This document shows positions 1-64,000 of a stretch of 64,000 nt of DNA, one piece after another. A model generated the notes under the pieces. The model saw nothing but the letters and a program-made list of their open reading frames with translations, searched no databases and was not told where the DNA came from. This DNA is from Rhodoluna sp. GTDB taxonomy: Bacteria; Actinomycetota; Actinomycetes; Actinomycetales; Microbacteriaceae. Numbering within the stretch: position 1 is the stretch's first letter; the number at the start of each line of letters is the position of its first letter. A program made the position numbers and the translations under genes. The DNA lies in the NCBI GenBank assembly GCA_024641095.1, contig JAHEDR010000001.1, forward strand, positions 508,387 to 572,386. Direction: 5' to 3'.

Positions 1-46
1 TGCCCCGTAAAATCAAGGGAGCTAATCGAAACTAAGGAATTATCAA

Positions 47-808
47 GTGGCGTCAAAAAAGAAGACTCAGAACATTTACGCATCTGCAGCTGCAAGCGCG
101 CAGAAGTTTGAACAGCACAAGCAGCTTGCTGAGGCAAAAGCTTCGCAGCGAAAGTCGGACAACCGATTCGCATTGCTTGTATCGGGTGGTGCTGTGGTTC
201 TAGCTCTATTGCTTCAACTTGCCTACTTTGGTTTTGGTCCTGGCAAAGTTACTGCTGCACCAGAGGCTTCAGCGAACTCGGCCCTTGTTCCAGCAGCAAG
301 CTTGGCTGAAGGTCGCGAATGGACCGGTTCTATTACCGTTGGCGGTAAAAAGCTTGAAGTAACTCTTGACGGCGCTAAAGCACCTCAGGCAGTTGCAAAC
401 TTTCTATCACTTGCGAATAAGAACTTTTACAACGATGTGAGCTGTCACCGAATCACTACAGCGGGCATCTTTGTGCTTCAGTGTGGTGACCCAAATGGTG
501 ACGGCACAGGTGGCCCGGGTTATAACTGGGGTCCCGTTGAAAACGCTCCGGCGGACGACAACTACCTAGAGGGCTACCTAGCCATGGCCCGTCGCGGTGG
601 CGATGGCTCAAGCATGGGAAGCCAGTTCTTCATCGTCTACAAAGACAGCATGATTCCTTCTGACGCAGCCGGCGGCTACAGCGTGTTCGGCAAGATCACC
701 AAGGGCCTAAGCGGCCTGAACAAAGTCATCAAAGCAGGTACCCAAGACGGTTCAAGCGACGGCAAGCCAGCCATCGAAACCAAAATTGGTGCCATCACTC
801 TAAAATAA
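47..808 (+). CDS. Peptidyl-prolyl cis-trans isomerase, cyclophilin type, with N-terminal TM
   Basis: Cyclophilin motifs (NFYNDVSCHRI, GSQFFIVY); GTG start. Confidence 0.9.
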   Translation: MASKKKTQNIYASAAASAQKFEQHKQLAEAKASQRKSDNRFALLVSGGAVVLALLLQLAYFGFGPGKVTAAPEASANSALVPAASLAEGREWTGSITVGGKKLEVTLDGAKAPQAVANFLSLANKNFYNDVSCHRITTAGIFVLQCGDPNGDGTGGPGYNWGPVENAPADDNYLEGYLAMARRGGDGSSMGSQFFIVYKDSMIPSDAAGGYSVFGKITKGLSGLNKVIKAGTQDGSSDGKPAIETKIGAITLK

Positions 809-871
809 AAAGCCACACCAAAAATAGTCAATCGGTCTAGGCAACTAGACGCCTACAAATAGGAGCCACCA

Positions 872-2101
872 ATGTCAGCCAATAAATTCGGTCGCGTAGA
901 CGCAGAGAACAACGTATTCGTAATTGACGGATCCGAAAGAAAAGTTGGCCAGTACCCTGGTGTGACCCAAGATGAGGCACTCGCCTACTTCGTTCGCAAG
1001 TTTGAAGACATTGCCGCTCAGGTAAGAATTCTGGAACAGCGCGTTGCCAACAAAGTTGACTCACAGGGCATGAAGAAGATGGCAACCAAGCTTGCCGAAG
1101 ATCTGAAGGAACCGGCGGCTGTTGGTGACCTAGCCGATTTGCGTCGTCGTGTAACTAATTTGGATGGCAAGATTGCCGCTCTAGTTTCTGAAAAGTCAGA
1201 AGCATCAAAGGAAGCCACCGCCGAGGCTTTGGCCAAGCGCATTGCTATTGCCGATCGTGCCGAAGCAATCGCAAATCAAGATGCGGCAAAGACCCAGTGG
1301 AAAACATCTGGCGCCGAGATGACCAAACTTTTCGAAAACTGGCAAGCACTGCAGAAGTCTGCTCCAAAGGTTTCAAAGGGTGAAGCCGATTCAATCTGGA
1401 AGCGCTTCTCAAGCGCACGCACCCGTTTTGAAACCGCTAAGCGCTCTTACTTTGCCGGGCTTGATGCAGCGAACAAGCAGGTAAAGGCTAAGAAGAACTC
1501 AATAGTCGAGCAGGCAGAGGCTCTTGCATCAAAAGGCTCAGACGACATCACTTCGTATCGCAAACTTATAGACGAGTGGAAGAACAGCGGTCGCACCCCT
1601 GGCAAGTCAGACGACGCGCTTTGGGCCCGATTCAAAGCAGCCGGTGATGCAATTTACGCAAAGAAGTCTGAAACTGCGGTAGTTGAAAATGCCGAGCACG
1701 AAAAGAACCTAGCCGCCAAGCTAGAAATTTTGAAGGACGCCGCTTCAATTGACCCAACCAAAGACCTGGCAGCAGCGAAGAAGGCCTTGCTTGTTATCCA
1801 GCAGCGCTGGGAGAAAGCCGGCCGCGTACCTAAGGACAAGCTACGCGAGACCGAAGACAAACTAAAGGCTATTGAAGCCAAGGTTCGCAAGGTTGAAGAA
1901 GACGAGTGGCGCAAGACTGATCCTGCGGCTATCGAGCGCTCAAACAGCGTGACTTCTCAACTTGAAGATTCAATCAAGAAGTTGGAAGCCGATCTTGCAA
2001 AAGCAACTTCAAGCAAGGACGACAAGAAGATTAAGGCTGCAACCGAGGCACTCAGCGCTCGCAAGGCTTGGCTAGAGGTTGTAAAAGCTTCTATGGCCTA
2101 A
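872..2101 (+). CDS. DUF349 domain-containing protein
   Basis: Repeated W..A/G..PK..ELW.RF-type helices typical of DUF349; neighbour of rel. Confidence 0.85.
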   Translation: MSANKFGRVDAENNVFVIDGSERKVGQYPGVTQDEALAYFVRKFEDIAAQVRILEQRVANKVDSQGMKKMATKLAEDLKEPAAVGDLADLRRRVTNLDGKIAALVSEKSEASKEATAEALAKRIAIADRAEAIANQDAAKTQWKTSGAEMTKLFENWQALQKSAPKVSKGEADSIWKRFSSARTRFETAKRSYFAGLDAANKQVKAKKNSIVEQAEALASKGSDDITSYRKLIDEWKNSGRTPGKSDDALWARFKAAGDAIYAKKSETAVVENAEHEKNLAAKLEILKDAASIDPTKDLAAAKKALLVIQQRWEKAGRVPKDKLRETEDKLKAIEAKVRKVEEDEWRKTDPAAIERSNSVTSQLEDSIKKLEADLAKATSSKDDKKIKAATEALSARKAWLEVVKASMA

Positions 2102-4344
2102 GCGTTGCTTACGCGATAAACGTCATACACAGCTTCAATTCTGCGCACCGCGTTCAAAAGGTGCTCAAGCATTTGTGCGTCACCCATCTCGAATACAAAC
2201 CTGCTTAGCGCTACTCTGTCGTCTCGCGTAGACACCGATGCGCTCAGAATGTTTACGTGATGCTCAGAAAGCACTCGCGTAACATCTGAAAGCAAACCTC
2301 CTCTATCTAGCGCCTCAATCTGAATCTGCACTAGGAACAAACTCTTTGAGGTTGGTGCCCAGGTAACTTCCATTAGACGTTCTGGCTCAAGCATTAGCTG
2401 CTCTACGTTCTTACAGTCCTCGCGGTGAACCGATACGCCGCTCCCACGTGTAACGAAACCAATAATCTTGTCGCCAGGCACCGGTGTGCAACAACGAGCT
2501 AGCTTAACTAGAACATCGGCGTCACCCTTTACCAAGATTCCCGCATCGTTCGAACGATTGCGATTGGCGCTGCGCGGTGTGGGAGGGAGTTGGAATTCTT
2601 GCTCGTCGTGATCAACGTGCGAGATAGCCGCAACAAGTTTTTCTACAACAGATTGCGCCGAAATGTGATTATCACCAACAGCGGCGTACAAGCCTTCAAC
2701 GTCGGGGAATCTAAGCTCGCCGGCTAATTTCACCAACTCGTCGGCGGCCATAAGTCTTTGCAGCGGCAAGTTTTGCTTGCGCATTGCCTTGGCTAGCGCT
2801 TCTTTACCCTGTTCAATCGCGTCATCGCGACGCTCAATCGCAAAGTGCTGCTTAATCTTTGCGCGAGCCCTAGGTGACTTAACGAAGTTCAACCAGTCTT
2901 TACTTGGCCCGGCATCTGGAGACTTTGATGTGAAGATTTCAACTACGTCGCCCGATTGCAATGCTGTTTCAAGCGGAACAAGTCTCCCGTTAACCTTTGC
3001 ACCCATTGTCCTGTGGCCAACATCGGTGTGAATCGTGTAAGCGAAATCAACCGGCGTAGCTCCACCAGGCAAGCCAACGACTTTACCCTTTGGAGTGAAT
3101 ACGTAAACTTCCTTCGCGCCAATTTCAAAACGAAGCGAATCAAGGAACTCGGACGGGTCTTGAGTCTCAGCTTGCCAATCGGTTAGGTGCTTTAGCCAAA
3201 CCAAGTCTTCATCACCTGATTGCTCAGACTTGCCAACTTGCTCTTTGTACTTCCAGTGAGCGGCAACACCGTATTCGGCACGATTATGCATCTCGTGGGT
3301 ACGAATTTGGATTTCTACTGGACGACCCTGCGGACCAATTACTGTGGTGTGCAGTGACTGATAAAGGTTGAACTTTGGCATTGCAATGTAATCTTTGAAG
3401 CGCCCAGGAACCGGATTCCAACGAGCGTGAATTGCACCAAGCACCGCATAGCAATCGCGAACTTCGTCAACCAATACTCGAATGCCTACTAGATCGTAAA
3501 TGTCATCAAATTCGCGACCGCGCACAACCATCTTTTGATAAATGGAGTAATACTGCTTTGGCCTGCCGGCAACGTTTCCGCGAATCTTGGCTTCTCGCAA
3601 GTCTTCGTTTATTGAATCAATGACTGAGTCAATGAACTCTGCCCGCTTAGGAGTTCGTTGCGTGACTAAGTTAACGATCTCTTCGTAAACCTTTGGGTAC
3701 AGCACAGAAAACGAAATGTCCTCGAGCTCCCATTTAATGGTGCTAATACCAAGTCGGTGCGCCAACGGAGCATAAATCTCTAGAGTCTCTTGAGCCTTAC
3801 GCTTTGCTGATTCCTCCGATACGAAGCCCCAGGTACGCGCATTGTGCAAGCGGTCTGCCAGTTTGATTACCAAGACTCGAATGTCTTTGGACATTGCAAC
3901 AACCATTTTGCGAACGGTCTCGGCTTGTGCGTGATCGCCGAACTTAACCTTGTCGAGTTTGGTGACACCGTCAACTAACATGGCAACTTCTGACCCAAAA
4001 TCCTTGGTCAGCATTTCAAGTGTGTAAGCGGTGTCTTCTACCGTGTCATGCAGAAGCGCCGCGGCCAGTGTGACTGGTCCAATTCCTAGCTCGGCAAGAA
4101 TTTGAGTTACTGCAAGCGGATGGGTGATGTAGGGCTCACCTGAGCGACGCTTTTGCTCGCGATGCGCATCTTCGGCAACAGTGAATGCACGCTCAATTAT
4201 TGAGAGGTCGGCCTTGGGATGGTTTAGTTTAGCTACCCTAAGGATTTCACCTAGCTCTGCGGCGTACGGTCCAGCCTTGGCGAAAAGGCGCGGCAAACGA
4301 TTGCGAAGTATCGAAATACTGCCCGTTGGGGTTGGATCGCTCAC
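2098..4344 (-). CDS. relA: Bifunctional (p)ppGpp synthetase/hydrolase, RelA/SpoT family
   Basis: HD motif (HDTVEDT), synthetase, TGS (VYVFTPKGKVVGLPGGATPVDFAY) and ACT domains. Confidence 0.95.
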   Translation of the reverse strand: MSDPTPTGSISILRNRLPRLFAKAGPYAAELGEILRVAKLNHPKADLSIIERAFTVAEDAHREQKRRSGEPYITHPLAVTQILAELGIGPVTLAAALLHDTVEDTAYTLEMLTKDFGSEVAMLVDGVTKLDKVKFGDHAQAETVRKMVVAMSKDIRVLVIKLADRLHNARTWGFVSEESAKRKAQETLEIYAPLAHRLGISTIKWELEDISFSVLYPKVYEEIVNLVTQRTPKRAEFIDSVIDSINEDLREAKIRGNVAGRPKQYYSIYQKMVVRGREFDDIYDLVGIRVLVDEVRDCYAVLGAIHARWNPVPGRFKDYIAMPKFNLYQSLHTTVIGPQGRPVEIQIRTHEMHNRAEYGVAAHWKYKEQVGKSEQSGDEDLVWLKHLTDWQAETQDPSEFLDSLRFEIGAKEVYVFTPKGKVVGLPGGATPVDFAYTIHTDVGHRTMGAKVNGRLVPLETALQSGDVVEIFTSKSPDAGPSKDWLNFVKSPRARAKIKQHFAIERRDDAIEQGKEALAKAMRKQNLPLQRLMAADELVKLAGELRFPDVEGLYAAVGDNHISAQSVVEKLVAAISHVDHDEQEFQLPPTPRSANRNRSNDAGILVKGDADVLVKLARCCTPVPGDKIIGFVTRGSGVSVHREDCKNVEQLMLEPERLMEVTWAPTSKSLFLVQIQIEALDRGGLLSDVTRVLSEHHVNILSASVSTRDDRVALSRFVFEMGDAQMLEHLLNAVRRIEAVYDVYRVSNA

Positions 4345-4399
4345 GAATGGCCCTTCTCTCTGAGAACAGCCTACAAGGCAAGTGCACCTGCGCTAAGGA

Positions 4400-5371
4400 T
4401 TACTTAGCAGCTACAACCTTTGCAGCAGCCTTCTTGTACTTGGCTTCACCTTCACGAAGGTGGCTGTAAAGCGGAGCTGCGATGAAGATTGTTGAGTAGG
4501 TGCCCACGATGATACCGATGAACAATGCAAGTGCGATGTCGCGAAGAGTTCCCGCACCAAGCAAAGTTGCACCGATGAAAAGAATCGAGGCAACCGGAAG
4601 TACGGCAACCACAGAGGTGTTAATTGAACGAACCAAGGTCTGGTTGATCGCGTAGTTAACCTGCTCAGCAAAGGTTGAAGTCTCGCTGAACTCAACCTCG
4701 AAGGTGTTTTCGCGAATCTTGTCGAAGACAACCACTGTGTCGTAAAGCGAGTAACCCAAGATTGTTAGGAAACCAATTACCGCAGCTGGAGTCACTTCAA
4801 AGCCCAGCGCTCCGTAAAGACCTGCGGTGATCACCAAGTCGTGAAGCAAAGCAATGATTGCTGCAAGAGACATCTTGAGTGTACGGAAGTAAAGGGCCAT
4901 TAGAACTGCTGCCAAGGCAATGAAAACTAGCAAACCGTTCAAGGCCTTGCCGGTTACATCCGCACCCCAGTTTGCACCAATGAATGAGCTCGCAACTGCA
5001 CCGCTCTCTACTCCGTAAGCCTTAGCCAGAGATACGCGCACCTCTTCAGACTTAACGTCTGTTAGTTGCTCGGTCTGAATGCGAATTCCATCGGTACCAA
5101 CATTGGTCACCAATGGGTTGGCTTCAGGCTCAACCGCGTGAACTGCGTCCACTGCGATTTGCTGAGAGCTATCTGCAACGCCAGTTACACGGAACTCTGA
5201 ACCACCGCGGAATTCAATACCAAAGTTAAAACCGCCACGGGCGATCGGCAGAATTACCGCCAGTGCAACCATTGCAACAGCAATGATGTAGAAAACCTTG
5301 CGACGACCAACAAAGTTGATAGAACGCTTACCGGTGTAAAGATCGTTTCCGAAATCGCTGAATTTAGACAT
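4400..5371 (-). CDS. secF: Protein translocase subunit SecF
   Basis: SecF motifs (GIEFRGGSEF, GYSLYDTVVVFDKIREN); adjacent to secD. Confidence 0.95.
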   Translation of the reverse strand: MSKFSDFGNDLYTGKRSINFVGRRKVFYIIAVAMVALAVILPIARGGFNFGIEFRGGSEFRVTGVADSSQQIAVDAVHAVEPEANPLVTNVGTDGIRIQTEQLTDVKSEEVRVSLAKAYGVESGAVASSFIGANWGADVTGKALNGLLVFIALAAVLMALYFRTLKMSLAAIIALLHDLVITAGLYGALGFEVTPAAVIGFLTILGYSLYDTVVVFDKIRENTFEVEFSETSTFAEQVNYAINQTLVRSINTSVVAVLPVASILFIGATLLGAGTLRDIALALFIGIIVGTYSTIFIAAPLYSHLREGEAKYKKAAAKVVAAK

Positions 5372-7056
5372 TAGTTGCTCTCCCCAGCTGTTGCTGAACC
5401 TTCGGCCGCTTTTCTTTCGGCAATTGTCTGACGCTTAGCGGCCTCCTTAGAAGCCTGCGCTGCCTTAGTTGCTGGCACATTCTTGGCGGTGCGGAACTGG
5501 CCGCGACCGATGTAGTTAGTGACTCCCAGGTTCTTTGCATCAAAGCCTGACCAAGGGTGACCTGAACTGAAGAAATTAACCTTGGCAAGCAACTGCAAGA
5601 TTGGGTGGGTAAAGATCATTGCTACTCCAAGGTCTACCAAAGTAGTTAGGCCAAGAGTGAACGCGAAACCACGAACGTTTCCAACGGTTAGTAGGTATAG
5701 AACTACCGCAGCCAAGAGGCTTACTGAGCCTGAAACGATAATGGTACGAATCGCGCGATTCCAACCCTGTTCAACAGCAGCACCAAGGCTTCTGCCATCA
5801 CGCAACTCGTCACGCACGCGCTCAAAGTAAACGATGAAAGAGTCGGCGGTAATACCAATTGCCACAATCAATCCGGCCACACCTGCAAGTGACAAGCGGT
5901 AACCCTGACGCCAAGACAACAAAGTGATTACTAGATAAACCAAGATTGCGGCAACTGCAAGCGAACCAATGGTAACAACTGCAAGACCGCGGTACTGGAA
6001 CACTGAATAGATGATTACGAGCAACAGACCGATTGCTCCGGCAAGAAGTCCGCTTGAAAGCTGTTCTGAACCCAAAGTTGCAGAAATGTTTTCTTGGCTC
6101 TGAACTTCAAAACCAATTGGCAAAGATCCATACTTCAAAGAGTCAGCCAGCGCCTTTGAAGAAACGCGGTCAAAACTACCAGTGATCTGGGCTGAACCGT
6201 TTGAGATAACCGCGTTGGTAGTTGGAGCTGTGATCACGTACCCATCAAGAGTCACCGCAAAGCGGTTCTTTGGCTCGGTTAGAGGGAACAAGCGGCCGGT
6301 CACAGATGCAAATTGCTCGGTTCCCTTTGAATCAAATTCAAGGTTAACTGCCCAGGTGTTGGTTGATGCACCGGTTGAAGTTGTGATGGTTCCGGCGTTT
6401 GCATCAGAGATGTTGGCGCCTTCAATTTCAACTGGGCCAAGCACGTACTTTTCGTAACCGTTTGTGTCACAAGTAACCAATGGCAATGTTGGGTCATCAA
6501 CCTGACCAGGCTGACGGAATGCTGTTGTGCAGTCAAGCGCATCGTATGCTGCCTGAATATCCTTTGATACCCAGTTGACGTCACTCGCATCGGTTGGTTC
6601 TGCACTTGGCGCAGCAGGAGCAGGAGTTGCCGCCGAGTTATCGGTTGCAGCAGTGGCTCCCTGCGAAGCCAGAATCACCGGACGGAACTCAAGCTTTGCG
6701 CTTGAACGAATAAGCTTCAGTGTGCTCTCATCAGGAGTACCAGGGATTTCAACGATGATGTTGCTGTTTCCCTGAGTCTTGATTGAGGCCTCGCTAACAC
6801 CGGTTGCGTCAACACGTTGGCGAATAATTTCTACAGCCTGAGCAAGTTGCTCTTCCGAAACGGTTGCACCGTCTTCAAGAAGTGGAGCAAGGATGATCTG
6901 TGTTCCACCCTGCAAATCAAGAGCAAGCTTTGGAGCAAGTGTTGCACCAGCACCGGTAAAGGTGCCAAGCCCAATGATTCCTGCAAGCAATACAACCAAG
7001 GCACCTAGCCAGGTAAGACGCTTGCGGGCGCTTTTAGTTACAGATGATTCAGACAC
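5371..7056 (-). CDS. secD: Protein translocase subunit SecD
   Basis: LALDLQGGTQI, GLIVAIGITADSFIVYFERVRDE. Confidence 0.95.
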   Translation of the reverse strand: MSESSVTKSARKRLTWLGALVVLLAGIIGLGTFTGAGATLAPKLALDLQGGTQIILAPLLEDGATVSEEQLAQAVEIIRQRVDATGVSEASIKTQGNSNIIVEIPGTPDESTLKLIRSSAKLEFRPVILASQGATAATDNSAATPAPAAPSAEPTDASDVNWVSKDIQAAYDALDCTTAFRQPGQVDDPTLPLVTCDTNGYEKYVLGPVEIEGANISDANAGTITTSTGASTNTWAVNLEFDSKGTEQFASVTGRLFPLTEPKNRFAVTLDGYVITAPTTNAVISNGSAQITGSFDRVSSKALADSLKYGSLPIGFEVQSQENISATLGSEQLSSGLLAGAIGLLLVIIYSVFQYRGLAVVTIGSLAVAAILVYLVITLLSWRQGYRLSLAGVAGLIVAIGITADSFIVYFERVRDELRDGRSLGAAVEQGWNRAIRTIIVSGSVSLLAAVVLYLLTVGNVRGFAFTLGLTTLVDLGVAMIFTHPILQLLAKVNFFSSGHPWSGFDAKNLGVTNYIGRGQFRTAKNVPATKAAQASKEAAKRQTIAERKAAEGSATAGESN

Positions 7057-7077
7057 AGAAGATCCTTAGAGGTTAAA

Positions 7078-7419
7078 TTATTTGGCAGCTGGCTTTTTAG
7101 CAGCGGGCTTCTTAGCCGCTGGCTTTTTTGCAGCTGGTTTTGCCGCTGACTTCTCGGCAACAGGCTTTACTGCTGCTTCAACGGTGCGGATTGCACCCTT
7201 TAGGAACGCAATCTTGGTTCCTGGTGTGGTCTCAATTACAGCGCGGTCGCCATCGATTGAAACGATGGTTCCAGTGATTCCGCTGTGCAGCACAACGCTT
7301 GAACCAACCTTGACGCTTGAAAGAAGGGTTTCAGCCTGCTTCTTACGCTTGCGCGAACTCATGAACATCATGGCAATAAGAACTGCAAGAGCAATAACGA
7401 GGAATACGTCCTGAGACAT
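7078..7419 (-). CDS. yajC: Preprotein translocase subunit YajC with KPAAK-repeat tail
   Basis: Single N-terminal TM, VVLHSGITGTIVSID motif; upstream of secD. Confidence 0.9.
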   Translation of the reverse strand: MSQDVFLVIALAVLIAMMFMSSRKRKKQAETLLSSVKVGSSVVLHSGITGTIVSIDGDRAVIETTPGTKIAFLKGAIRTVEAAVKPVAEKSAAKPAAKKPAAKKPAAKKPAAK

Positions 7420-7453
7420 TTTGGCCTAACGATTAAGGGGTAAACACAATAAA

Positions 7454-7471
7454 AGACGCCTTTAGGCGTCT
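7454..7471 (-). terminator. Rho-independent terminator downstream of ruvB
   Basis: Minus strand AGACGCC-TAAA-GGCGTCT followed by TTTATTG. Confidence 0.7.
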
Positions 7472-7477
7472 AGACGA

Positions 7478-8500
7478 TTATAGGTCAACAAGCCCATCTA
7501 ACTGGGTAGCCAAAGGGGTTTGACCAAGGTGCTTAAACCCTGCTGCCGTAGCCTGGCGACCTCTGGCCGTGCGAGCGATTAGCCCCATGCGAACCAGGAA
7601 CGGCTCTACAACAGCCTCAATGGTGTCCTGCTCCTCCCCTACGGCAACCGCAAGGGTAGAAAGACCCACCGGTTTGCCGGCGAATCGGTGTACCAAAACC
7701 TTCATAATTTCGCGGTCTAGACGGTCTAGCCCAAGCTCATCGACCTCGTAAAGTTCAAGCGCCTGGTTAGTTTCATTTAGCCCGATATCTTGCTTGCCAG
7801 CTACCAAAGCAAAGTCGCGAACTCTTCTAAGTAGGCGGTTAGCAATTCTTGGCGTGCCGCGGCTGCGCATAGCCACCTCGGTCAGGGCCTTGGGGTCAAT
7901 TTCCACCTGCAGCTTTTGAGCTGCACGCTGAACCACCTGCTCGAGTTCACTGTTCTCGTAAAACTCAAGGTGGGCTATAAACCCAAAGCGGTCACGTAAA
8001 GGACTCGGCAACATTCCAGATCTAGTAGTGGCGCCAACCAGCGTGAAAGGTGCGATTTCTAGTGGAATTGAGGTTGCCCCGGGGCCTTTACCGACCATTA
8101 CGTCAACCCGAAAGTCTTCCATTGCCAGGTAGAGCATCTCTTCGGCCGAGCGGGCCATTCTGTGAATCTCATCTATAAATAGGACTTCACCTGGGGCTAG
8201 AGAGCTCAAAATCGCGGCCAGGTCGCCAGCGTGCTGAATGGTAGGGCCACTGGTAAGTCTCAGTGGACGTCCGCTTTCGTGCGCAACAATCATGGCAAGC
8301 GTTGTCTTGCCCAGACCCGGAGGCCCGGCAAGCAGAATGTGGTCTGGTGTTCGGTTTTGAATGGCTGCTGCCTCAAGGATCAACTTGAGTTGATTGCGAA
8401 CCTTTGACTGACCAATGAATTCAGTAAGTGACTTTGGTCGCAATGCGGACTCAAACGCCAATTCACCATCGGTGTTGATTGGATCAGTTAGCTCACTCAT
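7478..8500 (-). CDS. ruvB: Holliday junction helicase RuvB
   Basis: [16 protein letters not shown]; ruvCAB order. Confidence 0.97.
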
Positions 8501-9101
8501 CGGAGGCTCCTACCGACTTTGAGGCACCCAATCTAGAAAGGGAATTCTTCAAAAGATCGTTTACCGAGGCAGCCGCGCCAAGCTGCTTGCTTGCAAGGCC
8601 TGCAGCCTCGCTGGCACTTCGTTCGTTCCAGCCAAGACCGGTGAGGGCGTTAATAACAACGGAAAGATCAGATCCAACGCTCTTGCCTGCGGTTCCAGAA
8701 GTGGCGCCAAGCTTGCCAGCCAGAGTCACACTTATGAGTTTGGCTGTCTTAGGGCCAATTCCCGTCACTGCCTTAAATGCAGCGTCGTTTTCAGCGGCAA
8801 CGGCATCAACAATTTGATCAACGGAGAGTTCACCCAAGATTGCCAATGCCGATTTTGGACCCACGCCGGATACCGAACGCAATAGGTCAAATACCTTTTG
8901 CTCTGCAACAGTTGCGAATCCAAAGAGCGTGAACCCGTCTTCACGTACGACAAAGGAAGTGAAGAGGAAAGCCGGTGAATTGATACGAAGTTGGGACGCG
9001 GTGGCTGAAGTTAGTTGAACGAGATACCCAACACCGGAAACGTCAATGACGGCGTTACCGCTTTCTAGCGATACGACGGTTCCGTTAAGCGATGCAATCA
9101 C
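8493..9101 (-). CDS. ruvA: Holliday junction helicase subunit RuvA
   Basis: HhH motifs ([20 protein letters not shown]). Confidence 0.95.
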
Positions 9102-9128
9102 ATCACAAGACTAACTAAGGGTCGGTCG

Positions 9129-9698
9129 CTATCGGCGCTTTGAAGCGGTGGCAGATTGTTCCGCTGCCTGCCAAGCTTTTTGCGCTGGAGTCATTTCGGC
9201 TGAAGCTGAAACGGTGCCCCCTACGCTCTTCCATGCGTGACAGATTGCAATCGCCAGACTGTCTGAGGCGTCTGCGGGTTTAGGAATATCGGTTAGGCCA
9301 AGAATTCGAGCGACCATGATGCCTACCTGTTGCTTATTTGCACGACCAGAGCCGGTGACAGCAGCCTTTACTTCACTTGGAGTGTGAAGGTAAACAGGAA
9401 TTTGGTACTTGTGCGCCAACATCATGACGACACCGCTAATCTGGGCCACGCCCATAACGCTTCTAAGGTTCTGCTGGGAAAAAATTCGCTCGATTGCAAT
9501 TGCTTCCGGCTTGGTCTTTTGAATCAAAAGTTCAATTTGATTTCCAATTTCACCGATGCGTTGCGCAAGTTCCATTGAGGCGTCGGTTTTGTAAGTATCA
9601 ACATGAACCAAGCTGACCTTGCGTGATTGACCTACTTCAATTACCCCAACTCCGCATCTTGTAAGACCTGGGTCTACTCCAAGAACGCGCGTGGACAT
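9129..9698 (-). CDS. ruvC: Crossover junction endodeoxyribonuclease RuvC
   Basis: GVDPGLTRCG, AIERIF, DASDSLAIAICH catalytic acidic residues. Confidence 0.95.
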   Translation of the reverse strand: MSTRVLGVDPGLTRCGVGVIEVGQSRKVSLVHVDTYKTDASMELAQRIGEIGNQIELLIQKTKPEAIAIERIFSQQNLRSVMGVAQISGVVMMLAHKYQIPVYLHTPSEVKAAVTGSGRANKQQVGIMVARILGLTDIPKPADASDSLAIAICHAWKSVGGTVSASAEMTPAQKAWQAAEQSATASKRR

Positions 9699-9701
9699 AA
9701 A

Positions 9702-10460
9702 TTAGTCGTTCTCTAGTTCAGCCATTACTTCGGCTGTGATGTCCAAGTTTGAATAAACATTCTGCACATCGTCCGAATCTTCAAGAGCGTCAATCAGTGC
9801 GATCGATTTGCGAGCAGTGTCGGCATCAACCTGCAAAGGCATAGAAGAAACAAATTCAACGTCAGCACTTTCATAGTCAATACCGGCTGCCTGCAGAGCG
9901 GTACGAACAGCAACCATATCGCTTGGATCGGTGGTGATTACAAACTGTTCTTCGCGATTTTCTACATCTTCAACGCCTACTTCAAGAACCGCTTCCAAAA
10001 TTGCATCTTCAGTAGTTCCCGCTGCCTTCGCAACAACAATTACACCCTTGCGAGCAAATTGGTATGAAACGCTGCCTGGATCAGCCATAGTTCCACCGTT
10101 ACGAGAAACCGCAAGGCGAACTTCTGCAGCTGCACGATTCTTGTTGTCGGTTAGACACTCAATCAGAATGGCAACGCCGTTTGGGCCGTAGCCCTCATAC
10201 ATGATGCTTTGGTATTCAACAGCATCAGCTCCAACACCAGAACCGCGCTTAACTGCACGCTCGATGTTGTCGTTTGGAAGTGAACTCTTGCGACCCTTTT
10301 GAATTGCATCGTAAAGAGTTGGGTTACCGTCAATGTCAGGTCCGCCAATGCGTGCTGCAACTTCAATGTTCTTGATCAGCTTCGCGAATAGCTTTGCGCG
10401 ACGACCGTCAATAACAGCTTTTTTGTGCTTGGTCGTTGCCCATTTGGAGTGGCCAGACAT
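9702..10460 (-). CDS. YebC/PmpR family protein
   Basis: [25 protein letters not shown] start; ORF start trimmed to the conserved N-terminus. Confidence 0.95.
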
Positions 10461-10500
10461 AGTGCTCCTGTGAATGTATCGGGTTGGTATTGAATCTAGA

Positions 10501-11082
10501 TTACCTAGAATCAACCATCTTCAAGAACAACTGATGCACCCTCAGCTCGCCGGTTACCTCAGGGTGGAATGCGATGCCCATAACGTTTTGGGCCCTTACC
10601 GCTACTACCCTGCCGTCATCAAGACTCGAAAGCACCTCAACACCGGGACCAACTTCTTCGACTATAGGTGCGCGAATAAATGCCGCGTGCACGGGTTCAC
10701 CCGTGATGCCTTTAAACGAAAGATCGGTCTCGAAGGAATCTAGCTGGTTGCCAAAGGCATTGCGGCGCACCGATACATCTAGCCCACCGAAACCAATTTG
10801 ACCCTCGATTCCGTCAACGATTTTTTCGGCGAGCATGATCAAACCGGCGCAAGTTCCAAATGTAGGAAGACCAGATTTGATTTTGTTTTTAATCGGCTCG
10901 AACAAGTCATAGTTAGTGGCTAGCTTTTGAATCACGGTTGATTCGCCACCAGGAATGATCAGGCCATGGCATCGATTCAGTTCGGCAAGAGTTTTAACTT
11001 CAATTGCATCAGCGCCGCAACTTTCTAGCGCAATGATGTGCTCGCGAAAATCCCCCTGAAGGGCTAACACGCCTACCGGCAT
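10501..11082 (-). CDS. pdxT: Pyridoxal 5'-phosphate synthase glutaminase subunit PdxT
   Basis: [27 protein letters not shown]; adjacent to pdxS. Confidence 0.95.
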
Positions 11083-11086
11083 GCTG

Positions 11087-11983
11087 TTACCAGCCGCGTT
11101 CAGCCAAACGGTGCGGAGCAGGAATATCTGTGACGTTGATACCCACCATTGCTTCGCCAAGTCCACGACTTACCTGAGCCAAAACGTCAGGGTCGTTGTA
11201 GAAAGTAGTTGCCTTCACAATTGCCTTGGCACGCTCAGCCGGGTTGCCCGACTTGAAAATTCCTGAGCCAACGAAAACTCCGTCAGCCCCCATTTGCATC
11301 ATTAGTGCCGCGTCAGCTGGAGTTGCAACTCCACCTGCCACAAACATTACGACTGGAAGCTTTCCGGTTGAAGCAACTTCTCTTACTAGCTCGTATGGTG
11401 CCTGCAGTTCTTTCGCGGCTACGTATAGCTCGTCTTCTGACTTTGCAGCAAGAGCGCGAATTTCACCTGAAATGGTGCGAATGTGCTTCATTGCTTCAGA
11501 AACGTCACCGGTACCGGCTTCTCCCTTAGAGCGAATCATGGCCGCTCCTTCAGTAATTCGACGAAGCGCTTCGCCAAGGTTTGTTGCACCACAAACAAAC
11601 GGAACGTCAAACTTCCACTTATCGATGTGGTTTACGTAATCAGCTGGGCTCAAAACCTCTGACTCATCGATGTAGTCAACTTTGAGTGCTTGCAAAATTT
11701 GAGCCTCAACAAAGTGACCAATGCGAGCCTTAGCCATTACTGGAATTGAAACGGCCTTGATAATGCCATCGATCATGTCTGGGTCAGACATGCGTGATAC
11801 CCCACCCTGTGCGCGAATGTCAGCAGGTACTCGCTCAAGCGCCATTACTGCAACGGCTCCGGCGTCTTCAGCGATCTTTGCCTGTTCAGGGGTTACGACG
11901 TCCATAATGACGCCGCCCTTCATCATCTCGGCAAGGCCGCGCTTTACTAGGGGTGTTGATTTAGATGTCTGAGAATTGCTCAT
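11087..11983 (-). CDS. pdxS: Pyridoxal 5'-phosphate synthase subunit PdxS
   Basis: [30 protein letters not shown]. Confidence 0.97.
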
Positions 11984-12016
11984 GGCATAAGTCTAAGCCA
12001 AGCCACTACTGGCTAC

Positions 12017-12568
12017 TTAACCTTGTGAAACAGAAGCCCAGGCGGAAGCAATGTCTTTACGAACCTCACCCAGGAGCTTTGGCAGAGCCTTTGTCTCAGC
12101 AATGATTGGGAAGAAGTTTGCGTCATTCCTCCATCGCGGCACGATGTGCTGATGCAGATGACCGGCAATACCTGCGCCAGCGACTTCCCCTTGATTCATA
12201 CCAATGTTGAAACCGTGAGCGCCCGAAACCTTTTGCAGAACAGTCATAGCCTGCTGGGTAAGGGCACCAATCTCGGCGACTTCTTCTGGAGTAGCCAAGT
12301 CGTAAGTAGAGATATGGCGATAAGGGCAAACTAAGAGGTGACCTGAGTTGTATGGGAAAAGGTTAAGCAGCGCATAGGCGTGCTTTCCCCTAAATACGAT
12401 TAGAGACTCTTCATCTGGTTTATCAACCGCCAAGCAAAAAGGACAGTCTTGCTCAGCTGGTTGTTGACCGTGCTGAATGTAAACCAAGCGGTGCGGAGTC
12501 CAGAGGTGTTGGAAGGCATTCGGAACACCAGGCATGTCTGCCGATGACTGAATTGATTCCGGGCTCAC
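12017..12568 (-). CDS. HIT family hydrolase
   Basis: GHLHQHIVPRW HIT motif. Confidence 0.9.
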   Translation of the reverse strand: MSPESIQSSADMPGVPNAFQHLWTPHRLVYIQHGQQPAEQDCPFCLAVDKPDEESLIVFRGKHAYALLNLFPYNSGHLLVCPYRHISTYDLATPEEVAEIGALTQQAMTVLQKVSGAHGFNIGMNQGEVAGAGIAGHLHQHIVPRWRNDANFFPIIAETKALPKLLGEVRKDIASAWASVSQG

Positions 12569-12570
12569 TT

Positions 12571-14568
12571 CTAGACCTGCACCTTGGTTTCGATTGCCTC
12601 AAGAATGCGACGGACTGCATCGGCTACCGGGATGCCGTTCTCTTGTGAACCATCGCGGAAGCGGAAAGAAACAGCACCTGCGGCCTGATCGTTTTCGCCA
12701 GCGATAAGCATGAACGGAACCTTGGCCATGGTGTGGTTTCTAATCTTCTTCTGCATGCGGTCATCGGAATCATCAACCTGGGCTCGCACACCATGAGTGC
12801 GCAGTTCAGCAACAACGCCGTGTAGATATTCTGAGAATGCATCGGCAATAGGAACCGCGACAACCTGTACCGGGGCTAGCCAAGGTGGGAAGTGGCCCGC
12901 GTAGTGCTCAGTAAGTACACCAAAGAATCTCTCAACGGATCCGAATAGCGCACGGTGAATCATCACTGGACGCTGTTTAGTACCGTCTTGAGTTGTGTAG
13001 TCAAGGTCAAAACGCTCAGGAAGATTGAAATCAAGTTGAATCGTTGACATCTGCCAGGTTCTTCCGATTGCATCGCGCGCCTGCACCGAAATCTTTGGGC
13101 CGTAGAAAGCTGCCCCGCCCGGATCGGGAACAAGCTCAAGACCAGAGTCCGCTGCAACTTGCTCCAAAGTTTCTGTAGCGGTCTTCCAAATTTCGTCACT
13201 GCCAACGAATTTTGGATTGCCATCTTCTTTGGTTGAAAGTTCAAGGTAGAAATCGTTTAAGCCGTAATCCTTCAAGAGATTCAAAACGAATTGAAGAACA
13301 TCGGTGAGTTCTTGCTTCATATTTTCTTGCGTCACAAACAAGTGCGCGTCATCTTGAGTTAGCCCACGGACGCGAGTAAGGCCATGCAACACGCCACTCT
13401 TTTCATTGCGGTAAACGGTTCCGAACTCAAACATGCGTTGTGGCAGGTCGCGGTATGAACGCGGCTGGCTACGGTAAATCAAAATGTGGAACGGGCAGTT
13501 CATTGGCTTCAGGTAGTAATCCTGGCCAACCTTCTTTACGTTGCCCTCTTCGTCGAGTTCCTCATCCATGCGGATTGGTGGAAACATGCCGTCGGCGTAA
13601 GTCTGCAAGTGGCCCGAGATTTCAAAAAGGTTGCTCTTTGAAATATGCGGTGAATAAACGAAGTCATAGCCAGATTCTTCGTGGCGTTTGCGCGAGTAGT
13701 CCTCCATGACCTTGCGCATAATTCCACCCTTTGGATGGAACACCGCGAGACCGGAACCAATCTCCTCTGGAAATGAGAAAAGATCCAAATCAACGCCCAA
13801 GCGTCGGTGATCTCGTTTGGCAGCTTCCTCTAGGCGTTCTTGATGTGCTCGAAGTTCATCTTTGGTTGGCCAAGCGGTTCCATAAACGCGCTGAAGTTGC
13901 TTATTGTTTTCATTTCCTCGCCAGTATGCAGATGCAACGCGAGTCAAGGCAAAACCATTGCCAATCATTCGAGTATTTGGCAGGTGTGGACCGCGGCAAA
14001 GATCGCGCCAGAGTGTTTGACCCGATTGCGGATCTACATTGTCGTAAATAGTAAGTTCACCGGCACCAACCTCGGCTTCACCCTCGCCTAGGTCTGACCC
14101 TTTTAGTCCAATTAGCTCCAACTTGTATGGCTCACCTGAGAGCTCCACCTTGGCATCGTCATCGTTTGTCACCCTGCGCACAAATCGTTGCCCAGATTGA
14201 ACGATCTTCTGCATAGCCTTTTCGAGACTCTTCAGATCCTCAGGAGTAAAGGCATCGAGTACATCGAAGTCGTAGTAAAAACCATCTTTGATTGGGGGGC
14301 CAATTCCAAGCTTGGCTTCTGGATTTATGTTTTGAACTGCCTGAGCTAGTACGTGTGCGGTTGAGTGTCTAAGAATGTTCAGGCCGTCTTCGCTTGAGAT
14401 TGCAACGCCCTCGACGGTATCGCCGTTTGCCAACTTGTGGGCCAGGTCCTTTAATTCGCCGTTGACTCTCATGGCGACGATGGTTTTTTCTGTAAACAAC
14501 TTGAAACCATCAGCGCCTGCTTCGGCCACAACCGATGATCCATCGACGATTACGTTGAGAGTTGACAC
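12571..14568 (-). CDS. thrS: Threonyl-tRNA synthetase
   Basis: TGS, HxxxH editing and class II motifs ([12 protein letters not shown]); likely GTG start ([10 protein letters not shown]). Confidence 0.95.
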
Positions 14569-14666
14569 AAAAACCTCATTTAGCTTGAAATATTGCTCTA
14601 ATCCTAACCTCGTGCGGCCTGCGAGCCTGCCTGCCAAATCGGGTGATTGTGCTATTTTTCTGAATT

Positions 14667-15404
14667 ATGACCAAACCCAAAATTGTGAAGCTTGATGAAG
14701 CCGTTATGGCCAATCAAGAGTTCCAACGTTCGGTGATGGCCGCCAAGCTAAATTGGCTTCGCGCGGGAGTCCTAGGCGCCAACGATGGAATTGTCTCCAC
14801 AGCGGGTTTAGTTATGGGTGTTGCCGGTGCGACCACCGATTCTTCTGCGATTCTGATTGCCGGTGTTGCCGGTCTGGTTGCCGGTTCGATTTCAATGGCT
14901 GGTGGAGAGTACACCTCGGTAAGCGCCCAAAAAGACAGTGAAAAGGCCGCTCTTGAAAAGGAGCGCCGCGAACTTGCCGAAGATCCAGAGGGTGAGCTGC
15001 GCGAGCTGGCATGGTTCTATGAACAAAAAGGCATGTCACTGGAACTTGCAACCAAGGTGGCTAAAGAGCTAACTGCTAAAGATGCACTCAAGGCTCACGC
15101 TGAGGCTGAGTTGGGCATTGACTCTGAACAGCACGCTAGCCCGGGTCAAGCCGCATTGGCCTCATTTATTGCTTTCGCCGGAGGTTCCCTTCTGCCGCTA
15201 CTTGCGGTTACCGGACCTTGGATTTCCGCGCGTATCCCGGTAACAGTTTTTGCGGTTGTGGCTTCACTTGCGATCACTGGCTATGTGGGAGCAAAAATTG
15301 GCGGCGCCAAATCAGCGGCGGCAATTATTCGAAACGTTGTGGTGAGCTTGCTTACCATGGGTATCACTTATGGCATTGGTCAATTGGTAGGTACAGCTAT
15401 CTAG
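14667..15404 (+). CDS. VIT1/CCC1 family transporter (Fe/Mn)
   Basis: LGANDGIVSTAGLVMGVAGA, GSISMAGGEYTSVSAQKDSE. Confidence 0.9.
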   Translation: MTKPKIVKLDEAVMANQEFQRSVMAAKLNWLRAGVLGANDGIVSTAGLVMGVAGATTDSSAILIAGVAGLVAGSISMAGGEYTSVSAQKDSEKAALEKERRELAEDPEGELRELAWFYEQKGMSLELATKVAKELTAKDALKAHAEAELGIDSEQHASPGQAALASFIAFAGGSLLPLLAVTGPWISARIPVTVFAVVASLAITGYVGAKIGGAKSAAAIIRNVVVSLLTMGITYGIGQLVGTAI

Positions 15405-15429
15405 CGATTCCCCCAGTTATGCTGGTTGT

Positions 15430-16908
15430 GTGAATTCAAAGAAGAAAATTGACGTAGCCCTGGTTGGTGGGGGCATCATGAGTGCCACTCTCGGCACCTT
15501 TCTAAAGCTTCTAAAGCCAGAATTGACAATCGAAGTCTTTGAGCGACTCGAAGGTACCGCTCTTGAGAGCAGCAACCCTTGGAATAACGCGGGAACCGGT
15601 CACGCGGCACTCTGCGAACTTAACTACATGCCTGACTCTAAGGATGGCAGCCTACCAAACCCTGCCAAGGCAGTAGCAATTAATGAGCAGTTTCAACTTT
15701 CTAGGCAGTTCTGGTCTTATCTAGTTGAAAACCAGATTCTGAAATCACCAAGCACCTTCATCAACGCCACACCTCACATGACTTTTGTTCGAGGCGCGAA
15801 AGATGTTGACTACCTACGCCGCAGATTTGAAGCACTAAAAACACAGCCGCTTTTTGCCGGCATTGAATACTCAGAAGACCCAAAGCAAATCGCCGAGTGG
15901 GCACCCCTTTTAATCAAAGGCCGCACCGCGGATGAGCCGATTGCTGCAACCAGAATTAACAGCGGAACAGACGTTGACTTTGGTGCAATCACAAATCAAC
16001 TTTTTGAATACCTTGCAAAAAACGGTGTTGCTGTTCACACTGCATCCGAGGTAACTGATTTGGTGCGCGACCGAGACAACTCTTGGAACATCAAAGTAAA
16101 GAACACAGCTACTTCTTCAACCGAATACTTGAACTCGAAGTTTGTTTTCGTGGGTGCCGGTGGTTGGGCGCTAAAGCTTCTTCAGAAGTCTGGCATCGCC
16201 GAGGCCAAGGGATACGGCACATTCCCGGTCGGTGGGCAGTGGCTACGAACCGATAATCCAAAGATTGTTGCACAACACAAAGCTAAGGTTTACAGCCAAG
16301 CCTCTGTTGGCGCCCCGCCGATGTCTGTCCCTCACCTAGACACACGAGTCGTCAACGGAAAGCCTTCGTTGCTGTTTGGCCCTTACGCAACCGCAAACCC
16401 AAAGTTCCTTAAGAATGGCAGCATCTTTGACCTGCCTGCCTCTCTTCGCCCGGCAAACCTAATTCCATACCTTGCCGTAGGCCTCACCAACTTCTCACTG
16501 GTGCAGTACCTCGTTGGCGAATTACTTAAGACAAAGTCACGTAAATTCCAATCTCTGCAGGAATTCATGCCGAGCGCAAAAGCCGAAGACTGGCAGCTTC
16601 TGAATGCCGGTCAACGCGCGCAGGTAATCAAGAAAGATTCGGTAAAGGGCGGCGTGCTTCAATTTGGTACCGAGGTTATTACTGCTCGCGACGGAAGCAT
16701 TTCTGGTCTACTTGGTGCATCACCGGGTGCGTCTACTGCTGTGCACGTGATGCTTCAGGTTTTGGAAAGAAGTTTTGCTTCGGAATTTTCATCATGGAAG
16801 AAGCAGATTTCTAAGATGATTCCAAGCTTCGGAACAAAGCTCTCCGATGACCCAAAGAAGGCTGCGGCCTCACTGGCATCAACTGCCAAAACTTTGAATC
16901 TGAATTAG
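15430..16908 (+). CDS. mqo: Malate:quinone oxidoreductase
   Basis: VALVGGGIMSATLGTFLKLL, NAGTGHAALCELNY, SPGASTAV. Confidence 0.95.
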   Translation: MNSKKKIDVALVGGGIMSATLGTFLKLLKPELTIEVFERLEGTALESSNPWNNAGTGHAALCELNYMPDSKDGSLPNPAKAVAINEQFQLSRQFWSYLVENQILKSPSTFINATPHMTFVRGAKDVDYLRRRFEALKTQPLFAGIEYSEDPKQIAEWAPLLIKGRTADEPIAATRINSGTDVDFGAITNQLFEYLAKNGVAVHTASEVTDLVRDRDNSWNIKVKNTATSSTEYLNSKFVFVGAGGWALKLLQKSGIAEAKGYGTFPVGGQWLRTDNPKIVAQHKAKVYSQASVGAPPMSVPHLDTRVVNGKPSLLFGPYATANPKFLKNGSIFDLPASLRPANLIPYLAVGLTNFSLVQYLVGELLKTKSRKFQSLQEFMPSAKAEDWQLLNAGQRAQVIKKDSVKGGVLQFGTEVITARDGSISGLLGASPGASTAVHVMLQVLERSFASEFSSWKKQISKMIPSFGTKLSDDPKKAAASLASTAKTLNLN

Positions 16909-16913
16909 TTTTT

Positions 16914-16988
16914 TGGTGGTCGATACTGGGATCGAACCAGTGACCCCTTCCATGTCAAGGAAGTGCGCTACCGCTGCGCCAATCGACC
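16914..16988 (-). tRNA. tRNA-Val (GAC), CCA encoded
   Basis: Minus strand GGTCGATTGGCGCAGCGGTAGCGCACTTCCTTGACATGGAAG...GGTTCGATCCCAGTATCGACCACCA; cloverleaf folds by eye. Confidence 0.93.
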
Positions 16989-17025
16989 GAAGTAAGAACC
17001 AGATTTGTAAACCCAGAACTTTTCG

Positions 17026-17100
17026 AGGTGGAGACGGGATTTGAACCCGTGGGTTTACAGCTTTGCAGGCTGTTGCTTTGGGCCGCTCAGCCACTCCACC
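17026..17100 (-). tRNA. tRNA-Cys (GCA)
   Basis: Minus strand GGTGGAGTGGCTGAGCGG...ACAGCCTGCAAAGCTGT...GGGTTCAAATCCCGTCTCCACCT. Confidence 0.92.
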
Positions 17101-17130
17101 ATGCTTTTGCGAGGCTTACGCCCTACTGCG

Positions 17131-17203
17131 AGCGGATGACGAGATTCGAACTCGCGACCCCAACCTTGGCAAGGTTGTGCTCTACCAACTGAGCCACATC
17201 CGC
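17131..17203 (-). tRNA. tRNA-Gly (GCC)
   Basis: Minus strand GCGGATGTGGCTCAGTTGGTAGAGCACAACCTTGCCAAGGTTGGGGTCGCGAGTTCGAATCTCGTCATCCGCT. Confidence 0.95.
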
Positions 17204-17227
17204 GTGCCTTGTTTCCAAGACTTGGCT

Positions 17228-17256
17228 ACTCTAACCGAAATTTCCGGCCATCGCAA
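17228..17256 (-). promoter_or_regulatory. Sigma-70-type promoter for the tRNA cluster
   Basis: Minus strand TTGCGA-N17-TAGAGT just upstream of tRNA-Gly. Confidence 0.6.
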
Positions 17257-17273
17257 ACTTCTTTAGAGGGTGT

Positions 17274-18551
17274 CTAGCCCTTCCAGGACCATCTTGGGTC
17301 AGCCTCTGAGTAGGCATTCTCGCCGTGAAGCACGTTATCGACGCCAGCAATTTCATCGGTGCTGGTCACTCTAAATCCAATGGTCTTTTGAATCAGAATT
17401 CCGATCAAGTACGAAATCACAAACGCATATACCAAAACTACGAGTGCGCCTATTGCTTGCTTACCAAGTTGAGCTGGCCCGGATCCCAGGAATAACCCAA
17501 CACCGGTTCCAAACAAACCGATAAATAGTGTGCCCACAAGACCACCTACAAGGTGAATTCCCACTACATCCAATGAATCGTCGAAACCCAAGATGTACTT
17601 CAATTCAATTGCGAGGGCACAGACAACACCAACTATGACGCCAAGCAACAATGCGAAAACAGGCTGAAGGTATGCGCAGCTTGGAGTGATTGCCACCAAA
17701 CCTGCAACTGCCCCCGATGCCGCGCCAATTGAGGTTGGCTTTTTGTGCGCGATTTGTTCGTAGGCAATCCAACTCAACATTGCACCAACCGGAGCGGCCA
17801 AAGTATTAATGAACGATAAGGACGCTATGCCATCTGCTGCCAATTCCGACCCGGCATTGAACCCAAACCATCCAAACCAAAGTATCGCCGCACCAATTAG
17901 AGTCAGTGGCACGTTGTGCGGTGCATGCATTCCTTTAGTAAATCCAAAACGCTTGCCAACCACTAGAGCTAGAGCCAGTGCCGAAGCTCCGGATGCCACC
18001 TCAACCACGGTGCCGCCGGCAAAGTCCAATACGCCAACGTTATAGACCAACCAACCGCCGTCGACAACCTTGCCGTCCTGTGCAGTGAAGTTGAAGATCC
18101 AACTTGCAACCGGAAAATAAACGAGAACGGCCCAGATTCCTCCAAAGAGCATCCAAGACCCAAATTTTGCGCGGTCAGCAATTGCACCCGAAATTAGTGC
18201 AACGGTAATGATGGCAAAGGTTCCCTGAAAACCAGCAAATGCAAGCCCAAAACCATCTCCGGCTTTTGCCTGAGAGAGCACATCGTTCAAGAACAACTTT
18301 TCTACATCTATTCCGAAGACGCCATCCACACCAATGAAGGCTCCCGTGCCGGCCGAGCCAAAGGTCATCGCATAGCCAAAGACAACCCACATCACCCCGA
18401 TCATCGCGAGCGAACCAAAACTCATCATCATCATGCTGACGACGCTTGATGCACGCACTAGACCGCCGTAGAAGAATGCCAGGCCTGGTGTCATAAACAG
18501 CACCAACGCCGAGCAAATAATTAGGAACATTGTGGTGTTCTGATGAATCAT
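17274..18551 (-). CDS. amt: Ammonium transporter (Amt2); first twin-His position is Glu
   Basis: TPGLAFFYGGLVRA, DDSLDVVGIHLVGG; GTVVEVASG at the position that is usually GTxVHIxAG; start at MIHQNTT. Confidence 0.93.
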   Translation of the reverse strand: MIHQNTTMFLIICSALVLFMTPGLAFFYGGLVRASSVVSMMMMSFGSLAMIGVMWVVFGYAMTFGSAGTGAFIGVDGVFGIDVEKLFLNDVLSQAKAGDGFGLAFAGFQGTFAIITVALISGAIADRAKFGSWMLFGGIWAVLVYFPVASWIFNFTAQDGKVVDGGWLVYNVGVLDFAGGTVVEVASGASALALALVVGKRFGFTKGMHAPHNVPLTLIGAAILWFGWFGFNAGSELAADGIASLSFINTLAAPVGAMLSWIAYEQIAHKKPTSIGAASGAVAGLVAITPSCAYLQPVFALLLGVIVGVVCALAIELKYILGFDDSLDVVGIHLVGGLVGTLFIGLFGTGVGLFLGSGPAQLGKQAIGALVVLVYAFVISYLIGILIQKTIGFRVTSTDEIAGVDNVLHGENAYSEADPRWSWKG

Positions 18552-18570
18552 TCTTCTACCTTTCAAACGC

Positions 18571-18608
18571 GCCAAAAGGAGGAGCCCTTGTGAGCTCCTC
18601 CCCTTGGC
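18571..18608 (-). terminator. Strong hairpin between the two amt genes (attenuator or processing/terminator element)
   Basis: Minus strand GCCAAgggGAGGAGC-loop-GCTCCTCcttTTGGC; no U-tract, lies directly upstream of the amt2 RBS. Confidence 0.5.
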
Positions 18609-18620
18609 TAAATACTTTGT

Positions 18621-19889
18621 TTAGCCGCGGTCTGCACCAAACGCATAAGCCTCTTCACCGTGTACGACAGTGTCGATTCCAGCAATTTCATCTTGTGCCT
18701 TCACGCGGAAACCGATTGTTTTCTCAATCGCGAATCCGATGATCAAAGCCATGACGAAGCTGTAAACCAAGACGGCCGCCGCACCAAGTGCTTGTGCACC
18801 AAACTGGTGCCAGCCAAATCCAAATGCTGCGCCAACTCCGTTACCGAAGATACCAATCCAAAGAGTTCCCACGATTCCACCAACTAGGTGAATACCAACC
18901 ACATCAAGCGAGTCGTCGAAACCAAATGAGAACTTTAGATCTACAGCAAGAGCACACAGGGCTCCAGCAACAAGACCTAGAAGAATCGCATAAACCGGAT
19001 CAAGAGATGCACAAGCCGGAGTAATTGCAACTAGACCCGCAATAGCGCCAGAACCTGCACCAATAGAGGTTGCTTTGCCGTGCTTGATCTTCTCAACGAA
19101 AATCCAGCCAAGCATTGCCGCTGCAGGAGCAGCCAGAGTATTGATGAATGCAATAGAAGCGATTCCGTCTGCCGCAAGCTCTGAACCTGCGTTGAAACCA
19201 AACCAACCGAACCAAAGCAGTGCAACACCCAAAAGGGTTAGCGGCACATTGTGAGGCTGCGTGATGCCCTTGCTAAATCCAAAACGCTTTCCAAGCACAA
19301 TTGCAAGAGCTAGACCAGCTGCACCCGCATTGATGTGAACTGCGGTGCCTCCAGCAAAGTCAATTACGCCAAGTCCGTAAACGATCCAGCCGCCATCAAC
19401 GACTTTTCCATCCACAAGCGTGAAGTTGAAAACCCAGTTGGCGACTGGGAAATAAACCAAAGTTGCCCACACGCCGGCAAAAATCATCCAGGCACCAAAT
19501 TTTGCACGGTCTGCGATGGCACCCGAAATAAGCGCAACGGTAATGATTGCAAAGGTCGCCTGGAAAGCAACGAAGGCCATTGACGGGAATGCACCCGCTG
19601 GAGCTGCTGCATCTGCAACTTGAGCCTCAAGACCCAAGAATGAAGTGTCAATTCCAAACCATCCATCGATTCCAAAGAATGACTCAGTGCCACCATTTGA
19701 AAATGCGATTGCGTATCCGTAAAGAACCCATAGAACTGCAATCAGCCCTAGCGATCCGAAACTCAGCATCATCATGCTGACCACGCTCTTGGCCTTAACC
19801 ATTCCTCCATAGAAGAATGCCAAGCCTGGCGTCATAAGTAGAACTAGTGCTGCTGAAACGAGCACAAAAGCGGTGTTACCTTGATCCAC
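18621..19889 (-). CDS. amt: Ammonium transporter (Amt1), canonical twin-His
   Basis: TPGLAFFYGGMVKAKS, GTAVHINAG, DDSLDVVGIHLVGG. Confidence 0.95.
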   Translation of the reverse strand: MDQGNTAFVLVSAALVLLMTPGLAFFYGGMVKAKSVVSMMMLSFGSLGLIAVLWVLYGYAIAFSNGGTESFFGIDGWFGIDTSFLGLEAQVADAAAPAGAFPSMAFVAFQATFAIITVALISGAIADRAKFGAWMIFAGVWATLVYFPVANWVFNFTLVDGKVVDGGWIVYGLGVIDFAGGTAVHINAGAAGLALAIVLGKRFGFSKGITQPHNVPLTLLGVALLWFGWFGFNAGSELAADGIASIAFINTLAAPAAAMLGWIFVEKIKHGKATSIGAGSGAIAGLVAITPACASLDPVYAILLGLVAGALCALAVDLKFSFGFDDSLDVVGIHLVGGIVGTLWIGIFGNGVGAAFGFGWHQFGAQALGAAAVLVYSFVMALIIGFAIEKTIGFRVKAQDEIAGIDTVVHGEEAYAFGADRG

Positions 19890-19964
19890 TTGTTTACCTC
19901 TCTCTAAGAAAACAAATAGAAGCCAGAAAAGCCTGGCGACTAATAGAGAGTTTGGCGGCTCAAG

Positions 19965-20002
19965 GTTTCGGTTCTAAACCTGAAATGTTTCGTGTTTGTA
20001 AA
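19965..20002 (-). promoter_or_regulatory. Putative GlnR-type operator upstream of amt1
   Basis: Minus strand TTTAC-N6-GAAAC-N6-GGTTT-N6-GAAAC; candidate -10 TATTAG 19 nt downstream. Confidence 0.6.
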
Positions 20003-20010
20003 AGGTCCAA

Positions 20011-21012
20011 CTACTCGGACATGGCCCCAAGCCTCGAAACGGCACGGAGATACTTCTTTCTGTAGCCACCCGAAAGGTATTCAGGCGAAAAGAGCTCGGT
20101 CAATGCTGCACCGGTGCCGCGCATTTGAATCTGGGATTCATAGGCTCGATCAACAAATGCAACGAATCTAAGAGCATCAACTTGGTTGTGCAGTACGTGG
20201 CAATTCAAGATTACCAAACCACTCAGATCCTGAAGTAGTCGCCCGTATCTAGAAGGGTGGATTGTCGAAAGATGCTGAAGAAGAGAGTCGAACTCGTCTA
20301 CCGCCGTGGCCGCCGGCTCACGAGTGCTTAGCCACTGCTCCACTTCCGCTTCGGTGTGAACTCGCGCTTCCAACTCAAGCGGTCTATGGCGATGATCTTC
20401 TCCATCAATTCGCATCATCTTGAACTGGTCGGCGATTCCATGGATTTCTCTAGTGAAGTCAGCGGCGGCAAAGCGCCCCTCGCCTAAAGCGTTCGGCGGA
20501 GTGTTGCTTGTTGCTGCAAATCGAATGCCCTTGGGAGCAAGTTCATTTAGCAACCTGGACATCATCATTGTGTCGCCCGGGTCGTCGAGTTCAAACTCAT
20601 CGATGCAAATTAGCTGGAACTTGGAGAGCGCTTGTACAGCTTCAGCAAAACCAAGTGCGCCAATCAGGCTTGTGTAGGCGATGAAACTGCCGAATGCCTT
20701 TTTGCCTTTGAACTCGTGCCACACTGCAGCAAGAAGGTGGGTTTTACCAACACCAAATCCACCATCCAAATAGATTCCAGTTGGAATAGGCTCAGCCTTG
20801 CTAAAAAGCTTCTTGGCCACTTTGCCACTGGCAAATGCCCTAGCAGCAGACTGTACCAGGGCCTGACTTGGATATTCTGAGTGAGGCACATAGGTGTCAA
20901 AGGTCGCGCTTTCAAATTCACGAGGCGGCACCAGCTCGGCTAGCAATTGTGTGACCGAAACCTGCGGGTGCAGGGCCACGAGAGTAGCGAATTTATCGCG
21001 TTGGATTGCCAA
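20011..21012 (-). CDS. zapE: Cell division ATPase ZapE (AFG1-like)
   Basis: YLDGGFGVGKTHLLAA, LICIDEFELDDPGD, ATSNTPP. Confidence 0.93.
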   Translation of the reverse strand: MAIQRDKFATLVALHPQVSVTQLLAELVPPREFESATFDTYVPHSEYPSQALVQSAARAFASGKVAKKLFSKAEPIPTGIYLDGGFGVGKTHLLAAVWHEFKGKKAFGSFIAYTSLIGALGFAEAVQALSKFQLICIDEFELDDPGDTMMMSRLLNELAPKGIRFAATSNTPPNALGEGRFAAADFTREIHGIADQFKMMRIDGEDHRHRPLELEARVHTEAEVEQWLSTREPAATAVDEFDSLLQHLSTIHPSRYGRLLQDLSGLVILNCHVLHNQVDALRFVAFVDRAYESQIQMRGTGAALTELFSPEYLSGGYRKKYLRAVSRLGAMSE

Positions 21013-21095
21013 TTATTACCTAGCCGTTGGTTGTAAAGGGTTCTTGAGTTAACCTAGTTCATGAACGCTCCAACTAAAGAAGGAATCGCTGAAAC

Positions 21096-22001
21096 ATGCC
21101 AATTGCGCTTGACACTAACGACAAGTTCCAGGAATACGCCAATCCTGCCGTGCTGGTATCAACAGATTGGCTCGAGAACAACCTAGAGACTCCGGGCCTC
21201 GTTGTAGTTGAATCAGACGAAGACGTACTTCTTTATCAGACCGGTCACATTCCAGGTGCGGTGAAAATTGACTGGCACACCGATCTAAACGATCCAGTAA
21301 CCCGCGATTACGTATCTGATGAGGCGTTTGCCCACCTTTTGGGCTCAAAGGGCATCAGCAGAGATACGACCGTTGTGATTTATGGCGACAAGTCAAACTG
21401 GTGGGCATCATATGCTCTTTGGGTGTTCAAGCTTTTTGGTCACGAAGATGTTCGCCTTCTAGACGGTGGGCGTGACAAGTGGATTGTTGAGGGTCGCACA
21501 CTTACCAAAGACGAGCCAGCCATCACACCTGCAGAATATCCAGTTGTTGAACGTGACGACAAGACACTGCGAGCATTCCGTGACGATGTCTTAGCTCACT
21601 TTGGAAACCCTTTAATTGACGTTCGCTCCCCAGAGGAGTACTCGGGTGAACGTACTCACATGCCGGCATACCCGGACGAAGGTGCGCTACGCGGCGGCCA
21701 CATCCCTAGTGCAGCATCGGTGCCGTGGGCAAAAGCGGCTGGTGAAAATGGAGTTTTTAAATCTCGCGCTGAACTAGAGGAAATTTACCTTAACGGTGCC
21801 GGCCTCAAAAAGGGTGATGATGTTATTGCCTATTGCCGAATTGGTGAACGCTCAAGCCACACCTGGTTTGTATTGAACTACCTTCTTGGGTTCGAAAACG
21901 TTCGCAATTATGACGGCTCGTGGACCGAGTGGGGCAGCCTAGTTGGTGTGCCAATCGTTAAGGGAACCGAGCCCGGAGTTGCGCCGGCTCCAAAGCGCTA
22001 A
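21096..22001 (+). CDS. Sulfurtransferase (two rhodanese domains)
   Basis: [19 protein letters not shown]; active-site loop [12 protein letters not shown]. Confidence 0.93.
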
Positions 22002-22420
22002 TGCCAAAAGAGACAGCCAAATCGCTAGCCGAGGATTTTCAATCTCTTGGAATTAACGATCGACTCAATCTACTACTTGAGTTCAGCGAAAACTTGCCTG
22101 CGCTTCCTGAGCGCTACGCGGATCACCCAGATCTGTTGGAGCGCGTTGAAGAGTGCCAATCCCCCATTTTTCTTTTCGTTGAAGTCATCGACGGCATCGT
22201 GCACCTATTTTTCACTGCTCCTGCAGAAGCCCCAACCACCCGAGGATTCGCAAGCATTCTTCATTCGGTAATCGATGGACTGACCGTGGCAGAAGCATTG
22301 GCCGTTGACGATGACTTTCCATCAAAGATAGGCCTCGCCGAGGCGGTGTCACCGCTTCGTATGCGCGGGATGCGCGGGATGCTTGCAAGAATTAAGCGTC
22401 AGGTAAACGAGAAGCAGTAA
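22001..22420 (+). CDS. SufE family protein
   Basis: ERVEECQSPIFLFVEV; overlaps sulfurtransferase stop. Confidence 0.88.
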   Translation: MPKETAKSLAEDFQSLGINDRLNLLLEFSENLPALPERYADHPDLLERVEECQSPIFLFVEVIDGIVHLFFTAPAEAPTTRGFASILHSVIDGLTVAEALAVDDDFPSKIGLAEAVSPLRMRGMRGMLARIKRQVNEKQ

Positions 22421-23044
22421 TTGGATAACCTTCAAATTGAATCAGGGCAAGAGCTCAACGCAATACTTGCTAGAGTTCAAGACTGGACTGGCTGGCTTGC
22501 AACCTTCGTAATAAACGAAGAAGGCCAATCAGTAGGCACCGATGGAACTTCCGCATCTCTAAGTAACCCAACAGATCTTGCCTTGCTAATTTCACTTCGA
22601 ACCAAGGCCGACGTGATTGTGACAACCGGCGCCACTGCGCGCGCTGAAAAGTACAAGGCCTCGAGGTTGGCACCAATTGCGTTTCTAACCAGAAACCCCG
22701 ATTCTCTTTTGGCCCTGCCGGCTTTCACCCAACCTGGCCCAAATAAGAACATTCTTCTCACCCCTAAATCAGAAACATTGGCCTTTTTAGATTCCCAATC
22801 TCAGCTTCGCGATCTCGGCTTCAAATCGTTCCTTTTTGAAGGTGGTCGCAACTCACTCAACGATCTTCTTGAACAGACCGGTGAAATTGAACTCGTACTG
22901 AACATCGCTAACACTCAAAATCCAATGGAAGTGGATTCACGAATTGGACTAAAAAAACTCTTCGCCAAAGACCACAAAGCCCAGTTATTAGATGACTTCG
23001 TTGCTGGCGATAACCGCGTGACTCACTGGCGGATTACCCGCTAG
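22421..23044 (+). CDS. RibD C-terminal / dihydrofolate reductase-like protein
   Basis: Weak RibD_C pattern (VIVTTGATARAEKY..., FEGGRNSLNDLL); TTG start. Confidence 0.6.
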   Translation: MDNLQIESGQELNAILARVQDWTGWLATFVINEEGQSVGTDGTSASLSNPTDLALLISLRTKADVIVTTGATARAEKYKASRLAPIAFLTRNPDSLLALPAFTQPGPNKNILLTPKSETLAFLDSQSQLRDLGFKSFLFEGGRNSLNDLLEQTGEIELVLNIANTQNPMEVDSRIGLKKLFAKDHKAQLLDDFVAGDNRVTHWRITR

Positions 23045-23095
23045 GGGCGGCGTGGCTACATAACGCTAAGCAAGGCAGCCTTTAGCCTTATCCAG

Positions 23096-23680
23096 ATGAT
23101 TGATTTCGAAGTTCCTGAAGGCGCTCCAGCCGAGTTTCTATTGGCCATGGAGTCACTGCGCACCGCCGCGGTGAGAGAAGAACTCGTAATTGAACAAATT
23201 GCCGCGCCAGGCAAGCTAGCCAAATTTGAAGTGGCCTTCTCTGCAAACGTAGATGCCACAGCCACCGACGTGGCCTCAGATCTAGGAACCGGCAGATTTG
23301 TACTGCTCTGGGACCAAGATGAACCTGAGCCATGGCACTCACGATTCAGAGTCATCACCTTTGCCAAGTCTCCCCTCGAGACAAATATCGGTGCTGATGA
23401 ATTGATTTCAGATGTTGCCTGGGCATGGCTTACCGAGGCCTTGCAAAACCGCCACGCCGACTACATTGCCGAGGCTGGCACAGCAACGCGCATCATTTCG
23501 TCTGGCTATGGGGCGCTTAGCAACCAGAGCGACCACGCTGAATTAGAGATTCGAGCGTCTTGGTCACCAATTAATACAAATGCCGCTGCTCACCTTGAAG
23601 CATGGCAAGACCTAGTTTGCATTATGTCTGGATTCCCAAACCTGCCAACTGGTGTAACCAGCCTTGGCATCGCTCGATGA
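23096..23680 (+). CDS. DUF3000 family protein
   Basis: FVLLWDQDEPEPWHSRFRVITFAKSPLETNIGADE; next to RNase D gene as in other actinobacteria. Confidence 0.8.
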   Translation: MIDFEVPEGAPAEFLLAMESLRTAAVREELVIEQIAAPGKLAKFEVAFSANVDATATDVASDLGTGRFVLLWDQDEPEPWHSRFRVITFAKSPLETNIGADELISDVAWAWLTEALQNRHADYIAEAGTATRIISSGYGALSNQSDHAELEIRASWSPINTNAAAHLEAWQDLVCIMSGFPNLPTGVTSLGIAR

Positions 23681-24942
23681 CCACCGATGATCAAGTAGAG
23701 CTTCCACTTCTTGCGAAGCCGCGAGTGTCTCAAGTTGTACTTGTAGAAACCTACGATCAACTGACTTCAGCCGTTAGAACGCTTGCCGCCTGCCATGGCC
23801 CCTTTGCCTTAGATGCCGAACGAGCTTCAGGTTTTAAATACAGTCAGCGCGCATATCTCATTCAGGTTCACAGGTTAGGCTCACCTATTTATCTGATTGA
23901 TCCGATTTCGGTGCAGGAACCTCAAGGACCTGAAGCGTTCAAAGAACTTGCGGAACTACTATCCAGCGATGAATGGATTTTGCATGCAGCCAGCCAAGAT
24001 ATTCCTTGCCTAAGGGAACTCGGCATAAGGCCAAAAAAACTTTTTGACACCGAACTTGGCTCAAGGATTGCCGGTCTACCTCGAGTTGGCTTGGGCGCGG
24101 TTACAGAGCACTTTCTGAAAATCAAACTTGCCAAGGAACATTCAGCAGTTGATTGGAGCATCAGGCCTCTGCACGCCGATTGGCTCAACTATGCAGCTCT
24201 TGATGTTGACGTTTTGCATGATCTTCGTGCCGGCGTCTCTGAACTGCTTGAGCAACAAGGAAAATCCGAATGGGCAGCGCAAGAATTTGCAAATGTTGCA
24301 GCGATGCAGCCTAAAGAACCAAAGACTGACCGCTGGCGCGGGATGACCGGCATGCATGAGATCAAAGACGCACGATCGCTGGCTATTGCTAGAGAAGTGT
24401 GGGGCGCTCGAGAAGCCCTTGCCGAGAAGTTAGATGTTTCACCGGGCAGATTAATTCCAGACAGCTCCATAGTCACTCTTGCAGCAAACCCGGTGAAGTC
24501 CAGGCCAGAGCTTGCTTCTTCAAAATCATTCAGTGGCCGAGCATCTAGATCTTATTTAGACACTTGGTGGGCAGCCTTGAGCGAGGGTCTGAATACCAGA
24601 AACCTGCCTCCAACAAGACTTCCGCAAACTGGAATCCCTAACCACAGAACCTGGTCAAATAGATTCCCTGAAGCCGACTTGCGCCTTAAAGCCACTAAGC
24701 CAGTGATGGCAAAAATTTCTGAACAACTTCAAATTCCTTTGGAAAATATTGTGACTCCGGACTTCTTGAGGCAGCTTTGTTTTGAGCCACCGGTTGAAAT
24801 TTCTAAGGAATCGGTTTCAGAATTCCTAAAGAGCCTTGGTGCCCGTGATTGGCAGTTGGAGATAGTTAGCGAACCACTTGCAGTAGCAATTGCAAACCCA
24901 GCTGAAACAATTGCCGCGAATGAGCCTAAAGAGGTTTCTTAA
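23677..24942 (+). CDS. Ribonuclease D-like with HRDC domain
   Basis: FALDAERASGFKYSQRAYLIQVH, HAASQDIPCL; start trimmed to MTTDDQVELP. Confidence 0.9.
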   Translation: MTTDDQVELPLLAKPRVSQVVLVETYDQLTSAVRTLAACHGPFALDAERASGFKYSQRAYLIQVHRLGSPIYLIDPISVQEPQGPEAFKELAELLSSDEWILHAASQDIPCLRELGIRPKKLFDTELGSRIAGLPRVGLGAVTEHFLKIKLAKEHSAVDWSIRPLHADWLNYAALDVDVLHDLRAGVSELLEQQGKSEWAAQEFANVAAMQPKEPKTDRWRGMTGMHEIKDARSLAIAREVWGAREALAEKLDVSPGRLIPDSSIVTLAANPVKSRPELASSKSFSGRASRSYLDTWWAALSEGLNTRNLPPTRLPQTGIPNHRTWSNRFPEADLRLKATKPVMAKISEQLQIPLENIVTPDFLRQLCFEPPVEISKESVSEFLKSLGARDWQLEIVSEPLAVAIANPAETIAANEPKEVS

Positions 24943-26854
24943 CCTCGTCCATTTCAGCCAGTGGTTTGGCGTGTGGAATTCTGGAGCCAACAACCTGAGC
25001 CACAATGTCCCTGGAAATTGATTGAGCGGTTAGACCCACTCGTTCCATAATTTGGTTGCGGGTAGCGTGCTCAAGAAATTCATCTGGAAGCCCAACTTCG
25101 GTAAGCGCTGTATCAACCTGAGCTGCACGCATGTCTTGACGAACGCGGGTACCAATGCCACCAACCTTGATGCCGTCTTCGATTGTGACCACAAGTCTGT
25201 GCTGAGCAGCCATTTCAATTACCGACTTTGCAACCGGAACCACCCAGCGAGGATCAATCACAGTGGCGCCTATGCCCTGTGCTGCAAGAAGTTCTGCAAC
25301 GTTCAAGCCTACGGTTGCCATTGAACCAACGCACAGAATCAAAACGTCTTTACTCGGCGCCTCACTAAGTACGTCCACTCCATCGGCAGTGCGCTTGATG
25401 GCCTTGATAGCAGTCCCAACACTCCCCTTAGAGAAACGCAAAACCGTAGGAGCATCGTGAACTGCAACGGCCTCGTTTAGCTCTTCACGCAAGGTGTCTG
25501 CATCTCGAGGCGCAGCGATTTGAATTCCTGGCACAACCTGCAACACCGATAGGTCCCACATGCCGTGGTGGCTCGCTCCATCGGGACCGGTGACGCCTGC
25601 GCGATCAAGTACAAAAGTCACCCCAGCCTTGTGCAGAGCTACATCCATTAGCACTTGGTCAAAAGCACGGTTCATAAAGGTTGCATAGACGGCGACAACC
25701 GGGTGCAAACCACCAAATGCCATTCCGGCAGCCGATGTCACCGCGTGCTGCTCGGCGATACCCACGTCAAAAACTCGGTCAGGAAATTCCTTGGCAAATT
25801 TATCTAGCCCCACCGGAATCAACATGGCACCGGTAATACCAACCACGTCATTTCTGGTCTTTGCAATCTTGAGAATCTCATCTCCGAAAGCGGCGGTCCA
25901 AGTCTGAGCGGTTGACTCGTCTAGTGACTCGCCAGTCTTTGGATCTATTTGACCTACCGCGTGGAATTGATCGTCTTCATTTAGCATTGCTGGGTCAAAA
26001 CCATGGCCCTTTTGAGTAATAGCGTGAACGATAACGGGACTGCCGTATTTCTTTGCTTGACGAAGCGCCTGTTCCATTGCCGCCAAGTCGTGACCGTCGA
26101 CTGGACCAATGTATTTGATGTCTAGGTTCGGAAACATTCCCTGAGGTGCAAATGTTGAGAGCAAACCCTTCCCCGCACCACGAGCAGCGGAGTAAAACAA
26201 ACGACCTAACAAGCCCATCTTGTAAAAGACTTTTTTGCTCAACTTATAAAGACGGCGATAATTCTTTGCGGTGCGAACATCGTTTAGGTAGCGCGCGAGA
26301 CCACCGATAGTTGGTGCGTAGCTGCGGCCATTGTCGTTGACCACAATCACTAATTTGCGATCGTTGTCGTCAGAGATATTGTTTAGTGCCTCCCAGGCCA
26401 TGCCGCCAGTAAGTGCACCATCACCAATAACCGCAACTACGTAGCGGTCTTTCTGGCCGGTTAACTTAAACGCTTTTGCAATGCCGTCGGCCCAAGAAAG
26501 TGAAGAAGAAGCGTGCGAACTCTCGACAATGTCGTGAACAGATTCCGAACGTTGCGGGTAACCAGCTAGACCGTCTTTTTGCCTAAGGGAACTTAGGTCA
26601 GACCTACCGGTGAGCATTTTGTGAACGTAGGACTGGTGTCCGGTATCAAAAATTACAGCGTCTGTGGGTGAATCAAAAACGCGGTGAATTGCAACTGTGG
26701 TTTCGACAACTCCAAGGTTTGGACCAAGGTGCCCGCCAGTTTTAGCTACCGACGTAACCAACGATGCACGAATCTCATCGCATAGTTGCTTTAACTGAAG
26801 AGGGCTCAGCGAATCTAGGTCTCTAGGACCTTTGATATCGCCGAGCACACTCAT
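24926..26854 (-). CDS. dxs: 1-deoxy-D-xylulose-5-phosphate synthase
   Basis: GGHLGPNLGVVE, GDGALTGGMAWEALN, DRAGVTGPDGASHHGMWD. Confidence 0.97.
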   Translation of the reverse strand: MSVLGDIKGPRDLDSLSPLQLKQLCDEIRASLVTSVAKTGGHLGPNLGVVETTVAIHRVFDSPTDAVIFDTGHQSYVHKMLTGRSDLSSLRQKDGLAGYPQRSESVHDIVESSHASSSLSWADGIAKAFKLTGQKDRYVVAVIGDGALTGGMAWEALNNISDDNDRKLVIVVNDNGRSYAPTIGGLARYLNDVRTAKNYRRLYKLSKKVFYKMGLLGRLFYSAARGAGKGLLSTFAPQGMFPNLDIKYIGPVDGHDLAAMEQALRQAKKYGSPVIVHAITQKGHGFDPAMLNEDDQFHAVGQIDPKTGESLDESTAQTWTAAFGDEILKIAKTRNDVVGITGAMLIPVGLDKFAKEFPDRVFDVGIAEQHAVTSAAGMAFGGLHPVVAVYATFMNRAFDQVLMDVALHKAGVTFVLDRAGVTGPDGASHHGMWDLSVLQVVPGIQIAAPRDADTLREELNEAVAVHDAPTVLRFSKGSVGTAIKAIKRTADGVDVLSEAPSKDVLILCVGSMATVGLNVAELLAAQGIGATVIDPRWVVPVAKSVIEMAAQHRLVVTIEDGIKVGGIGTRVRQDMRAAQVDTALTEVGLPDEFLEHATRNQIMERVGLTAQSISRDIVAQVVGSRIPHAKPLAEMDEVKKPL

Positions 26855-26891
26855 TACAGTTTCAACTCTCAGCCCTATTGGGCTATTCCCT

Positions 26892-29570
26892 TTAGGCTAC
26901 GAGGCTACGCAGCACGTACTGAAGAATGCCGCCGTTGCGGTAGTAATCGGCTTCTCCAGGAGTGTCAATTCTGACAACCGCGTCAAACTCAACTGTCGCT
27001 TTGCCGGCGGCTGAGTGAGCCGATGGCTTGGCAACCACACGAACAGTCTTTGGAGTGTTGCCAGAGTTCAGTTCTTCGATTCCGGTGATCTCAAATTCTT
27101 CGGTGCCGTCTAGGCCCAATGAATCCGCGTTCTTTCCAGCCGGGAACTGTAGCGGCAAAACACCCATACCAATTAGGTTGCTGCGGTGAATGCGCTCGAA
27201 GCTCTCGGTGATTACAGCGCGAACACCTAGCAAGCTGGTGCCTTTTGCTGCCCAGTCACGTGATGAACCAGAACCGTATTCTTTACCACCAAGAATTACC
27301 AGCGGAGTGCCCTCTGCCTGGTAGTTGCTAGAAGCGTCATAGATGAAAGCCTGTGGACCATCAACCTTTGTGAAGTCGCGAGTGTAGCCACCCTCAACAT
27401 CGTTCAATAGCTGGTTGCGCAAACGGATATTCGCGAAGGTTCCACGAATCATTACTTCGTGGTTTCCGCGACGGGAACCGTAGCTGTTGAAGTCAACACG
27501 TGAGATACCGTGCTCGGTTAGGTACTGACCGGCAGGTGAATCAACCTTGATTGAACCAGCTGGGCTGATGTGGTCGGTAGTTACCGAGTCACCAAGCTTG
27601 GCTAGAACACGAGCCGACTTAATGTCCTTCACAGCATCAGGCTGCTTCTTCATGCCATCGAAGTAAGGCGGTTTGCGAACGTAGGTTGACTTTGGATCCC
27701 ACTCAAACACTGCACCCTTAGGAGTTGGAAGTGACTTCCATCGGTCGTCACCTTCAAACACGCCAGCGTACTGAGTCTTGAACATGTCTGAATTGATTGA
27801 CTCGTCGATAGTCTTCTGAACCTCTTCAGCTGTAGGCCAGATGTCCTTTAGGAATACTGGCTGACCGTCTGAACCTTCACCAAGAGAATCGCTCTCGAAG
27901 TCAAAGTCCATGGTTCCAGCAAGTGCGTAAGCAATAACTAGCGGTGGTGAAGCGAGGTAATTCATCTTCACGTCTGGGCTAATACGACCTTCGAAGTTAC
28001 GGTTTCCAGAAAGAACCGCGGTAACTGCAAGGTCGTTGTCGTTGATTGCCTGTGAGATTTCATCTGACAGTGGACCCGAGTTTCCGATACAGGTTGCACA
28101 ACCATAACCAACCAAGTTAAAGCCAAGTGCGTCAAGATCCTTGGTTAGACCGGCCTTGTTGTAATACTCGGTTACAACCTTTGAACCAGGAGCCAGTGAA
28201 GTCTTTACCCAAGGCTTGGCCTTCAAACCCTTGGCAACAGCTTTGCGAGCCACCAATCCGGCAGCAAGCATCACAGATGGGTTTGAAGTGTTGGTGCAAG
28301 AAGTGATTGAAGCAATTGCAACGTGACCGTTGTCTAGTGCAAATTCCTGTCCCTTAACTGCAGTTGGCTTTGATGCCTGTGCTGAGTAAGTAGGAAGCAC
28401 CGCTTCAAAAGATTCTTTAGCCTTGCTCAACACAATGCGGTCCTGCGGACGCTTTGGACCTGCAATAGAAGGAACAACAGTCGAAAGATCAAGTTCAAGA
28501 TATTCGCTGAAACGTGGCTCAATGCTTGGGTCGTGCCAAAGCCCCTGTGCCTTTGCATAGGCCTCAACTAGATCAATCTGCTCTTGCGAGCGACCGGTCA
28601 CGCGCAAGTAATCAAGAGTCACGTCATCGATTGGGAACATTGCCGCAGTTGAACCAAATTCAGGGCTCATGTTTCCGATGGTTGCACGGTTTGCAAGTGG
28701 AACAGAAGTCACACCAGCCCCATAGAACTCAACGAACTTTCCAACAACACCGTGCTTGCGTAGCATCTCGGTGATTGTAAGTACTACGTCTGTAGCGGTA
28801 ACACCGGTTGAAATCTGACCGGTCAGTTTGAAACCAACAACCTTTGGAATCAGCATTGAAACCGGCTGGCCTAGCATCGCTGCCTCGGCCTCGATTCCTC
28901 CAACACCCCAACCAAGTACACCCAAACCATTAACCATGGTGGTGTGTGAATCGGTACCTACACAGCTATCTGGGTAAGCCTGCAGTTCACCATTTACTTC
29001 ACGCGCCATTACCGTGCGTGCAAGATATTCGATGTTTACCTGGTGCACGATACCGGTGCCTGGTGGAACCACCTTGAAGTCGTCGAATGCTGTCTGGCCC
29101 CAACGAAGGAACTGGTAGCGCTCACCGTTGCGGTTGTACTCAAACTCAACGTTGCGTTCGAACGCATCTGCAGAACCTGCAACGTCAATCTGAACAGAGT
29201 GGTCAATTACCAATTCAGCAGGTGCAAGCGGGTTGATGCGCTTTGGGTCGCCGCCTAGTTCGGCAACAGCCTCGCGCATTGTTGCAAGGTCTACTACACA
29301 AGGAACACCGGTGAAGTCCTGCATGATTACTCGAGCTGGAGTGAACTGGATTTCTACATCAGGCTCGGCGGCTGGATCCCAGTTAACCAAAGCATTGATG
29401 TGCTCTGAAGTGATGTTGGCACCGTCTTCGGTGCGAAGAAGATTTTCAAGAAGAACCTTGAGGCTGTAAGGAAGAGTTTTGGACTCCACCGCGGTCAATT
29501 TGAAGATTCGATATTCCTTCGAACCAACTCTGAGTAGATCGGCAGAACCGAAGCTGTTCACTTTAGACAT
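26892..29570 (-). CDS. acnA: Aconitate hydratase A
   Basis: [35 protein letters not shown]. Confidence 0.97.
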
Positions 29571-29612
29571 CTATGTCTTTCCTTACTTTGAGGTTTCATT
29601 ACCAAAATACCA

Positions 29613-30281
29613 CTAACGACGGGCCGCGATGACTCCCCGCACCAGCAACCAGGTGAACCAAATGCAGATTGCATAAAGAGGCACTCCCATCGTGATTCTG
29701 AAAATTCCAAGCAGCTCGGTGGCTCCGGCAAAATACAGCGGAACCTGCACCAAAAGACGCCCGGCAAATAGCAGCACCCAAACCAAGGTTGCCGCCTGAA
29801 AACGGCGCATTTGGGCCTTGTTTTTGCGCCAGGCAGTGGCTTCTCCAATTAGTGCGCCTACCAAAACACCGATAATCGGCCATCTCAAGGCGATAGAAAG
29901 CAGCAACACAGCCAAATAGACAGAGTTGGTTATGAAGCCCTGGATGAAGTAGTCGGCCGCCTGGCCTCCGTCACGCAACGGCAGAAATGCCGAAATAGCA
30001 ATACCTACAGCGCCGGCGATTGCTTGAGTCAATGGTTTTTTGCGGGCAATCTGAATGCCAAGGAAAACCGCGCTAACACTCACCGCACAGACCACAGCCA
30101 AAACCGTCTGCTTGAAGATGGATAGCAAGAGTACGAAGACCAGCGAAGGCAAAATGGCTTCAACGACTCCAAGCCAACCGCCCACAGCCCCAAGCACGGA
30201 CTGCCGAGAAATATTTAGCTGCCCATCGGAATCGTGCAAACCCAATCGGCGAGCTGCAGAGTCTTTTTTATTTGCGTCCAT
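29613..30281 (-). CDS. DUF3159 family membrane protein
   Basis: Multi-TM; position next to DUF3710/dut. Confidence 0.8.
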   Translation of the reverse strand: MDANKKDSAARRLGLHDSDGQLNISRQSVLGAVGGWLGVVEAILPSLVFVLLLSIFKQTVLAVVCAVSVSAVFLGIQIARKKPLTQAIAGAVGIAISAFLPLRDGGQAADYFIQGFITNSVYLAVLLLSIALRWPIIGVLVGALIGEATAWRKNKAQMRRFQAATLVWVLLFAGRLLVQVPLYFAGATELLGIFRITMGVPLYAICIWFTWLLVRGVIAARR

Positions 30282-30284
30282 TAA

Positions 30285-30890
30285 TTAGATGTTTCGAGGC
30301 GGGGCAACGGTTCCACCAGGGATAGTCAAGGTCAGCAAATCTTTTGGCGGCAATGGGTCATCGCCACGCACAACGACCACAGATCTAAATAGGTCGTCGA
30401 TGTCTGCAGCTGCGCGAGGGTCATTTAGTGCTGCCCCGCCAATCACTCCACGCAAAAACCACTTAGGTCCGTCCACACCGATGAATCTTGCCAGGCGGTG
30501 ACCAGTGCGATTACCGGCCTCGTCATTCAAAGGCATCTTGGCGATTAGTTCAGGGCCAAGCGAACCAACGCGCTCCTCGGTCTCGCCACCCTGGGCCGCG
30601 ATGCTCTCGCGCATTTGACCGCGAATTTCGTGCCAAATGCCCTCGTTCTTTGGTGCGGCAAAGGCCTGAAGCTGCAGCGAAGACCCATTGAGATCCATGC
30701 TCACTGCAACGATTCGCTGTGTGGCTTCCTCAACCTCGAGGCGCATTTGCAGGTTCTCTCGAGTACCAACGCGTAGAGCACCAAAGTCAACGTAAGGCTT
30801 CACATCTTGAACCTCGGAGAGGTCAAATGGGCCACCGGTTCTGCGGTCAGCCGGAGCAGACTTGTCTGATGCGTAGGCGTTCTGATTCAT
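30285..30890 (-). CDS. DUF3710 family protein
   Basis: GPFDLSEV..PYVDFGAL, GPKWFLRGVIGG. Confidence 0.85.
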   Translation of the reverse strand: MNQNAYASDKSAPADRRTGGPFDLSEVQDVKPYVDFGALRVGTRENLQMRLEVEEATQRIVAVSMDLNGSSLQLQAFAAPKNEGIWHEIRGQMRESIAAQGGETEERVGSLGPELIAKMPLNDEAGNRTGHRLARFIGVDGPKWFLRGVIGGAALNDPRAAADIDDLFRSVVVVRGDDPLPPKDLLTLTIPGGTVAPPRNI

Positions 30891-31327
30891 TACTTCTTAC
30901 CTGTCGAGCCGTGGCCACTTTCGCCGCGGTCGCTATCGGGTAATTTCTCAACTTCAATGAAGTGAGCACGTTCTACTTGTTGAATTACTATTTGAGCAAT
31001 GCGGTCACCGGGTTCAACAGCAAAATCTTCATCGGAACTGTTGTATAGGTTCACCGCAATCTCGCCGCGATACCCAGCATCAACTGTTCCAGGAGTGTTC
31101 AAAACGGTAATGCCATGCTTGTGAGCCAAACCTGAGCGTGGGTGCACTAGGCCAACGTAGCCATCTGGCAGAGCGATTGAAACGCCAGTCGGCACAAGCA
31201 CGCGGCCCCTTGCCGGCACCACAGCGGCAACTCTGGAACGCAAGTCAGCTCCGGCATCGCCAGGCTGGGCATACGAAGGCATGAATCCTTCTTGGGCAAC
31301 AATCAAAACAGGCAAATTCTTATTCAC
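30890..31327 (-). CDS. dut: dUTP diphosphatase
   Basis: GDAGADLRS, HPRSGLAHKHGI, VDAGYRGEI, HGSTGKK; likely GTG start. Confidence 0.95.
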   Translation of the reverse strand: MNKNLPVLIVAQEGFMPSYAQPGDAGADLRSRVAAVVPARGRVLVPTGVSIALPDGYVGLVHPRSGLAHKHGITVLNTPGTVDAGYRGEIAVNLYNSSDEDFAVEPGDRIAQIVIQQVERAHFIEVEKLPDSDRGESGHGSTGKK

Positions 31328-31349
31328 GGTAAGAGCGTAATCTAAGAGC

Positions 31350-31811
31350 ATGAGTAATCAGGCAGAAACCCAGGTGCAGTACCGCGAAAGGGTCGCCCCA
31401 AAATGGACCAGCTTTTTGCCTCTGCTTCTGATTATGCCGACCTTTTGGCTGACTTTTGCACCCATAAACGCCCTTATTGGAGCCGTTATCGGATTGCTGG
31501 TCACTGCCACCGTAGCCACCCTGATGCTGGTCAATTCGCCGGTTATTGAGGTTTCCGACGGCTACCTGCAGGTTGGGCGTGCCAGGATGCCAATCAAATT
31601 GATTTCCGGGGTAATTGAAGTGCCAAAGGGCGAGGTTTTTGCAGAAAGAGGTCCAAAATTGGATGCCCGCGCCTATGTTCGCCTGCAGCCATCCGTATCG
31701 GGGTTGTTAAGGGTGCAAATCAAGGACAAGAACGATCCAACGCCGTACTGGCTGTTTTCTTCTAGAAACCCGAAATTACTGACCCTAAAGCTGAAAGAGG
31801 CTGGAAACTAG
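31350..31811 (+). CDS. DUF3093 family protein
   Basis: QYRERVAPKWTSFL, two TM, position opposite dut. Confidence 0.8.
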   Translation: MSNQAETQVQYRERVAPKWTSFLPLLLIMPTFWLTFAPINALIGAVIGLLVTATVATLMLVNSPVIEVSDGYLQVGRARMPIKLISGVIEVPKGEVFAERGPKLDARAYVRLQPSVSGLLRVQIKDKNDPTPYWLFSSRNPKLLTLKLKEAGN

Positions 31812-32095
31812 CCTTCACACTCAATACAAACTTTGCCGTACTTGCCCTTTTTGGCCGACAGAAGTGAGTGGTGTTTTACGATGAAGCACTCTGAACAGGT
31901 GAATTCGTCATCCTGAGGAGGCAAGACCATAACGTCTAGGTCCTCAGAGATCACATCAGGAATCGCAAAGCCCTCGCCGTGCTCTTCATCTACGTCAACG
32001 ACACCAGACAGTTTGTCTGGAATTCGCTCCTTGATAGCCTCGATCGACTCGGTATCGTCGTCGTTCTTTCTCGGTGCGTCGTAGTCGGTTGCCAT
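31808..32095 (-). CDS. DUF4193 family protein
   Basis: DEFTCSECFIVKHHSLLSAKKGKYGKVCIECEG. Confidence 0.9.
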   Translation of the reverse strand: MATDYDAPRKNDDDTESIEAIKERIPDKLSGVVDVDEEHGEGFAIPDVISEDLDVMVLPPQDDEFTCSECFIVKHHSLLSAKKGKYGKVCIECEG

Positions 32096-32276
32096 GTGGC
32101 TTCCTCTCGTTATAGACCCTGAACGTGCATAGTGTGCAACAGATATGCATCAATAGCAAACCAGCAACGCCGAGTATACGCAGAAATCTTTTCTAATGTG
32201 TCACGGCACACCTATTTACCTAAGCGGGTTTTGGATATTCCGATGGCAAACTTTGATGCAGAAGGAGGCGCGAAAC

Positions 32277-33389
32277 ATGGACGATATTCGACTGTTCGAA
32301 ACTGACGGCGATTACTTAGTGCTGGAAGCACAAGATGGCCAAAAATACCGCCTCTTGGTAGATGACACCGTGCGCTCCTCTGTAAAGAAGGAGCAAATTG
32401 CCCAGCTGGACTCGATCAACATCACTCCGCGAGAAATCCAAGAAGAGATTCGCAATGGAGCAACGATTGATGAGCTAATCCAAAGATCTGGTGCAACCTT
32501 CGAATTCATCGAGAAGTTTGCGGCTCCGGTCATTGCCGAACTCGAACATATTGTTTCTTCAGCGCTGAGCGTGCGACTAACAATTGCTGGCGACCGATAC
32601 AGCGATTCAACACAAATTGAGTTCGGCGAAATCATTGCCGGTCGTCTTGTCACTAGCGGTGCCACTGGAATTTCTTGGGTTGCCAAAAAAATTGAACCTA
32701 ACAACTGGCAAGTAATTTCCAACTACACGCTGAACTCGATACCGGGATCTGCAACTTGGAGCTTTGACCCAAGAAGACTCACGCTCTCCCCTGAAAGCGA
32801 AACAGCGGTAACTCTTTCAAGCCAAGAGACTCTGAATAGCGGGCCACTGCCAAGACTTCGCCCGGTTGACCTTGCTCCAGCAGCACCGGTTGCCGAAACC
32901 GTAGTTATGGAAGACGTGATTCCTTTTGTACGAACTTCGCAAGAAGAAACCCCAATAGCCGTAGCTCCTAATTTTGAACCAGTTCAGGAATCCCCTGCAG
33001 AGAATTTCGTGAGCTCTACCCCGGCCGCATTCAAGAGACCAGAGAATCGCGTTGAAGAACCACTTAGCGCAACCGCTGATCTTCTAGAGGCACTGCGCCG
33101 CAAGCGCACCGAGCGCGAAGAGACAAGTCTTGAGCCGCACCCGGAAACTTCAAATATTCGGGTGATTGATTTTGAACCAGCGATTGTCGAAGTGACCACT
33201 GTTGAAGAAGTATCGGTTGCAGAAGTAGCAGTTGAAGAACCACAGGCGCCGTCTTTTAACGAAACCTCAGTAATCGAACCAGTATTAATCGACGAACCTG
33301 CGGCGGAACCAAAACCCGCTCCTAAAAAAGGTCGCGCCGCGATGCCGAGCTGGGACGAAATTGTCTTTGGCACCAAAGCAGACGATTAA
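32277..33389 (+). CDS. sepH: Septation protein SepH
   Basis: N-terminal DUF3071 (YLVLEAQDGQKYRLLVDD...), C-terminal PSWDEIVFGTK. Confidence 0.88.
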   Translation: MDDIRLFETDGDYLVLEAQDGQKYRLLVDDTVRSSVKKEQIAQLDSINITPREIQEEIRNGATIDELIQRSGATFEFIEKFAAPVIAELEHIVSSALSVRLTIAGDRYSDSTQIEFGEIIAGRLVTSGATGISWVAKKIEPNNWQVISNYTLNSIPGSATWSFDPRRLTLSPESETAVTLSSQETLNSGPLPRLRPVDLAPAAPVAETVVMEDVIPFVRTSQEETPIAVAPNFEPVQESPAENFVSSTPAAFKRPENRVEEPLSATADLLEALRRKRTEREETSLEPHPETSNIRVIDFEPAIVEVTTVEEVSVAEVAVEEPQAPSFNETSVIEPVLIDEPAAEPKPAPKKGRAAMPSWDEIVFGTKADD

Positions 33390-34510
33390 TTTTTAGCGAA
33401 GCCGCCGAACTTCAATAGCGGAATGGTTAACTCCTCCGCCGAGACTGAACCGTGCTGCCCAATCATTTGTAGGCTCTTTGGTTTTGCGAATTCGCGATGA
33501 TAGAGCGCGGTTGAACCAAGTGCAATCAAGAAGAGATCCGGCAATCGCTTAAGTGCCGGAGCCAAGACTTCCCCAAACCATCCCGCAGCAACTAGCTCAT
33601 CCTTGGTTGCCACGTAGGCTCTCTTGCCCAAGTAATCCTGCAACGCAGCTCTTGTCTTTGCCGATTCAGAATCCTTTAGGTACAGGAACAAGACCCTAGG
33701 GTCCCCGCCAACCCATTCAATTCCTTGAAGGCCAAGCTCATCGATGTGAATTTGATTCTCTACTGGAACATCTACGATTCCGTGATCTGCGGTCAGCAAT
33801 GCTCCTGCGTTGGCGGGCAGTTGCTTTAGGAATTTTTTAAGCTCGGCGTCGAGGTCCTCGAGTTTTTCTACCCATTGAGCAGATTTGAAACCGTGTGCGT
33901 GTGCCTTTTGATCTAGTTCAGGAACATAGAGGTAAACGAGATTATTTGGGCCTGCGGCCATAATCTTGTGAGCTGCTTTGAACCGGTCTTCTATGGTCTT
34001 GGCTGCAACGTACTTGGCACCACGCATTGTTGCCATGGTAAAACCAGAGCCGTCATACTCGGACGGGCCAACGAAATGGCAAGTCACATCTTGTGCCTTG
34101 GCGATCTCGGCCACGGTCTTGTGCCCCTGCCAAAACTGTGCTTGCTCAGCACTTGAAATACCGGTCAGTAAATTAATTTGCTCACCGGAGCCAGAGTCGC
34201 GAACCTGATAGCCCACCATTCCGTGGATGCCTGGGCGCACACCAGTTGAAAAACTTGCCAGGCTAGAAACTGTGGTGCTTGGAAACCCGCATGTGATGGA
34301 GCCGTCTACCGTCAGCTGCGAAGCAATAGTTGGTGCGTGCCCTGCGCGGAATTGAATGTTGGCCGAACCTAATCCGTCTACCAAAATTACGCAGGCGTTT
34401 TTTACGCGAGGTAAACCAAGGCGGTTTTCTTTACCGGTGATGGCACCCAGGGCTGAGATGAACACATCCGATAGCCTCCCGAGGGATTTTGGAACCGAAG
34501 GTAGCATCAT
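33386..34510 (-). CDS. Alkaline phosphatase/nucleotide pyrophosphatase-phosphodiesterase family protein
   Basis: VILVDGLGSANIQ, FPSTTVSSLASFSTG, LLTADHGIVDVP; start trimmed to MMLPSVPK. Confidence 0.88.
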   Translation of the reverse strand: MMLPSVPKSLGRLSDVFISALGAITGKENRLGLPRVKNACVILVDGLGSANIQFRAGHAPTIASQLTVDGSITCGFPSTTVSSLASFSTGVRPGIHGMVGYQVRDSGSGEQINLLTGISSAEQAQFWQGHKTVAEIAKAQDVTCHFVGPSEYDGSGFTMATMRGAKYVAAKTIEDRFKAAHKIMAAGPNNLVYLYVPELDQKAHAHGFKSAQWVEKLEDLDAELKKFLKQLPANAGALLTADHGIVDVPVENQIHIDELGLQGIEWVGGDPRVLFLYLKDSESAKTRAALQDYLGKRAYVATKDELVAAGWFGEVLAPALKRLPDLFLIALGSTALYHREFAKPKSLQMIGQHGSVSAEELTIPLLKFGGFAKN

Positions 34511-34554
34511 AGGGATAGTCTGCCACAGGACGAAGTTAGACACCGAGAAGGCAA

Positions 34555-36984
34555 ATGAGCAAGGAACAACCAAGCGAAGAACGCATTGTTGACATTGATC
34601 TGTCAAAGGAAATGCAGGACTCATTTTTGGAGTACTCCTACTCGGTAATTTACGCTCGAGCACTTCCAGATGCACGCGATGGCATGAAGCCGGTTCATAG
34701 ACGCATCGTTTACCAAATGGGCGACATGGGCCTTCGCCCGGATCGTGGACACGTAAAATCTGCTCGCGTGGTTGGTGAAGTAATGGGTAAATTGCACCCC
34801 CACGGAGACTCAGCGATTTACGATGCCCTGGTTCGCATGGCACAACCTTTCTCTCTTCGCGTTCCACTTATTGATGGTCACGGAAACTTCGGAAGTCTAG
34901 ACGACGGACCTGCGGCAGCGCGATACACAGAGGCAAAACTCTCGCAAGCATCAATGTTGATGAACGAGGGCTTGGACGAAGACGTAGTTGACTTCAAGCC
35001 AAACTACGATGCTCAACTCACCGAGCCAGAGGTTCTCCCGGCAGCCTTCCCGAACCTTCTTGTGAATGGTGCATCTGGTATTGCGGTGGGTATGGCTACC
35101 AACATGCCGCCACACAACCTACGAGAAGTAATTAATGGGGCGATTTTTCTTCTGCATAATCCAGAAGCAACCACCAAGCAACTGATGAAGTACGTGCCTG
35201 GCCCTGATCTACCAAACGGTGGAATCATCATGGGTCTAGATGGCGTTGTTGAGGCCTACGACACCGGTAGAGGCACATTCAAAACTCGTGCACGCGTTTC
35301 AGTTGAAAGCGTTTCTCCACGCAAGCTCGGCATCGTAGTGACAGAGCTTCCTTACCTAGTAGGGCCTGAAAAGGTAATTGAGAAGATAAAAGACGGAGTC
35401 AACTCTAAGAAGCTGCAAGGTATTGCAGATGTCACCGACCTCACCGACCGCACCAATGGTTTGCGCTTGGTAATTGAACTTAAGACTGGCTTTGACCCTC
35501 AGACGGTGCTTGATTTGCTCTACCGATTCACACCAATGGAAGACAGTTTTGGTATCAACAACGTGGCCCTAGTTGATGGCAGACCACAGACCCTTGGACT
35601 TCGCGAAATGTTGGGCGTGTACCTTGCCCACCGCATTGTTGTGACCCGTCGCCGTAGCGAAAACCGCCTTGGCAAAAAGCAGGCACGACTGCACTTGGTC
35701 GAGGGCCTTCTGATTGCCATCTTGTCTATTGACGAGGTGATTCAGGTGATTCGCGCCAGCGACGAGGTTGATCAGGCACGTCAGAAGCTTATGAAGGTAT
35801 TTGACCTAAGCGAGATTCAAGCCGAGTACATCTTGGAACTTAGACTTCGCCGACTAACCAAGTTTTCAAAGATTGAACTTGAGACCGAGAAGGCTAACCT
35901 TCTAGAGGAAATCAAAGCCCTCAAAAAGATCCTTGGCTCAGATTCTGCTTTGCGTGACCTAGTTTCTGCAGAACTAAAAGAAGTTGCCGACAAGTATGGG
36001 GATGACCGCCGTACAACTTTGGTGAGTAACTACGAAGAAGTCAAGCCAATCACCACTGCCAAGGCAGCATCAATTAACGCCGAGCTTGCCGACACACCTT
36101 GTGTAATCGTCTTCACCGCATCGGGCATGGTTGGCAAGACCAACGTTTGGGACACCACTGCTGCCCCACCAAGCAAGCGTAAGAAACACGACGCAATCAA
36201 GACTGTGATTGCAGCTACTACCCGATCAGATCTTGGCTTCATTACCTCAACCGGTGTGATGCACAGAATTCACGTTGGCGATGTACCTGGGCTAAACGAC
36301 GTCTTTGACCTAAGTTCAATGGTTTCGGCCAGCTCATTCTTAGGTCTGCCAAAGTCAGAGAAGGTCCTAAACGTATTCGAACTTAATGACGATGCGTCAA
36401 TCGCGATTGGTACCGCTCAAGGTGTGGTTAAGCGTGTCTCGGCTGACTTTGCACCGAAGGCCGAGTTCGAAATGATTGCCCTAAAGTCTGGAGACAAAGT
36501 TATTGGTGCCGATTTGGCCACCGATGACGATGAATTCGTTTTCATCACCAATGATGCCCAGCTTTTGAGATTTGCAGCTAAAACAGTCCGCGCCCAAGGT
36601 CGTGGAGCATCCGGTGTGGCTGGAATTAATCTTGCTGACGGTGCAGATGCAATTGCCTTCTGTGTTGCAAAGGCAGGTCAAGAAAACATTGCAGTGACCG
36701 CAGCGAACAGCTCAGGTGCAATTGCAGGCACCGATGCAGGAAGCGTTAAGTGGACTCCGCTTGGCGACTTCCCTGCCAAGGGCCGCGCTACCGGCGGTGT
36801 TCGAGCACACAAATTTATTCGTACTGAAGACCAGCTCTACTTTGGCTGGGCCGGCCCTAGCGAGGCTATTGCGCTATCTGCAGACGGTAAACCAGCGGAG
36901 CTTCCTGCCGAACCTGGCAAGCGCGATTCATCGGGATCAAAATCAACCGGTGCAATTGGCTCTATCGGGCACAAATTAAGTTAG
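34555..36984 (+). CDS. parC: Type II topoisomerase subunit A (ParC-like)
   Basis: [35 protein letters not shown]; degenerate GyrA-box (QGRGASG). Confidence 0.88.
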
Positions 36985-37003
36985 CCCAAAAAACAATTAG
37001 TTA

Positions 37004-39085
37004 TTAAGCGTCAATTCGTTCGCGCTCGAAGCCATCGGCTGAATCAATAATGAAGTCACGTCTTGGTGCTACTTCATTACCCATCAAAAGTTCAAAGACC
37101 GTTTCGGCAGCGGCTGCATCTTCTACGCGCACTCTACGAAGGCTTCTTGCACCCTTATCCATTGTGGTTTCCGCAAGCTGATCTGCGTCCATCTCACCAA
37201 GACCCTTGTAGCGCTGAATTGGTTCTTTGTAGCGCTTGCCAGCCTTCTCAAGTTTCTTCAGCAATTCTTGGAGCTCTGCTTGTGAATAGGTGTAGATAAC
37301 CTCGTTAGCCTTTGAACCTGCGTTCACGACCTCTACGCGGTGAAGTGGTGGAACAGCTGCGTAAACTCTTCCAGCCTCCACCAGAGGACGCATGTAGCGG
37401 AAGAACAACGTGAGCAAAAGAGTACGAATGTGAGCACCGTCAACGTCGGCATCTGACATCAAAATCACTTTGCCGTATCTGGCCGAGTCAAGATCAAAAC
37501 TTCTTCCAGAACCAGCACCAATAACCTGAATAATTGATGCGCATTCGGCATTAGAAAGCATGTCTGAGATTGACGCCTTCTGAACATTTAGAATTTTTCC
37601 GCGAATTGGAAGAAGTGCCTGGAACTCACTATCGCGAGCTAGCTTTGCGGTACCCAAAGCAGAGTCACCCTCAACGATGAACAACTCGGAACCGGATGTT
37701 TCTTGAGTGCGGCAATCAACAAGCTTGGTAGGAAGGGAACTACTTTCAAGCGCGTTCTTGCGGCGCTGAGTTTCTTTGTGGCTGCGGGCCGAAATACGAG
37801 ACTTCATCTCGGCAACGACCTTCTCCAAAAGCAGCGCAGATTGAGCTTTGTCGTCGCGCTTAGAGCTCGAGAATCTTGCGTTCAAACTCTTGGCAACAAC
37901 ATTGGCCACGATGTTCTTTACCGCTGGGGTACCAAGAATCTCTTTGGTCTGACCCTCAAACTGCGGCTCGGCAAGGCGAACGGTTACAACCGCTGTAAGG
38001 CCGGCAAGAATGTCTTCTTTCTCGACCTTGTCATTGCCAACCTTAAGTTTTCGCGCGATTGCGTCGATCTGGCTGCGCAGAGTCTTAAGAAGTGACTGCT
38101 CGAAGCCTTGAATGTGAGTTCCACCCTTTGGCGTAGCGATGATGTTCACATAAGACTTGACCTCGGTGTCGTAGCCAGTTCCCCAGCGAACGGCAATGTC
38201 AACCTCACAATTGCGCTCAACCTCTTTAGAAACCATGTTGCCCGAGGCATCCAATACTGGAATGGTCTCGGTGAATGAACCGGAACCTGAAAGTCGCCAC
38301 GTTGAGGTGAGAGCTGGGTCCTTGGCTAAGTATTCGGCGTATTCAATGATTCCGCCGTCAAATTTGAACTCCTGCTTATTGGACTTGCCATCGCGAAGAT
38401 CATTAATGCCTAGTGAAAGCCCTGGCACCAAGAAGGCAGTCTGCCTTGCTCTTGCAGAGAGCTCCTCTAGTGCAAATACGGCGTCTTTGATGAAAATCTG
38501 TGGGTCAACCCAGTAGCGCACTCTGGTACCGGTGACATTTTTGCCAACCTTGCCAACTTCACGAAGGACTGAGCCGTCTTCAAATGGCTTGAATGGGTTG
38601 TCAGGCTTGATGCCTTTTTTGTCGTCAAAAATTCCAGGCTCGCCACGTCTAAACGACATTGCGTAGGTTTTTCCGCCGCGATCAACTTCAACGTCCAGTC
38701 TTTGCGAGAGAGCATTAACCACCGATGCACCAACACCGTGCAAACCACCTGAGGCAGCATAGGAACCGGAACCAAATTTTCCACCAGCATGCAGCTTGGT
38801 GAATACAACCTCAACACCGCTCAAACCGGTTTTTGGTTCAATATCAACCGGGATACCACGGGCTTTATCGGTGACCTCTACGCTGCCGTCTTTGTGCAAC
38901 ACAACTTCAATTCGACTACCGTGGCCAGCCAGAGCCTCATCAACAGAGTTATCGATAATCTCCCAGAGACAGTGCATAAGGCCTCGACTATCAGTCGAGC
39001 CAATGTACATACCCGGGCGTTTTCTAACGGCCTCGAGACCCTCTAGAACAGAGAGATGGCGAGCTGAATAGTCATTGTTTGGCAC
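37004..39085 (-). CDS. parE: Type II topoisomerase subunit B (ParE-like)
   Basis: GHKL ATPase (RKRPGMYIGSTDSRGLMHCLWEIIDNSVDEA), EGDSALGTAKLARD, DADVDGAHIRTLLLT. Confidence 0.9.
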   Translation of the reverse strand: MPNNDYSARHLSVLEGLEAVRKRPGMYIGSTDSRGLMHCLWEIIDNSVDEALAGHGSRIEVVLHKDGSVEVTDKARGIPVDIEPKTGLSGVEVVFTKLHAGGKFGSGSYAASGGLHGVGASVVNALSQRLDVEVDRGGKTYAMSFRRGEPGIFDDKKGIKPDNPFKPFEDGSVLREVGKVGKNVTGTRVRYWVDPQIFIKDAVFALEELSARARQTAFLVPGLSLGINDLRDGKSNKQEFKFDGGIIEYAEYLAKDPALTSTWRLSGSGSFTETIPVLDASGNMVSKEVERNCEVDIAVRWGTGYDTEVKSYVNIIATPKGGTHIQGFEQSLLKTLRSQIDAIARKLKVGNDKVEKEDILAGLTAVVTVRLAEPQFEGQTKEILGTPAVKNIVANVVAKSLNARFSSSKRDDKAQSALLLEKVVAEMKSRISARSHKETQRRKNALESSSLPTKLVDCRTQETSGSELFIVEGDSALGTAKLARDSEFQALLPIRGKILNVQKASISDMLSNAECASIIQVIGAGSGRSFDLDSARYGKVILMSDADVDGAHIRTLLLTLFFRYMRPLVEAGRVYAAVPPLHRVEVVNAGSKANEVIYTYSQAELQELLKKLEKAGKRYKEPIQRYKGLGEMDADQLAETTMDKGARSLRRVRVEDAAAAETVFELLMGNEVAPRRDFIIDSADGFERERIDA

Positions 39086-39233
39086 TTGAAAATGCTAACC
39101 GCACCTGCCCTAAAGGCTTGATCTGACACGATTTCAATCCTTACCGGTCAACTTCGCAGTTAGCGAAATCAAGGCTAGGTTGGGACTTTTTGTCGCAATC
39201 CTGTGTTGAGATTGAGTGAAAGAAAGGCAACTC

Positions 39234-39461
39234 ATGCAGTCAGTAAACGAAGCAGTAGAACCAGGCGCAGAAATCAGCGAACCTACCCAGCTAAACGCTG
39301 CTGATCGTTGTGACGTATGTGGCGCACAGGCCTACATTCGCGTTGAGCTTGCTACAGGAGAACTTATGTTCTGCTCACACCACGGAAACGAAAAGAAGGC
39401 TCAGCTTGAGCCGATTGCCGTGAACTGGCACGACGAGTCTCAAAAGCTACTCGCTCGCTAA
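39234..39461 (+). CDS. Small zinc-binding protein (DUF7455-like)
   Basis: RCDVCGAQAYIRVELATGELMFCSHHG; ATG at 39234 with AAGGCAA RBS. Confidence 0.8.
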   Translation: MQSVNEAVEPGAEISEPTQLNAADRCDVCGAQAYIRVELATGELMFCSHHGNEKKAQLEPIAVNWHDESQKLLAR

Positions 39462-40073
39462 TTCTCTTTCGAGCTTCCAGACCGAGCCAACGATCTCGGA
39501 AATCACCTGAATATTTTTTGAACCTGAGCTTGGTGCGATCGGCACCTGCTCGCCCTTGGCCGCCAAAATCTCGGCAAAGTACTCATCTACTAATGCCGGG
39601 TTCTTGCTAAATACTGGACCGTGAAGCTGAGTGCCCAGGCTTAAACCTTGACGCTGAATGACTGGCGCTTTTGAAGAAGCGTTCACATAGCCAAGAACTT
39701 CTCTCCCCTGCAAATCAGCAACCTCAAACTTGGACACTCTTTCGGTTGGCTCAAGACTTCCGCCAAAAAGACCAAGCTCGATAGCTCTCTCGTATCCACT
39801 TGCCACGGCCATGAATGCCGTACCTCTAGCAATAAATGACTCAAGTTGCGGGGCAATTATTTGAATCTCGTTTTCAAGATCTGCCCAAGCTGCCATGGAG
39901 CCGTGGCCAAGAAAAATGAAATCTGCGTCCGATGGAATCAATTGGCCTTTGTCGATGGCCGTGATTTTTACCTCGTAGCCAAACCATTCAAGACGCTTTT
40001 TTGCAACCTTGAGGTTGGCCTGATCTCCATTTAGATCTAAGTGCTTTGGGAACAGTGCAACTAGATTGATCAA
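39447..40073 (-). CDS. gatD: GatD-like type 1 glutamine amidotransferase homologue lacking the catalytic Cys
   Basis: GATase_3 layout; LHGPVFSKNPALVDEYF retains His; nucleophile elbow is MAVASGYE instead of xAVCGGYQ. Confidence 0.85.
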   Translation of the reverse strand: MINLVALFPKHLDLNGDQANLKVAKKRLEWFGYEVKITAIDKGQLIPSDADFIFLGHGSMAAWADLENEIQIIAPQLESFIARGTAFMAVASGYERAIELGLFGGSLEPTERVSKFEVADLQGREVLGYVNASSKAPVIQRQGLSLGTQLHGPVFSKNPALVDEYFAEILAAKGEQVPIAPSSGSKNIQVISEIVGSVWKLERELASE

Positions 40074-41338
40074 CGTTCCACCGCCTCAGGGTCAACAAAG
40101 CCCAGTGCTCTGCGGGTACGGCGCATTGCGTCGGCTGAGAAGATGACAGTTCTGCGCCCACTCTTAGGAGCCGGCAAGCTAAAGAATTTCTCCAATGCAA
40201 CATCTAAGTCTGGAATGATTTCGCCAATAGCAATCTCGTCATAAGCCAAGCGCAGAGCGATTTCTGCGTAATTGAAGCCAGTGACAATATCCACGGCTGG
40301 CATGTGTTTCATGTCTACTGTCCAAAGCCAAGATGGGTCATGCACGTCGCGACCAATTGCAACCATTACCTGTTCTTGGTCCTTAGGTAGATTGTCCAAG
40401 TTGAGCTGGAAGCTCATTGGGTTCTGAACCAGAATGAATTCAACATCCACCCCATTTACCTGAGTTACTTCACCGCGGGCAAATACCGGCGGCAACTCGG
40501 CAAGGGTGACCGCCGCCAATTTTGCATCGAATGAACTACCCAGGTACCTGCGCGCGCTCTCCAGGGCCGCTGCTGCATCTAGAGCAAAATGAATGCCTCG
40601 GTTTGGCAGGTCGAACGAGACTTCTACAGCACCAACACGAGCCTTTGTGGCCGCACTACCGTGCTCCTGAATTTCTGTATCAACCTGTGGTCTTGGCAAT
40701 TCACTCAGGTAGGTTGGTGCATTTCCAAGTCCGTGCTCGGTGGCAGCAATAATCTGATTTTCAATTCCAAACCAAGATGTCTTTGGGTTATGAACCTTCT
40801 TATTGATCAGCAGCACATTCTGATCATCTGCATTTAAAACCAGTGCCTCGGTTGCTCGTTCCGAAACGGCAGCCAGCTTGTCTCGCACCAATGCAGGGTC
40901 AATGAAGCGGTCCAGTTGATCATCTAAAACATTGAGCACGGTCACTTGTCTTGGTTTGATGCGCTTGGTTATCTCGGCGGCGTGGCCTTCGTCCATTTCA
41001 AGAATTGCAACGTCGCCAGAAATCTTTGCGCCAAGAGTTGAACGCTCAATGATTGACGAGAAAAAGCCCTGCGCAATGTTTGCCGTGGAAGGATTAGTGA
41101 AAACGACTTTGCCGTGCGCTCTTGCAATTGCAACCAACATTTTTGTAGTGGTTGATTTGCCAGCCGAACCGGTTACAACAAGCAACCCCTCGGGAAATTT
41201 GGAAAGTGTCTTTGCCAACAATCCGGGAGCGATTTTGCTGAGCACCAACCCCGGCAACGCTGATCCGCCACCAGGCCGTACTAGGCGAACCGCCGTGCGC
41301 ACTAAACGCCCAATCAGAATCGCTGGTACGTAGAACAC
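40070..41338 (-). CDS. murT: MurT-like Mur ligase (DUF1727), Cys-free
   Basis: P-loop VVTGSAGKSTTTKM, NPMSFQLNL, GRDVHDPSWLWTVD; overlaps gatD by 4 nt. Confidence 0.88.
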   Translation of the reverse strand: MFYVPAILIGRLVRTAVRLVRPGGGSALPGLVLSKIAPGLLAKTLSKFPEGLLVVTGSAGKSTTTKMLVAIARAHGKVVFTNPSTANIAQGFFSSIIERSTLGAKISGDVAILEMDEGHAAEITKRIKPRQVTVLNVLDDQLDRFIDPALVRDKLAAVSERATEALVLNADDQNVLLINKKVHNPKTSWFGIENQIIAATEHGLGNAPTYLSELPRPQVDTEIQEHGSAATKARVGAVEVSFDLPNRGIHFALDAAAALESARRYLGSSFDAKLAAVTLAELPPVFARGEVTQVNGVDVEFILVQNPMSFQLNLDNLPKDQEQVMVAIGRDVHDPSWLWTVDMKHMPAVDIVTGFNYAEIALRLAYDEIAIGEIIPDLDVALEKFFSLPAPKSGRRTVIFSADAMRRTRRALGFVDPEAVER

Positions 41339-41345
41339 GTTGAAA

Positions 41346-43100
41346 TTAGTTCTCTAGGTAATCGCGTAGCATCTGTGAGCGAGATGGGTGACGAAGCTTA
41401 GACATGGTCTTTGATTCAATCTGGCGAATGCGTTCGCGGGTTACGCCAAACTCTTCACCAATCTGATCAAGTGTCTTCTGCACGCCATCACCAAGGCCGA
41501 ATCTGCTGCGAATAACTCCAGCTTCGCGTGGGTGAAGTGAATCCAAGATTCGCTCCAGTTCACGCTGCAACATGGTGAAGCCAACTGCGTCAGCAGGCAC
41601 CACTGCCTCTGTGTCTTCAATCAGGTCACCGAATTCACTGTCGCCATCTTCACCAAGTGGAGTTGAAAGCGAGATAGGTTCGCGACCGTATTTCTGAACC
41701 TCAACAACCTTTTCAGGTGTCATGTCTAGTTCGCGAGCAAGTTCCTCTGGGGTTGGTTCGCGACCAAGGTCTTGAAGCAACTGACGCTGTACTCGTGCAA
41801 GCTTGTTAATGACTTCAACCATGTGCACCGGAATACGAATGGTTCGTGCCTGGTCAGCCATGGCGCGAGTAATAGCCTGACGAATCCACCAGGTTGCATA
41901 AGTAGAGAACTTATAACCCTTGGTGTAGTCAAACTTTTCAACCGCACGAATGAGGCCCAGGTTTCCTTCTTGAATCAAGTCAAGGAACTGCATTCCGCGG
42001 CCGGTGTAGCGCTTAGCCAAGCTAACAACCAAACGTAGGTTGGCCTCAAGCAAGTGGCTCTTTGCACGCTGACCATCTTTCACAACCCACTTCAGGTCGC
42101 GCTCAACGTCGCGTGAAATCTTTTTATCGGTGGCAAGTTTTTCTTCGGCGAACAAACCGGCTTCAATGCGCTTTGCCAACTCAACCTCAAGCTCGGCATT
42201 TAGCAGCGCAACTTTACCGATTTGCTTCAGGTAGTCCTTAACCGGGTCTGCAGTTGCACCGGTGATGGTTGTGGTCTGCGCAGGAATGTCATCTTCTTCG
42301 CGGTGCGAAAGAACCATACCGCCAAGGTTTTCGATTTCCTTGCTCTTTACATCTTCAGGTTCTTCTTCTGGAAGTTCCTCTTCAACCGCAGCAATGTCTA
42401 CAACTGCTGCAGCTTCGGCAACGATCTCATCGACTGATTCCAAATCAGCATCGTCATCAAGCTCTTCTTCGTCATCTGCCATTCCCTTTGGCAATTTGCT
42501 TGCCTTAGCTGGCTTAGCTTTGTTTGCCGGAACCGCTGCGGCCTTGCCCTTAGCGGCAGGCTTCGCTGCAACTTTGGCAGCAGGCTTGGTTGTCTTTGCC
42601 GCTGGCTTTGCAGAAACTTTTGCTGCAGCTTTAGCCGCAGGCTTTGCAACCTTCGCTGCAGGCTTCGCAGCCGGCTTAGTTGCCTTAGCCGCAGGCTTTA
42701 CTGCCGGCTTTGCCGCAACTTTGACAGCAGGCTTTGCGGTTTTAGCCGCTGGCTTGGCAGAAACTTTTGCTGCAGCTTTAGCCGCAGGCTTTGCAACCTT
42801 CGCTGCAGGCTTCGCAGCCGGCTTAGTTGCCTTAGCCGCAGGCTTTGCTGCTGGCTTTGAAGCTGCCTTGACAGCTGGCTTTACTGCAGCAGTCTTTGCT
42901 GCAGCTTTGGCCGCAGGCTTTGTGGTTTTGGCTACTGGCTTGGCAGTTTTTGCTGCCGCCTTTGCAGGGGTCGAAGAAATTGCTCTGGTTTCCTTAGCTT
43001 TAGTGGTCTTTACTGCCTCTGATTTATCGCTTGACCCACGCAAAAGACCCGCAAACAAGCCACGCTTGCTGCTCTTGGTCTCTACATCTTTCTTAGCCAA
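41346..43100 (-). CDS. rpoD: Primary sigma factor RpoD/SigA with long Lys/Ala/Pro-rich N-terminal extension
   Basis: [38 protein letters not shown], region 4.2 [15 protein letters not shown] start after GAGAGG. Confidence 0.95.
42611..42846. repeat. 89-bp perfect direct repeat, 147-bp period, inside rpoD 5' region
   Basis: cagaaacttttgctgcagctttagccgcaggctttgcaaccttcgctgcaggcttcgcagccggcttagttgccttagccgcaggcttt at 42611-42699 and 42758-42846. Confidence 0.95.
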
Positions 43101-43227
43101 TTGATACCTCTCGACGCCCCCACCGATCCGATTTATACCGTTCCGGGCATTACTAAGACCCATGTCAAGTCCTTTTCAAGAAAGGACGACTGGGTCTTGT
43201 TTGAAATTATAGCCCCGAAACTAGGCT

Positions 43228-44578
43228 TTATCGGCCTATTTTGCGTGTTTTCCGGCTAATTCGTTCGCTAAGTACAACTCGCAAAGGGCGCAAAACTATT
43301 CCCTCATCAAGGAACAGTTTGGCTCGAGCCTTAGACCTCTCAAGCATGAACATTGAGGTACCAAGCAACAGGATCAAGAACTGCACACTCATTGCCCACT
43401 TGAAACCATCAAGACTGTACAGCCCAACGCTAAAGCCTCGACTTGCCGAGTAAGCCTTGTAAAGGTCCAGAATCACTCCGGCCAAAAACATCATGCTGAA
43501 CGTAGCTGTGAACCCGCCGATGTTCACGAACCCGCTAGCCGATCCGAGGCGATTCTTAGGAGCAAAGCCGCGGGTGTAATCGAAGGCAATCATGGACATT
43601 GGTCCAGCTGTGGCCAGTACGATACAGAGAATTGCAATCAACCAAAGTGGAGCCTTGCCCGGCATTCCAATTACTAACGACCAGGTTGCCGCCAACGCAA
43701 ACACGGTTACCAAAACAAGAAATGAACGACGCTTTGGGTACTTGGCACAGAACCAACTAATGATTGGCCCAACAAAGAAACCAACAATCACAAATGAACT
43801 TAGCAACCAAGAGGCAACCGGTTTTGTGAACCCCTGCCCCTCAACCAAGAATGGGTAACCCCACAGCAATAGAAACACCGATGGCGCCGACTGCAATGTG
43901 AAGTGAGTCCAAAAAGCCATTCGCACTCCGGGGTGCTTTACGTTTTGCACCAAGAGTTTTAGAACTGTTTTGAAATCTTGCGAACTCTGCTTAACGTGAT
44001 GCCCTGGACGATCATTCACGATGAAGGCTAGCGCTAGAAAAACAACGGCCAGGGTTACTGCCGACAAAAGCATGAATGAACTAGTCCAACCTGAAACGCC
44101 AAGCATTGCCGCAAATGGAATTGCCGAAATCGCCTGACCAAGCTGACCAACATTCGTGGTGAGCTGTTGAATGCGAGTGGCCTTGGCGCCCTCGTACCAA
44201 CCGTTTACCAATCTGATTACCGAAATAAAAACAAACGCATCGCCCAGGCCCACGAACATTCGGCCAACCACAGCCAGCGCAAGATGCTCAGAAATAGAAA
44301 CTAAGAACTGGCCCACGCTCATTGAAAGCGCACCAAAGATTAGAAGCGCACGCGCACCAAAGCGATCCAACAGAATCCCAACTGGCACCTGCATAGCTGC
44401 GTAAACAACCAGCTGAGCAACTGCAAGAGTGGAAAGCGCAGCCGCCGCTACTTCAAATCTTTCACCGGCTTGAAGCGACGCAACGCCCATACTGCTTCTA
44501 TTTGTTACCGCCATCAAATACGAGGCCGCTCCGGCGCTAAGCACCCAAAACGCATTAATCCTCTTCAAGACAGACTCG
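43228..44578 (-). CDS. MFS transporter
   Basis: 12-TM MFS (GILLDRFGARALLIFGA); start uncertain, ORF upstream portion overlaps PAC2 gene. Confidence 0.85.
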
Positions 44579-44599
44579 ATTTCTTTGCGATGAGCCGAT

Positions 44600-45511
44600 T
44601 TATTCGGCAGAGTTCCTGCGGCGAATCGCAAGGAAGTCTTCGAGCTCCGCTGCAATCTCCTCGGCAGTTGGCATCTTGGAACTTGGCTTGGCAATTGGTG
44701 CTCGGCTTGGGCCACCTGCATTGGTTGCGTAGCCCTGCTCTAAGTTGGCTACCAACTTTTGCAGGTCATCATTCTTGGCCAGTTGCCCTTCAAGCTTGGT
44801 TGCGAATTCGGCGCTGTCTTCTCGAATTGAATCGGTAGGAAAAACCAAACCGGTTGCACTTGAAATATGTTCTAGCGCCTTTAGCGCAGCCTGCGGATAC
44901 TCGCTCTCGCTTAGGTAGTGCGGCACCAACATCACATAACCGATAGTTGGCAGGCCAATCTCGCTAAGGCGATACTCCAATAGGTGCAAGACATTTCCTG
45001 GAACCTGAGTCTGAGGCTTCCATTCCGACACTGCATCAATGATGTCCAACCGATTTCCTGAAACAGTTACACCAACATCTCGAGTGTGAGGAATTGGGAA
45101 AGGAATAGAGTGCACCCAGGTGAAGTCTTCAACTTCTAGCTGCTGAATGAGAGCAGTTACTGCATCAGCGAATGCTTCCCATTTGAAATCAGGTTCGTAG
45201 CCGTGTAGGTAAAGGAACGGCTGATTGACTTCATCGAACACCAAATAGATTCCAAGCACGGCCGGTTCGTAGTGTTCAATGTGGTCGCGCTCGAAAAACA
45301 TCACAGGTCTGCGTGAGCGGTAATCCAAAAGCTCATCGTTCTTGAACTGAGCAATCAGTTTGCTCTCAAAATTGGCAAAAATGTGGTCGGCCACTTGGTT
45401 CAAAGTTGATCCGGCATCGGTGAATCCGGTTAGACCTGCGATTAGGTGAAGACCCGTTGGTACGTCCTCGAACCCGTCTAGGTATTCGAAAAGATTCTTT
45501 GAGTGGGTCAT
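44600..45511 (-). CDS. PAC2 family protein
   Basis: GFTDAGSTLNQVADHIF, VPHYLSESEYPQAALKALEHIS. Confidence 0.88.
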   Translation of the reverse strand: MTHSKNLFEYLDGFEDVPTGLHLIAGLTGFTDAGSTLNQVADHIFANFESKLIAQFKNDELLDYRSRRPVMFFERDHIEHYEPAVLGIYLVFDEVNQPFLYLHGYEPDFKWEAFADAVTALIQQLEVEDFTWVHSIPFPIPHTRDVGVTVSGNRLDIIDAVSEWKPQTQVPGNVLHLLEYRLSEIGLPTIGYVMLVPHYLSESEYPQAALKALEHISSATGLVFPTDSIREDSAEFATKLEGQLAKNDDLQKLVANLEQGYATNAGGPSRAPIAKPSSKMPTAEEIAAELEDFLAIRRRNSAE

Positions 45512-45547
45512 TGAAACATCCTAACTTGGCACGCTTAGCATAGAAAC

Positions 45548-47017
45548 ATGACCACTTTAAAGATCACAGTTGCCGCAAAGGCACCCGCTTTCAAAAAAGA
45601 CACCGCATTCTTGCTTGGAGTTAAAGAGCAATCTAAAAACCTTCAACTGACAAAGTCGTCAGTAGATTCCACAGCTCTTGCCAAACACGATCTAGAGCAA
45701 CTTGGCGCCTCTGCAAACTTCGAGTCCATCACTAAGGTGGCAGCACCAAACGGTGCGGTTTTTGCACTTATCGGTGTTGGTGCAGAAAAACTTGACGAAG
45801 ACAAGGCCCGCAATCTTGGCGGTGCAGCTGCTCGCAGCCTTAGAGGTTTCGCGGAGGCAGTTCTTGATCTTGGAGCACTCTCAAAAACTTCTGCATTGGC
45901 TCTGATTGAGGGTTTTCAGCTTGGCTTCTACGAGTACAACGGCAAGAAGAGCAAAGCGAGCATCAAACCGGCCAAACTAAGCAAGATCACCTTGGTGACC
46001 GATGCAAAGATCACCGCAAAAGAGTTGTCGGAGATTGCTGTGCTGGCAACCGCCGTGCACACCACTCGCGATCTTGTAAACACTCCTCCTAACGACATGT
46101 ATCCGGCCAGCATGGTTAAGGCCGTGCAGTCAGGAGTTAAAGGACTGGGCCTGAAGGTTCAGGTTTGGGACGAAAAGGCCCTTGCCAAAGAAGGCTTTGG
46201 TGGCATTTTGGCCGTAGGCATGGGTTCAAGTCGCCCGCCTCGCCTAGTAAAGATTGAATACAAGCCAAAGGGTGCCACCAAGCACCTGGCTCTGGTGGGT
46301 AAGGGCATCACCTTTGACACCGGAGGGCTGAGCCTAAAGCCGGCCGAATCAATGGTTGGTATGAAATACGACATGACCGGAGCCGCAACCGCGTTCCAGT
46401 CAGTGGTGGCAATTTCTAAGCTGGGCCTTCCGATTCACGTGACCGCTTGGCTGTGCCTTGCAGAAAACATGCCTTCTAGCACCGCTCAACGACCAGACGA
46501 CGTGATTCGCATCAGAAATGGTAAGACCGTAGAGGTTTTGAACACCGATGCAGAAGGCCGATTGGTGCTTGCCGATGGGCTTTCGGCCGCTGTAGAGACC
46601 AAGCCTGACCTAATCATTGACATCGCTACCCTCACTGGAGCCGCAACTATTGCACTTGGTAATAGGTATGCGGGTTTGATGGGTGCAGCCAAGGCTGTGC
46701 GAGTGGTCGAAGCTGCCGCCGAGAAAGCCGGCGAGCTGGTTTGGCACATGCCATTACCTGCCGAGCTTCGCGCGCTTCTGAACTCGGAAGTTGCAGACAT
46801 TGCCAACGTCAAGATCGGCAATCGTGCCGGTGGAATGCTGGTTGGTGGTCACTTCCTACGCGAATTCGTACCTGTCGAGATTGACTGGGCCCACCTAGAC
46901 ATTGCCGGACCAGCCGATAACAGCGCCGCAGCCTATGGCTACACACCTAAAGGTGGCACAGGCGTGATTTTGAGAACTCTGGTATCGGTCGCCCAGCACC
47001 TATCGGGCAATAAATAG
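45548..47017 (+). CDS. pepA: Leucyl aminopeptidase
   Basis: VGKGITFDTGGLSLKP, NTDAEGRLVLADGL. Confidence 0.96.
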   Translation: MTTLKITVAAKAPAFKKDTAFLLGVKEQSKNLQLTKSSVDSTALAKHDLEQLGASANFESITKVAAPNGAVFALIGVGAEKLDEDKARNLGGAAARSLRGFAEAVLDLGALSKTSALALIEGFQLGFYEYNGKKSKASIKPAKLSKITLVTDAKITAKELSEIAVLATAVHTTRDLVNTPPNDMYPASMVKAVQSGVKGLGLKVQVWDEKALAKEGFGGILAVGMGSSRPPRLVKIEYKPKGATKHLALVGKGITFDTGGLSLKPAESMVGMKYDMTGAATAFQSVVAISKLGLPIHVTAWLCLAENMPSSTAQRPDDVIRIRNGKTVEVLNTDAEGRLVLADGLSAAVETKPDLIIDIATLTGAATIALGNRYAGLMGAAKAVRVVEAAAEKAGELVWHMPLPAELRALLNSEVADIANVKIGNRAGGMLVGGHFLREFVPVEIDWAHLDIAGPADNSAAAYGYTPKGGTGVILRTLVSVAQHLSGNK

Positions 47018-47075
47018 GCCGAATTCAGTAGTAAAGTTTGAACGTATTGACGAACCTCTTTTTAGGAGAAATTAA

Positions 47076-48452
47076 TTGGCTGACCACAACTTTGACGTTG
47101 TAATTCTTGGTGGCGGAAGTGGTGGCTATGCAGCTGCTCTCCGTTCGGCGCAACTTGGCAAGTCCGTTGCGTTGATTGAGAAGGATAAGTTGGGTGGCAC
47201 ATGCTTGCACCGCGGCTGTATTCCTACCAAGGCGCTTTTGCACTCTGCAGAAATCGCAGACAACGTTAGAGAAGCAGGCCACTTTGGTGTGCAGGCAACT
47301 TTTGGCGCTATCGATATGCCAGCCGTCAATAACTACCGCGACACAATCGTGGACAGACTTTTCAAAGGCCTAACCGGACTAGTTGGTTCAAAGAACATCA
47401 CCGTTGTTGCAGGCGAAGGTCGCATGGCTGGACCACGAACCATTCAGGTTGGCGCCGACTACTACACCGGTGAAAACGTTGTTCTTGCTTCTGGTTCATA
47501 CAGCCGCACGCTTCCTGGTCTTGAGATCGGTGGTCGCGTAATCACTTCTGAGCACGCTCTTCAGTTGAACTTTGTACCTAAGAAGGCAATCGTTCTTGGT
47601 GGCGGAGTTATTGGTGTTGAGTTTGCATCAATCTGGAAGTCATTCGGCACCGATGTGACCATCGTCGAGGGTCTTCCACACCTAGTACCTAACGAAGACG
47701 AGGCAGTGAGCAAGGGTCTTGAGCGCGCATTCCGCAAGCGTGGAATTGACTTCAAGCTTGGCGTGCGTTTCTCAGGCGTTACTCAAAGCGAGACCGGTGT
47801 TGTTGTGAGCCTTGAAAGCGGCGAGCAGCTTGAAGCAGATCTACTTCTAGTAGCTGTTGGTCGTGGTCCGAACACTGCTGGCCTTGGTTACGAAGAGCAG
47901 GGCGTTGCAATGGATCGCGGATTCGTTTTGACCAACGACAGACTTCAGACAAACCTTCCAAACGTTTACGCAGCCGGTGACATCGTTCCTGGATTGCAGC
48001 TGGCTCACCGCGGTTTCCAGCAGGGTATCTTCATCGCTGAAGAAATCGCTGGCTTGAAGCCAACCGTGATCGACGAAACCGGAATTCCAAAGGTTACCTA
48101 CTGTGAGCCTGAAGTTGCATCGGTTGGTCTAACCGAGGCGAAGGCTGCAGAAACTTACGGCGCAGGAAACATTTCAACCTACGAGTACAACCTTGGCGGA
48201 AACGGCAAGAGCCAAATTCTTGGAACCGCTGGATTCATTAAGTTGATTCGCAAGAACGACGGCCCAGTAATTGGTGTCCACATGATTGGTTCTCGCGTAG
48301 GTGAGCAGATTGGTGAAGCACAGTTGATCGTGAACTGGGAAGCTTACCCAGAAGACGTTGCAACTTTGGTTCACGCACACCCAACCATGAACGAAGCTAT
48401 CGGCGAAGCACACCTAGCTCTAGCCGGCAAGCCACTTCACGCACACGCATAA
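47076..48452 (+). CDS. lpdA: Dihydrolipoyl dehydrogenase
   Basis: GGTCLHRGCIPTKALL, HAHPTMNEAIGEAHLA; TTG start. Confidence 0.95.
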   Translation: MADHNFDVVILGGGSGGYAAALRSAQLGKSVALIEKDKLGGTCLHRGCIPTKALLHSAEIADNVREAGHFGVQATFGAIDMPAVNNYRDTIVDRLFKGLTGLVGSKNITVVAGEGRMAGPRTIQVGADYYTGENVVLASGSYSRTLPGLEIGGRVITSEHALQLNFVPKKAIVLGGGVIGVEFASIWKSFGTDVTIVEGLPHLVPNEDEAVSKGLERAFRKRGIDFKLGVRFSGVTQSETGVVVSLESGEQLEADLLLVAVGRGPNTAGLGYEEQGVAMDRGFVLTNDRLQTNLPNVYAAGDIVPGLQLAHRGFQQGIFIAEEIAGLKPTVIDETGIPKVTYCEPEVASVGLTEAKAAETYGAGNISTYEYNLGGNGKSQILGTAGFIKLIRKNDGPVIGVHMIGSRVGEQIGEAQLIVNWEAYPEDVATLVHAHPTMNEAIGEAHLALAGKPLHAHA

Positions 48453-48482
48453 ATTTTTCAAATCCAAACAGGAGCAAAGTAA

Positions 48483-49859
48483 ATGAGCGAACAAGTAGTA
48501 CTTCCAGCGCTTGGTGAGAGCGTTACCGAAGGCACCGTAACCCGCTGGCTAAAAAAAGTTGGCGACACCGTTGCGGTTGATGAGCCTCTGGTAGAAGTTT
48601 CTACCGACAAGGTTGACACCGAGATTCCGTCTCCTGTTGCCGGAGTGATTGAGCAGATTTTGGTTCAAGAAGACGAGACCGTGCAGGTTGGCGCAGTCCT
48701 AGTAGTGATTGGCAGTGGTTCAGGTTCAGCAGCTCCTGCTGCGGCACCAGTAGTTGAGGCTCCTGCGGCACAAGTTGCAGCTCCAGTAGTTGAAGCACCT
48801 GCCCCAGTTGCGGCTCCGGTTGCGCCACCAGTAGCGGCTCCGGTTGCGCCACCAGTAGCGGCTCCGGTTGCGCCAGCACCTGTTGCCGCCCCAGTTGCAG
48901 CACCTGCTGCACCAGCGGCTACCTCGGTAGATGCAGGCTATGTCACTCCACTTGTTCGCAAGCTTGCTTCTGAAATTGGCATTGACCTTTCAAAGATCGC
49001 TGGCACCGGAGTTGGCGGACGCATTCGCAAGGAAGACGTTCTAGCTTCAAACAGCACACCTGCATCTGCTCCAGCAGCTGCTTATGTTGCACCGGTTGCT
49101 TCAACTCCTGCAGCACCATTCGTACCGGGTGCTGCTTCTCCACTTCGTGGAACTACTGAGCCAATGTCGCGTCTTCGCAAGGTACTTGCAGAGCGTGCAG
49201 TTGCTTCTATGGTTTCAACCGCACAGCTAACAACAGTTGTAGAAGTTGATGTGACCAAGATTGCACACCTACGTGCCCGCGTTCAGCCACAGTTCGTTGC
49301 TGCAACCGGCGGCAAGCTTAACTTCATGCCATTCTTTGCATTGGCCGCAGCAGAAGCACTGCGCGTTCACCCTAAGTTGAACGCAACCATCGATGGCGAA
49401 AACATCGTGTACCACGGCACAGAGAACATCTCTTTTGCTGTAGACACCGAAAAGGGTTTGCTGACTCCAGTTATTCGTGACGCATCAACTCTTAACATTG
49501 CTCAGATTGCGCAGCAGATTGCAGACCTTGCAGCTCGCACTCGCAATAACCAGTTGAAGCCAGACGAACTGGGCGGTGGAACTTTCACACTAACCAACAC
49601 TGGCTCACGTGGTGCATTGTTCGATACCCCGGTTGTGTTCCTTCCTCAGGTTGCAATTCTTGGTACCGGAGTAGTTAGCAAGCGCCCAGTGGTAGTAACC
49701 GATGCAAATGGTTTGGATTCAATTTCTATTCGCAGCATGGTTTACCTTGCGCTTTCATACGACCACCGTTTGGTGGATGGTGCAGACGCAAGCCGCTTCT
49801 TGGTAGACGTAAAGTCTCGTCTAGAAGAAGCAAACTTTGATTCTGTACTAGGAATTTAA
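48483..49859 (+). CDS. 2-oxo acid dehydrogenase E2 (dihydrolipoamide acyltransferase), single lipoyl domain
   Basis: [15 protein letters not shown] lipoyl Lys; peripheral-subunit domain; [16 protein letters not shown]. Confidence 0.93.
48810..48874. repeat. 24-bp tandem repeat in the E2 Ala/Pro linker
   Basis: gcggctccggttgcgccaccagta about 2.7 copies. Confidence 0.9.
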
Positions 49860-49869
49860 TTTCTAAACG

Positions 49870-49905
49870 AAATGGGTCTGGTTAGTTTTCTAACCGGGCC
49901 CATTT
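49870..49905 (+). terminator. Terminator after the E2 gene
   Basis: AAATGGGtcTGGTTAG-TTTT-CTAACCggGCCCATTT then TCTTTAT. Confidence 0.75.
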
Positions 49906-49973
49906 CTTTATATTCCAAATATCTTTTTGCTTTATGTATGTGACTCTGTATTCACTGGTTTGTGCGCCGCAAC

Positions 49974-50462
49974 TCACGGACACAACTTTTGATTAACTCC
50001 CCCAAGCTGTTGCTCCCTGATGACCTTGAGTTGAAGTTGATCTTGACTTGACGAGTTTTCTTTGGCGAGGAATTTGTCTGGGTTAAGCATCAGCTGATCG
50101 CAGTTTGTAACGGCCACAGGTGAGCCGGCTAATTCAACCGGCGCGATGGACTTTGTTTCGGCAATTGAACTTGTTGCCAACATAAGAGCGCCCAACGCGG
50201 TTACTCCTGCCATAACTGCATAAAAGAATTTGCCACGAGGCTTTTTATTTCCATCGCCATCGACATCAACCAAAATGTGAACTTTGCCGGATCTTGATAA
50301 AACGACATCTAGTTTGGGGTTTCGATGAATTTGATGAACCCAATTTGTGCGCCAAGGCCAGGAGTATGGAATGACCTTTTGTGGCTGACCCTTTACGTGC
50401 CAACCATTTAAACCGGGTCGCAAGTCTTGCCGAGGAATCCCACGAATATTCGGCCTAAACAT
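49974..50462 (-). CDS. Uncharacterised single-pass membrane protein
   Basis: 162-aa ORF in an otherwise empty gap; one TM (FFYAVMAGVTALGALMLATSSI); no family recognised. Confidence 0.6.
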   Translation of the reverse strand: MFRPNIRGIPRQDLRPGLNGWHVKGQPQKVIPYSWPWRTNWVHQIHRNPKLDVVLSRSGKVHILVDVDGDGNKKPRGKFFYAVMAGVTALGALMLATSSIAETKSIAPVELAGSPVAVTNCDQLMLNPDKFLAKENSSSQDQLQLKVIREQQLGGVNQKLCP

Positions 50463-50554
50463 TGCTTAATCATGGTGGGGCCAATGCAGGGAAATACTTG
50501 AACTAATAACACTGTTGATAAATCAGGTATCCAAACTCTGCCTAGAATTGACCA

Positions 50555-51190
50555 ATGCCCGACTTTCTAATTGCTGGCTTAGCCCCGAATTTCATCGGGT
50601 ATGAGCAAGGTTGGGCTATGCAGCGCGAAGTCCACGCCCAAGTGGCATCGGGTTCCCGACCTGACACCGTGATTCTGCTTGAACACGAGGGCGTATTTAC
50701 CGCCGGCAAGCGCACCGAAGACTCCGAACGACCAACCGATGGCACACCCGTAATAGATGTAGACCGCGGCGGCAAAATAACCTGGCATGGCCCAGGTCAG
50801 CTGGTTGGTTACCCAATAATGCAGCTACCCCAGCCGATTGACGTGGTTGGCTACGTGCGCTGGCTTGAACAGGTGCTTATTGATTCAATTGCCGAGTTTG
50901 GCCTCAAGACCGAGCGAGTTGAAGGCAGAAGCGGAGTTTGGGCTCCGGTTGGCGATTCACACGTGAAGGTTGCCGCAATTGGAATTCGAGTTGCCGAGCA
51001 CACCACAATGCATGGCTTTGCGCTGAACTGCAATAATTCTTTGGCACCCTACGAGACCATAATTGCCTGTGGAATCAGAGATGCGAAAACCAGCACCCTC
51101 TCAGAACTTCTTGGCAAGGAAATTACTCCAGCGATGGCCGCTGAGGTTGTGCAGAAACATCTAACTCAGATCGGCAAGGTTGCGTTATGA
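50555..51190 (+). CDS. lipB: Octanoyltransferase
   Basis: [35 protein letters not shown]. Confidence 0.95.
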
Positions 51191-52200
51191 CAATTGAAAC
51201 AAACGAGACCGCGCCAAAGCCGGAACGTAAGCTCCTGCGCATCGAGGCAAGAAACAGCTCCGTTCCAATCGAGAAAAAGCCTGAGTGGATTAAGACAACC
51301 GCCAAGATGGGTCCTGAGTATCAGGCCCTGCAGGCTTTGGTTAAAGGTGAAAACCTGCACACCGTTTGCCAAGAAGCCGGCTGCCCAAACATTTTTGAAT
51401 GCTGGGAAGACCGTGAGGCAACATTCCTGATTGGTGGTTCACAGTGCACCCGCCGTTGCGACTTTTGCCAAATTGACACCGGTAAGCCAGATGCCTTCGA
51501 TGCCGACGAACCAAGACGAGTAGGTGACTCGGTAAAGCGCATGGAACTTCGCTACGCAACCGTTACGGGTGTTGCCCGCGACGACCTCGAAGACGAGGGT
51601 GCCTGGCTATACGCCGAGACCATACGCCAGATTCACCAGCAATCCCCTGGCACAGGTGTTGAGATTCTGGTTCCAGACTTCTCTGGCGAGCCAGAACTTT
51701 TGCAAAAAGTATTTGACGCTAAGCCTGAAGTATTCGCGCACAATGTTGAAACAGTGCCGCGCATCTTCAAAGAAATTCGTCCAGCGTTCCGATACGACCG
51801 CTCACTAAACGTACTGACTCAGGCCAGGGATGCCGGCTTGGTCACCAAGTCAAACCTCATTCTGGGTATGGGCGAAACCCGCGAGGAAATCTCGCAGGCC
51901 ATGCAAGATCTTTACGATGCAGGCACAGACATTCTCACCATCACCCAGTACCTTCGCCCTACCCCAAAGCACCACCCGGTAACCCGATGGGTAAAGCCAA
52001 CCGAGTTTGCCGAGATGGCTGAGGAAGCACAGGAAATTGGTTTCCTTGGAGTTTTGAGCGGACCGCTAGTTAGAAGCTCTTACCGAGCCGGCAGACTTTG
52101 GGCCACATCAATGATTAAAAAGGGTCTTGAAATTCCGGCACACCTGCAACACCTAGCCGATGCCGCGGCACGCGATGGCTTTGGCCAAGCGGTTCACTAG
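51187..52200 (+). CDS. lipA: Lipoyl synthase
   Basis: [24 protein letters not shown]. Confidence 0.97.
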
Positions 52201-52223
52201 TTTCAACAAGATAGGCTTTAGAA

Positions 52224-52937
52224 ATGGCTAAAGACACCAAGAACTCAAAGACTAAAAAGACCGCAAAGGCTCCAGGCCAGATCTCTCAGATGTGGACCGT
52301 CTACAAAATGACGGCACAGCAAGACAAGACCTCGGTGCTATGGGCTGCCCTAGCTTTCATCATCATTCTTGGTGGCTTCATTGCATTTGACGCAGTCACT
52401 TTCCCAGGCAACGTCGTAAACCTAGTTATTTTCAGCATCATGGGTGCCATGTTTGGAATCATCGGTGCCATGGTTGTAATGGGCCGCAAGGCAGAGCGTG
52501 CCGCATACTCACGCATCGCAGGTCAAATGGGTGCCGTTGGCGCTGTGCTTGCAAACATTCGTAAGGGCTGGCGTGCAGCCGAGATGCCGGTGGCAGTAAA
52601 CCCGCGCTCTCAGGATGCCGTCTACCGTGCCATTGGCCCAGCCGGTGTGGTTCTGGTCGGCGAAGGTACTCGCTCTCGTGTGAAGGTTTTGCTTGAAGAC
52701 GAGCGCCGTAAGGTAAGCCGCGTTGCGCCTGGTGCGCCGGTTGAGTTCGTTTACGTCACTAACGATGCAGAAGCTACTGCCCTGCCAGATCTTTCTAAGA
52801 CTCTTTACAAGATGAAGAAAACTTTGAACCGCGCAGAGATCTCTGTGGTGGCAAAGCGCCTTGAGTCACTTGGTATGAACATTCCTATTCCAAAGGGAAT
52901 TGACCCAACCAAGCTTGGCAAAATGCGCCGTGGCTAA
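52224..52937 (+). CDS. DUF4191 family membrane protein
   Basis: Position after lipA; two TM; RAIGPAGVVLVGEG. Confidence 0.85.
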   Translation: MAKDTKNSKTKKTAKAPGQISQMWTVYKMTAQQDKTSVLWAALAFIIILGGFIAFDAVTFPGNVVNLVIFSIMGAMFGIIGAMVVMGRKAERAAYSRIAGQMGAVGAVLANIRKGWRAAEMPVAVNPRSQDAVYRAIGPAGVVLVGEGTRSRVKVLLEDERRKVSRVAPGAPVEFVYVTNDAEATALPDLSKTLYKMKKTLNRAEISVVAKRLESLGMNIPIPKGIDPTKLGKMRRG

Positions 52938-53330
52938 TTAGCGCCTTACCAAAACTGTTGCCGCTGACTTGTCATGCAGTCCGCGATTATCAGCGTCCCA
53001 AATTACCGCCGGAATAACCAGCAAAATTAACCCGATACGCACAAGCGAGGCAACCAAGCCCACGTGAGTGCCGTCTAGTTTGCGAACCTTTATGGCGGTA
53101 ATTAGATGACCAAAGCTGTTTCCTAGGGTTGCCACCAGCAGCCACTGCTCAAGCATGAAGAAGCTGAGCGTTGCGGTGTTGTCGCCGCCGAAAAACGCTC
53201 CTGAGACCATCAGAGCCAGCGCCCAATCAATTATCAGAGCAAGGCTGCGACGCCCCATTTTGGCCAGTGAACCAGGCCCTACCTCCGGTAAGCCCAGTCT
53301 TTTGCCTGCCCAATTAGTCGTTTCAATCAT
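52938..53330 (-). CDS. RDD family protein
   Basis: LGLPEVGPGSLAKMGRRSLALIIDW, upstream of glnA1. Confidence 0.82.
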   Translation of the reverse strand: MIETTNWAGKRLGLPEVGPGSLAKMGRRSLALIIDWALALMVSGAFFGGDNTATLSFFMLEQWLLVATLGNSFGHLITAIKVRKLDGTHVGLVASLVRIGLILLVIPAVIWDADNRGLHDKSAATVLVRR

Positions 53331-53352
53331 AAATTGAGCCTAAATCAAACTT

Positions 53353-53390
53353 TTTACATTGCCGAAACATTAACTGCACAATCCTGACCC
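53353..53390 (+). promoter_or_regulatory. Putative GlnR-type operator upstream of glnA1
   Basis: TTTAC-N6-GAAAC-N6-TGCAC-N6-GACCC; candidate -10 TAGATG 21 nt downstream. Confidence 0.6.
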
Positions 53391-53468
53391 CGTTGGCTCG
53401 GTAAACTTCAGTAGATGGCTTAAAGACGCGCCAGGCTCCCCAATTCACCTTCGAAGGGAAATCTCTCT

Positions 53469-54893
53469 ATGTTCAAGACCGCCTCAGAGGTTGTCAAGTA
53501 CATCAAGGACAACGACGTAAAGTTCCTTGACGTTCGATTCACAGACCTACCTGGTGTGCAGCAGCACTTCAACCTTCCAGCACAACAAATTGACGAGCAG
53601 TTCTTCGTTGATGGTCAGCTGTTTGATGGTTCATCAATCCGTGGTTTCGCATCAATCAACGAATCAGACATGCAGTTGATTCCAGATGTGACCACCGCAT
53701 ACGTTGACGCGTTCCGCGTACAGAAGACCCTTTGCATGGTGTTCGACGTTTACAACCCTCGCAATGGTGAGATCTATGGTCGCGACCCACGCCAGACTGC
53801 AAAGAAGGCTCAGGCTTACCTTGCAACAACAGGCATCGCCGACACCGCATTCTTTGCTCCAGAAGCAGAATTCTTTATCTTCGACGACGTTCGCTACGAA
53901 TACAAGCAGAACGGCTCAATGCACTTCATTGATTCAGACGAAGCTGCATGGAACTCAGGTCGCGAAGAAATGGGCGGAAACCTAGCCAACAAGACACCTT
54001 ACAAGGGTGGCTACTTCCCAGTAACTCCAACCGACAAGCACGCTGACATGCGTGACGACATCGTTTCAGAGCTTCTAGCTGTGGGCCTTGAAGTTGAGCG
54101 CAGCCACCACGAAGTTGGTACTGCTGGTCAGGGTGAGATCAACTACAAGTTCGACACCTTACTTTCATCTGCAGATGACATCCTGAAGTTCAAGTACATC
54201 GTGAAGAACGTGGCTGAGCGTTGGGGCAAGACTGCAACCTTCATGCCAAAGCCACTTTTCGGTGACAACGGTTCAGGTATGCACGTTCACATGTCATTGT
54301 GGAAAGAAGGCAAGCCTTTGTTCTACGACGAATCAGGCTACGGCGGTCTTTCAGACATCGCTCGTTGGTACATCGGTGGAATTTTGAAGCACGCTCCATC
54401 GCTTCTTGCATTTACCAACCCAACCGTTAACAGCTACCACCGTTTGGTGCCTGGTTTCGAAGCCCCAGTAAACCTTGTTTACTCAGCTGGTAACCGTTCG
54501 GCTGCAATCCGCATCCCGATGACCGGAACAAACCCTAAGGCAAAGCGCATTGAGTTCCGTGCTCCAGATGCTTCTTCAAACCCGTACCTAGCTTTCGCAG
54601 CGATGCTTATGGCTGGTCTAGATGGAATCAAGAACCGCATCGAGCCTCACGCGCCAGTTGACAAGGACCTTTATGAGTTGCCACCAGAGGAAGCAAAGCT
54701 TATTCCTCAGGTACCTGGCAACCTAGAGGATGTATTGAAGGCTCTAGAGGCAGACCACGACTACCTACTTCAGGGCGACGTGTTCACCAAGGACCTAATC
54801 GAAACTTGGATTGACTACAAGCGCGAGAAGGAAATCAAGCCTCTTGCACTTCGTCCTCACCCATACGAGTTCGAGCTTTACTACGGAGTATAA
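53469..54893 (+). CDS. glnA: Glutamine synthetase type I (GlnA1), adenylylation Tyr present
   Basis: [35 protein letters not shown]. Confidence 0.97.
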
Positions 54894-54923
54894 ATCTTTG
54901 ATTTATACGAAGTAGTTGAAAAT

Positions 54924-54952
54924 GGGCCTCACCGAAAGGTGGGGTCCTTTTT
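54924..54952 (+). terminator. Terminator after glnA1
   Basis: GGGCCTCACC-GAAA-GGTGGGGTCC-TTTTTC. Confidence 0.8.
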
Positions 54953-54953
54953 C

Positions 54954-57900
54954 TTACTCGTATCGGTTGTCTTCTGAGGTGCCGTAGAAGAGGCGCTCGT
55001 AGACGCTTCGTGCGCGACGAGTGAAGGCAAGGTAATCGTCTTCAAGTTGAGTTGCGCTACCGCGTGGGTATTCCAGAATTCTGGCCATGCCCTCGAGCGC
55101 CTTGCGATCGGTTGGCAAAACGTCAATTCGCTTATTCGCCCAAAGCACGCTTGCCGAACGAAGCCTTGAAGCCAGCAACCACGCCTCGCTCAGCACTCGG
55201 GCATCGTGTTCGGCAATCAAACCCTCAGCCACCATCGCGTCAAGCGCCTCGAGAGTCTTAGGCGTTCTGATGGCAGGGTGCTCGTTTCCAAATTGCATTT
55301 GGAACAGCTGCACCAGCCATTCAACGTCACTAAGTGAGCCACGCCCAAGCTTAAGGTGACGCTTTGGGTCTGCACCAAGAGGCAATCGCTCAGTCTCAAC
55401 ACGTGCCTTGATGCGTCGAATCTCCATTGCCGCGCTCTCCGACATTTCACTTGGATAGCGGTACTTATTAATCAACTCAAGGAATTCGTTTCGCAGCTCT
55501 GCGCTGCCTGCAATCGGACGGGCACGGGTTAGCGCCTGAGCCTCCCAGGTGTTTGACCAGCGCTCGTAGTAGGCAGCGTAAGACTCAATTGATCTTGCCA
55601 CAGGGCCGTTCTTACCTTCAGGTCGCAGGTCCAGGTCTAGTTCAAACTCAAGAACCTGATCTGTGGTTAAGCGCTTGAGCTCGGAAATAATTCTTTCGGC
55701 AACTTTTTGCGCAACCTCGCCGGCAACACCAGGCTTAGTTTTATATACACACATGATGTCGGCGTCGGAACCAAAACCAAGTTCCTCACCGCCAAAACGA
55801 CCCATGGCAATAATGCCAAAATCAAGAATTTCGGAAACCTGAGTGCTCGCGATATCGGCACCGTTCAAATCTGTAGCCACTTCCAACATGGCTCGCAAGT
55901 ATTCCGCAGAAAGATCGCTCAGACCTTGAGAAACCTGACCAATGGTCAAGTCACCAAGCACTGCACCCATGGCAATACGAAGAGTTTCACGCCTGCGGAT
56001 ATTCCTAATTGAGTTAGCAGCCGACTCAACGTTTTCGTGTCTTGAAATAATTGCATCAAATTCTGCGGCCAATTCATCTTCGGTCATTGGAATCAGGTCT
56101 TCTGACTTTTCAAACCATGCTGCAGCTTCTGGAATTCGCTCAAACAGATTTGTGGCTAGGCGGCTATTTGAAAGCACCTGCGTCATGCGCTCTGCGGCGC
56201 CACTGGAATCGCGAAGCATTCTCAGATACCAGTGCGACTCACCTAAGTCTTCACTCAACCTTCTAAACGCAAGCAACGCGGCATCAGGGTCAGTGCCCTC
56301 CGAGAACCATTGCAACAGGACCGGCAACAATTGTTTCTGAATTACTGCTCGTCTGGAAAGACCCGAGGTAAGTGCGGCAATGTGATCAAGTGCGCCCTTT
56401 GGATCGCCAAAACCAATTGCGTGAAGTCTGTCTCTAACCTGATCTGAACTCAGTGAAAGACTGTCGTCGCCAAGCTTAGAAACTGCCGAAAGAAGCGGGC
56501 GGTAAAAAATTCTTTGGTGCAGTGCGCGCACTTCAACCTTTGCGCTCTCCCACTTTTCAATCAATCCCTCGGCAGAGAGTTTTACATTCACAGCCCTGGC
56601 CAGCGCTCTGCGCTTTGATTCCGAACTTGGCATCAAATGAGTGCGGCGCATCTCAGAAAGTTGAATGCGGTGTTCTAGCAATCTTAGGAATCGGTAGTGC
56701 GAAGCAAACTCGTTTGCATCACTGCGGCCAATGTAACCGCCCTGCGCCAATGTATGAATGGCTGAGATTGTGTCGCGTTGTCTCACAGTTGAATCGGTTC
56801 GACCGTGCACCAGTTGAAGCAACTGCACGGTGAATTCAATATCTCTAAGCCCACCCGGGCCGAGTTTGATCTGTGAATCAATCTCATTGGCCGGAATGAA
56901 ATCAGTAACTCGCTCGCGCATGCGCTGAACTGATTCAACAAAGTTGTCTCTGGTTGCCGAGGTCCAAACCTTCGGAGCCAAGGCCGCAACGTAGCGTTCA
57001 CCAAGCTCATGGCTACCGGCTAGTGGTCTTGCCTTCAGCAGAGCCTGGAACTCCCAGCTCTGAGCCCAGCGGTCGTAGTAGGCAACATGTGACTCCAGTG
57101 TGCGAACTAGCGCGCCTGACTTACCTTCCGGTCTAAGGTTTGGGTCTACCTGCCAGAGCATTGGCTCACCTGCGGTGCCATCCATCGCGCGCATCATGCG
57201 AGTTGCTAAGCGGGTTGCAATTTCAACCGCTCTTTGAGAATCCAACTCCTCAGTGGCCGACTCCGCAACGTAAATTACGTCAACGTCAGAAATATAGTTG
57301 AGTTCTCTGGCACCACACTTACCCATTGCAATTACCGCAAGCTCAGTTGCATCAACTTCGGCCTCGGTAAATACACCGTGATCCTTGGTTAGCTTCAACT
57401 CCGCTCTGGCAACCTCAAGCCCGGCCTCAATCGCAGCAGCCGCAATGTCAGCCAAAGCCGCGGCCACCTGTGGCTGACCGGCTTGAACATCGGGTTGATT
57501 CAAATCAAAGACGGCAATTTTCAGCAGCTCGCGGCGGTAGGCAACTCGAAGCGCAGACCAAACAACTACAGAATCAAACCCCGATACCAGCAAAGGCCTA
57601 ACGCTGCCAACCAGTGATGCCACGTATTCTTCTGGCGTAGAAAGCACTGCTGGCTTTTCAAAAATCGAAAGAGCTGATGGCTGACGCATCAGAAAGTCGG
57701 TTAGCGTGGTAGATGCACCAAGCAAACTGCAAAGTCGTTTTGCCGAATCATCTTTTTTTAGAAGTTGTTTTATCGGTGCCGGATTTGCGCTTGCTAAATT
57801 CAAGAGCGCGACCAGTGCTTGATCTGGGTCTGCCGCTGTGCCCAACGCAGCCAACGCAGAACGGCCGGAATCCCCTACAAGTTTTACTAGCTCGTCCAAT

Positions 57901-57977
57901 TTGGCAATGGTTCCGCTCAGATCAACGAAGCCAAAACGAGCAAGCTCGGAAAGGCCAGTAGATCTTTCGTTAGCCAT
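54954..57977 (-). CDS. glnE: Bifunctional GS adenylyltransferase/adenylyl-removing enzyme
   Basis: Two nucleotidyltransferase domains (AMGKCGARELNYISDVDVIYV; AMGRFGGEELGFGSDADIMCVY). Confidence 0.95.
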   Translation of the reverse strand: MANERSTGLSELARFGFVDLSGTIAKLDELVKLVGDSGRSALAALGTAADPDQALVALLNLASANPAPIKQLLKKDDSAKRLCSLLGASTTLTDFLMRQPSALSIFEKPAVLSTPEEYVASLVGSVRPLLVSGFDSVVVWSALRVAYRRELLKIAVFDLNQPDVQAGQPQVAAALADIAAAAIEAGLEVARAELKLTKDHGVFTEAEVDATELAVIAMGKCGARELNYISDVDVIYVAESATEELDSQRAVEIATRLATRMMRAMDGTAGEPMLWQVDPNLRPEGKSGALVRTLESHVAYYDRWAQSWEFQALLKARPLAGSHELGERYVAALAPKVWTSATRDNFVESVQRMRERVTDFIPANEIDSQIKLGPGGLRDIEFTVQLLQLVHGRTDSTVRQRDTISAIHTLAQGGYIGRSDANEFASHYRFLRLLEHRIQLSEMRRTHLMPSSESKRRALARAVNVKLSAEGLIEKWESAKVEVRALHQRIFYRPLLSAVSKLGDDSLSLSSDQVRDRLHAIGFGDPKGALDHIAALTSGLSRRAVIQKQLLPVLLQWFSEGTDPDAALLAFRRLSEDLGESHWYLRMLRDSSGAAERMTQVLSNSRLATNLFERIPEAAAWFEKSEDLIPMTEDELAAEFDAIISRHENVESAANSIRNIRRRETLRIAMGAVLGDLTIGQVSQGLSDLSAEYLRAMLEVATDLNGADIASTQVSEILDFGIIAMGRFGGEELGFGSDADIMCVYKTKPGVAGEVAQKVAERIISELKRLTTDQVLEFELDLDLRPEGKNGPVARSIESYAAYYERWSNTWEAQALTRARPIAGSAELRNEFLELINKYRYPSEMSESAAMEIRRIKARVETERLPLGADPKRHLKLGRGSLSDVEWLVQLFQMQFGNEHPAIRTPKTLEALDAMVAEGLIAEHDARVLSEAWLLASRLRSASVLWANKRIDVLPTDRKALEGMARILEYPRGSATQLEDDYLAFTRRARSVYERLFYGTSEDNRYE

Positions 57978-58006
57978 TTACGGGCGCTATTTCTAAAAGC
58001 CCTAAC

Positions 58007-59347
58007 CTAAAGTGTCTCTAGGTTTTGCTTCAACTCAAACGGAGTAACCTGCGAACGGTATTCACTCCACTCGCGACGCTTGTTTGCGAGTACATAAGAG
58101 AACACCTCTTCGCCAAGAGTTTCGGCAACGAGCTCAGATTCCTCTAACTTGCGAATCGCGTGGTCAAGGCTCTGCGGAAGTGGCTGAATGCCCATTGCGC
58201 GGCGCTCGGCGTCGTTCAGTGCCCAAACATTGTCTTCGGTCTCTGCAGGGAGCGGGTATTCCTCTTCAATGCCCTTGAGTCCGGCGTTCAACAGCAGCGC
58301 GTATGCCAAGTAAGGGTTTGCGGCTGAATCAATTGCACGGTACTCAATACGAGACGAGTTTCCTTTGTCTGGTTTGTATAGAGGCACGCGAATCAATGCT
58401 GAACGGTTGTTGTGACCCCAGCAAACAAAGCTTGGAGCCTCGCCACCACCCCAGAGGCGCTTGTATGAGTTCACGTACTGGTTAGTAACTGCGGTGATTT
58501 CTGGAGCGTGCTTTAGCAAACCGGCAATGAAGTGCTTTGCGGTCTTAGACAGGTGGTACTGAGAACTTGGATCAAAGAACGCATTTGTGTCACCCTCAAA
58601 GAGTGACATGTGAGTGTGCATTCCAGAACCTGGGTGCTGAGTAAATGGCTTTGGCATGAAAGTTGCGTAAACACCCTGCTCGATCGCAACTTCCTTAATC
58701 ACGGTGCGGAAAGTCATGATGTTGTCTGCCATGGTCAGTGCATCGGCATAGCGAAGGTCAATTTCATTCTGCCCCGGCCCACCCTCGTGGTGGCTGAACT
58801 CAACCGAGATACCAAGCTGCTCAAGCATCGAAACTGCGCGACGACGGAAATCGTGTGCGGTTCCACCCGGAACGTTATCGAAGTAACCAGCGTTGTCTAC
58901 CGGAACTGGTTCACCCTTGGCATCAAGCTGAGTTGACTTCAAAAGGTAGAACTCAATCTCTGGGTGAATGTAGAACGAGAATCCACGATCCGAGGCCTTG
59001 GCAAGAGCACGTCGCAGTACATTGCGAGGATCCGCAGCGGCAGGCTGACCATCTGGCGTCTGAATGTCGCAGAACATGCGCGCGGTAGGGTCAATCTCTC
59101 CGCGCCAAGGCAAAATTTGGAATGTGCTTGGGTCTGGCTGGGCCAGCATATCGGCCTCATATGTGCGGGCAAGACCCTCAATCGCTGAGCCGTCAAAGCC
59201 CAAACCTTCAGCAAAAGCGCCCTCAACCTCGGCCGGGGCGATGGCCACAGACTTCAAAGTACCCGCTACGTCAGTGAACCAAAGGCGCACAAACTTTACG
59301 CCTCGCTCCTCAATTGTGCGAAGTACGAAATCGCGCTGTCTTTCCAT
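58007..59347 (-). CDS. Glutamine synthetase GlnA2 type, adenylylation Tyr replaced by Trp
   Basis: FDGSAIEGLARTYEADM, PGSGMHTHMSLF, DNVWALNDAERR. Confidence 0.93.
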   Translation of the reverse strand: MERQRDFVLRTIEERGVKFVRLWFTDVAGTLKSVAIAPAEVEGAFAEGLGFDGSAIEGLARTYEADMLAQPDPSTFQILPWRGEIDPTARMFCDIQTPDGQPAAADPRNVLRRALAKASDRGFSFYIHPEIEFYLLKSTQLDAKGEPVPVDNAGYFDNVPGGTAHDFRRRAVSMLEQLGISVEFSHHEGGPGQNEIDLRYADALTMADNIMTFRTVIKEVAIEQGVYATFMPKPFTQHPGSGMHTHMSLFEGDTNAFFDPSSQYHLSKTAKHFIAGLLKHAPEITAVTNQYVNSYKRLWGGGEAPSFVCWGHNNRSALIRVPLYKPDKGNSSRIEYRAIDSAANPYLAYALLLNAGLKGIEEEYPLPAETEDNVWALNDAERRAMGIQPLPQSLDHAIRKLEESELVAETLGEEVFSYVLANKRREWSEYRSQVTPFELKQNLETL

Positions 59348-59380
59348 CGGGAAATCCTCTCTCTTGCTCCTACTAGGCTA

Positions 59381-61045
59381 ATGGTTATGCCGAAAGTTCG
59401 CCTAGCTCTGGCTCAGACCAACCCCGTAGTTGGCGATATTGACGCAAACTCAAACCTAGCTTTCGAAGCCGTTGTGGCCGCAGCTAAAGCAGGCGCCGAT
59501 TTGGTGCTTTTTGGCGAGATGGCAATCACCGGCTACCCAATTGAAGACCTAGCCGCGCGCGAATCCTTTGTGCGCCAGGCCGAGACCGCAGTTCAAGACC
59601 TTGCCCTAAAGCTTCAGGCCGCTGGCCACGGTGAAATTGCAGTGGTTATTGGCCACCCGGCGCTTGCCACACAAAGAGAAACGCACAATTGGGCAATTGC
59701 TCAGAACTGCGCGAGTGTGCTGCTTGCTGGCAAGACCGTTGGCAAATACGCCAAGCACCACCTACCTAACTATTCAGTTTTTGACGAATACCGAATTTTC
59801 GTTCCTGGCAATGACCTGCTGACTTTTGAATTCAAGGAGCTGAAGTTTGCAACCCTGATCTGCGAAGACATTTGGCAAAAGGGTGGGCCGGTTGCTCAGT
59901 TGCAGAATTCAAACACCGACGTTGTGCTGGTACTAAACGGATCACCATTTGAGATCGATAAAGACGACAAGCGCTTTGAACTGGTGCGTGATTTGGCCAA
60001 TTCAAGTTCAGCAGCGGTCGCCTACGTGAACTTGGTGGGCGGTCAGGATGACCTGGTCCTTGACGGTGACTCACTTTTGGTTGATAGCTCGGGCAAGCTA
60101 ATTGGTCGTGCCGCGCAATTCGAGTCAGACCTGGTGCTATTTGATGTTGAGTCAAAAAGCCAAATTGATGCGGTAACCACCGCGCGAGTTAAGAAAACCG
60201 ATGACCTTGCCCAGATTTGGAACGCACTAGTCCTAGGTCTTCGCGACTACGTTGAAAAGAATAATTTCAAGTCGGTAATTTTGGGACTCAGCGGTGGAAT
60301 TGATTCAGCCGTATGTGCCGCTATAGCTGCAGATGCAATCGGAGCCGACCGCGTATTTGGTGTTTCAATGCCAAGCAAATATTCTTCTGATCATTCAAGA
60401 AGCGATGCCGATGATTCAGCCGAGCGTATCGGATTGAATTTCAGAACCGAGCCAATTGCCGACTTCGTATCGGTATTTGAAAATCAACTTGGCCTAGATG
60501 GCATTGCCGCCGAAAACCTTCAAGCACGCATGCGCGGAGTTATTTTGATGGGCCTGAGCAATGCCGAGGGTCACCTGACTTTGACTACCGGTAACAAGAC
60601 TGAGCTTGCCGTTGGTTACAGCACGATCTACGGAGATTCAGTTGGTGGCTTTGCACCAATCAAGGACGTTGAAAAGACTTTGGTTTGGAAATTGGCAAAG
60701 TGGCGCAACGAACTTGCCGAGGCATCGGGCCAGACTTCCCCGATTCCTGAGAACTCAATTTCAAAACCGCCTTCCGCAGAGCTTCGCCCAGATCAAACAG
60801 ATCAAGATAGCCTGCCTGAGTACGAGCTTTTGGACGAACTGCTTGACGCATATGTTGAACGCCGCCTAGGCCGAGACGAGATCTTGAAACTTGGTTTCGA
60901 AGCAGCTGTTGTTGACCGAATCATTTCACTTGTTGACCGAGCCGAATGGAAACGTCGACAGGGCGCAATTGGGCCAAAGATCACTGGCATGGCTTTTGGT
61001 CGCGACCGCAGGCTTCCGATCACAAATCATTCACACTCAAAGTAA
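59381..61045 (+). CDS. nadE: Glutamine-dependent NAD+ synthetase
   Basis: Nitrilase domain Glu/Lys/Cys (ICEDIW) and LGLSGGIDSAVCAAIA. Confidence 0.95.
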   Translation: MVMPKVRLALAQTNPVVGDIDANSNLAFEAVVAAAKAGADLVLFGEMAITGYPIEDLAARESFVRQAETAVQDLALKLQAAGHGEIAVVIGHPALATQRETHNWAIAQNCASVLLAGKTVGKYAKHHLPNYSVFDEYRIFVPGNDLLTFEFKELKFATLICEDIWQKGGPVAQLQNSNTDVVLVLNGSPFEIDKDDKRFELVRDLANSSSAAVAYVNLVGGQDDLVLDGDSLLVDSSGKLIGRAAQFESDLVLFDVESKSQIDAVTTARVKKTDDLAQIWNALVLGLRDYVEKNNFKSVILGLSGGIDSAVCAAIAADAIGADRVFGVSMPSKYSSDHSRSDADDSAERIGLNFRTEPIADFVSVFENQLGLDGIAAENLQARMRGVILMGLSNAEGHLTLTTGNKTELAVGYSTIYGDSVGGFAPIKDVEKTLVWKLAKWRNELAEASGQTSPIPENSISKPPSAELRPDQTDQDSLPEYELLDELLDAYVERRLGRDEILKLGFEAAVVDRIISLVDRAEWKRRQGAIGPKITGMAFGRDRRLPITNHSHSK

Positions 61046-61068
61046 TCAACTAATAAACAGGAGTAATC

Positions 61069-61461
61069 ATGGCAGCAGACAAACTAATCTCTAGCGGAGG
61101 TCCTTGGGAATCCGTAATTGGTTACTCTCGTGCAACTGTGGCCGGTGAGTACGTTCACATATCTGGTTCTACTGCAACCGTTGACGGCGAGCTGCAGCAC
61201 AAGGGTGATGCCTACGGTCAAACACTGGTCACTCTTAATGAGGTCATTGCCAAGGCCCTGGCTCAGGTTGGCTACACGCTTGCCGACGTAGTGCGCTCAC
61301 GTGTGTATCTGGCAAATGCCGAGGACATGGATGCGGTTGGCAAGGCTCACGGAGAAGTATTCGGAGAGATTCGCCCTGCAGCAACCATGCTCGCGGGAAT
61401 CCAGTTCATCAATAAAGACATGCTCGTTGAAATTGAAGTAGATGCCTGGAAGCGCGCTTAA
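61069..61461 (+). CDS. RidA family protein
   Basis: AGEYVHISGSTA, VRSRVYLANAEDMDAVGKAHGEVFG. Confidence 0.92.
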   Translation: MAADKLISSGGPWESVIGYSRATVAGEYVHISGSTATVDGELQHKGDAYGQTLVTLNEVIAKALAQVGYTLADVVRSRVYLANAEDMDAVGKAHGEVFGEIRPAATMLAGIQFINKDMLVEIEVDAWKRA

Positions 61462-61464
61462 TAA

Positions 61465-62289
61465 ATGACCGCAAACTCTGCACCAAACCCAAAGCTAGTA
61501 CGCACAGCACACCTAAGAGAATTTAAGGATGCTGGACACAAGTTCAGCTGTCTAACTAGCTACGATCATCTAACCGCTGGAATCTTTGACGAGGCTGGCA
61601 TTGAAGTTATTTTGGTTGGCGACTCGGCAGCGAATAATTCTTTGGGCTACACCAGCACTCTGCCAATCACCGTTGAAGAGTTGGTTATTTTTGGTCGCGC
61701 GGTAGCAAGCGCTGCAAAGCGTGCACTAGTTGTCGTTGACATGCCTTTTGGTTCCTACGAGACCGGGCCTGCAGATGCGCTAATGAATGCAATTCACATT
61801 ATGAAAGCAACCGGTGCAGCTGCGGTAAAGCTTGAGGGCGGGCTGCGAAGCGCGGCACAAATCAAAGCAATCGTTGAAGCTGGAATTCCAGTGATGGCGC
61901 ACATTGGGTTTACTCCGCAAAGCGTAAATGGCCTGGGCGGATTTAAGGTTCAGGGCCGCGGCGATAGCGCCGATGAGCTCCTTGCCGATGCGCTAGCCGT
62001 GCAAGAAGCCGGTGCCTTTGCCGTGGTGATTGAAATGGCTCCAACTGCAATCTCCAAAAAGATTTCCAAGGAGTTAGCAATTCCAACCATTGGTATTGGT
62101 GCCGGGGCAAACACCGATGGACAAATTTTGGTGTGGACCGACTTTGCTGGGCTAAATGGCAGTGCAGTTCCAAAATTCGTAAAGTTGTACGCAAACTTCA
62201 AAGACGAACTTCTTGCTGCTGCTAAGGAATTTAGAAGTGAAGTTGCATCTGGCGCCTTCCCTTCAAAAGATCACTCTTTCGAAAACTAG
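61465..62289 (+). CDS. panB: 3-methyl-2-oxobutanoate hydroxymethyltransferase
   Basis: FSCLTSYDHLTA, VKLEGG, VMAHIGFTPQSVNGLGGFKVQGR, PTIGIGAG. Confidence 0.97.
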   Translation: MTANSAPNPKLVRTAHLREFKDAGHKFSCLTSYDHLTAGIFDEAGIEVILVGDSAANNSLGYTSTLPITVEELVIFGRAVASAAKRALVVVDMPFGSYETGPADALMNAIHIMKATGAAAVKLEGGLRSAAQIKAIVEAGIPVMAHIGFTPQSVNGLGGFKVQGRGDSADELLADALAVQEAGAFAVVIEMAPTAISKKISKELAIPTIGIGAGANTDGQILVWTDFAGLNGSAVPKFVKLYANFKDELLAAAKEFRSEVASGAFPSKDHSFEN

Positions 62290-62471
62290 TCGCGCTCTTT
62301 TTCTTCTTCTTCGCGCCAAGCTGCAGCGCGCTTGGCAATCACATCAGGTGCACGTTCCGCCTCTTCGCGAGTGGCAAACGGCCCAAGCCTATGCAGCGCG
62401 ATTGACTGCTTACCAACCTCAACCTGACCGGTGTGGGTGTTAAACCAGTATTCAACCTCTTGTTCTTGCAT
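62286..62471 (-). CDS. Small SPOR-like protein
   Basis: [35 protein letters not shown]; common actinobacterial gene next to map. Confidence 0.75.
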
Positions 62472-62483
62472 AGACTGAACTCT

Positions 62484-63353
62484 ATGCCACGCGATTCACA
62501 AACCGGGTACCTGACCCAAGGTAAATTAAGCCCAACCCGATTTGTTCCTTCGGACATTGCACGCCCCGAATACGTGGGCAAACCAGCACCTGCTAAAAAC
62601 ACCAAGGGCGACGTTCGCACCCCTGAAGAAGTTGAACAGATTAGAGCGGCAGGAAAAATTGCAGCTCAGGCAATTGAACTGGTTGGCCAAAATGCAAAGC
62701 CGGGAATCACAACCGACGAACTAGACCGAATTGGTCACGAATTTTTAGTTGCCAATGGCGCCTACCCTTCTACCCTGGGTTACCGCGGTTACCCAAAGTC
62801 GCTCTGCTCATCGGTGAACGAAGTAATTTGCCACGGTATCCCCGACGACACTGTGCTTCAAGAAGGTGACATCGTCAACATTGACATCACCGCGTTCAAA
62901 AATGGCTTCCACGGGGACAGCAATCAAACCTTCATGGTGGGAGAAGTTAGACCTGAAATTAAAGATTTGGTTGAACGCACTCACGAAGCAATGATGCGTG
63001 GAATCAACGCGGCTCTCCCAGGGCGCCAACTCAATATCATTGGTCGAGCAATTGAGGCTTACGCAAAACGCTTCAACTATGGAGTGGTGCGAGACTTCAC
63101 CGGTCACGGAATTGGTGAATCATTTCACTCAGGATTGATCATTCCGCATTACGACTCTGCACCCGCCTACGGCGATGAAATTAAAGCTGGCATGGTTTTC
63201 ACGATTGAACCAATGCTTACTCTTGGCACTCACGAATGGGACATGTGGCCAGACAACTGGACCGTTGTCACAAAAGATAAGAGCATAACAGCGCAGTTCG
63301 AACACACCATTGTCATCACCGAGAATGGTCCTGAAATCTTGACCCTTCCATAG
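62484..63353 (+). CDS. map: Methionine aminopeptidase
   Basis: [39 protein letters not shown]. Confidence 0.96.
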
Positions 63354-63367
63354 CAAGATAGGTAGTT

Positions 63368-64000
63368 ATGAGCAAGAAGGCAATCGGCATCGACATTGGT
63401 GGCACCGGTATCAAGGGTGCAGTGGTGAATCTAAAATCGGGTTCACTCATCGGTGAGCGCGTGCGCTACGAGACCCCTGCCGGAGGCAAGCCTCAGGACA
63501 TCGCAGCCGTTGTTGCTCAACTAGTTCAAGAACTTCCAGATGCTAGGCCAGACATGTTGGTTGGCATCTGCTTCCCCGCAATCACCAGAAACGGCATCAC
63601 CATGTCTGCGGCGAACGTTTCAAAAGACTGGATTGGCCTAGACGCCGACGAACTTTTTACCAAGACCCTAGGCCGCCCGGTGCACGTGATTAACGATGCC
63701 GATGCTGCCGGTGTAGCAGAAATTAAATTTGGTGCGGCAAAAGATGTTGATGGTCTGGTGATCATGACCACATTGGGAACCGGAATTGGTTCTGCTTTGT
63801 TTATGAACGGCAAGCTCGTACCAAATGCCGAGCTGGGTCACCTTGAGATTGAGGGCGTTGACTACGAATCAAAGGCTTCTTTCGCTGCCAAGGAGCGTGA
63901 AAACCTAAGTTGGGAACAATGGGCGCAGCGCTTGCAGAAGTACTACTCAACTCTCGAGCGACTATTCACACCAGACCTAATCATCGTTGGTGGCGGAGTA
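63368..64000 (+). CDS. ppgK: Polyphosphate glucokinase / ROK family (truncated by window end)
   Basis: MSKKAIGIDIGGTGIKGAVV; TTLGTGIGSALF. Confidence 0.9.
   Translation, partial: MSKKAIGIDIGGTGIKGAVVNLKSGSLIGERVRYETPAGGKPQDIAAVVAQLVQELPDARPDMLVGICFPAITRNGITMSAANVSKDWIGLDADELFTKTLGRPVHVINDADAAGVAEIKFGAAKDVDGLVIMTTLGTGIGSALFMNGKLVPNAELGHLEIEGVDYESKASFAAKERENLSWEQWAQRLQKYYSTLERLFTPDLIIVGGGV

Follow-up and report, generated by a model that had tools for sequence, protein, structure and literature searches.

A MurT/pseudo-GatD pair of Microbacteriaceae as candidate ligase for the cross-bridge of B-type peptidoglycan

Many Microbacteriaceae maintain a MurT/GatD-like protein pair in which the glutaminase subunit has lost its catalytic cysteine. 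We consider it probable that this pair, a neofunctionalised MurT with a pseudo-GatD, joins the cross-bridge amino acid of B-type peptidoglycan to the alpha-carboxyl of D-Glu; its substrate, its reaction and the role of GatD are what we infer. In B-type peptidoglycan, the D-Glu alpha-carboxyl carries the cross-bridge, and both MurT and the Mur ligases convert a carboxyl into an acyl phosphate, which is then attacked by an amine. Since this carboxyl is the branching point of B-type walls, an enzyme responsible for the step must activate it and accept an amino acid. MurT is the best candidate as it is freed from ammonia supply, is under selection and occupies a chromosomal slot shared with an amide ligase and racemases.

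The pair was found in a 64,000-nucleotide stretch of DNA from Rhodoluna sp. (the window). The features considered here are listed below; rpoD and gyrB/parE were recognised from sequence features, and DUF7455 is the family to which the small gene presumably belongs.

37004..39085, minus strand: gyrB/parE-type topoisomerase gene, downstream border of the slot (sequence features)
39234..39461, plus strand: small zinc-finger-like DUF7455-type gene, downstream border of the slot
39447..40073, minus strand: gatD-like pseudo-glutaminase, 208 aa, TTG start, without cysteine
39621..39623, minus strand: codon of His151, the triad histidine kept in the GatD-like protein
39801..39803, minus strand: codon GCA of Ala91, nucleophile position of the GatD-like protein, motif FMAVASGYE
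40070..41338, minus strand: murT-like Mur ligase, 422 aa, without cysteine, Mur_ligase_M and MurT_C domains
40922..40924, minus strand: codon of MurT Asp139, which replaces the gate Arg (S. pneumoniae MurT Arg135) by alignment
41346..43163, minus strand: rpoD, upstream border of the conserved slot (sequence features)

The GatD-like protein turned out to be one residue shorter than the 209 aa originally predicted; its lack of cysteine with Ala91 at the nucleophile position, the retained His-bearing segment and the 4-nt overlap with the murT-like frame were all confirmed from open reading frames and codons. The murT-like protein scores above the curated cut-offs of both MurT_C (PF08353) and Mur_ligase_M. 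The NCBIfam GatD and MurT models match the pair far below their curated cut-offs (88 bits against 800 for the MurT equivalog). Among solved structures, S. aureus GatD/MurT match the pair by sequence, with MurT of S. aureus, S. pyogenes and S. pneumoniae being closest to the murT-like protein, and predicted models of the GatD-like (pLDDT 93) and murT-like protein (pLDDT 92) find their best fold matches in S. aureus GatD and MurT, respectively. Residue 91 of the GatD-like model is located between strand 86-90 and helix 92-99, which is the nucleophile elbow. The protein hence combines a GATase fold closest to GatD and the triad histidine with absence of the nucleophile cysteine. It escaped detection by Pfam GATase_3, so that profiles built in this analysis were used instead. 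The murT-like protein keeps the P-loop Lys, Asp334 of DPSW and the N-P motif, and is equally free of cysteines, so that its Cys4 zinc-ribbon tetrad is absent and a substitute cysteine, named in the original prediction as possible counter-evidence, is found in neither subunit. The zinc-ribbon insertion is also missing from MurT in part of the Actinobacteria (PMC6085368). In S. aureus GatD, amidation is abolished by the exchange C94G, whereas C94A suppresses the glutaminase activity that remains (PMC6085368).

The window genome (1.2 Mb, 11 contigs, 96.5% complete) encodes a single MurT_C protein and yields three GATase_3 matches, two of which are PurQ and HisH by sequence. A second GatD was rejected on these grounds, as no other MurT is present to partner the third match. 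A second intact MurT/GatD pair performing amidation, which would have spoken against the proposed function, was thus not seen in this genome. A search of the same genome for a second protein with an alanine-racemase C-domain gave none, which counts against the proposed function insofar as a D-diamino acid would need a source there.

Is the exchange at Ala91 a peculiarity of one genome? We collected MurT together with the neighbouring GatD from 232 loci across family, order, class and phylum. The family was recognised as Microbacteriaceae from its named loci and from further pairs that match them, e.g. L045 matching Clavibacter L273. The nucleophile cysteine is present in 90/90 MurT-partnered GatDs outside Microbacteriaceae and absent in 127 of the 142 pairs inside the family, being replaced by Gly (93), Ala (16), His (10), Ser (5) or Asn (3); all 105 active-type pairs examined have Cys at the position of Ala91. 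The change is therefore not due to chance. The Cys-less pair is limited to a family with B-type walls (0/90 outside, in a sample drawn from Actinomycetota), and Cys-less GatDs scattered among A-type species, a further potential objection, were not encountered in it. Where resolvable, most Cys-less pairs are located between rpoD and DUF7455/parE; for a few (L054, L059, L089, L090), no rpoD is visible in the fetched flank. The 15 Cys-bearing Microbacteriaceae pairs are located elsewhere, without rpoD or parE alongside. The main Cys-less group (64 rows) emerges from the MurT tree as a single, fully supported clade, with active pairs of its own order as sister. Independently of this clade, a second Cys-less lineage arose, most members of which also reside in the rpoD-parE slot. 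Window MurT found matches in 138/150 Microbacteriaceae genomes, the weakest of which are other Mur ligases; after a profile re-search of genomes with low or no match, MurT was scored as absent in 27/150. That MurT had been overlooked in these 27 was considered and rejected, as the profile search returned just weak matches sized like other Mur ligases.

Loss of the nucleophile is coupled to a change in the partner subunit. According to the S. pneumoniae structure, MurT Arg135 serves to seal off access to the active site of GatD (PMC6085368). By alignment, window Asp139 corresponds to this residue, with the numbering offset deduced from the Arg/Asp/Arg spacing. The gate Arg is present in 105/105 Cys-bearing pairs versus 0/117 of the main Cys-less set. 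Three members of the second lineage (L088-L090) are counted in this set; the remainder of that lineage retains the Arg (10/10). Cysteine and gate Arg are thus lost together across subunits. MurT is switched at further columns: the P-loop TNGKT is replaced by S.GKS, Asn at position 254 by Asp, and Gly after the N-P motif by Ser. Where active MurTs have Asn-Asn at window columns 251 and 254, the Cys-less clade has Tyr/Phe-Asp; these columns lie where Mur ligases bind the base of the nucleotide, and an altered nucleotide preference of the clade is possible. As originally proposed, GatD is retained despite its lost cysteine: median dN/dS is 0.17 for Cys-less GatD (24 pairs), equal to 0.17 for Cys-bearing GatD (21 pairs), and 0.11 for MurT of Cys-less pairs. 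Cys-less GatD is hence under normal purifying selection.

The slot has the order rpoD-[ ]-DUF7455-parE, and what fills it differs between relatives. Relatives without MurT carry a PF01996 protein (F420-0:gamma-glutamyl ligase family, CofE-like) and an ATP-grasp protein (PF14397) in the rpoD-parE interval, and some add alanine-racemase-like genes or an EctB-type diaminobutyrate transaminase, the latter seen in two CofE-type loci. Of 80 named Microbacteriaceae loci fetched via the neighbour of rpoD, 79 show rpoD: 43 hold MurT, 34 hold the CofE-like gene, none holds both and two hold neither (one of them contig-cut). This exclusivity among 77 named loci corresponds to a Fisher p of about 2e-20, a descriptive value that ignores kinship. 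On a PAC2+ParE tree, parsimony places 16 exchanges between the two modules, at least 10 to 12 of which are forced by well-supported branches. Among 150 Microbacteriaceae genomes, a CofE-like gene occurs in 21/27 without MurT versus 2/123 others; in these two exceptions (L336 and L338; genomes G112 and G049), a distant CofE-like gene lies directly upstream of MurT and Cys-less GatD. Alanine-racemase-like genes accompany 24/77 named loci, 11 with MurT and 13 with CofE. That relatives carry racemase and diamino-acid genes in the slot occupied by the pair supports the original interpretation. Loss of the cysteine in a B-type family only, together with a slot shared with racemases and ligases, suggests that the pair probably attaches the cross-link amino acid. 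We lean slightly towards a wider reading, according to which the rpoD-parE slot is a dedicated group-B cross-bridge locus, where either MurT with pseudo-GatD or CofE-like protein with ATP-grasp attaches the cross-bridge amino acid to the alpha-carboxyl of D-Glu and neighbouring racemases set its D- or L-configuration.

Several further observations were made during the slot survey. The slot racemase is a two-gene pair (L226, L246, L271, L322 and others), one protein consisting of the C-domain only and its partner of the N-domain with a weak C-domain. A 0.93-Mb Microbacteriaceae genome (L339; G013) has the order rpoD-MurT-GatD(Ser)-racemase pair-parE, and its sole Ala_racemase_C protein is located in the slot; from this content, a B-type wall is predicted for this organism. 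In Aurantimicrobium minutum (L310), the slot is empty. In two other families of the order (G159, G188, G229, G259 and others), CofE-like domains occur in open frames of about 840-1020 aa, and a MurT search of these members gave weak, MurC-F-like matches only. Two records titled Planococcus sp. APC 4015 (L255) and Acidobacteria bacterium G2_35 (L314) carry Microbacteriaceae-type loci and are likely mislabelled or contaminated.

For most loci, the peptidoglycan type is known at genus level only. Rhodoluna lacicola, a member of the family with a genome of comparably small size, has a B2beta wall with Dab (PMC4156110). Subtercola is described as B2gamma with Dab and Agreia as having L-Dab linked to D-Orn (PMC5945732); the Subtercola slot contains MurT-GatD and lacks racemases, and MurT-GatD with racemases was found in 3/3 Agreia loci. 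Clavibacter, described as B2gamma with Dab (PMC5882085), also has MurT-GatD. Lacisediminihabitans (Dab) and Homoserinimonas (D-Orn; PMC7033078), both B-type by description, hold CofE/ATP-grasp in the slot. For the M. testaceum clade, mostly D-Orn is given (PMC10757982) and the M. testaceum locus holds CofE, ATP-grasp and racemases; D-Orn is also reported for M. radiodurans (PMC10757982), whose slot has no racemase. With chemotypes mixed for a given slot content, neither module nor racemase maps simply onto the diamino acid. Besides the 27/150 genomes without MurT, 11 fetched genomes with MurT elsewhere and no Cys-less pair at rpoD have an empty slot (L325-L335), so that the link between the pair and B-type walls is apparently not one-to-one. 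The original prediction that cysteine loss fits B-type cross-linking thus stands insofar as the loss is confined to a family whose described members are B-type, and probably does not hold as a strict rule. Its reading of the pair overall is supported in part, namely by cysteine loss, restriction to the family, selection and slot, whereas the added nucleophile may be a diamino acid, Gly or another amino acid.

How might such a pair work? MurT would still activate the D-Glu alpha-carboxyl of a peptidoglycan precursor as acyl phosphate, and would then join to it, instead of ammonia, a cross-bridge amino acid through its amine (Gly, or a diamino acid like D-Dab or D-Orn). The resulting branch would lead to B-type (2-4) cross-links, and GatD, devoid of glutaminase chemistry, may be kept for a structural role or for binding a ligand. 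An additional Gly is present in some B types, and some slot loci carry one or two ATP-grasp genes, in one case together with MurT and GatD; the pair could accordingly add a single non-diamino residue such as Gly to the carboxyl, with another enzyme, e.g. the ATP-grasp protein, adding the diamino acid. We regard this division of labour as unlikely, since Dab-type Clavibacter, Subtercola and Cryobacterium have MurT-GatD alone in the slot. Slightly less probable still is an ammonia-dependent amidase, in which MurT makes D-isoglutamine from free ammonium and GatD is a mere scaffold: the catalytic motifs kept in MurT (P-loop Lys, Asp334 of DPSW, N-P motif) would permit it, but none of the 117 MurTs in the main Cys-less set has the ammonia gate Arg, CofE/ATP-grasp takes turns with the pair in a slot that is linked to racemases, and in B-type walls the carboxyl to be amidated bears the cross-bridge. 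A relic, decaying or regulatory and with no ligase role in the wall, is very improbable: loss of the triad His, too, in 37/117 of the main set would fit it, but dN/dS stays at 0.17 (GatD) and 0.11 (MurT), the pair is kept in place across the family and the catalytic Mur motifs are intact. Attachment of the cross-bridge amino acid by MurT/pseudo-GatD hence remains our preferred reading.

Taxonomists have relied on B-type walls since 1972, and we know of no gene assigned to attaching their cross-link amino acid; among the papers searched, none names an enzyme that joins the cross-bridge to D-Glu. If the proposal is true, MurT/pseudo-GatD and CofE/ATP-grasp would, as far as we know, be the first genes assigned to B-type cross-linking, and specific candidate genes with a specific reaction are herewith offered for the cross-bridge step. 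A peptide ligase would have evolved from an amidotransferase whose glutaminase survives as a pseudoenzyme. As Microbacteriaceae associated with plants and animals are covered by the prediction, it also raises a drug-target question.

Compared to known systems, the window pair shares with MurT/GatD of S. aureus and S. pneumoniae the two-gene operon of Mur ligase and GATase-fold subunit, the MurT_C domain, the overall folds, the P-loop and DPSW motifs and, as predicted, the same carboxyl (D-Glu alpha). It differs in lacking nucleophile Cys, gate Arg and Cys4 ribbon, and would join an amino acid where those enzymes join ammonia. ATP-dependent carboxyl activation, attack by an amino-acid amine and a similar fold connect it to MurC-F and the archaeal pseudomurein ligases, which in contrast have no GatD-like subunit and act at other stem-peptide positions. 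The CofE (F420-0:gamma-glutamyl ligase)/ATPgrasp_ST module resembles the pair in being a set of predicted carboxyl-to-amine ligases in the same rpoD-parE slot of sister species, but belongs to unrelated protein families, and the two are mutually exclusive in named loci.
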